A stretch of DNA of 33,817 nucleotides from Bacteroidales bacterium (GTDB taxonomy: Bacteria; Bacteroidota; Bacteroidia; Bacteroidales; UBA12077). Shown in pieces: positions 1 through 33,817 of this stretch. Where the stretch lies: the NCBI GenBank assembly GCA_030668615.1, contig DAOUTQ010000016.1, positions 1 through 33,817 of the forward strand, read 5' to 3'. A model generated the notes under the pieces. That model was not told the DNA's origin. It made no database searches and saw only the letters and a program-made list of their open reading frames with translations. The position numbers were made by a program, and so were the translations under genes. Every line of letters begins with the position of its first letter. The first letter of the stretch is position 1.

Positions 1-2186
1 CTAAATCCCCCCAGTCTTCTGATATGCAATCCCTGATTAATAGAAAGCTCAAGTTGGTCAAAATCTGCATCGCTATTTAAAAACCCTTTTATTCCTTTTG
101 TATAATTCAATGAGAATGTTGGATAATTTGAATACGAATATCTTTTTACGCCATTATTAATTCGATAAAAATATTCGGGTGTATATCTAAGCCCAAACTC
201 TATTATCGATGCATTGTGATCTGCAACTAAATTATTATCAAAATTATCCACCGGAGGAATATTAGAAGTAAAATCATTTTTGAAAGGATCGAAAAAATAA
301 AAATCTGCATGATTATCAAGAGCCTTTCTTTGAGCATATTCAAATCCGGTAAGAAAATTTAATCCGTTAACAATATCAATACTATGTGAAATTTCAAAAT
401 AGTCTTTTTGGTATAACTTAAGATGATTCTCTTTTAAAAGAAGTGTTGTTATTAAATTCAAGTTCTCAGTAATTCCTGTATTTGAATCAAAATCAGAAAC
501 TGTTCGTCCACCACTCATGCTTATCGAAGCTCTTTTTATTCCATTATATCGATAATGCGTAGATAAGAAATTAGTCATTCTTTCGCGGCCAAAGGCATAG
601 CTTGCATTTTGCCATATGCTGAAATATTTACCGTTTTCATTCCGATGCGTATAATCAAACTCCATTCCATACTTTAATCCATCTGCTGTGTTGTAATTGA
701 TGTGATCTAAATCAATTATTCCTCCGTAGCGAAACGTATGTCCTTCGTCATAACTAAACGATCCTCCCATTAATATTTTACTCCATTTAAATCTCTTATC
801 ATCACGCTCAAGCGAATCTTTATACGTGGTATCAGTTTCCATTCTTAACTGAACGGAATCTTTTTCTTTATAACTTTCAAATTCATCTAATGTAAGTGGC
901 ATTGGCCTGATGGAATCCCAATATGCAACAGACCTCAAGCCTGCGCTATCCTCAACATTATTGTTATCTTTCAATTCCAACTCCTTTTTTTTAGGGATTG
1001 TTTTTTCAACATCTTCTTTAATAAGCTTTTTAAGTTTTTTGGACTCTTTTTTAGTAAGATCATCTTTTTGAACTAATTGTTGAATTTCCTGTTGCTGGCT
1101 TTTCGCTACATCAACAATTTCACTTACATAGTCTTTAGAATCGACCAACATTCTCCTATAAAGAGTGTGATCTAGTTTTGAGTTAAGTTTCACTTTATAA
1201 TCCGAAACTGAAGCAACATATTTAAAGGTAAATTCAATCCCCATTATACCTGCTTCAATATCAAAATCATGACTTACGGGCATCCAAACATCATTTCCTA
1301 CTGGAGTATATATCTGGTTCATTTTAACCTTAAACATTTTTTGCTCTATTGTAAGCTCAGCGCTATATAAATGCCAAAATCCCTCAACTATACTTATATA
1401 TCCTGAATATAAGTCATATCCCTCACGACGTGAAATAACTTTTATCTTATGCACTAAATAATCCTGATCATAAAACGATGATATTAACTCAAATTTATAA
1501 TATGAAAATGCATCCTTACTTAAAGGGGAAATTAATCCGTCAATATCATTATATAATGAAATCGTTATATAGCCTAATGGTGAAATGTCATTCATTTCCA
1601 TAGTACTTCTCATGGAAATAGTGTTTTGCTCAACTATATCAGGTAATTGAAAATGCAAATCTGTTATGTTTTCTATAATAATTGGTTTACCAACTTCAAT
1701 CCCTTCTTTCTTAAAAGTCTTTTTTAATACCCTTGGGATATCAATCGCTTTTCCTGTTCCTTTCAAATAAATTCTGCAATTATATTCCTCTGCCTGATTC
1801 AGGTAATAATAACTCATAGCTATGGCTTTTCTCATTATTGAATATGCAGGATCCTCGCCACTTGCTAAAATTCTTGCTTCAGGGATTTTAAAAAGCTGTT
1901 CTTCCAAAATGATATCTAGCTTTTGTACAACTCCGGAACAATTAACATGAATTTCTTTTGATTTATATCCAAGATATCGGATTGTAATTACATGATCACC
2001 TTCCGGCAAATCAAGCGAATAGCTTCCTTCTATATTGGAAGTTGTTCCTTTGGATATACCTTGAGCATATATAGTTGCATAGGCAATGGTGTCTCCGGTA
2101 TTGCTTGTAATTTTTCCTTCGATACATTGCGAATAACTATACGTTGTTGTTGCAGTAATTAATAAGGTTAATAAAAACTTTCTCAT
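1..2186 (-). CDS. DUF5686 / carboxypeptidase-regulatory-like surface protein, partial at left edge
   Basis: An open frame runs on the minus strand from an ATG (complement of 2184-2186) to the window edge with no stop, giving 728 codons; the 3' end lies outside. The N-terminus reads MRKFLLTLLITATTTYSYSQ, a Sec signal peptide with a likely cut after SYSQ. Residues ~20-105 form a carboxypeptidase-D regulatory-like domain (beta-sandwich with GKITSNTGDTIAYATIY and GYKSKEI), as found at the N-terminus of many Bacteroidota outer-membrane proteins. A Lys/Glu/Gln-rich segment at ~345-400 is followed by alternating hydrophobic strands that look like an outer-membrane beta-barrel (DUF5686 architecture). 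The family is usually ~800-850 residues, so roughly 100 are missing. Exact function is unknown; surface or outer-membrane location is inferred from the signal peptide and family. Confidence 0.85.
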   Translation of the reverse strand, partial: MRKFLLTLLITATTTYSYSQCIEGKITSNTGDTIAYATIYAQGISKGTTSNIEGSYSLDLPEGDHVITIRYLGYKSKEIHVNCSGVVQKLDIILEEQLFKIPEARILASGEDPAYSIMRKAIAMSYYYLNQAEEYNCRIYLKGTGKAIDIPRVLKKTFKKEGIEVGKPIIIENITDLHFQLPDIVEQNTISMRSTMEMNDISPLGYITISLYNDIDGLISPLSKDAFSYYKFELISSFYDQDYLVHKIKVISRREGYDLYSGYISIVEGFWHLYSAELTIEQKMFKVKMNQIYTPVGNDVWMPVSHDFDIEAGIMGIEFTFKYVASVSDYKVKLNSKLDHTLYRRMLVDSKDYVSEIVDVAKSQQQEIQQLVQKDDLTKKESKKLKKLIKEDVEKTIPKKKELELKDNNNVEDSAGLRSVAYWDSIRPMPLTLDEFESYKEKDSVQLRMETDTTYKDSLERDDKRFKWSKILMGGSFSYDEGHTFRYGGIIDLDHINYNTADGLKYGMEFDYTHRNENGKYFSIWQNASYAFGRERMTNFLSTHYRYNGIKRASISMSGGRTVSDFDSNTGITENLNLITTLLLKENHLKLYQKDYFEISHSIDIVNGLNFLTGFEYAQRKALDNHADFYFFDPFKNDFTSNIPPVDNFDNNLVADHNASIIEFGLRYTPEYFYRINNGVKRYSYSNYPTFSLNYTKGIKGFLNSDADFDQLELSINQGLHIRRLGGF

Positions 2187-2230
2187 AATGAAATTTAAGA
2201 ATAATTATCTTTCAGACGAATTAAACTTAA

Positions 2231-2259
2231 CAAAGTTACAGACAAATTGCTCGGACAAA
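2231..2259 (-). promoter_or_regulatory. Candidate promoter of the DUF5686 gene
   Basis: On the minus strand TAacTTTG (complement of 2231-2238) matches the Bacteroidota -7 element TAnnTTTG, with TTTG 17 nt upstream (complement of 2256-2259). Consensus spacing is 19-20, so the -33 box is weak. The start codon lies 45 nt downstream. AT-rich DNA gives chance matches, so this is only a candidate. Confidence 0.4.
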
Positions 2260-2301
2260 AAATTAATAACGAGAAAGCCTTAAATCTCTTTTATTTTGTA
2301 A

Positions 2302-2332
2302 TTTGAAAATATGATTAAAAAATCTATTTTTG
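2302..2332 (+). promoter_or_regulatory. Bacteroidota-type promoter of tRNA-Arg
   Basis: TTTG at 2302-2305 is followed after exactly 19 nt by TATTTTTG at 2325-2332, a full match to the primary Bacteroidota promoter (TTTG at -33, TAnnTTTG at -7). Transcription would begin near 2338-2341, a few bases before the mature tRNA at 2346. This is the best promoter in the window. Confidence 0.8.
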
Positions 2333-2345
2333 TAGCAAATTTAAC

Positions 2346-2417
2346 GGCCCCATAGTTCAAGGGATAGAATAGCAGTTTCCTAAACTGTAGATACAGGTTC
2401 GAGTCCTGTTGGGGCTA
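2346..2417 (+). tRNA. tRNA-Arg (anticodon CCT)
   Basis: A 72-nt cloverleaf can be folded by eye. The acceptor stem GGCCCCA pairs with TGGGGCT (first pair G-U), with A73 at 2417. The D stem is GTTC/GAAT. The anticodon stem GCAGT/ACTGT encloses the loop TTCCTAA, whose central CCT reads Arg AGG codons. The T arm is ACAGG-TTCGAGT-CCTGT. The CCA tail is not encoded (CAA follows), so it must be added after transcription. A matching promoter precedes it and a terminator follows. Confidence 0.96.
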
Positions 2418-2422
2418 CAAAA

Positions 2423-2446
2423 AAAGCCGGCTAATTAGCCGGCTTT
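2423..2446. terminator. Bidirectional terminator between tRNA-Arg and the repeat protein gene
   Basis: AAAGCCGGCT and AGCCGGCTTT form a perfect 10-bp stem around the loop AATT. A-rich sequence on the left and T-rich sequence on the right let it act for both the tRNA (+) and the converging gene that ends at 2466 (-). Confidence 0.85.
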
Positions 2447-2465
2447 CTATTTATCTTTTTATTCT

Positions 2466-4163
2466 TTATTCTGCATTTTCTGTAACACCCTCTTTTAGCG
2501 CCAGCAATACATTCCGTGCACTTTCAATATCTGTAACATAAATGTTCATTTCGCTTGCATAGCTTTGAATTTCACCATCTTTATAAATCTTAATTACTTT
2601 TGTATTATAGTTTGTAATTAGATTAACCGATAATTCTTTTCCTGAAATATCATATTTAAGACTGTTTGGATTTAGGTCAGATAGATTAAACTCATATACA
2701 TATTCTGTGCTTTTTTTCTCTGTAATTTCCCTCAGCGTTAATCTTAGTTTATTATTATCCTCTGTTATTCTCTCTAATTCCTGATTGAATACTGTTCCTT
2801 CTACAGTAACTTCTTTTGTATTTTCAATAAGCCAATCTATTTTACTTCCAAGACCTTCTGCAGGAACAAGTCTAACTATATTGGCCTCACATAGAGGTAT
2901 TGTCTTTTTAAATACATGTAATAATAAGCGAGCATTTTCCATATCATCACACAAAATTTGTATGTTGTTAATATAGTTTTGCTGCTCATCGTTTTCATAT
3001 ACTTTAACTAATTTGCTAGCTCCTTTTGTTTGAAAGGTTAATAAGAATTTCTTTCCGCTAATTTTATAATCAATTGAGTTCTGATTAATATCTGACAAGT
3101 TAAATTCATATCTTGTTTCTACTTTCTTTTTCATATCGTCTACAACAACACTTAGTCCTGTAATACAATCGTTTAAAAAAGACTGATCGTATGTTGTTTC
3201 GCCAATAACGATATTACCAATATTTTTACTCAATAGCGTTGTTGCTTCGTTTAGTTCATTAACAGCCGGTAATGAGCTTTTTAATTCTTCCTCGGCCATG
3301 GGTATAGTTTGATCTATAATGTATCTTAAATCGCGTGCATTTTCGATATTATAGGCAATAATTTCTATTTTATATAGATAATTTGAAAGTTTGCCGTCTT
3401 CAAGGCTTTTCATAATCTTTCTTTTTCCTTTTGTTTCAAAAACAACGGAAAACATAGCTCCCTTTACTACAAATTTTAACGAGTTAGAATTTATATCTGC
3501 AAGATTGAACTCAAATTTTCTTGTTTCTGTTGATTTCTCATTTGTTTCAACAACCTCCAAATTTACCTTTCCGGTATGTTCTTCGTCTTTCGATAATATT
3601 TGCTGATATGATGAATTGTCAATGTTTACCAATTTAACATTTTCAGTTAGCCAGGTAAGCTTTTCATCATAGGATTCCAAACTAAATTTGGTCTCCATAA
3701 TGTTTTCAGCAACAGGTATTAACTCTTTTATTTTCTCTTTAATTATTCGTGCATTATCAATGTCTTCAGCGTATATTTTAACTAATTTACCATATGAATC
3801 GTGCTCGCCGTTTTTTAAAACAGTTACTAATTTTTGATTATTATCAACTATTAATTGAACATACATTTTTTCTTTCTCTGTAATCTCGCGAACCATTACA
3901 GGATCTATATCTGCAAGGTTGAATTCGAATATTAACTCTGTTCTTTCTCCTTTTAGATCAACCTCATTTATAATAAGACTTAATACTCCAGGTTGAACAA
4001 TTTTAATTTCTTGTTCAAATGTGATCTTTGCTGTATTAACCGTTTTAATATTTTCGGTTAATTCTTCTACAATACTTTTAAACTGATCTGGTTGAGCATT
4101 TAAATTCAATCCATAAATATTAAAAACCAGAACTCCGAAAATAAAAAAATAGATTCGCTTCAT
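2466..4163 (-). CDS. Secreted protein of four tandem ~137-residue repeats, function unknown
   Basis: ATG at the complement of 4161-4163 gives 565 residues starting MKRIYFFIFGVLVFNIYG, a signal peptide with likely cleavage after NLNAQ (residue 24). An upstream in-frame GTG (4184) would add seven residues before the signal and is less likely. The mature protein is four copies of one domain. A central EFNL(A/S)D motif recurs at residues 80, 218, 353 and 491, and a (D/N)(I/M)xxAR motif at 134, 272, 407 and 545, a spacing of 135-138 throughout. Each unit appears to be a beta-rich half followed by a short helix (NARxLxxxxxxxIPxAE). No cysteine pair, lipobox, catalytic motif or T9SS tail is seen. 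Periplasmic or secreted location is inferred. I do not recognise the family; a binding or scaffold role is possible but unproven. Confidence 0.85.
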   Translation of the reverse strand: MKRIYFFIFGVLVFNIYGLNLNAQPDQFKSIVEELTENIKTVNTAKITFEQEIKIVQPGVLSLIINEVDLKGERTELIFEFNLADIDPVMVREITEKEKMYVQLIVDNNQKLVTVLKNGEHDSYGKLVKIYAEDIDNARIIKEKIKELIPVAENIMETKFSLESYDEKLTWLTENVKLVNIDNSSYQQILSKDEEHTGKVNLEVVETNEKSTETRKFEFNLADINSNSLKFVVKGAMFSVVFETKGKRKIMKSLEDGKLSNYLYKIEIIAYNIENARDLRYIIDQTIPMAEEELKSSLPAVNELNEATTLLSKNIGNIVIGETTYDQSFLNDCITGLSVVVDDMKKKVETRYEFNLSDINQNSIDYKISGKKFLLTFQTKGASKLVKVYENDEQQNYINNIQILCDDMENARLLLHVFKKTIPLCEANIVRLVPAEGLGSKIDWLIENTKEVTVEGTVFNQELERITEDNNKLRLTLREITEKKSTEYVYEFNLSDLNPNSLKYDISGKELSVNLITNYNTKVIKIYKDGEIQSYASEMNIYVTDIESARNVLLALKEGVTENAE

Positions 4164-4214
4164 TTTGAATGTTTTAAATTGCACTTAATATAATTTTAGG
4201 TATTAAAAATATAA

Positions 4215-4243
4215 ATGTACCATAAAATATTCATATGGTACAT
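4215..4243. promoter_or_regulatory. Inverted repeat between the PorT-like gene and the repeat protein gene
   Basis: ATGTACCAT (4215-4223) and ATGGTACAT (4235-4243) are perfect 9-bp inverted repeats separated by 11 bp. The hairpin lies 41 nt past the stop of the upstream minus-strand gene and is followed on that strand by T-rich sequence, so it may be a weak terminator. It also lies upstream of the next gene, where it could be an operator. Confidence 0.4.
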
Positions 4244-4283
4244 CTATAAACTATAGCTATTTTAATTATTTTGCAAAATTAAT

Positions 4284-4952
4284 TTAGAAATCTGTTAAAA
4301 AATAAGATAATGTAATTGCAAAAACGCTGTTTTTAATTTCATCTCCTGAATGAGGTGATATGTTATTTAATCCAATATTGTATGACAAGCCAACCTGAAT
4401 GCTTTCATTAATTTCAACACCAGCACCAATTATAAAGCCTAAGTCCAGTCTTTTTATATTATCCTCTGCTCCACTTCCCCACTCAATATCATCTGTATCT
4501 GATTCCGAATATGTTTCTCCGTCCCAGGTTTCTGTATACTCACTCTCATACTTGCCACTTAAACCCATTCCTATATTAAATCCGCCTGTTCCATAAATGC
4601 TAATATCACCTAATTCAAACTTGTACATTGCTGTTAAAGGAATATCAAGGTAAAACATTGATGCTTTTAACTCCATACTATAAGAGTCACCACCAAAACT
4701 TTCACTTTCTTCATATTTAAATCCTTTTTGAGACAATAACAGTCCCGCCTGGGCTGTAAACGCATCGGCAATTTCATATTCTGCAATACCTCCTATGTGC
4801 ACTCCTAATTTAGATTTGGTATCATCTAAATCTTTAATCTTTGAATTAGCTACATTTAATCCTGCTTTTGCTCCTATTCTTATTTGTGCATATATATTTG
4901 ATGTGCACATAATCATAATGAGCGTAATAAAATAAATTCCAACTTTTCTCAT
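4284..4952 (-). CDS. PorT-family outer-membrane beta-barrel protein
   Basis: The 222-residue product begins with a signal peptide (MRKVGIYFITLIMIMCTSNIYAQ) and continues IRIGAKAGLNVANSKI, the typical opening of the PorT/OMP_b-brl_2 barrel family of Bacteroidota. Alternating hydrophobic strands with glycine turns (GIAEYEI, AQAGLLLSQKG, FYLDIPLTAMYKF, YGTGGFNIGMG, IIGAGVEIN, QVGLSYNIGL) fit an eight-stranded barrel, and it ends on an aromatic (FLTDF), as outer-membrane proteins often do. An acidic loop sits at ~130-165. Location is the outer membrane; specific function is unknown. It is followed on the same strand by the four-repeat secreted protein 120 nt downstream, possibly co-transcribed. 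Confidence 0.85.
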   Translation of the reverse strand: MRKVGIYFITLIMIMCTSNIYAQIRIGAKAGLNVANSKIKDLDDTKSKLGVHIGGIAEYEIADAFTAQAGLLLSQKGFKYEESESFGGDSYSMELKASMFYLDIPLTAMYKFELGDISIYGTGGFNIGMGLSGKYESEYTETWDGETYSESDTDDIEWGSGAEDNIKRLDLGFIIGAGVEINESIQVGLSYNIGLNNISPHSGDEIKNSVFAITLSYFLTDF

Positions 4953-5011
4953 AATTAATCTTTTTATTTTTGCCTACTCTTGGGTTTTTTGGCATACACC
5001 CCGTACTCTTT

Positions 5012-5035
5012 TATGGATTTTCCGGAAGATCCATA
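5012..5035. promoter_or_regulatory. 24-bp near-perfect palindrome, candidate operator
   Basis: TATGGAT at 5012-5018 mirrors ATCCATA at 5029-5035 around a central TTCCGGAA. Only one symmetric pair (5019/5028) is broken. It lies about 60 bp upstream of the PorT-like gene start, has no T-run on either side, and so looks more like a protein-binding site than a terminator. No regulator gene is adjacent. Confidence 0.45.
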
Positions 5036-5248
5036 CTAAACTTTTGGTATCTTTATTAATTTACATATTTTAATAAATCTTGCACTGTTTAGTAAATTAG
5101 GAATAAATTTAATGTTTTTTTTCCTACTATTCCAAGTTTTAGTTTGAGCTTTTATACATAAATATAAACAAAACAGATTGTTGGCTCATATTTAAGGGCT
5201 TCTTTTTAAATCAGAAAGTTGTTTTTATTTTTAGATGTTGTAATAGAT

Positions 5249-6070
5249 TTATTTGTTGAAGACTGTATGTAAATATGTTTCGAAACTAATGTTAAAATCA
5301 GCCGGGCTTTCGTAAAAGAAAATATGTCCTGTGTCTCTTACAATCTGAATTATGCTTCTCCATATTGATGGAATATCAATTGAATTTAAATAATCAAAAT
5401 TTAAAATCTGGTCGAGCTCCCCAAAATAAACCGCAACCGGAACTTTTATATTTTTAATTATTTCTATTTGATCCTGATATTCTCCTTTCATAATTGATCC
5501 AAACAAATATTCTCTGGTTTTTAAATCTGCCTTTCTTATTATTTCGGGAATAAATTCAGGATATTTCGTTTTTTCTTCTACAAGCAATGCTGCAATTTGA
5601 TGAACCTCACTATCATCTATTCCGGGCTTAGCAAACAATTCAAAAAACGATTTTTTGAGAAACATTTCATTGGTAACCGGATTCGACAACGGAATAGCTC
5701 CAAGTAACGCAAGACCCAAAGGATTGGTTAATTTGTTAAATGCCTCTATTATTACATTTGCACCTGTATTATGGCCAACATAAACCGCATTTTCAAGTTT
5801 TAGTTCCTTACAAAAACCTATCAGAAAATCACTTAATCCACTTATTGTATAATCATCCTGAGGGTTTTCAGAAGATGCTGAATTGCCATAACCGGGTAAA
5901 TCCAAAGCAATAAACCGAAATTGATATGATAATACAGAATCGATTAATTGCCTAATGAAAACGGAGGCCGATGACGACATGCCGTGAACAAAAACAACCG
6001 GATGCCCATTGTCTCTGGATTCATAGTAAAACACTTCTTTCTCTTTAACTTTTATTCTTTTTTGCTTCAT
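5249..6070 (-). CDS. Alpha/beta-hydrolase-fold protein with Asn at the nucleophile position
   Basis: The 273-residue protein has the alpha/beta-hydrolase layout: PVVFVHGMSSS oxyanion loop (residues 24-34), FIALDLPGYGNS (54-64), nucleophile-elbow strand YVGHNTGANV (97-106), acid loop YFGELDQ with Asp220, and RDTGHIFFYE with His249. The elbow should be G-x-S-x-G; here it reads G-H-N-T-G, with Asn101 replacing Ser. I checked the codon (AAT on the minus strand). Asp and His remain. There is no signal peptide, so it is probably cytoplasmic. It may be a non-hydrolytic family member or use another mechanism. It is divergent from the M1 peptidase gene at 6204, with 133 bp between them that must hold both promoters. 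Substrate cannot be inferred. Confidence 0.85.
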   Translation of the reverse strand: MKQKRIKVKEKEVFYYESRDNGHPVVFVHGMSSSASVFIRQLIDSVLSYQFRFIALDLPGYGNSASSENPQDDYTISGLSDFLIGFCKELKLENAVYVGHNTGANVIIEAFNKLTNPLGLALLGAIPLSNPVTNEMFLKKSFFELFAKPGIDDSEVHQIAALLVEEKTKYPEFIPEIIRKADLKTREYLFGSIMKGEYQDQIEIIKNIKVPVAVYFGELDQILNFDYLNSIDIPSIWRSIIQIVRDTGHIFFYESPADFNISFETYLHTVFNK

Positions 6071-6203
6071 CCTGTGAGTTTTAATTTATATAAATTTATG
6101 AATTCCTGAAGTATTATTCAAATTTAAAATCAGTTAAGAGATAATTGTTTTTTATTAATCTTAAAGTAATAATTTATACTTTTATAAAAATAATTCTGCA
6201 GAA

Positions 6204-8129
6204 ATGAAAAATTTACTGGTTATAATTCTTTGTTTACTACCGCTTATCATACTTTCTCAAACTTCCAACCCAGAACCATTTAAATCTTCTTTTGATTCAC
6301 GAAATAAAAGTGATATACATCTGTATTATAATCCTTTGCTGGATAATTATAATCTTCATTTTGTTCACCTTGATCTTAATGTTTCAGACGAATCAACGTA
6401 TATTTCTGGCAATGTAAGCCTTCACGCTACTATTGTTCAAACACTTGACACGCTATTGTTTAACTTTAGTAATTACATGACAATAGATTCCGTTTTTATT
6501 AACAACCTTAAGGTTGCGGCATCTCATAACAATAATTATTTACAGTATATTTTTGAAACTCCACTTGAAGTTAACGACCAGGTAAAAATGCAGGTTTATT
6601 ATCATGGAATACCATTCGGTGATGGCGTAACAAACAAAACAAATACATCCTGGAACAAAAAAGTTACATGGTCTTTGTCCGAATCTTTTCACGCTTATGA
6701 ATGGTGGCCTTGTAAACAGGTTTTGTCTGATAAAATTGATTCTGCATATATTTTTATTACTTGCGATGATGATTTAAAAGCCGGCTCGAACGGATTATTA
6801 AAAGATGAAGTAAGCCTAGCTGGTAACAAAAAGCGATTTGAGTGGAAAACAAATTATCCAATCAATTATTATCTTATTTCATTTGCTGTTTCAGAATACG
6901 AAGACTATTCCTTTTATGCATATCCGGAAGGTTATGATCCTGTTCTAATTCAGAATTATATTTATAATACAACGGGTTGTCTTGACTTTTATAAAAACAA
7001 TCTTGATAAAACAGCAGATTTAATTGAATTGTTTAGTGACAAGTTTGGCATATATCCATTTAGAAATGAAAAATATGGACATTGTTTGGCTGAACTTGGT
7101 GGTGGAATGGAACATCAGACCATGTCTACAATGAAAAATTTTAACTTTTACCTTGTTGCTCATGAGCTTGGACATATGTGGTTTGGTGATTATGTAACCT
7201 GTGCAAGCTGGCAGGATATCTGGATAAATGAAGGTTTTGCTTCTTATACTGAATATGTAGCAAAAGAAAATTTGGTTTCATTAAACGAAGCCTATAATTG
7301 GATGAAAGATGCACATAACTATGCTCTTGGAGAACCACAAGGAAGTGTATACATTCCCTTTGAAGATGCTGCATATGAGAACCGTATTTTCAATTATGCA
7401 CTTTCATACAAAAAAGGTGCTGCATTGGTCCATATGATAAGGAATGAAATTAATAATGATGAGATTTTCTTTTCAGCTATTAAAAATTACCTTGCCGAAT
7501 ATGCTAATGGAGTTGCAACAGGAGATGATTTTAAAAATTCGCTTGAAACTTATACAAATATTGATTTCGATGCCTTTTTTAATCAATGGTATTACGGAAA
7601 AGGATTCCCTCGTTTTTCGGTAGAGTATTCACAGGTAAATGATACATTGAGTTTATCCGTTCAGCAAAGAACTTCTTCGTCTGAAACACCTCTTTTTCAA
7701 ATTCATGTTGACTATAAAATTTCTTTTTCTGATGGAGATACAACGATTAGATTTTACCAATCAAAGAATAATGAGTTTTATTCTATCCCTTTTAGTAAAA
7801 ACATTATTTCCATTGAGATGGATCCCAATAATTATATTTTAAAGGAATCTGTTACTATTGATTCTGTGAATTCTCCTGGAAACAACTCCTCGCTTTTTAA
7901 AATATTTCCTAATCCGGCAAGGAATCGTGTTCAATTGCGTTTTAATATTAATCTGCATAATCAAAGAAAACATGTTCAGGTTTTTAACCTGAATGGTAAA
8001 TTAATAAAACAGTTTTATACATATAAAGATCTTATATCGGTTGGGATTTCTGATTTATCAAATGGTTTTTATTTTATAAAGGTAATTTCATCCGGAAAAT
8101 CTTTTTCATATAAACTTATAAAGCAATAA
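6204..8129 (+). CDS. Secreted M1-family metallopeptidase with T9SS C-terminal sorting domain
   Basis: The 641-residue protein starts with a signal peptide (MKNLLVIILCLLPLIILSQ). It carries the M1 aminopeptidase core: the exopeptidase-type loop GGGMEH (Glu303, in place of the usual GAMEN), the zinc motif HELGH (His320, Glu321, His324) and the third ligand Glu343 in NEGFASYTEY, with the standard 18-residue spacer. The N-terminal beta-saddle (~45-230) and catalytic domain (~230-480) are complete; the long C-terminal helical domain of larger M1 enzymes is absent. From residue ~566 a type A T9SS sorting domain begins (KIFPNPARNRVQ, with NGKLI and LSNGFYFIKV), so the enzyme is expected to be exported to the cell surface or released. 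Predicted role is peptide hydrolysis outside the cell. Confidence 0.93.
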   Translation: MKNLLVIILCLLPLIILSQTSNPEPFKSSFDSRNKSDIHLYYNPLLDNYNLHFVHLDLNVSDESTYISGNVSLHATIVQTLDTLLFNFSNYMTIDSVFINNLKVAASHNNNYLQYIFETPLEVNDQVKMQVYYHGIPFGDGVTNKTNTSWNKKVTWSLSESFHAYEWWPCKQVLSDKIDSAYIFITCDDDLKAGSNGLLKDEVSLAGNKKRFEWKTNYPINYYLISFAVSEYEDYSFYAYPEGYDPVLIQNYIYNTTGCLDFYKNNLDKTADLIELFSDKFGIYPFRNEKYGHCLAELGGGMEHQTMSTMKNFNFYLVAHELGHMWFGDYVTCASWQDIWINEGFASYTEYVAKENLVSLNEAYNWMKDAHNYALGEPQGSVYIPFEDAAYENRIFNYALSYKKGAALVHMIRNEINNDEIFFSAIKNYLAEYANGVATGDDFKNSLETYTNIDFDAFFNQWYYGKGFPRFSVEYSQVNDTLSLSVQQRTSSSETPLFQIHVDYKISFSDGDTTIRFYQSKNNEFYSIPFSKNIISIEMDPNNYILKESVTIDSVNSPGNNSSLFKIFPNPARNRVQLRFNINLHNQRKHVQVFNLNGKLIKQFYTYKDLISVGISDLSNGFYFIKVISSGKSFSYKLIKQ

Positions 8130-8226
8130 TCTCTAATTAAATAAATAACTATAAATAAATAATTACGTATACAATAGTGAACTCTGCCTTTATAAATTGA
8201 TATTAACCTGTTATTAAACCATTTTT

Positions 8227-8232
8227 AAGGAG
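8227..8232 (+). promoter_or_regulatory. Strong Shine-Dalgarno of the zinc-ribbon gene
   Basis: AAGGAG eight bases before the ATG at 8241 is a textbook ribosome-binding site. Most genes in this window lack one, as is usual for Bacteroidota. Confidence 0.6.
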
Positions 8233-8240
8233 ACATAATT

Positions 8241-8639
8241 ATGAAACCAAACTTCATTTGTCCTAAATGTAAGGGTTTTCTAAATGTAGGAGATCAAATA
8301 GTGTTAGTTGCTGAATCAAAAAAAAACAAAACAGGGCTTGTTTTTTTTAGCCCTGAGATAGGTAATTACTCTACATCAAGAAATCATGAATTCGCAGTTA
8401 CAGAAGGTGAAAAACATGAGTTTTTTTGTCCTTTATGCCACGAAAAGTTAGCCGCAGATATTCACGATAATTTATCAAGAATAATTATGATTGATAAAAA
8501 TAATGATGAATTTGAAATCCTGTTTAGTAAAATTGCAGGTGAGAAAAGTACTTATAAAATAGTTGGCGAATCAGCAGAAATATATGGGGAACATCATTCC
8601 AACTATATTGATTTTATAAACCTAAGTCTTAATAAATAA
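8241..8639 (+). CDS. Small zinc-ribbon protein, function unknown
   Basis: The 132-residue cytoplasmic protein (no signal peptide) has two CxxC knuckles: CPKC at residues 8-11 and CPLC at ~63-66, separated by a beta-rich segment. This looks like a zinc-ribbon with a long insertion. The C-terminal half (~70-132) is a beta/alpha domain rich in acidic residues with no recognisable motif. The start is fixed by the AAGGAG at 8227-8232. It stands alone, with a terminator right behind it. Zinc binding is inferred from the cysteines; the biological role is not apparent. Confidence 0.75.
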   Translation: MKPNFICPKCKGFLNVGDQIVLVAESKKNKTGLVFFSPEIGNYSTSRNHEFAVTEGEKHEFFCPLCHEKLAADIHDNLSRIIMIDKNNDEFEILFSKIAGEKSTYKIVGESAEIYGEHHSNYIDFINLSLNK

Positions 8640-8651
8640 GAAGCTTAAAAC

Positions 8652-8679
8652 AAAAAAGGAGCAATAAAGCTCCTTTTTT
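8652..8679. terminator. Bidirectional terminator between convergent zinc-ribbon and yitT-like genes
   Basis: AAAAAAGGAGC (8652-8662) pairs with GCTCCTTTTTT (8669-8679) around AATAAA. The A-tract/T-tract flanks make it a good intrinsic terminator in both directions, matching the convergent genes ending at 8639 and 8684. Confidence 0.85.
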
Positions 8680-8683
8680 GCTT

Positions 8684-9622
8684 TTAAACTTCACGAATTG
8701 GTTTAAATCCATTCCCCAGAACCTCATGAGCGTCAATTACGGTCATAAAAGCATATGGGTCTATATCTCTTATAAAATCTTGTAAAATTCCTTGTTCGCG
8801 TCTGCTAACATTTGTAAAAATTATTTTCTTGTCTAAACCTTTGTACATTCCGGTACCGTCTATCAAAGTTCCGCTTCTTTTTAAATCATTGACAATTTTA
8901 TCTCTAATTTCTTCATATTTATCAGAAATAATAAACAGAGCTTTGTCATAACTTACTCCTTGCATCGTTGCGTCAATTACTTTTCCAGTAATATAAATCA
9001 CAATCCATGAATACAATGGTATTTTCCAATCCTTAAAAACTAATAATCCAATTAATACAATCACAGAATCAACAGCGATTATTAAAAGACCCAATGACAT
9101 TCTTGTGTGTTTTGCTAATATCATAGCAATAATATCAGATCCTCCCGACGTAGCTCTCGATTTGAATATCAGCCCTAATCCAAATCCTATTAATACGCCA
9201 CCAAAAACACAGGATAATAAAACATCATCAACTAAAGCCCCGGTAAATCCAGCATCAAGGAAATCAATAAAAATTGAAGTTAATAAAAATCCTACTATTG
9301 TTTTAACTCCAAAACGAGGTCCTAAAATCTTAATACCTAAAATGGTTAATGGGATATTAAGCAGTAAACCAACAAATCCAATTCCAAGACCATCTTTAAA
9401 AATGGGTTCGGAAAAAAATGGAATTCTAATACCTTCATGCATTATTTCAGAAGTTATGTTTTTTACAACAATTCCAATCCCGTAAACACCTCCGGGTACA
9501 ATTTTATGAGGATCGATAAAATAAACAAAACCCGCTGCAAGAATAAAAGATCCAATAGCTATTAACGAATAACTATAAAACCACTCTTTAGATAGAAATT
9601 TTTCTTTTGTTACAAAAGTCAT
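8684..9622 (-). CDS. YitT family membrane protein (DUF161 + DUF2179)
   Basis: The 312-residue integral membrane protein has about five or six hydrophobic helices (~17-35, 80-98, 107-124, 135-153, 177-195, 203-215) and the conserved family segment SRATSGGSDIIAMIL at 155-169. The soluble C-terminal DUF2179 domain (~225-312) shows GTLIDGTGMYKG and the closing DPYAFMTVIDAHEVLGNGF. This is the usual architecture and length of YitT/YpjC proteins, inner-membrane proteins of unknown transport or sensing role. The next gene upstream on the same strand, the universal stress protein, ends in its own terminator, so this gene probably has its own promoter. Confidence 0.9.
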   Translation of the reverse strand: MTFVTKEKFLSKEWFYSYSLIAIGSFILAAGFVYFIDPHKIVPGGVYGIGIVVKNITSEIMHEGIRIPFFSEPIFKDGLGIGFVGLLLNIPLTILGIKILGPRFGVKTIVGFLLTSIFIDFLDAGFTGALVDDVLLSCVFGGVLIGFGLGLIFKSRATSGGSDIIAMILAKHTRMSLGLLIIAVDSVIVLIGLLVFKDWKIPLYSWIVIYITGKVIDATMQGVSYDKALFIISDKYEEIRDKIVNDLKRSGTLIDGTGMYKGLDKKIIFTNVSRREQGILQDFIRDIDPYAFMTVIDAHEVLGNGFKPIREV

Positions 9623-9662
9623 ATTTATAAATATTAGTTATGTTTGTTTATAAAAATCGCGG

Positions 9663-9670
9663 CAAAAGTA
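9663..9670 (-). promoter_or_regulatory. Candidate -7 element for the YitT gene
   Basis: Minus-strand TActTTTG (complement of 9663-9670) matches TAnnTTTG about 40 bp upstream of the start codon. No good TTTG is seen at -33, so support is moderate. Confidence 0.4.
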
Positions 9671-9712
9671 TATTTTTTTACCTAAATTAAGTAATCAATT
9701 ACATAAAATCAA

Positions 9713-9740
9713 TAAAAAAACAAGGAGTAAAACTCCTTGT
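9713..9740 (-). terminator. Terminator of the universal stress protein gene
   Basis: ACAAGGAGT (9720-9728) and ACTCCTTGT (9732-9740) form a 9-bp stem with a three-base loop. On the minus strand it is followed by a run of T (complement of the A-tract at 9713-9719), 30 nt after the stop codon of the gene ending at 9771. Confidence 0.88.
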
Positions 9741-9770
9741 TCATTATTATGTCATATTTATAATTTTTTT

Positions 9771-10604
9771 TTATCCTCCGGTAGCACTAAATGTACCGTA
9801 ACGACTAAGATCTGTCCTTGGGTTAACAACCATTACAGGTATTCTGGCGGTATTAGCAATAATATATTGCTCTTGTGCTCCCAAAACATAATCTGTAAGG
9901 CCAATTCCTTTTGTTGTCATAATTAAAATCATGTCGGCATCAACCTTTTGTGCAAAAGCAATGGATTCTTCAGCAGAATTACTTCCTTCTATCCTATGTA
10001 ACTCGTAATCACAGTCATATTTGTCCAGAATTTTTTCTGCAAAGTGAACATTACCCATCAACTTCGTATTTAACGCCTTATCTTTTAATGTTGGAATTAT
10101 TATATTGATTTTAACCTCGAAATATTTAACTAAAAATAAAGCCCACTGTAATTTTTGTTTAGCTTCACTTCTATAATCCAGAGGGAATACAATGTCTTTA
10201 AAAATCTCTTTCTTTGAAGGAGGGTCCTGAACAACAATAAATGGAATTTTTGAACCAACAATAACTTTTAAAGCATAACTTCCAGTGAATTTCTGCATGC
10301 CCTTAATGCCATGGGTACCCATAACAACCATGCTAACGTTGTTTTCTGAAGCATAATCCGAAATTACATGAAATAAACTTCCTTCCAGAACCAAAGAATG
10401 TAATTCATATCCATATTTCTCAGTAAGTTTTTCAATGTCTTTATTTAATTCTACTAACGCTTCTTCTCCTTTTTTAAGCGTCTTTACAACATGAATTAAT
10501 GTAACTTGATTATTTAAGCGTTTTGCAACTTTTATTGCATGTTCTAATGCAAACTCTGCTACTTCTGTGAAATCCCAGGGAACTAATAAAATGTCTTTTT
10601 CCAT
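9771..10604 (-). CDS. Tandem-domain universal stress protein
   Basis: The 277-residue protein contains two UspA-type domains (~1-146 and ~150-277). Domain 1 starts ILVPWDFTEVAEFALEHA and contains VVMGTHGIKGMQKFTGSYA, close to the ATP-binding G-x2-G-x9-G-S signature (one residue shorter here). Domain 2 starts DIVFPLDYRSEAKQKLQWA and has LIMTTKGIGLTDYVLGAQE, where the glycine signature is degenerate, so nucleotide binding is likelier in domain 1. No signal peptide: cytoplasmic. Members of the family act in stress and starvation survival; the specific trigger is unknown. It is a single gene with its own terminator; the 266 bp upstream (10605-10870) is AT-rich and divergent to the DUF2975 gene. 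Confidence 0.92.
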   Translation of the reverse strand: MEKDILLVPWDFTEVAEFALEHAIKVAKRLNNQVTLIHVVKTLKKGEEALVELNKDIEKLTEKYGYELHSLVLEGSLFHVISDYASENNVSMVVMGTHGIKGMQKFTGSYALKVIVGSKIPFIVVQDPPSKKEIFKDIVFPLDYRSEAKQKLQWALFLVKYFEVKINIIIPTLKDKALNTKLMGNVHFAEKILDKYDCDYELHRIEGSNSAEESIAFAQKVDADMILIMTTKGIGLTDYVLGAQEQYIIANTARIPVMVVNPRTDLSRYGTFSATGG

Positions 10605-10870
10605 AATTTTGTAGGTTTACTCTGTTGCCTGTTTAAGGTATTTTTTGAATCGAAAAGTTAATCAACTTTTAAATGATTTGCAAAGAAAATATTAAAATAT
10701 TTTGTAATACTCTTAATATCAACATTTTTAAAACATCTTTTGCCTTGTCAGGAATAGGTTATTGTGTTGTAATTTAAATATTTAAACGAATTTTTTATTT
10801 TTTTAACTGTTTTTATTATTGTTTTTCAATAAAAACTATTTCTTTGCTATTTATATCAAAAATATAATTT

Positions 10871-11518
10871 ATGGATCGACATAAAATAAAAAATAAAAAA
10901 ATTATAGGTTTTATATATTGGTTACTTACCACCATAATGGGTCTTGGGGGAATTCTAATTCTATTTTCTGTTTTTTTCTTTATTCAGTCAATCAACAAGC
11001 CAGAACTTGAACCATTTTTCCCGGTTGTTGATGTTCCGGTTAGTATCTATGAAAACGCACTTTTAGAACTTAAATCAGGAGAACAATATGAAATATTAAT
11101 AGACGATGCTTTTCTTTCGTTTAATGTAAATAGCAAATATGGATTTGCAGGCATTTTAAATTATGTCTTTTTTGTAATGATGCTATTAATAGCATATTAC
11201 GTTGTCTATTTATTGTGGAAAATATTTAAGTCAATCCGCTCTGGTTTAAAATCCGAAACTATTTTTCTTTCGAAGAATGTCTGGCGTATAAGAATAATTG
11301 CATTTGCAATTCTTTTTTCAGCTATTCTTGAAATTATTTATCCTTTGATTCTAAAATATTTTTGGTTTGAAAAAATCATAATGTTTGAAAAATCGTTCGA
11401 TCTTAGGTTAAATTTTGATGCAGGAATAGACTTTTTCTGGGCTCTAATTGTTTTGGTTGTTGCAGAAATCTACAGAATAGGACTGGAAGTGAAGAAAGAA
11501 CAGGAATTAACAATATAA
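10871..11518 (+). CDS. DUF2975 domain membrane protein
   Basis: The 215-residue protein has four hydrophobic helices (~11-38, 93-117, 140-163, 185-203) with a periplasmic loop of ~55 residues after the first, the DUF2975 arrangement. This family is normally encoded just before a very small Cro/CI-type HTH regulator, exactly as here (next gene starts 11 bp after the stop). By analogy with such membrane protein/regulator pairs it may control or sense for the regulator; this is inference. No enzymatic motif is seen. Confidence 0.85.
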   Translation: MDRHKIKNKKIIGFIYWLLTTIMGLGGILILFSVFFFIQSINKPELEPFFPVVDVPVSIYENALLELKSGEQYEILIDDAFLSFNVNSKYGFAGILNYVFFVMMLLIAYYVVYLLWKIFKSIRSGLKSETIFLSKNVWRIRIIAFAILFSAILEIIYPLILKYFWFEKIIMFEKSFDLRLNFDAGIDFFWALIVLVVAEIYRIGLEVKKEQELTI

Positions 11519-11529
11519 GATAATTAAAT

Positions 11530-11742
11530 ATGCCAATTATAATTAAGCTTGACAAAATACTATCAAAAAGAAAAATGACCCTTACAGAGTTGTCTGAAAA
11601 GGTTGATATTACCATTGCAAATCTTTCCATTTTAAAAAGCGGAAAAGCAAAAGCTATACGTTTTACAACATTGAATGCTATTTGCCGTGAACTAAACTGT
11701 AAGCCAGGAGAAATTATCGATTATATATATGATGAAGATTAA
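11530..11742 (+). CDS. Small Cro/CI-family HTH regulator (YozG-like) paired with DUF2975
   Basis: The 70-residue protein is a single helix-turn-helix domain: MTLTELSEKVDITIANLSILKSG (16-38) supplies the HTH and ICRELNCKPGEIIDYI (51-66) the closing helices, as in YozG-like regulators. It follows the DUF2975 gene by 11 bp and is surely co-transcribed. It probably regulates its own operon. The M16 peptidase operon starts only 30 bp downstream, so read-through is possible. Confidence 0.9.
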   Translation: MPIIIKLDKILSKRKMTLTELSEKVDITIANLSILKSGKAKAIRFTTLNAICRELNCKPGEIIDYIYDED

Positions 11743-11772
11743 CAAATCAATCAATTAAACATTAATAAAATT

Positions 11773-13101
11773 ATGAAAATCAAACAATTATTACTAAGCT
11801 TTATTTTATTAACTTTTGCTACATCTATTTTTGCACAAGCTAATAAAATTGAATTTGAGGAGTACGATCTGGATAATGGATTACATGTAATTTTACACCA
11901 AGACAACAGTTTCCCTTTGGTTGTAGTTACCATTACGTATCACGTGGGATCTAAAAATGAAAAACCGGAAAGAACTGGTTTTGCACACTTTTTTGAACAC
12001 CTTATGTTCGAAGGTTCAGAAAATATTGCTCGTGGCGAATATTCAAAAATCGTAGATAAAGCCGGAGGAACACTTAATGCAAACACAACTTGGGATAGAA
12101 CTTTCTTTTATGAAGTATTATCGTCAAATCAACTTGAGTTAGGCTTATGGCTTGAATCTGAAAGAATGCTGCACTTAAATGTAGATTCAATTGGTGTTGC
12201 TACTCAAAAGAAAGTTGTTACTGAAGAAATAAAACAAATAGAAGAAAACCAACCTTATATGAGTTTCCAAAAAGAAATTGTTAAGAGAGCATTTACAGTT
12301 CATCCTTACCAATGGACAGTTCTTGGAAGCGCAGAACATGTTATGGCTGCTACTGAAGAAGATTATAAGGAATTCTACAATAGTTTCTATGTGCCAAACA
12401 ACGCTGTATTAACAATTGTAGGAGATATTGATTTTGATGATGCTAAAAAGCTTATTAATAAGTATTATGCTGATATGCCTGCAAGCGAAAATGAAATTTA
12501 CAGACCAAATGTAAAAGAGCCTATAAAGCATGAAGAAATTAGAGATACTGTTTATGATAACATTCAGCTTCCTGCTATTTTCCAAGCATATCACACTCCA
12601 AAAAACGGAACCAAAGATTTTTATGCAGTTGATATGTTAGCTACGCTTTTATCAGGCGGAGAAAGCTCAAGGCTTTTCAAAGAACTTGTTGATGATAAAC
12701 AATTGGCTATGCAAGTTGCTTCTTTTCAGTTTCCTTATGAAGATGAAGGCTTAGCATTTACACTTGCACTACCAAACATGGGTGTTGAACTTACCGATTT
12801 AGAAAAAGCAATTGACGCTGAAATTGAAAAGGTACAGAACGAACTTATTTCAGAAAAAGAATTGCAAAAACTGAAAAACCAGTACGAAGTTAATGCAGTA
12901 AACGACAATGCTTCTTTAGAAAGCAGAGCTTATAATTTGGCAATAAATTATGTTTTTCATAAAGATGCTAATTTAATAAATACAGAAATCGATAATTATC
13001 TTGCTGTTACACGAGAAGATATTATGCGTGTTGCTAAAGAATATTTCAGAAAAGATAATAGAGTAGTTTTATATTATCTTCCTAAATCGCAACAACAATA
13101 A
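11773..13101 (+). CDS. M16 family zinc metallopeptidase, catalytic subunit
   Basis: The 442-residue protein has a signal peptide (cleavage near SIFAQ, residue 21) and the inverted zinc motif HFFEH (His72, Glu75, His76) in GFAHFFEHLMFEGS, with the third ligand Glu152 in VVTEEIKQ, 76 residues later as expected. Two M16 halves are present (~30-210 and ~215-430). The second has SSRLFKELVDDKQLAMQ but lacks the Arg/Tyr pair of the partner protein. It is therefore a short M16B-type subunit likely to work as a dimer with the following gene (25-bp gap). The periplasm is the expected site. It would degrade peptides; natural substrates are unknown. Confidence 0.93.
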   Translation: MKIKQLLLSFILLTFATSIFAQANKIEFEEYDLDNGLHVILHQDNSFPLVVVTITYHVGSKNEKPERTGFAHFFEHLMFEGSENIARGEYSKIVDKAGGTLNANTTWDRTFFYEVLSSNQLELGLWLESERMLHLNVDSIGVATQKKVVTEEIKQIEENQPYMSFQKEIVKRAFTVHPYQWTVLGSAEHVMAATEEDYKEFYNSFYVPNNAVLTIVGDIDFDDAKKLINKYYADMPASENEIYRPNVKEPIKHEEIRDTVYDNIQLPAIFQAYHTPKNGTKDFYAVDMLATLLSGGESSRLFKELVDDKQLAMQVASFQFPYEDEGLAFTLALPNMGVELTDLEKAIDAEIEKVQNELISEKELQKLKNQYEVNAVNDNASLESRAYNLAINYVFHKDANLINTEIDNYLAVTREDIMRVAKEYFRKDNRVVLYYLPKSQQQ

Positions 13102-13126
13102 ACAACACCTTTAAAATTAAATTATT

Positions 13127-15202
13127 ATGAAAAAAATTAAATCTATTATATTAACACTTATAGTTGCTCTTTTTGCCAATGTAGTATTTGCGCAATTAGA
13201 CAGAAGCATACAACCACAACCAGGTCCGGCTCCTGAATTTAAAATTGGCGAACACAAAACTTTTACCTTAGACAACGGCCTTAAAGTAATTGTGGTTGAA
13301 AACCATAAAACACCAAGAATATCTTATCAATTAACTGTTGATGTTAATCCTGTTTTTGAAAAAGATGCAAAAGGCTATGTTTCAATGGCTGGTGATTTAT
13401 TACGATCTGGGACAAATACAAAATCAAAAATTGAAATAGACGAAGCAATTGATTTTATTGGTGCTGATTTATATACGTTTAGAAATGGAATGTATGGAAT
13501 GACATTAACAAAACATAAAATAACTTTTCTTGAGTTAATGTCTGACATTTTGTTAGATCCATCATATCCTGCAGAGGAAGTCGAAAAAACAAAAAAACAA
13601 AAGCTTGCTGGTCTTGCATCATCTAAAACAAATCCAAGTGTTATTGCAAACAGAGTAGGACAAAAACTACGTAATCAACAACATCCATATGGTGAAATTG
13701 AAACAGAGAGCACTATTGAAAAAATCACTCGTGATCATTTGGTTCATTACTATAATACTTATTATAAGCCAAATACATCATATCTTGTTATTGTTGGTGA
13801 TATAAGTTTTAAGGAAGCAAAAAAAGATGCTGAGAAATATTTTGGAGCATGGGAAAAAGCAGATGTCCCAAAACAAGAATATCAGTTCCCTAACAAAAAC
13901 ATTGGAACACGTGTTGCTTTAATTCATAAAGATGATGCAGTACAGTCTTACATAAATATTACCTATCCTGTTAATTTGAAAATTGGTGAAAAAGATGCCA
14001 TTTCAGGTTCTATTGCAAACAACATTCTTGGAAGCGGAGCATTTTCATCAAGATTGTTTTCGAACCTAAGAGAAGATAAAGGATATACCTATGGTGCTTA
14101 TTCAAGTCTTTCGAAAAATGCTTATGTTGGAAATTTCAGAGCGTTTGCTCAGGTTGGAACAGAAGTTACTGACGATGCTGTTAATCAGTTTATTATTGAG
14201 ATGAACAGAATGAAAAACGAAGTGGTTGACGACGAAACACTTAGTCTTTTCAAAACGATATTAACAGGAAGTTTTGCTAGATCTTTAGAAGATCCTCGAA
14301 CAGTTGCTCGTTTTGCTTTTAATACAATAAAGTATGATTTACCTGCAGACTATTATCAAACCTATCTTGAAAAAATAGATGAAGTAACAAAAGAACAAGT
14401 TCTGGAGGTTTCTAAAAAGTTTATTGATTCTGATCAGGCAATTATTGTTGTGGTTGGTGATAAAAACAAGCTTTTTGAAGATTTAAAAAAGTACAGCTCT
14501 ACAGATGAAGTTGAGGTGTATGATATTTACGGAAATCTTGTAAAAGAAGACGCTGCAAAACTTTTGCCAGAAGGAGTAAATGCAGAAACTGTTATTGGGA
14601 AATATGTAGATGCAATTGGAGGCAGAGATGCTCTTGAGCAAATTCAGGACATCAAAATGATAGCAACCACGAACATGAGCGGCATGGAGTTAAAACAAAC
14701 AACTTATAAAAAAGCTCCAAATAAATATGCTATGATTATGTCAATGAATGGAAATGTAATGATGCAACAGGCATTTAACGGAGAACGTGGAATAATGAAA
14801 GGATTTCAAGGTGAACAGGAAATTATCGGTGACGACCTTGAAAATCTTAAAATTGACGCAGTTATGAACGTTGAGTTAAAATATGCTGAATTAGGTGTTG
14901 TTGTTGCCTTAGAAGCCATCGAATCAGTTAATGATAGCGATGCTTACAAATTAAAAGTTGTTAATCCGACAGGACAAACAACATACGATTATTTCGATTT
15001 AGAATCATGTCTAAAGGTTCAGTCAAAACAGACAACTGTTACACCACAAGGCGAATTTACTCAAGTAATTAATTATACAGATTATCAGGAAATTAATGGA
15101 GTTAAATTCCCTTTCATAGTTAAAATATCAGGTGTTCAAAATATGGAATTAAAAGTTAGTTCCGTTGAAATAAATACTGATTTAAGCGACGATTTGTTTT
15201 AA
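13127..15202 (+). CDS. M16-like non-catalytic subunit with LolA-like C-terminal domain
   Basis: The 691-residue protein has a signal peptide (cleavage near VVFAQ, 23). Residues ~40-460 are an M16 fold, but where HxxEH belongs it reads YVSMAGDLL (84-92), so no zinc site exists. It keeps SRLFSNLREDKGYTYG with Arg315 and Tyr322, matching the Arg/Tyr pair that non-catalytic M16B subunits contribute to the partner's active site. From ~485 an extra domain of about 200 residues begins (AETVIGKYVDAIGGRDALEQI), beta-rich and resembling LolA/LppX-type or DUF4292-like lipoprotein-sorting folds. Together with the preceding gene it should form a periplasmic heterodimeric peptidase. The role of the C-terminal domain is unknown. 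Confidence 0.9.
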   Translation: MKKIKSIILTLIVALFANVVFAQLDRSIQPQPGPAPEFKIGEHKTFTLDNGLKVIVVENHKTPRISYQLTVDVNPVFEKDAKGYVSMAGDLLRSGTNTKSKIEIDEAIDFIGADLYTFRNGMYGMTLTKHKITFLELMSDILLDPSYPAEEVEKTKKQKLAGLASSKTNPSVIANRVGQKLRNQQHPYGEIETESTIEKITRDHLVHYYNTYYKPNTSYLVIVGDISFKEAKKDAEKYFGAWEKADVPKQEYQFPNKNIGTRVALIHKDDAVQSYINITYPVNLKIGEKDAISGSIANNILGSGAFSSRLFSNLREDKGYTYGAYSSLSKNAYVGNFRAFAQVGTEVTDDAVNQFIIEMNRMKNEVVDDETLSLFKTILTGSFARSLEDPRTVARFAFNTIKYDLPADYYQTYLEKIDEVTKEQVLEVSKKFIDSDQAIIVVVGDKNKLFEDLKKYSSTDEVEVYDIYGNLVKEDAAKLLPEGVNAETVIGKYVDAIGGRDALEQIQDIKMIATTNMSGMELKQTTYKKAPNKYAMIMSMNGNVMMQQAFNGERGIMKGFQGEQEIIGDDLENLKIDAVMNVELKYAELGVVVALEAIESVNDSDAYKLKVVNPTGQTTYDYFDLESCLKVQSKQTTVTPQGEFTQVINYTDYQEINGVKFPFIVKISGVQNMELKVSSVEINTDLSDDLF

Positions 15203-15230
15203 TTCGAACTTATTTCATATTATAACATAA

Positions 15231-15260
15231 AATAAGCGCGGCAATATTGCCGCGCTTATT
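15231..15260. terminator. Perfect 30-bp palindrome, bidirectional terminator
   Basis: AATAAGCGCGGCAAT followed directly by its exact reverse complement, lying between the convergent M16 operon (ends 15202) and the endonuclease gene (ends 15281). GC-rich core with AT-rich flanks fits an intrinsic terminator for both strands, although true T-runs are short. Confidence 0.7.
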
Positions 15261-15280
15261 ATTTAAGTAAAATTATTCTT

Positions 15281-16348
15281 TTATTTAAGCATTATTTTCT
15301 GGACATAAGTATTGTTTAAACAATCAATCTGAATAAAATAAAATCCCTTTGGTAAATGGCTTACATTAGCTGTGAAAAAAGAGCTATTTAATTCATTATA
15401 CTCCAAAACTTTTTCTCCAATAAGATTGTATATTAAGACACTATTTAACAGATTTCCATTTTCAAACTCAACATTTATCTCCTCTTTAGCGGGATTCGGA
15501 AAAACTTTTATTTTACCAATTTCGGCTTCAGTTTTAATACCTACAGAACCATCAGGATTGTAAACATAATTTACATATTCAGGATGATCAATAAAAGGAT
15601 TTCTATTATCCTGAATTGCATAAATGGCATCATTTCTATCAAGCTCCTTTTGACTAACAGGATCGTCAGCGTGCCATTCAATTAACATTTCCAAAGCCCA
15701 ATCGTCAAAACACTGATCACTACTTCCATCAAGCATTCCACTCCCGGGCCATGAAGAAATTACATCTTCATATCGTGTTGCCATATAAAAATAATTTCTG
15801 GCAAAATCTCCCTTATATTCATCAATTGGCTCAAATACAGTTCCTGAAAACGATCCGTAAGTATTAGGTCCTATTTTACTTCCATTATTTAATGTTTGTG
15901 TTGGAGCAGAAACTTCTCCGTATTCCAGGCTTCCTCTCTGGTTATTTACATACTTGTCTGTAGGCATAATATGAAATACATCCGTATTCATTGGAGCAAT
16001 TTCTCCACCAAACCAGGCCCTGGGAAACGAATGCTCCCTGTTATAATATTCACATTCAGATGTTCCACCGGATCCGGGATCCTGATCATCAACAAATGTA
16101 AAATCACAATCGGAATATGTGTCCCATACGTATTCGTCAGCACGAACGTCTGTTGTTTCAAACGCATTCCACACACCTGGTGTATAAGAAACAGACGTAT
16201 GTCCTTTAATTGTATTATACAAGGCTGTTTTTAGTTCGTATCCCTCTTTCCCTTCAGCACTATCGTAATATCCGTCAGGTATGCCGGCAAAAAGAGATTG
16301 GATAATAAAAATCCCGATAACTATAAATAAAATTCGTTTTATCATCAT
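15281..16348 (-). CDS. Secreted endonuclease I with T9SS sorting domain
   Basis: The 355-residue protein starts with a signal peptide (MMIKRILFIVIGIFIIQSLFAG). It contains the endonuclease I (PF04231) active-site region: YYNREHSFPRAWFG (101-114, His106 being the likely general base), NTDVFHIMPTD, then NNQRGSLEYG (135-144) for metal binding, and DFARNYFYMATRYED (181-195). Residues ~280-355 are a type A T9SS sorting domain (KVFPNPAKEEINVEF, LPKGFYFIQID). It should be a secreted or surface nuclease that degrades extracellular DNA or RNA for nutrients. Two ATGs in tandem (16346 and 16343 ends) make the start uncertain by one residue. A single gene, divergent from dtd. Confidence 0.93.
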   Translation of the reverse strand: MMIKRILFIVIGIFIIQSLFAGIPDGYYDSAEGKEGYELKTALYNTIKGHTSVSYTPGVWNAFETTDVRADEYVWDTYSDCDFTFVDDQDPGSGGTSECEYYNREHSFPRAWFGGEIAPMNTDVFHIMPTDKYVNNQRGSLEYGEVSAPTQTLNNGSKIGPNTYGSFSGTVFEPIDEYKGDFARNYFYMATRYEDVISSWPGSGMLDGSSDQCFDDWALEMLIEWHADDPVSQKELDRNDAIYAIQDNRNPFIDHPEYVNYVYNPDGSVGIKTEAEIGKIKVFPNPAKEEINVEFENGNLLNSVLIYNLIGEKVLEYNELNSSFFTANVSHLPKGFYFIQIDCLNNTYVQKIMLK

Positions 16349-16481
16349 ATTAAAAATTAGGTTACTAAAATTGTTTATACTGAAAAAAAGGGGCTAATGT
16401 TACTAAAAATTGTCTAAATCAATCTTTTTATTAAATGTATTTTTTTACATTCGTTAAATAATCTTAAACCAAACTTATTTT

Positions 16482-16934
16482 ATGAGGGCAGTAATTCAAA
16501 GAGTTAGTAAGGCTTCTGTTAGTATAAACAGTAAAGTTAAATCATCGATAAAATCCGGTCTTTTAATATTGGTTGGAATAGAAAATACTGATACTACCGA
16601 AGATATTGAATGGTTAAGCAATAAAATTACACAACTTCGTATTTTTGATGATCAGGAAGGAGTAATGAACTTATCAATAAAAGAAATTGATGGAGAAATC
16701 CTTACAATAAGCCAGTTTACGCTTCATGCTAAAACAAAAAAAGGAAATCGTCCATCTTATATTCAAGCAGCAAAACCAGAAGTTTCTATACCATTATATG
16801 AAAAATTCGTTGAACAATTAGGCCTTGATTTAGGTAAGGAAATTAAAACAGGTGAATTTGGTGCCTATATGAAAGTTGCCTTGGAAAACGACGGACCTGT
16901 TACAATCATTATCGATACAAAAAATAAAGAATAA
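16482..16934 (+). CDS. dtd: D-aminoacyl-tRNA deacylase
   Basis: The 150-residue cytoplasmic enzyme is full length for the family and starts MRAVIQRVSKASVSI. It has SQFTLHA (77-83, with the active-site Thr80), KGNRPSY (87-93) and the cross-subunit Gly-cisPro motif in ENDGPVTIIID (Gly138-Pro139). It removes D-amino acids wrongly attached to tRNA and also clears glycine mischarged on tRNA-Ala. The next gene (MFS) begins 3 bp after its stop, so the two form an operon by spacing, though the functional link is not obvious. Confidence 0.96.
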   Translation: MRAVIQRVSKASVSINSKVKSSIKSGLLILVGIENTDTTEDIEWLSNKITQLRIFDDQEGVMNLSIKEIDGEILTISQFTLHAKTKKGNRPSYIQAAKPEVSIPLYEKFVEQLGLDLGKEIKTGEFGAYMKVALENDGPVTIIIDTKNKE

Positions 16935-16937
16935 AAC

Positions 16938-18317
16938 ATGAATACCTTATCGATTAAATCTTTCGAAAGAGCCACCCTTATTGTTACTTCTTTTGCCGCT
17001 TTTGTAACTCCGTTTATTGGATCGGCTACAAATATTGCGCTACCCGCAATAGGGAAAGAATTTTCTGCCAACGCTGTTATGTTAAGTTGGGTTGCCACTT
17101 CTTTTCTGTTAGCATCGGCAGTTTTTTTGGCGCCATTTGGCCGCCTGGCAGATATTGTTGGTCGTAGAAAAATATTTAGTATAGGATTAATAATATTTAC
17201 AATTGCCTCGTTCTTATGTGCTTTTTCAAATGGAATCGAGATTCTTATTTTTTGGCGAGTAATTCAAGGTATTGGTGGTGCGCTAATTTTTGGGACAGCA
17301 ATGGCAATCATAACATCTGTTTTTCCTCGTGAAAGAAGAGGAAAAGCATTAGGTATTGTTGTAGCTTCTGTTTATTCAGGTTTAACTCTTGGACCTTTTA
17401 TCGGAGGCTTTTTAACAAAAACATGGGGCTGGGAAGGAATATTTCTGTTTGTAGTTCCTCTTGGGATAATATCTGTTATCTTAAGTTTTATATATCTAAA
17501 GGAAGAATGGGCCGATGCTAAAGGTGAGAAATTTGACTGGAAAGGATCTGTTATTTACGGTTTGGCAATTATTTCCTTAATGTACGGTTTTGGAAAACTA
17601 CCGGAGCTCAACGGTTTTTTATTTACACTGGCAGGAACTTTAGGAATTGTTCTTTTTGTGTATTTCGAGAAAAAGCAAGAATTCCCGGTTATAAATATTC
17701 AACTATTCCAGAACAATCGTGTTTTTGCATTTTCAAATTACGCTGCTTTAATAAATTACAGCGCAACATTTGCCATTGGATTTTTATTAAGTCTCTACTT
17801 ACAATATATTAAAGGATTAAATCCTCAGCAGGCTGGACAAATACTTGTAATTCAGCCATTATTAATGGCTATTTTCTCACCAATTACCGGGAAATTGTCA
17901 GATAAAATCGATGCTGGAAAAGTTGCTTCTATTGGTATGGCTTTAATTTCTGCAGGATTATTTGTTATTGCTTTTATCGGATCTGATTCCAGTATTTGGT
18001 TTATTATTCCAATACTGGTTGTTTTTGGAATTGGTTACGCCCTATTTTCTTCTCCCAATTCAAATGCAATAATGAGTTCTGTTGAGAAGAAATATTATGG
18101 AATTGCATCAGGAACTGTAGGTACAATGAGATTGGTTGGACAAATGTCAAGCATGGGAATTGCCATGATGATTTTCTCTATATTTATTGGAAAAGTTGAA
18201 ATAAATCCTTCGAACTTTCCTGAATTTATTCATAGTATCAGAACCGTATTCTTGATTTTTGCCGTACTATGCTTTATTGGAATATTTTTCTCGCTGGCCA
18301 GAGGGAAGTTAAAATAA
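16938..18317 (+). CDS. MFS transporter, DHA2-type (14-helix) drug/metabolite exporter
   Basis: The 459-residue integral membrane protein has up to 14 hydrophobic helices. It carries motif A in PFGRLADIVGRRKIF (66-80) and a motif C-like stretch (SVYSGLTLGPFIGG) in helix 5, which marks antiporters of the major facilitator superfamily. SATNIALPAIGKEF in helix 1 resembles the D1 motif of the 14-helix DHA2 group. It likely exports drugs or metabolites by proton antiport; substrate unknown. It overlaps an operon with dtd. Its last 38 codons (from ~18195) occur again at 18998-19111 behind the RAYT gene in a diverged form (see that feature). Confidence 0.92.
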   Translation: MNTLSIKSFERATLIVTSFAAFVTPFIGSATNIALPAIGKEFSANAVMLSWVATSFLLASAVFLAPFGRLADIVGRRKIFSIGLIIFTIASFLCAFSNGIEILIFWRVIQGIGGALIFGTAMAIITSVFPRERRGKALGIVVASVYSGLTLGPFIGGFLTKTWGWEGIFLFVVPLGIISVILSFIYLKEEWADAKGEKFDWKGSVIYGLAIISLMYGFGKLPELNGFLFTLAGTLGIVLFVYFEKKQEFPVINIQLFQNNRVFAFSNYAALINYSATFAIGFLLSLYLQYIKGLNPQQAGQILVIQPLLMAIFSPITGKLSDKIDAGKVASIGMALISAGLFVIAFIGSDSSIWFIIPILVVFGIGYALFSSPNSNAIMSSVEKKYYGIASGTVGTMRLVGQMSSMGIAMMIFSIFIGKVEINPSNFPEFIHSIRTVFLIFAVLCFIGIFFSLARGKLK

Positions 18318-18341
18318 CTAAAATAAACATGTATTCTTACA

Positions 18342-18390
18342 ACGACTTTAAGTAAAATATATTCGCGCCACGACTTAAAGTCGTAGCACG
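18342..18390. repeat. RAYT-associated REP-like palindrome plus degenerate half-copy
   Basis: ACGACTT-A-AAGTCGT (18370-18384) is a 7-bp stem hairpin that extends imperfectly to 18364-18390. A partial copy (ACGACTTTAAGT, 18342-18353) lies just upstream. It sits 18 bp before the RAYT start. This is the layout of REP sequences beside their cognate RAYT in other bacteria. No further copy is seen in the window. Confidence 0.75.
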
Positions 18391-18407
18391 AATAAACGAA
18401 TTTAACA

Positions 18408-19001
18408 ATGGAAAAAGATATCATATATCATCTTTACAGTAAAGGGAATAACGGTCAAAAGATATTCTTCAATAGAGAAAATTATATGTTTTTTCTGCAA
18501 AAAGCGAGAAAGCATCTTTATCCATACTGTGATATTCTTGCATATTGTTTAATGCCTAATCATTTTCATTTTATGATTTACGCTAATGAAAACTCCGAAA
18601 AAACAAAAACTCGTGGTAAAATAGGAGCTAATGTTTTTCCGAAAAACCTTAGAATAATGTTAAGTAGTTATACCCGGGCTGTTAACATACAAGAAAACAG
18701 ATCAGGCTCACTATTTCAACAAAATTCAAAAATTAAACCCCTAAATGATGTTTTTTATGGAAAAATATCACCCTCTGCTCAAATTTCTTATGATTATTAT
18801 TGTTTTCATTATATCCACAATAATCCAGTTAGTGCTGGTTTGGTAGGTAAAAAGGAAGATTGGGAATTTTCGTCCTATCAAGATTATATTGGAATAAGAA
18901 ACGGTAGTTTAATAAACAAAACCCTTGCATTAAAAACCATTTGTTTAGAAGACGATTTGTTTAATAAGCAATCAAAAATTAAAGATTTATTAGAAAAGTA
19001 G
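18408..19001 (+). mobile_element. REP-associated tyrosine transposase (RAYT, Y1/HUH family) coding sequence
   Basis: The 197-residue protein has the RAYT/IS200-like layout: YHLYSKGNNGQKIF (7-20), a helix ENYMFFLQKARKHL, the HUH motif in MPNHFHFMIYAN (His52, His54), RSGSLFQ (98-104) and the Tyr-bearing helix YDYYCFHYIHNNPVSAGLV (128-146). The catalytic Tyr is among 128-135. RAYTs nick single-stranded REP hairpins and are usually single-copy and domesticated. The hairpin at 18364-18390 is the likely substrate. The last ~5 codons lie in sequence resembling the neighbouring MFS gene, so its natural C-terminus may have been replaced at the insertion junction. No full IS ends are seen. Confidence 0.9.
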
Positions 19002-19174
19002 AAATAAATCCCTCGAACTTTTCTGAATTTATTCACAGTATTCGAACCGCATTTCTAATATTTGCAGTATTATGCTTTATTGGAGTATTTTTCTCGCTAG
19101 CCCGCGGCAAATCAAACAGGAGTAGATTTAACGGCGGCTTTATAAAAAAGCCTAAAAAAGAAAACCGCTCGTGA
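18998..19174 (+). pseudogene. Stranded 3' end of a second MFS transporter copy
   Basis: In the frame starting at 18998 the sequence reads VEINPSNFSEFIHSIRTAF and on through VLCFIGVFFSLARGK, then a basic tail ending NRS and a TGA at 19172-19174. It matches the C-terminus of the MFS gene (from 18195) at 35 of 38 residues, although 17 of 38 codons differ, 14 of them silently (19 nucleotide changes in 114). Matching may reach back to about 18985, inside the end of the RAYT frame. There is no start codon or upstream MFS sequence. It is therefore a broken remnant of a paralogue or allele, and its tail is longer than the intact copy's (which ends RGKLK). Confidence 0.85.
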
Positions 19175-19279
19175 TAGTGATCGTCATTTAAATAACGAAA
19201 AGCTTCTTTAGAATAGTTTTTTTCTGTTTTTTTTAAAAAAACTTCTGTTTACTTCTAATTTTTTCGTTCAAATTTGTAA

Positions 19280-19313
19280 TTTGTAATTCTTTGCTAATTA
19301 TTGATTATTTTTG
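19280..19313 (+). promoter_or_regulatory. Candidate promoter of the deoC-AOR operon
   Basis: TTTG at 19280-19283 and TATTTTTG at 19306-19313 match the Bacteroidota promoter elements with a 22-nt spacer (2-3 nt longer than ideal). Transcription would start near 19320, leaving a leader of ~75 nt before deoC. The 19175-19396 interval otherwise holds only AT-rich sequence. Confidence 0.55.
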
Positions 19314-19396
19314 TTTTTCCTATTAAAGTACGAACTCAATCACAAAAAAATTGCATACTAATTCATAATAAAATTCTTTTTAAAAAGAGGGGGAAA

Positions 19397-20344
19397 ATGA
19401 TGCCAACACAAACAAAACGAACTCCATTAGTTGAATTTCCAAAAGATGAAATGTTAAAGCTTATTAAAAGCTTTAGTCCTGAAAGGATTGCAACATTTCT
19501 TGATGTTACCGATTTAAAAGCAGATACTTTAGGTCCGAAGCTCGATAAAATGGCTGATTGGGCAATATCATTGAAATGTGCTTCTGTTTGTGTAAATCCG
19601 GTAGAAGTAGACCGATTACCATTGCTTTTAAAAGGTTCCGGAGTAGCAGAAACTTATGTTATGGATTTTCCTTTAGGTAAGGTTGATATTGACCTAAAAG
19701 CACGTATGACAGAAGATACAGTACAGAAAAGTCGAAAACTACGAGGCGAAGGCGCAGGTCATATCGATATAGATATTGTAATAAATGTTGGAAGATTCAA
19801 GGCGAATCATAAATATGCTCTCGAAGAAATAAACGCTATGTGCGATGCTGCCGAAGGAGAAGTTGTAAAAGTAATTATTAGAAGCTCTGAGCTAACCGAA
19901 GAAGAACTTGTTGCTGTTACCGAAATTGTTGGCGAATCAAAGGCGCAATTTATTAAAAACTCAACCGGAATGGACGCATACGGTGCTATGCCGGAACATA
20001 TGAGAGTAATGCGTGAAATTATCGGAAATAGCAAAGGCGTAAAAGCTGCAGGTGGGATTTCTGATGCAATGACAGCTTTGAGGTTAATTTATGCAGGAGC
20101 TCCTGATGAATCAACACAAAATCCGGATCTTTTCAGAATCGGAACAAGCGGTCCATTAAATATTGTTTCATCAATGGGTTGGCTGTTACATAATTCTGAA
20201 GACTGGTTAGATGCTGGCATAATTCCATGCAAAGTTTGTCCTTTTAACTATACATCGAAATTGCGCCCCGAATTAAGAATTCATAGCCAAAACAGATGTA
20301 AAGAATGTATCCATAATCATTACAGAAAGAATAAGGATTTTTAA
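19397..20344 (+). CDS. deoC: Deoxyribose-phosphate aldolase with four-cysteine C-terminal tail
   Basis: The start is set at ATG 19397 (MMPTQTKRTP, 315 residues) because GAGGGGGA lies just before it; a longer frame from TTG 19301 would run through the candidate promoter. The protein is a class I DeoC-family aldolase: DIDIVINVG with Asp126, FIKNSTG with Lys187, and VKAAGG with Lys216, aligning with E. coli Asp102, Lys167 (Schiff base) and Lys201. It cleaves 2-deoxyribose-5-phosphate to acetaldehyde and glyceraldehyde-3-phosphate. The last ~40 residues are an unusual extension with CKVC (278-281) and CKEC (301-304), which could bind zinc or an Fe-S cluster. It is followed after 64 bp by an aldehyde ferredoxin oxidoreductase, a plausible acetaldehyde user. 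Confidence 0.9.
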   Translation: MMPTQTKRTPLVEFPKDEMLKLIKSFSPERIATFLDVTDLKADTLGPKLDKMADWAISLKCASVCVNPVEVDRLPLLLKGSGVAETYVMDFPLGKVDIDLKARMTEDTVQKSRKLRGEGAGHIDIDIVINVGRFKANHKYALEEINAMCDAAEGEVVKVIIRSSELTEEELVAVTEIVGESKAQFIKNSTGMDAYGAMPEHMRVMREIIGNSKGVKAAGGISDAMTALRLIYAGAPDESTQNPDLFRIGTSGPLNIVSSMGWLLHNSEDWLDAGIIPCKVCPFNYTSKLRPELRIHSQNRCKECIHNHYRKNKDF

Positions 20345-20408
20345 ATTTCATATTCCTCTGTGATTTAACAGCTTACATTTTACTAATTACAAAAAACATT
20401 CAAATATA

Positions 20409-22253
20409 ATGAAAACAATTAACGGCGGATATCATAATAAACTACTCAGAATTAATTTAACTGATCATAGTTATAAAATAGAAGAAATTCCCGAAGATAT
20501 TTTACAAAAATATATTGGTGGCCGAGGACTTGGAGTGAAATTGCTATTTGATGAACTTCCTGCAAAAACAGATCCTTTGAGCCCGGAGAATAAATTAATG
20601 TTTGTAACCGCACCATTACACGGAAGCAATGCTGCTACTGCAAGCCGTTTTTCTGTTGTGTGCAAATCTCCATTAACTGGTGGTATAGGCGAAACAAATT
20701 CAGGTGGTCATTTTGGTGTTGATTTCAAAAATACAGGCTATGATGTATTAATTTTCGAGGGAAAATCAGAAAAGCCTTGTTATCTTTTTTTAAATGGAGA
20801 AACTGTCGAATTAAGAGATGCTCAAAAGTTTTGGGGTAAAAAAGCCGATATTACAACAGATCTCTTACTTGAAGAAACAGATTCAAAAGCAGGCGTTGCC
20901 TGTATTGGTCCGGCAGGAGAAAGAGGTTCGTTAATTTCCACAATCGTAAACGACAAGGGACATCATTCAGGTAGAACCGGTGTTGGTGCTGTAATGGGTT
21001 CAAAAAATCTTAAAGCTGTCGTGGTTAAAGGCTCAAAAGAAACACCTTATAACAATGCCGAAACCTTGAAAGACGCAAAAAAGGAATGGCAAACTTTTAT
21101 TGGCGAAGCTCCATTGACAAAAAACGCCTTAAAAGAATATGGAACTCCTGCACTAGTTAATACAATTAATAGTAGAGGAAGCTTCCCTACAAAAAACTTT
21201 CAGGAAGGATTTTTTGCTAATGCAGAATCAATCTCAGGCGAAACAATAAAAGAATTGTATTACGTAAAAAGCCAACCTTGCAAAGCTTGCACGATTGGTT
21301 GTGCACATTTAACACGAACTCCCGACAGAGAAGGAAAAGGACCTGAGTTTGAAACTGTATGGTCGCTTGGAGCAGCATGCTTTATTCATGATTTAGAAAA
21401 AATCACCAATGCAAATTATAATTGCAACGAATATGGTATAGACACTATCTCGACAGGAAGCACTATTGCTTGCGCAATGGAACTTTCAGAAAAAGGATAT
21501 TTCGACGAAGAAACATATGAATTAATAAGAAAAGACCTGGGTCGTGATTTAAAATTTGGTGATGCCGATGCCATGTTAAAATTAACCGAACTTGCAGGAA
21601 AATGTGAGGGTTTTGGTGAGTTAATTGCAATGGGAAGTTTACGCCTTGCAGAAAAATTTGGACATCCTGAAATTGCAATGCACGTTAAAGGATTGGAACT
21701 GCCTGCTTATGATCCAAGAGGATTTTACGGTATGAGCCTTTCGCTTTCAACAAGTAATCGTGGTGGTTGTCATTTAAAATCATATTTAATTTCAACTGAA
21801 GCACTTGAAACTCCTTTCGAAATTAATCGCTTCACCGAAAAAGGAAAGCCTGGGCTTGCAATACTATATCAGGACTTAACTGCTACCATTGATTCCATGG
21901 GTGTTTGTATTTTTACAAGCTTTGCTTTAAATCCTATTCATTATGCTAACATGATGTCTGCCGTTACTGGTGAAAAAATTGATTCGATAGAGTTATTGAA
22001 GATTGGTGAAAGAATCTGGAATATTGAAAAACTATTCAATTTACGCGAAGGTTTAAGCAGAAAAGATGACACTTTACCACCAAGATTGCTGAATGAAGCC
22101 TTCGAATCAGGTCATTCAAAAGGAATAAAAGTAAATCTTGAGCCATTATTAGATAAGTATTATGAAATACGGGGCTGGAATAATAAGGGAATTCCGTCTG
22201 AAGAAAAACTAAAAGAACTTGACTTGCTTGAAGAAGGTAAAAGTTTTTTATAA
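20409..22253 (+). CDS. Aldehyde:ferredoxin oxidoreductase family protein (tungstopterin)
   Basis: The 614-residue protein is close in length to the archaeal AOR (605) and has all its landmarks: YIGGRGLGVKLLFDEL near the N-terminus, domain 1 pterin-binding region (SRFSVVCKSPLTGGIGETNSGG), and the 4Fe-4S ligands Cys291, Cys294 and Cys298 (CKACTIGC) plus Cys500 (MGVCIF); the Pyrococcus enzyme uses 288, 291, 295 and 494. It would oxidise aldehydes to acids with reduction of ferredoxin, using a tungsten bis-pterin cofactor, in the cytoplasm under anoxic conditions. Placed behind deoC, acetaldehyde is the likely substrate (inference). Ferredoxin and cofactor-synthesis genes are not in the window. 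Confidence 0.93.
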   Translation: MKTINGGYHNKLLRINLTDHSYKIEEIPEDILQKYIGGRGLGVKLLFDELPAKTDPLSPENKLMFVTAPLHGSNAATASRFSVVCKSPLTGGIGETNSGGHFGVDFKNTGYDVLIFEGKSEKPCYLFLNGETVELRDAQKFWGKKADITTDLLLEETDSKAGVACIGPAGERGSLISTIVNDKGHHSGRTGVGAVMGSKNLKAVVVKGSKETPYNNAETLKDAKKEWQTFIGEAPLTKNALKEYGTPALVNTINSRGSFPTKNFQEGFFANAESISGETIKELYYVKSQPCKACTIGCAHLTRTPDREGKGPEFETVWSLGAACFIHDLEKITNANYNCNEYGIDTISTGSTIACAMELSEKGYFDEETYELIRKDLGRDLKFGDADAMLKLTELAGKCEGFGELIAMGSLRLAEKFGHPEIAMHVKGLELPAYDPRGFYGMSLSLSTSNRGGCHLKSYLISTEALETPFEINRFTEKGKPGLAILYQDLTATIDSMGVCIFTSFALNPIHYANMMSAVTGEKIDSIELLKIGERIWNIEKLFNLREGLSRKDDTLPPRLLNEAFESGHSKGIKVNLEPLLDKYYEIRGWNNKGIPSEEKLKELDLLEEGKSFL

Positions 22254-22285
22254 AGGATAGGAACCTTCATAGAAGCCCTAAAACT

Positions 22286-22390
22286 GTCATTACTCACCTT
22301 GTTCGTGAGAAAAGTTCCCTTGAAAAAGGGAATCTCATACTTAACAGCAATATAGCTAATTATGAGATCTTCAATCAAGTTGAAGATGAC
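22286..22390. repeat. Bipartite palindromic element, copy A (105 bp)
   Basis: A 53-bp half (22286-22338) starts GTCATT and ends GGAATCTCAT. A 23-bp spacer follows, then a 29-bp half (22362-22390) that starts ATGAGATC and ends GATGAC. The halves are inverted at their ends, and each also folds on itself: CTCAC/GTGAG and TTCCCT/AAGGGAA in the long half, ATCTTCA/TGAAGAT with loop AATCAAGT in the short half. A second copy in the opposite orientation is at 27803-27905. Confidence 0.75.
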
Positions 22391-22432
22391 AAAAGATATT
22401 TTTTTGGACAGTTTTTTTATAATAATAGTAGT

Positions 22433-22468
22433 AATCCTGTGTATTGATTTATGCAGGATTATTTTTTT
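22433..22468 (+). terminator. Terminator of the deoC-AOR operon
   Basis: AATCCTG (22433-22439) pairs with CAGGATT (22454-22460), 14-nt loop, followed by ATTTTTTT. It works for the plus strand and overlaps the end of the convergent polyprenyl synthetase gene. Confidence 0.65.
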
Positions 22469-23436
22469 CTTTCAACAACATATTCTACCAGAGATGCCAA
22501 AGCTGCTTTTGACTCACTTTCAGGTATTTCGGTTAGAATATTTAATGCTTTACTTTTATATTCAAGCATTATTTGAGTTGTATAATCCAACCCTCCATTT
22601 TCAATTACAAAATCGATAACTTCCTGTACTTTCTTTTTGTTTTTATTTTGTCGTTTTACAATACTTAAAATGCGCTTTTGATCGGCAGTTGAGGCATTTT
22701 TCAGTACATGAATAATGGGCAAGGTAAGTTTCTTTTCCTTAATATCGTTACCCGAAGGTTTTCCAATACTTCCATTATTATGATAATCCAATAAATCGTC
22801 TTTAATCTGAAAGGCCATTCCCACATGTTCGCCAAACAATCTCATTTTCTCAACCATTTCATCATCGGCTCCAGAAGATTTTGCACCACAAGCAGCGCAA
22901 GCAGCAATCAGTGCAGCTGTTTTCTTACGGATGATATCATAATAAACATCTTCGGTAATTTTTAATTTTCGTGATTGCTGAATTTGAAGCAATTCGCCCT
23001 CACTCATTTCTTTTACTGCAACCGAAACGATTTTGAGTAATTCGTATTCATTATTATCAACAGCTAAAAGCAACCCTTTCGATAAAAGATAATCGCCAAC
23101 CAAAACACTTATTTTTGATTTCCAAAGAGCATTAACAGAAAAGAATCCGCGTCGCTCGTATGCCTCGTCAACAACATCGTCGTGAATTAAAGTTGCCGTA
23201 TGCAAAAGCTCAATTAAAGCTGCTGCAGTATAAGTTGAATCACCCACATCCTCTTTCAATATTTTTGAACTAAGAAATACAAACATCGGACGCATTTGCT
23301 TTCCTTTACGACGTAAAATATACTTCATAATTACATTTAGCAAAGGCACTTTTGTTTGCATAGATGAATGAAAAAACGGTTCAAATTTTTCCATTTCTGC
23401 TTTAATCGGTACTTTTATTTTATCAACTGTCGACAT
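22459..23436 (-). CDS. Polyprenyl (trans-isoprenyl) diphosphate synthase
   Basis: The 325-residue cytoplasmic enzyme has both aspartate-rich motifs: DDVVD (Asp86-Asp90) in LLHTATLIHDDVVDEAYERRG, and DDLLD (213-217) in MAFQIKDDLLDYHN, plus GKQMRP (45-50) that binds isopentenyl diphosphate. Length and the ELLHTATLIHDDVVD context fit long-chain synthases of the IspB/octaprenyl type, which make the side chain of respiratory quinones (menaquinone in this phylum); product length cannot be read from sequence. It stands alone, convergent with the deoC-AOR operon. Confidence 0.93.
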   Translation of the reverse strand: MSTVDKIKVPIKAEMEKFEPFFHSSMQTKVPLLNVIMKYILRRKGKQMRPMFVFLSSKILKEDVGDSTYTAAALIELLHTATLIHDDVVDEAYERRGFFSVNALWKSKISVLVGDYLLSKGLLLAVDNNEYELLKIVSVAVKEMSEGELLQIQQSRKLKITEDVYYDIIRKKTAALIAACAACGAKSSGADDEMVEKMRLFGEHVGMAFQIKDDLLDYHNNGSIGKPSGNDIKEKKLTLPIIHVLKNASTADQKRILSIVKRQNKNKKKVQEVIDFVIENGGLDYTTQIMLEYKSKALNILTEIPESESKAALASLVEYVVERKK

Positions 23437-23454
23437 ACTTTCTTGTTAATTCTT

Positions 23455-23462
23455 CAAATATA
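23455..23462 (-). promoter_or_regulatory. Candidate -7 element for polyprenyl synthase
   Basis: Minus-strand TAtaTTTG (complement of 23455-23462) is 18 bp upstream of the start codon; a TTTG lies 16 nt further up (complement of 23479-23482), shorter than the ideal spacing. The rest of 23463-23630 is featureless AT-rich DNA. Confidence 0.4.
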
Positions 23463-23636
23463 ACAATTAAATCCTGTTCAAAAGATTAAGATTATATTAA
23501 AATAATTAAACAGCATTTACTGTTATAAGTTCAGTCTAAGCATGATTTTATACTATATTATAACATATGTAACTCATGTTCATATATAAATATCGAAATT
23601 CCTGATTATTATCATAATTTTAAAATAATATATTTA

Positions 23637-23644
23637 TATATTTG
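23637..23644 (+). promoter_or_regulatory. Candidate -7 element for the ArsR regulator
   Basis: TATATTTG (23637-23644) matches TAnnTTTG and gives a leader of ~30 nt before the ATG at 23680. A clear -33 TTTG is not visible. Confidence 0.45.
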
Positions 23645-23679
23645 CATTTGTCTAATTAACCAAAATTCTTTAAAAGAAA

Positions 23680-23979
23680 ATGAATATTAAAGACTTGACA
23701 ATTGAGCAGTTAGAAGAAGCAGCAAACATGTTGAAAGCTATTGCTCATCCGATGAGAATTGCAATATTAAACTATCTTGACGATGGCAAGAAATTAACTG
23801 TGACAGAAATTCACGAATTATTAAAGATTGAACAATCAACTACATCACATCATTTAGGAATTTTAAAAGATAAGGGCGTATTGAGTTCAAAAAGAGAAGG
23901 TAAAAACACATATTACTTTCTGAAACATGCCAACTTAAGCAATATTGTGAACTGTGTAAGTAAATGTACTATGGGTTAG
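23680..23979 (+). CDS. ArsR/SmtB-family winged-helix transcriptional regulator
   Basis: The 99-residue protein is a single winged HTH: AIAHPMRIAILNYLDDGKKL (helices 1-3), VTEIHELLKIEQSTTSHHLGIL (HTH, ~47-68) and KREGKNTYYFL (wing, ~76-86). It lacks the ELCVCD metal motif of ArsR itself (it reads KLTVTEI), but the C-terminus has CVSKC, so thiol or metal sensing there is possible. Such regulators usually control themselves and a neighbour; the nearest genes (polyprenyl synthase, queD) suggest no obvious target. Confidence 0.92.
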   Translation: MNIKDLTIEQLEEAANMLKAIAHPMRIAILNYLDDGKKLTVTEIHELLKIEQSTTSHHLGILKDKGVLSSKREGKNTYYFLKHANLSNIVNCVSKCTMG

Positions 23980-24090
23980 TACTATTTTAGGATATTAATT
24001 AATAACCATTCTTTACTTTAATGTATTGAATGGTTTTTTTTATCAATTTCAACAATTGTATTATATCTTTGTATATAAATAATCGGTTTT

Positions 24091-24168
24091 TCACCCCTAT
24101 AATCCCCTCAAGGGGACACATAAAAACTTTTTCTCCCTAAAGGGAGATGCCTGTAAGGCAGAGGGTGA
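24091..24168. repeat. Intergenic palindromic repeat with three nested hairpins
   Basis: TCACCC (24091-24096) and GGGTGA (24163-24168) are outer inverted ends. Inside lie three hairpins: TCCCCT-CA-AGGGGA (24103-24116), CTCCCT-AA-AGGGAG (24133-24146) and TGCC-TGTAA-GGCA (24148-24160). It sits between the ArsR gene and queD and resembles the CTCCCT/AGGGAG intergenic repeats common in Bacteroidota genomes. It could end ArsR transcription. Confidence 0.65.
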
Positions 24169-24188
24169 GTGTTTTTTAGATTTTAAAG

Positions 24189-24665
24189 ATGGAAAAAATG
24201 GCTAAAATTCGAGTAACTAAAGAATTTAATTTTGAAATAGCACATGCATTATGGAACTATGATGGTCCTTGTGCAAATATTCATGGCCATTCATACAGAT
24301 TGTTTGTAACGGTTATTGGCGAACCTATTGCTGATGAAAACAATCCGAAAAACGGAATGGTAATTGATTTTGGAGATTTAAAAAAGATTGTAAATCAGGA
24401 AATTGTTCATCCTTTAGATCATGCAATAATCTTGAGCCAAGAAGCATCAGAAAGCTTAAATGTTTCCAATAATAAAATGTTTAAAAAACAAGTTACGGTA
24501 AATTACCAACCTACCTGTGAAAATATGGTAATTGACTTTGTCGAGAAATTATTAAAAAAGATTCCCGCAAGCTTAAAACTTCACAGCATTAAACTTCACG
24601 AAACGGCAACATCCTTTGCTGAATGGTATGCTTCAGACAATGATCAATACTTCAATGATCAATGA
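24189..24665 (+). CDS. queD: 6-carboxytetrahydropterin synthase-like protein (QueD/PTPS family)
   Basis: The 158-residue protein has the QueD signature CxxxHGH (Cys28, His32, His34) with the third zinc ligand His19 (FEIAHAL), the LDH motif (Asp77-His78), PTCEN (108-112) and HETATSFAEWY (137-147). It converts dihydroneopterin triphosphate to 6-carboxytetrahydropterin in the queuosine/7-deazaguanine pathway. The PTPS family also includes biopterin enzymes, but the Cys-x3-HGH spacing favours QueD. Start could be Met1 or Met4 (MAKIRV). The C-terminal tail (NDQYFNDQ) is encoded by an AATGATC/AATGAAC repeat and so looks newly acquired. Confidence 0.88.
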   Translation: MEKMAKIRVTKEFNFEIAHALWNYDGPCANIHGHSYRLFVTVIGEPIADENNPKNGMVIDFGDLKKIVNQEIVHPLDHAIILSQEASESLNVSNNKMFKKQVTVNYQPTCENMVIDFVEKLLKKIPASLKLHSIKLHETATSFAEWYASDNDQYFNDQ

Positions 24666-24745
24666 ACAATGAACAATGAACAATTATCAACTTAAAACGC
24701 CTCGAATAATTCAAAAACTTGTTAATTGTTAATTGATTTTTATTC
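24651..24745. repeat. AATGAAC micro-repeat and inverted AATTGTT repeats after queD
   Basis: AATGAAC is repeated three times (24661-24681) after two related AATGATC units, then AAT. About 40 bp on, TTGTTAATTGTTAATTG reads partly as the inverse. The queD stop codon (24663-24665) lies within the first unit. Such runs occur between genes in many Bacteroidota. Confidence 0.6.
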
Positions 24746-24801
24746 GTAATTTGGTGTTCTGATTTTTACATCAGTTTTCATTAAAATAAAAACTTTACCT
24801 T

Positions 24802-27570
24802 ATGTCTAAAAATCTCTATTTGTTAGATGCTTATGCATTAATTTATCGATCGTATTATGCATTTATAAAAAATCCACGATATAATTCAAAAGGACAAAAT
24901 ACTTCTGCCATTTATGGCTTTGTTAATACATTAATTGATTTAATCGCGAAAGAAAATCCTACACATATTGCGGTTGTGTTTGATCCGCCTTACCCAACTT
25001 TCAGACACACAATGTACAAAGAATACAAGGCACATCGCGAAGCAACTCCTGAAGATATTAAAATGTCGATACCAATTATCAAAGAAATTATTGAAGGTTT
25101 TAATATTCCTGTTATAGAAATTCCTAACTACGAAGCAGACGACACAATTGGAACTTTAGCCAAACTTGCTGAAAAAGAAGGCTTCACAACTTTCATGATG
25201 ACTCCTGATAAAGACTACGGACAATTAGTTTCTGATAATATCTTTATGCTTAAGCCTGCACGCGGTGGAAATGAAGCAGAAATTATTGATAAGCAAAAGA
25301 TTTGTGATAAATATAAGATTAAAGATCCCGTTCAGGTAATTGATATTTTAGGCTTAATGGGCGATGCTTCGGATAATATTCCTGGCGCTCCTGGTATTGG
25401 CGAGAAAACAGCCATGAAGCTTATTGCACAATATGATAGTATTGAGAATTTATATGATCATATTGAAGAGATTGTTGGAAAACAAAAAGAAAAATTAGCA
25501 GATAATAAAGAGCAAGTATTGCTTTCAAAAGTATTGGCAACCATTAAACTTGATGTTCCGGTGACCATAGAACCAGAAAAACTCATTTTAGAAAAACCAA
25601 ACGAAGAAAAACTAACCAAGCTTTTTGAAGAGTTGGAATTTAAAACCATCGCATCAAGATTATTTCAAAAAGAAATAAGAACAACACCTGCAACAAGTGT
25701 AATGCAAGGCTCACTTTTCGGCGACACAGAAATAGAACAAGCTGTATCTGATTTTAAAAATATTTCAAATGTCGATCACGATTATAAATTAGTTGATACC
25801 ACAGAGAAAAGAAAAGAGTTAATTGAAAAACTTAGCAATCAAAAAGAGTTTTGCTTTGATACTGAAACTACAGGATTAAATCCTCTAACAGCAGAAATTG
25901 TTGGTTTAGCAATTTCTTATAAAAGCCACGAGGCTTTTTACATTCCATTTCCTGCGGATAAAAATAAGGCAAAAGAAATATTTAATGAGTTTAAGCCTGT
26001 TCTTGAAAATCAGGCTATCCGAAAAATAGGTCAGAATATTAAATATGACATTTCCATTCTAAAGCAATATAATGTTGAAGTAAAAGGAGAAATATTTGAT
26101 ACTATGATTGCGCATTACTTGATGCAACCTGACTTACGACACAACTTAAATTTCTTATCGGAGCAATTTTTAGGGTATAAACCTGTAAGCATTGAAGAGC
26201 TGATTGGTAAGAAGGGATTAAAACAAGGTTCAATGCGCGATGTTGTTGTAGAAAAAATTAAAGATTATGCCAGTGAAGATGCAGATCTTACATATCAATT
26301 AAAAGAAATTTTTGAGAAAGAGCTTGAAAAGAACTATTTAGATAATCTTTCAGCAACAATGGAAATGCCTTTAATTCCTGTTTTAGCAGATATGGAACAA
26401 GCGGGAATTAAAGTTGATACTAAAGCTTTAAATGAATTTGCTAAAAAACTTAATGCAGAATTAATTAAAACTGAAGAAAAAATCATTGAGCAAGCCGGAA
26501 TTCATTTTAACATTTCGTCGCCAAAACAGCTTGGGGAAATTCTTTTTGATCATATGAAGCTGGATCCTAATGCTAAAAAAACCAAAACGAAACAATACTC
26601 AACTAGCGAAGATACTTTACAGAAAATTTCAGACAAGCATCCAATTATTGCAGATGTACTGGAATTCAGGTCTTTAAAAAAGCTTTTATCGACTTATGTT
26701 GAAGCTCTTCCAAAACTTATTAACGAGCAAACAGGAAAAATTCACACAAGCTACCAACAGGCAGTTGCATCGACTGGTCGACTGAGCTCTAAAAACCCGA
26801 ATTTGCAAAACATCCCGATTCGTGAAGAACGTGGAAGAGAAATTCGTAAAGCTTTTATTCCTTCGGATGATGATCACTTACTTTTAGCTGCTGACTACTC
26901 TCAAATTGAGTTACGAGTAATGGCACACATGAGCCAGGATGCGAATATGGTTGAGGCTTTTAACAACAATGTAGATATTCATACTTCGACTGCTGCAAAT
27001 ATTTTCCACGTGGAAAATATTGATGATGTTACAAGCGATCAAAGAAGGATTGCAAAATCAGCCAATTTTGGTATCATTTACGGCATTTCTGCATTTGGTC
27101 TATCACAGAACCTTAACATACCAAGAATGGAAGCAAAACAGCTCATAGATGAGTATTTTAATGGTTTCCCAAACGTAAAAGCCTATATGGATAAAAGTAT
27201 TTCGCTTGCACGTGAAAAGGGATATGTGGAAACCATGTTAGGCAGAAAAAACATTTTAAAAGATATAAACTCCAGAAATGGCATTGTTCGGAGCAACGCA
27301 GAAAGATACGCTATTAATGCACCCATTCAAGGATCAGCAGCAGATATTATTAAATTGGCAATGATCGATATTTTTAATGTAATGCAAGAAAAGAACTACA
27401 AATCAAAAATGATTCTGCAAGTACATGATGAATTGATTTTTGATGTATACAAGCCGGAACTTGAGGAAATTAAAAATCTGGTAAGAGCAAAAATGGAAGG
27501 TGCGGTTAAATTAAGCATTCCGCTAACAGTTGATATTGGAACAGGAGAAAACTGGCTGGAAGCACATTAA
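24802..27570 (+). CDS. polA: DNA polymerase I
   Basis: The 922-residue enzyme has three domains. The 5'-3' exonuclease (1-~290) shows YEADDTIGTLA and MGDASDNIPGAPGIGEKTA. The 3'-5' exonuclease (~330-520) is apparently active, with FDTETTGL, NIKYD and YASEDADLTYQ. The polymerase (~540-922) has motif A AADYSQIELR (Asp698), O-helix RRIAKSANFGIIYG (Arg748, Lys752, Phe756, Tyr760) and motif C QVHDE (His875-Asp876-Glu877). Phe756 aligns with E. coli Phe762. It fills gaps in repair and removes Okazaki RNA primers. Single gene; upstream 24666-24801 carries the micro-repeats. Confidence 0.98.
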   Translation: MSKNLYLLDAYALIYRSYYAFIKNPRYNSKGQNTSAIYGFVNTLIDLIAKENPTHIAVVFDPPYPTFRHTMYKEYKAHREATPEDIKMSIPIIKEIIEGFNIPVIEIPNYEADDTIGTLAKLAEKEGFTTFMMTPDKDYGQLVSDNIFMLKPARGGNEAEIIDKQKICDKYKIKDPVQVIDILGLMGDASDNIPGAPGIGEKTAMKLIAQYDSIENLYDHIEEIVGKQKEKLADNKEQVLLSKVLATIKLDVPVTIEPEKLILEKPNEEKLTKLFEELEFKTIASRLFQKEIRTTPATSVMQGSLFGDTEIEQAVSDFKNISNVDHDYKLVDTTEKRKELIEKLSNQKEFCFDTETTGLNPLTAEIVGLAISYKSHEAFYIPFPADKNKAKEIFNEFKPVLENQAIRKIGQNIKYDISILKQYNVEVKGEIFDTMIAHYLMQPDLRHNLNFLSEQFLGYKPVSIEELIGKKGLKQGSMRDVVVEKIKDYASEDADLTYQLKEIFEKELEKNYLDNLSATMEMPLIPVLADMEQAGIKVDTKALNEFAKKLNAELIKTEEKIIEQAGIHFNISSPKQLGEILFDHMKLDPNAKKTKTKQYSTSEDTLQKISDKHPIIADVLEFRSLKKLLSTYVEALPKLINEQTGKIHTSYQQAVASTGRLSSKNPNLQNIPIREERGREIRKAFIPSDDDHLLLAADYSQIELRVMAHMSQDANMVEAFNNNVDIHTSTAANIFHVENIDDVTSDQRRIAKSANFGIIYGISAFGLSQNLNIPRMEAKQLIDEYFNGFPNVKAYMDKSISLAREKGYVETMLGRKNILKDINSRNGIVRSNAERYAINAPIQGSAADIIKLAMIDIFNVMQEKNYKSKMILQVHDELIFDVYKPELEEIKNLVRAKMEGAVKLSIPLTVDIGTGENWLEAH

Positions 27571-27575
27571 TAAGT

Positions 27576-27722
27576 ATCAAGATACAAGTAAAAAGATACA
27601 AGTATTGAATACAGAGTGTCAAGAATCAAGATACAAGATACAAGTAAAAAGATACAAGTATTGAGTACAGAGAATCAAGATAAAAGTAAAAAGACAAAAG
27701 TATTCAGAAGCCAGTATTCAGA
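27576..27722. repeat. Three tandem ~49-bp direct repeats downstream of polA
   Basis: Three units start with ATCAAGATA at 27576, 27625 and 27674, exactly 49 bp apart, and share AAGTAAAAAGA(TA)CAAGTATT. Unit 2 has a 7-bp internal shift (extra ATACAAG, missing TGTCAAG) and unit 3 is the most diverged. Not a CRISPR: no constant repeat plus unique spacer. Confidence 0.75.
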
Positions 27723-27736
27723 AAAACTACGGAAAT

Positions 27737-27762
27737 TGTCATGCTGAGCTTGTCGAAGTATG
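27737..27762. repeat. TGCTGAGCTTGTCGAAG interspersed repeat
   Basis: TGTCATGCTGAGCTTGTCGAAGTATG-type sequence, a word recurrent between genes in many bacterial genomes (from general knowledge); only one copy here. Confidence 0.5.
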
Positions 27763-27802
27763 AACTACTCGTATATTTATATAGTGAAGCAGAAAACATA
27801 TT

Positions 27803-27905
27803 GTCATCCCCAACTTGATTGGGGATCTCATATCAATTTTTTAATTCTCAAAATGAGATTCCTGCGTTACTCGCTTTGCTCATGAAAAAAGTTCGTGGGA
27901 ATGAC
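27803..27905. repeat. Bipartite palindromic element, copy B (103 bp, inverted)
   Basis: The 29-bp half (27803-27831, GTCATCCCC to GGGGATCTCAT) comes first, then a 21-bp spacer and the 53-bp half (27853-27905, ATGAGATTCC to GGGAATGAC). Half lengths equal those of copy A at 22286-22390, in reverse order. In the 29-bp half the stem is CCC/GGG where copy A has TTC/GAA, with the same loop. Confidence 0.75.
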
Positions 27906-27916
27906 AGCAGTTTGAT

Positions 27917-27943
27917 AGATTGCTTCGCTGCGCTCGCAATGAC
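27917..27943. repeat. ATTGCTTCGCTGCGCTCGCAAT hairpin repeat
   Basis: A short imperfect hairpin (ATTGC...GCAAT) ending AATGAC, a word often repeated in Bacteroidota intergenic DNA. Directly follows copy B of the bipartite element. Confidence 0.5.
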
Positions 27944-27960
27944 CATATGACAAAAATTAA

Positions 27961-28010
27961 AAAAAGCTAAAGATTGCTTTCCGAAGGAAAAGCACCGCCA
28001 ATAGCTTTTT
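27961..28010 (-). terminator. Terminator of the S41 peptidase gene
   Basis: AAAAAGCTA (27961-27969) pairs with TAGCTTTTT (28002-28010), with an inner hairpin GCTTTCC/GGAAAAGC. On the minus strand it lies 23 nt after the stop and ends in a T-run. Confidence 0.75.
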
Positions 28011-28032
28011 AAAGAGTTTGTTTTCGAATTAA

Positions 28033-29793
28033 CTAATTCACTACAGATTCATAAAAATAGCTTTCGGCTTCACTTTCTTCATGTTTTTCCAACATGCTAA
28101 TTTTCATTCCTAACTGCTCTTTGTTTTCAAAATCAGAAGATAAAATTGATTTGTATTTTTCCTGATCATTTAAGATTTCAATAGCTTTATGTAGCTGAAT
28201 ATCATCTTTTAAATTCGTTTTGATTTGACCATCTTCATAATAATATCGGCCAACTATTTCGTCGCGTAAGAATTGAATTATTTCAGCTTTAAATGCTGTA
28301 AGATCTTTCTCTTTATCATTAGAGAGCTTTTCTTTCAGTTTTTCAAACTCTTCTTTCACCTGATCGTAGTATTTTTCTCGCTTTACAATTTTTTCTAATT
28401 CTTTCAATTCTATTTCGCTCCGTGTTTCGTATGTAAAACTATCTTCCAGTGCAAACTGAATAAAGCTATTGTATATTTCTTCTGTAATATCAAAACCATC
28501 TACAGTTAGTATTGTTGGGTTTTCAAAAGCAAATTTTGTAGCATAATCAAAAATTACATTTTGTGTAATTAGATTTACGGCTAACGGACTAACTTCTTCC
28601 AGTTCTACATTTACATCAGGAATAATTCCTCCTCCTCCATAAACTGTTCTTCCATTTTTCGTTTTATATTCTTTTATTAAAGAATCGGGAATATGACCAA
28701 CACTTCCATCTTCGTTGCGATGCTCATAATCTAAGGCTTGCACACATCTTCCGCTTGGAACATAATATTTAGCAGTTGTTATTTTTAATTGTGCATTATA
28801 ACTCAATGGTATTGTTGTTTGCACTAATCCTTTACCAAATGTTCGTTTCCCCAGAACCACAGCACGATCCAGATCCTGGAGAGCTCCAGCAACAATTTCA
28901 GATGCCGATGCTGATCCGCTACTAACCAAAACAACAATTGGCAATTCCAAATCATATGCAGCATCTGTTGTTTTCAATGTTCTGTTCCACTTTTCAATTT
29001 TCCCCTTTGTACTTACAATATCTTCCCCTTTTTCAACGAACAAATTGCAAATTTTAGGTGCCTCAATAAGCAAACCTCCCGGATTTCCTCTCAGGTCAAG
29101 TACAAGAGAAGTGATCATGTGTTCTGTTTTTAATTCACGCAAAGCACTTTTTACTTCTCGCGAAACATCAGGAGTAAATTTTGAAACCCTTATATATCCA
29201 ACACCTTCGCTCACGACTCCATAATATGGAACACTTTTTATCTGAATTTCTTCTCTTGTTAGCTCCTTTTCAATTTTTTCTTTTGAATATGGTCTTTCAA
29301 TTAAGATTTTTAGCTTGGTTTGTGGAATTCCTTTAAGCCTTTCGCTTACCTCATCCAGTTTAAAATCTGTTGTTGGTTTTCCATCAATTTCAAGAATTCT
29401 GTCGCCAGCTTTTAAGCCTGCTTTATCGGCTGGAAATCCGCGATATGGCTGTGCTACAATTGGATATTTTCCGTTATTACGTATTAAAGCACCAATTCCT
29501 CCATATTGTCCGGTGGTCATGAAGGTAAAATCATCCATGTCTTTTTCAGGAATATAAACTGTATATGGATCAAGCTTTTTGAGCATTGAATTTATACTGT
29601 TTTCAACCAATTTTTCCGGATCTGTTTCGTCGACATAATATGTATTTACATCGCGAAAAAGGGAATAATAAATATCAAGGCTTTTTGCAATTTTAAAGTC
29701 ATCGCCTTTCTTAAAACCCTGAAACAGTATAATAGCTACAGCTATTACAAGAATGGGTATTAATGTCTTTTTTATATTTTTTGCTCTTTTCAT
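28033..29793 (-). CDS. S41-family C-terminal processing peptidase (Ctp/Tsp-like)
   Basis: The 586-residue protein has an N-terminal membrane anchor or signal (10-25, LIPILVIAVAIILF) and then a PDZ domain (~95-175, GQYGGIGALI, PADKAGLKAGDRILEIDG). The protease core follows: VLDLRGNPGG (231-240), the catalytic Ser296 in SGSASASEIVAGAL, Asp307 and Lys321 in FGKGLVQT; the Ser-Lys distance of 25 equals that in E. coli Tsp. The C-terminal ~180 residues form a charged helical domain. It acts in the periplasm on C-termini of unfolded or tagged proteins. The order uvrC, DUF4271, hemD, rnpA, S41 on one strand is a common Bacteroidota neighbourhood. Confidence 0.95.
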   Translation of the reverse strand: MKRAKNIKKTLIPILVIAVAIILFQGFKKGDDFKIAKSLDIYYSLFRDVNTYYVDETDPEKLVENSINSMLKKLDPYTVYIPEKDMDDFTFMTTGQYGGIGALIRNNGKYPIVAQPYRGFPADKAGLKAGDRILEIDGKPTTDFKLDEVSERLKGIPQTKLKILIERPYSKEKIEKELTREEIQIKSVPYYGVVSEGVGYIRVSKFTPDVSREVKSALRELKTEHMITSLVLDLRGNPGGLLIEAPKICNLFVEKGEDIVSTKGKIEKWNRTLKTTDAAYDLELPIVVLVSSGSASASEIVAGALQDLDRAVVLGKRTFGKGLVQTTIPLSYNAQLKITTAKYYVPSGRCVQALDYEHRNEDGSVGHIPDSLIKEYKTKNGRTVYGGGGIIPDVNVELEEVSPLAVNLITQNVIFDYATKFAFENPTILTVDGFDITEEIYNSFIQFALEDSFTYETRSEIELKELEKIVKREKYYDQVKEEFEKLKEKLSNDKEKDLTAFKAEIIQFLRDEIVGRYYYEDGQIKTNLKDDIQLHKAIEILNDQEKYKSILSSDFENKEQLGMKISMLEKHEESEAESYFYESVVN

Positions 29794-29837
29794 AATTTCA
29801 AATTTTATTATTCCACTACAAAATTCTTACCAACACA

Positions 29838-29845
29838 CAAATCTA
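29838..29845 (-). promoter_or_regulatory. Candidate -7 element for the S41 gene
   Basis: Minus-strand TAgaTTTG (complement of 29838-29845) is 44 bp upstream of the start; a TTTG (complement of 29869-29872) is 23 nt further up, slightly too far. Confidence 0.4.
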
Positions 29846-29922
29846 CTTAATATTTTATCTGATTATAACAAACCATCTGATCCTTAACTTTTTTTAACTT
29901 ATTATTTGGTTCAATTAACACT

Positions 29923-30324
29923 TTATTTGTCAGACTCTAATTTCTTTATAAGCTTGTTGAGCAATAACTTCATTTCTTTTTCAATATCCTGGTAAGAGAT
30001 ATCTTCCTTTGCAATATATATAACAATAAAATACACATTTTGATTGTTCTGCTGTAGAGATTTGTACAACGAAAATTTATTTTTCCTGAAAGATTCTCTT
30101 AATTTTCTTTTTATATTGTTGCGATCTACTGCTCTTTTAAAGTTTCTTTTTGAGACGCTTACAGCTATTTTCGAAATTGAATCGGAATTGTTTAACTCTC
30201 CGGTTTTATAAATCAGTTTAAAAGGGAGGTGATTAATAACGCGACCGTCAGCAAACAGGCTTTCTATTAACTTTCGGCTTTTTAAACGCTCCTCTTTTTT
30301 AAAGATTTTTTTCTCTGATAGCAT
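29923..30324 (-). CDS. rnpA: Ribonuclease P protein component
   Basis: The 133-residue basic protein starts at ATG (complement of 30322-30324, MLSEKKIFKKEERLK); a TTG two codons earlier is possible but less likely. It has the RnpA hallmark RNNIKRKLRESFR (RNxxKRxxRE type) and VSVSKRNFKRAV. It helps the RNase P RNA bind pre-tRNA to trim 5' leaders. It is not next to rpmH/dnaA here; hemD lies upstream, with a terminator between them, and the yidD gene that often follows rnpA is absent. Confidence 0.95.
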   Translation of the reverse strand: MLSEKKIFKKEERLKSRKLIESLFADGRVINHLPFKLIYKTGELNNSDSISKIAVSVSKRNFKRAVDRNNIKRKLRESFRKNKFSLYKSLQQNNQNVYFIVIYIAKEDISYQDIEKEMKLLLNKLIKKLESDK

Positions 30325-30365
30325 ATTCAAAAATAATCTATTTTGCTAACTTACTTTATATAAAA

Positions 30366-30390
30366 ATGGGGAAAGCAATGCTTTCCCCAT
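30366..30390 (-). terminator. Terminator between hemD and rnpA
   Basis: ATGGGGAAAGC and GCTTTCCCCAT form a perfect 11-bp stem with a three-base loop, followed by TTTTTA on the minus strand, 22 nt after the hemD stop. It should largely separate rnpA from hemD, so rnpA needs its own promoter in the ~40 bp that remain, or read-through. Confidence 0.85.
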
Positions 30391-30411
30391 CATATTAATA
30401 GTTTTGCTTTA

Positions 30412-31164
30412 TTATTTCTTTTCTTTTGCTTTTTCCTTCACAAACTGGTCAATAGCCATTGTCATTGATGGTGCTTCTTTTGTCGGAGCTTTTACATTAA
30501 CCTTTAATCCTGCGTCTTTAACCGCCTTCGCTGTTTTAGGACCAAAAACGGCTATTTGCGTATTGTTTTGTTTAAACTCAGGGAAGTTTTCTAATAAAGA
30601 TTTTATTCCTGATGGACTATAAAAAACAAGCATGTCGTAATTGACATCTGACAAATCCGATAAATCGGCACTAACAGTTCTGTACATGATTGTTTTTGAA
30701 TACTTTATCTTAGCCTGCTCAAGTTTCTTTGGAATTTCTTCTTTATGCGTATCTGAAAGCGGAACAAGAAATTTTTCGTCTTTATGTTTCTTTATTGTTT
30801 CCATTAAATCAGCGAAGGTTCCTTTTGCATAAAATATTTTTCGCTTTCGATAAACAATATATTTCTGTAAATAAAATGCGGTTGCTTCAGATATACAAAA
30901 ATATTTCATTGTATCAGGAATAGTTAATCTTAATTCCTCTGAAATTCTGAAATAATTATCAACCGCCGTTCTGCTTGTAAAAACCACACCTGTATGAGCA
31001 AGAATGTCAATTCTGTTTTGTCTGAATTCTTTAACAGGAATACCTTCAACCTGAATAAATGGTCTGAAATCTATTTTCAGATTATTCTTCTCTGCTAACT
31101 CCGAATATGGAGATTTATCATTCACTGGTTCTGGTTGCGAAACTAATATCTTCTTAATCTTCAT
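30412..31164 (-). CDS. hemD: Uroporphyrinogen-III synthase
   Basis: The 250-residue cytoplasmic protein has the two-lobed HemD layout with low overall conservation. It opens ILVSQPEPVNDKSPYSELAEKNNL, then GVVFTSRTAVDNYF (lobe 1, ~59-72), and in lobe 2 DMLVFYSPSGIKSLL (~177-191) with IAVFGPKTAKAVKDAG (~205-220), the family's last conserved motif. It closes and inverts ring D of the linear tetrapyrrole to give uroporphyrinogen III for haem or sirohaem. It lies 48 bp downstream of the DUF4271 gene, probably co-transcribed. The extended Lys-rich C-terminus is typical of the phylum. Confidence 0.9.
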   Translation of the reverse strand: MKIKKILVSQPEPVNDKSPYSELAEKNNLKIDFRPFIQVEGIPVKEFRQNRIDILAHTGVVFTSRTAVDNYFRISEELRLTIPDTMKYFCISEATAFYLQKYIVYRKRKIFYAKGTFADLMETIKKHKDEKFLVPLSDTHKEEIPKKLEQAKIKYSKTIMYRTVSADLSDLSDVNYDMLVFYSPSGIKSLLENFPEFKQNNTQIAVFGPKTAKAVKDAGLKVNVKAPTKEAPSMTMAIDQFVKEKAKEKK

Positions 31165-31212
31165 GTATTCTTATTTGAATTTATCTTTTACAAATGTTTT
31201 TTAAAACCCCTA

Positions 31213-32364
31213 CTATTCAACAGATAATAACACTTTGTAAGCAATCAAAAAGGGTGAAAATTCGAAAGCACAAAGATACAAAATCATATAGAATATAGAA
31301 ACATTCTTTTTAATATTTATTTGAAAAGCTCTGAAAATATGAAATATATATAACAATCCCGAAATGGCAATTCCAGTAAATATTATAAACCCAACATATT
31401 CGTATGCTAAAAACTGAAGTGCTACAACTACCGGAAATAAAAACATTCCCGTGTTTTTTGTAAATATATTTGCGTTATGAAAGTATTCAGAAAAAAGCTT
31501 TTGTTTTAAAAATACAGCTCCAATTGAAAAGGATGAAATAGCTCTGAAAATATACAAAGCAAGGATAGAAGACATGGCAAGAAAATATAATTTATAATCT
31601 TCCATTCCGTTTAAATCCAAGTTGAAATAGTGCCGTATTTGTGTTGTAAAAACAGCTATATTACTTATAAAAAGAAAATTAATAATAAAAGAAGCTCTAA
31701 CCATTAACGAGTTTTTTTCGCGATAAAGAGTATTAGACTCTTGAAAACTTAAGACCGATTTAACAAGTGATGAAAGGTATTTTTTATTAAATAGCCTAAC
31801 CCACCCAAGAAGCAGGAATGAGCCTATTAATATTATTGTTATCCAGTCAAACTGGATTCTTCCTGTTATATATTTGGGCTTTATTTCAGCCTCACGAACA
31901 TCTGTGGTTGCAATCGTTTCCTCGCTTTCAATAAAGACGTCTTGTTTAGCCTTTTTCTCGGACGGTTTTATTCTGTTTATACTGTATAAAAAGTTTTGCT
32001 GAAAAGGGTCGTTGTTTAATTTTTCCTTTAATGGGAAACCAGCAATACCAAATTGTTTATACATCAATTCGGTTGTGTCTATTTTTCTTCTATATATTGG
32101 CCTTTGCACAGCAAGTTCCTGCTGTTTCTGTAATGCAATTTCTAAATCGCGCTCTTCGCTTCTTTTAAGTATAGAATCAATTCTACTTAAATCAAACTGC
32201 CTTACAGGTCCTATATTTAATGTGTCATTTTGATTAGCTTCTTCGGGAGTATAAGAAGTGTCTTTTGTCTGAATCGAATTAGAATTTGTAATAATTGTGT
32301 CTTGTGATTCAGAATATTTTTCGCGGGCATTATAAAAATAAATCGTGTTGTTTTTTACTGGCAT
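31213..32364 (-). CDS. DUF4271 membrane protein
   Basis: The 383-residue protein has a hydrophilic N-terminal half (1-~168, Glu/Gln/Asp-rich, with RIDSILKRSEERDLEIALQKQQE suggesting a short coiled coil) and then six hydrophobic helices (~171-190, 222-243, 259-278, 305-322, 325-346, 354-378). This matches DUF4271, a Bacteroidota inner-membrane family usually encoded just before hemD, as here. No signal peptide. Function unknown; the conserved placement hints at a link with tetrapyrrole or envelope biology but nothing in the sequence proves it. Confidence 0.88.
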   Translation of the reverse strand: MPVKNNTIYFYNAREKYSESQDTIITNSNSIQTKDTSYTPEEANQNDTLNIGPVRQFDLSRIDSILKRSEERDLEIALQKQQELAVQRPIYRRKIDTTELMYKQFGIAGFPLKEKLNNDPFQQNFLYSINRIKPSEKKAKQDVFIESEETIATTDVREAEIKPKYITGRIQFDWITIILIGSFLLLGWVRLFNKKYLSSLVKSVLSFQESNTLYREKNSLMVRASFIINFLFISNIAVFTTQIRHYFNLDLNGMEDYKLYFLAMSSILALYIFRAISSFSIGAVFLKQKLFSEYFHNANIFTKNTGMFLFPVVVALQFLAYEYVGFIIFTGIAISGLLYIFHIFRAFQINIKKNVSIFYMILYLCAFEFSPFLIAYKVLLSVE

Positions 32365-32392
32365 ATTCAGATTCTGTTTTACAAATTCGCTG

Positions 32393-32400
32393 CAAAGATA
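32393..32400 (-). promoter_or_regulatory. Candidate -7 element of the DUF4271-hemD operon
   Basis: Minus-strand TAtcTTTG (complement of 32393-32400) matches TAnnTTTG 28 bp upstream of the start codon. No clear -33 box. The remaining 32401-32649 is AT-rich with nothing recognisable. Confidence 0.45.
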
Positions 32401-32649
32401 ATCGAATTAATAATACCTGATTCTTTTAAAAGTATTTTTTAGATTTTAAGAAAACTTTCACTTGCCAGATTAACACACACAAGGCAATTATACAGGGAAA
32501 CCTAAATATTCAATTCTAAGAAGGATAAATGAGTCAAATACTATTTATTATAACCTAATATACACATATTTATACTATTTTATATAATGTATTAGTACAA
32601 AAACAAACCAGAATTAACAACCAACAACAACAAAGCCATAACGCACTCA

Positions 32650-33817
32650 TTACGTTTTACTTATGTAATCTAACAGTAATTTTGCCTTTGCATTACCAAT
32701 TTCACTTGAAATTTCATCCATAGATAATGAACGAATTTTTTTAATAGTTTTAAATTTTGTTAAAAGGGCGTCGATAGTTTTTGGACCGATACCAGGAATA
32801 TTATCTAATTCACTTTTTATGAAATTTCCTGATCGTTTATTACGATGAAATTTTATTCCAAAACGATGCGCTTCATTTCTGATATGCTGAATAACTTTTA
32901 ATGACTCAGAACTTTTGTCAAGATATAACGGAATCGGATCATCTGGATAAAAAATTTCTTCTAAGCGTTTTGCAATTCCAATAATTGCAACATTTTCTTT
33001 TATATTCAGTTTTTTAATGCTTTTTAAGGCTGCATTTAACTGTCCTTTTCCTCCATCTATAACAATCAATTGTGGCAGACTTTTATTTTCTTCTATTAAT
33101 CGTTTATACCTTCTATAAACCACCTCTTCCATTGATGCATAATCATCAGGACCTTCAACAGTTTTTATATTATAGTGTCTGTATTCTTTTGTGCTGGGCT
33201 TTGCATTTTTAAATACAACACAAGAAGCAACAGGGTTCGTTCCCTGGATATTTGAGTTGTCAAAACATTCTATATGAATAGGCAGTTCCGATAAATTTAA
33301 ATCTTTCTTAATAAGCTCCACCACTCTTTTTCCGGAATATTTTTCCTTCTTTTTTTCGTTCTTCTTTTGCTTTTCGAGTCTATAATATTTCAGGTTTCTT
33401 TCCGATAATTCCAACAATGATTTTTTATCTCCGCGAACAGGAACAGAAACATGAACACTTTCCAGTTCCACGTGGAGCGAAGTGATTATTTCTTTTGCGG
33501 TACTTCCCAGTCTATTTCGAATTTCAACTATTGTCATTAACAGCAAATCCTCAAGACTTTCATCCAATTTCTTTTTTAATTCAACAGTATGAGCCTGAAT
33601 AATTCTACCTTCAACTACTTTCAAAAAATTAACGTAAGCACTACTATTATCATCCAAAATATTAAATACATCGACATTATTTAAATTGGGACTTACAATG
33701 GTTGATTTGCTTTTATACTTTTCAAGTATTTCGATTTTTTCTTTTAATATTTGAGCCTCTTCAAATTTAAATTCTTTAGAATAATCACTCATCAGCTTTT
33801 CCAAATAAGCCATTACC
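32650..33817 (-). CDS. uvrC: UvrABC excinuclease subunit C, C-terminal two-thirds (partial at right edge)
   Basis: The frame is open to the window edge, about 389 codons; the N-terminal GIY-YIG nuclease (~200 residues) is outside. Visible parts are the UVR domain (KEFKFEEAQILKEKIEILEKY, UvrB contact), the RNase H-like second nuclease with ECFDNSNIQG, VIDGGKGQL and HRFGIKFHR (catalytic Asp/His set), and the C-terminal helix-hairpin-helix pair (LDNIPGIGPKTIDALLTKF). UvrC makes both incisions in nucleotide-excision repair. The internal Met near 33813 is not the true start, since family members need the upstream nuclease. Confidence 0.95.
   Translation of the reverse strand, partial: VMAYLEKLMSDYSKEFKFEEAQILKEKIEILEKYKSKSTIVSPNLNNVDVFNILDDNSSAYVNFLKVVEGRIIQAHTVELKKKLDESLEDLLLMTIVEIRNRLGSTAKEIITSLHVELESVHVSVPVRGDKKSLLELSERNLKYYRLEKQKKNEKKKEKYSGKRVVELIKKDLNLSELPIHIECFDNSNIQGTNPVASCVVFKNAKPSTKEYRHYNIKTVEGPDDYASMEEVVYRRYKRLIEENKSLPQLIVIDGGKGQLNAALKSIKKLNIKENVAIIGIAKRLEEIFYPDDPIPLYLDKSSESLKVIQHIRNEAHRFGIKFHRNKRSGNFIKSELDNIPGIGPKTIDALLTKFKTIKKIRSLSMDEISSEIGNAKAKLLLDYISKT

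Follow-up and report, generated by a model that had tools for sequence, protein, structure and literature searches.

A probable mosaic scar of recombination and deletion behind an MFS transporter gene in a Bacteroidales genome

Between conserved flanking genes, the window (the whole stretch of 33,817 nucleotides analysed here, from contig DAOUTQ010000016.1 of assembly GCA_030668615.1) carries an intact MFS transporter gene, a RAYT-like gene and, directly behind the latter, the 3' remnants of a second MFS copy and of a MazG-like gene, with two joints. We think it probable that a mosaic scar is seen here, left when haplotypes of close species, one with the RAYT and one without, recombined through an illegitimate joint; a deletion flanked by short repeats would also have contributed. 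The mechanisms invoked are already known; the locus would be a cleanly readable case of exchange between sister species that left stumps of the displaced genes. It also warns that a frame can stay open, with changes that are mostly silent, and yet not belong to a working gene.

Layout of the locus

The window comes from a draft genome (G000) of 3.3 Mb in 239 contigs, 88% complete. The congeners with which it was compared are Bacteroidota, mostly Bacteroidales, the nearest species compared being represented by locus L063 (genome G017). The features are as follows.

16482..16934, + strand: D-aminoacyl-tRNA deacylase-like gene (DTD), the upstream flank, kept in congeners
16938..18317, + strand: intact MFS transporter gene, copy A, 459 aa (Pfam MFS_1, E 1.2e-78)
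18342..18384, no strand: hairpin upstream of the RAYT (DNA fold z -3.0)
18408..19001, + strand: RAYT-like HUH/Y1 transposase gene, 197 aa, stop codon within joint J1
18985..19001, + strand: joint J1, an overlap fitting both the RAYT end and MFS (exact GAAAAGT at 18993-18999)
18985..19116, + strand: MFS 3' remnant, probably of a second allele (copy B), lacking its own start and stop
19107..19116, + strand: joint J2, GCAAATCAAA, compatible with the MFS 3' end as well as with MazG
19107..19211, + strand: MazG-like pyrophosphohydrolase 3' remnant, with an inner TAA at 19143-19145 and the old stop at 19209-19211
19400..20344, + strand: deoC-like aldolase gene, the downstream flank, 82-96% identical in amino acids in 7 of 12 congener loci

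The gene order is DTD, MFS, hairpin, RAYT, MFS 3' remnant, MazG 3' remnant, deoC, AOR and GGPPS. The names DTD, deoC, AOR and GGPPS, like PTPS, ArsR and polA, are putative ones given from the sequences and not from family searches. Copy A is 91% identical to the MFS protein of G017/L063. DTD lies immediately 5' of MFS in 11 of the 12 congener loci, the exception (L072) starting inside MFS. Where deoC is not well matched, the locus either gives a match of only 29-30% (L015, L066, L069 and L070) or reaches its contig end (L068). Behind MazG in L066, L069 and L070, a 289-aa gene that is about 30% like deoC replaces deoC and AOR, and is followed by GGPPS.

Two diverged copies of the MFS 3' end

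The recurrence of the last 38 MFS codons behind the RAYT, first seen in an earlier note made from the sequence alone, is reproduced with the same counts. Between 18195-18308 and 18998-19111, 19 of 114 bases differ, the 17 changed codons comprise 14 silent and three replacement changes, and 35 of 38 residues are identical. The match extends upstream to about 18985 and ends there, with ATTTATT.GAAAAGT.GAAATAAAT common to both copies, and the RAYT stop codon (18999-19001) lies, as proposed, within this MFS-like stretch. In a tblastn search, copy B shows 90% amino acid identity across MFS residues 416-457. This is the second of only two places in the 88% complete G000 where an MFS tail was found (E 3.6e-29).

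The earlier note had further argued that both copies evolved as coding sequence and that the remnant is not a fresh duplication. The pattern of silent changes supports the first point, and the second is borne out by comparison with L063, since the three tails are about equally far apart. The L063 tail differs by 18 bases from copy A and by 16 from the remnant, in a comparison across relatives that leaves out the L065 and L067 rows because of over-long pattern matches. Among codons for identical residues, silent changes number 14/35 between copy A and the remnant, 13/35 between copy A and L063, and 11/34 between the remnant and L063. A fresh local duplication is rejected, as the two tails differ from each other about as much as from the sister species. 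Copy A and the remnant diverged at about the time when the window and L063 lineages did, the equality being rough and based on few codons. G008 is likewise rejected as the direct donor of copy A, since 38 of 114 tail bases differ.

Copy A, the remnant and L063 form one clade, both over MFS codons 226-458 (support 100/100) and for the tail alone (93/93). Within it, the window gene pairs with the remnant at 69/27, and the other two pairings are not rejected (AU p 0.26 and 0.41); the tree of the 38-codon tail alone gives no resolved order among the three. Copy A is a normal transporter gene, and the remnants code for nothing known.

The joint at the end of the RAYT gene

The parents of J1 can be read in the RAYT of G365, which ends GAGAAGTTTTAA, and in the MFS gene, which at 18189-18206 reads GGAAAAGTTGAAATAAAT. 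GAAAAGT fits both and is a short shared sequence of the kind expected at an illegitimate joint; the actual break could have occurred at any position within 18985-19001. In 200,000 random joins of the two genes, 0.09% shared at least seven bases.

The TAG of the window RAYT is formed from the MFS-frame codons GTA GAA, and follows the residues SKIKDLLEK. Related RAYTs all end in TAA, after SGLIKFMEKF (G365), SGLDKILEF (G301), EGLSKLMES (G414) and NGLDTVIEA (G016), stopping at the end residue of the window protein or one later. The window protein is one residue shorter than that of G365 and has the same length as those of G301 and G016. Because the latter two are no longer than the window's, the loss of a RAYT codon at J1 does not follow.

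The MazG remnant and the second joint

The MFS frame of the remnant reads on to a TGA at 19172-19174, as had been reported, but the basic tail of 20 codons encoded there, which was taken for an MFS tail, comes from the end of a MazG-like gene in the wrong frame. Positions 19107-19397 give a nearly gapless alignment with L063 6141-6431, where a MazG-like gene (Pfam MazG, E 2.6e-15) ends and the deoC leader follows. Translated in the MazG frame, the window gives ANQTGVDLTAAL*KSLKKKTARDSDRHLNNEKLL* and L063 gives ANQTGVDLTEALEKSLKKKTDRDSDRHLNNEKLQ*, the asterisks denoting stops; 34 residues are 88% identical to L063 MazG residues 73-106 with one TAA inside, 11 of 31 codons carry silent changes, and one of four other changes is the stop. 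Both the protein and the DNA alignment to L063 place this homology in a gene that stands at the same position in relatives. When L063 MazG was used as a query against six genomes, its sole match in G000 was the 3' piece behind the MFS remnant. An MFS family with such a basic tail is therefore rejected as the source of the tail, the tail DNA itself being MazG.

MazG stands behind MFS in 7 of the 10 congener loci read (L063, L064, L066, L067, L069, L070 and L071), and no MazG frame is listed there in the other three (L065, L072 and L103), in which what appear by eye to be the last MazG codons remain before the deoC leader. In L063 alone among these 10 loci, a DUF559 endonuclease-like gene (5472-5861) lies between MFS and MazG. 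The MFS C-terminus is LARGKSK in 7 of 11 congener loci (L063-L067, L072 and L103). In L068 and L070 the protein ends soon after LAR, with different residues there, and in L069 and L071 it continues into a longer, dissimilar tail that overlaps the start of MazG.

For J2, the MFS gene of L064 ends GGCAAATCAAAATAA, and MazG reads GCNAATCAAAC in L063 and L064 and GGCAAACCAAACAGGAG in L071. The L064-type MFS end and the L063/L064 MazG have the same letters at the bases of the window's junction. The 10 bases of J2 match at 9 of 10 positions in the relatives' MazG sequences shown, and exactly in none. Deletions between short direct repeats are known to leave fused pseudogene ends, and J2, with its GCAAATCAAA repeat and the loss of the MFS stop and most of MazG, is alike with no apparent difference. 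In lineage B, the MFS protein may once have been made longer through the J2 fusion.

J1 and J2 make two scars where the earlier note saw one. That two metagenome strains were joined into an assembly chimera is very improbable. In its favour stands the draft state of the source (239 contigs, 88% completeness). Against it, the longest exact word common to both parts is 14 bases, which is short for an assembly overlap, no N occurs at the joints, and the nonsense codon in the MazG piece is a sign of real decay.

Exchange between haplotypes or an old tandem duplication

Our preferred explanation starts from two haplotypes, DTD-MFS-RAYT and, in a closely related lineage, DTD-MFS-MazG-deoC. DNA of one would have entered a cell carrying the other, and the upstream end would have been exchanged via ordinary homologous recombination. 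The other end would have been joined illegitimately at the GAAAAGT common to the RAYT end and the MFS gene, replacing the RAYT's own stop, removing its downstream hairpins and leaving roughly 40 codons from the 3' end of the other MFS allele. A separate deletion between two near-identical copies of GCAAATCAAA, before or after the exchange, would have taken the MFS stop together with roughly two thirds of MazG, while the out-of-frame 3' end with its nonsense codon stayed. What the sequences show directly is the pair of remnants, both joints, the similar distances and the flanks kept in congeners. We infer an exchange in preference to an old paralogue, and likewise the way in which it ran, which of the two events came first and which haplotype was the donor. 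Neither a genome with the donor haplotype nor a same-species genome without the event was found.

The proposed process resembles homology-facilitated illegitimate recombination as described in PMC6382021, in that it would involve related DNA, a homologous anchor and a second joint at a few shared bases. It differs from that system in being deduced from one natural locus without either parent, the anchor end not being located.

Of the two origins offered in the earlier note, we find recombination with a relative the better fit and a tandem paralogue the poorer one. In the latter case, two tandem MFS genes would have existed near the split of the window and L063 lineages, the RAYT would have stood or landed between them, a deletion running from the RAYT end into the second gene would have spared its tail, and L063 would have lost one copy cleanly. 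The same joints and the same roughly equal distances would be expected, and the weak pairing of the remnant with copy A (69/27) agrees with it. Against this, no tandem copy or second MFS tail occurs in any of 12 congener loci (L068 being cut 0.25 kb behind MFS), and none of the 13 genomes with a close MFS match, among 19 same-genus genomes searched, has a second one. A single recombination suffices for exchange, whereas the paralogue requires a duplication and at least two losses; we regard the paralogue as unlikely, if still worth considering.

One of the two options in the earlier note has the RAYT come in with the event, which is not required. In G008 (L068), a RAYT of the same clade stands directly behind MFS in the same direction, so that the MFS-RAYT order is probably older than the scar. 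The G008 RAYT groups as sister of the window RAYT (90/83), a placement drawn from just the 51 residues that precede the contig end, and the spacer and hairpin between MFS and RAYT look unlike the window's by eye. A search for deoC in G008 did not locate it. Insertion of the RAYT into, and splitting of, the MFS gene is rejected, copy A being complete.

Divergence along the MFS gene and the direction of transfer

Silent divergence between the window and L063 is raised in MFS codons 1-150 (16938-17387), at 61/133 versus 500/1800 in other segments (p 2.6e-5; the pooled comparison leaves out codons 151-225, at 22/69). This hints at an import reaching into MFS. The 3' end of copy A does not look foreign, because at 57/217 silent changes the 3' half of the gene is no further from L063 than are the flanks (DTD 27/134, deoC 64/301); AOR is fairly diverged too (192/556). 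Against a foreign 5' part, the tree of codons 1-225 still pairs the window with L063 (95/98). The tree of codons 1-150 keeps the pair weakly (43/83), and it is not rejected with codons 1-75 or 1-120 (AU p 0.35 and 0.46). Codons 1-150 show an excess of window-only changes that is clear with L064 as outgroup (48 to 24, p 0.006) but not with L103 (45 to 32, p 0.17) or L067 (33 to 26, p 0.43).

These values also bear on a transfer in the reverse direction, in which MFS-RAYT would be native and the MFS tail, the MazG end and perhaps deoC would have come from a RAYT-less relative. Both flanks are at the baseline distance to L063, so that the direction is not fixed by them, and the RAYT position is shared with G008, but the unusually diverged portion closest to the scar is on its upstream side, towards the 5' end of MFS. 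We hold this direction to be improbable.

The RAYT-like gene and its relatives

The translation of 18408-19001 carries the HUH motif NHFH and the tyrosine motif YIHNNP of a predicted transposase. In PMC6006769, RAYT subclass 2.4 is given as NH[IFV]H plus YIxNNP and subclass 2.6 as NH[LIV]H, and by these patterns the window motifs fit 2.4 better. The protein scores 43.7 bits (E 2.4e-11) for NCBIfam NF047646, below the cut-off of 80, and 15.4 for Pfam Y1_Tnp (cut-off 23), with E 0.68 to TnpArep in PDB 4er8; the related L137 and L116 likewise score below 80 for NF047646. We call it RAYT-like on these scores and not a certified family member.

As to the REP part of the RAYT/REP unit named in the earlier note, no repeated REP is shown here. 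The hairpin at 18342-18384, which includes the palindrome ACGACTTAAAGTCGT at 18370-18384, is the only one found at the RAYT and lies upstream of it, in place of REPs on either side with further copies across the genome. As an exact pattern, the palindrome core has a single occurrence in G000 and is absent from seven congeners. By eye, hairpin-like repeats follow the RAYTs of G365, G301, G414 and G016, lying on both sides in G365 and G414 and only downstream in G016. Compared with the REPtrons described in PMC6006769 and PMC2817692, the locus is alike in pairing an HUH Y1 protein with a hairpin beside its gene, and unlike in having no downstream hairpin and in scoring 43.7 against the NF047646 cut-off of 80.

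In a tree of 34 chosen RAYT rows, the window RAYT groups with those of G008, G016, G365, G414 and G301, the six forming one clade (100/100). The RAYT lies between MFS and deoC in the window, behind MFS in G008, between AOR and GGPPS in G365 and between PTPS and polA in G016, so that the window, G365 and G016 show three different gaps of the same gene cluster; in these three, its strand is that of the neighbouring MFS/deoC/AOR or PTPS/polA genes. The comparison used 18408-19001 of the window, L068 5225-5377, L115 and L069 8753-9345. The RAYTs of G414 and G301 adjoin other genes. We read this as short-range movement of the clade. That such a RAYT, moving within one cluster, itself started the exchange by single-strand cutting, its nicked end healing into the incoming MFS allele, is a speculation to which we give little weight. 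In a second RAYT clade of the genus (six rows, 99/96), five of the six members occupy a single place. Both neighbours are common to G018, G008, G013 and G015; G017 has the one that its contig shows, and the sixth member, G012 (L051), has neither (12 loci compared).

Among 51 relatives of the window MFS found in genome contigs, 29 are archaeal by title, mostly from Methanosarcina and its kin, at 50-59% identity except for L109 at 41%. This suggests an old transfer between Bacteroidales and methanogens.
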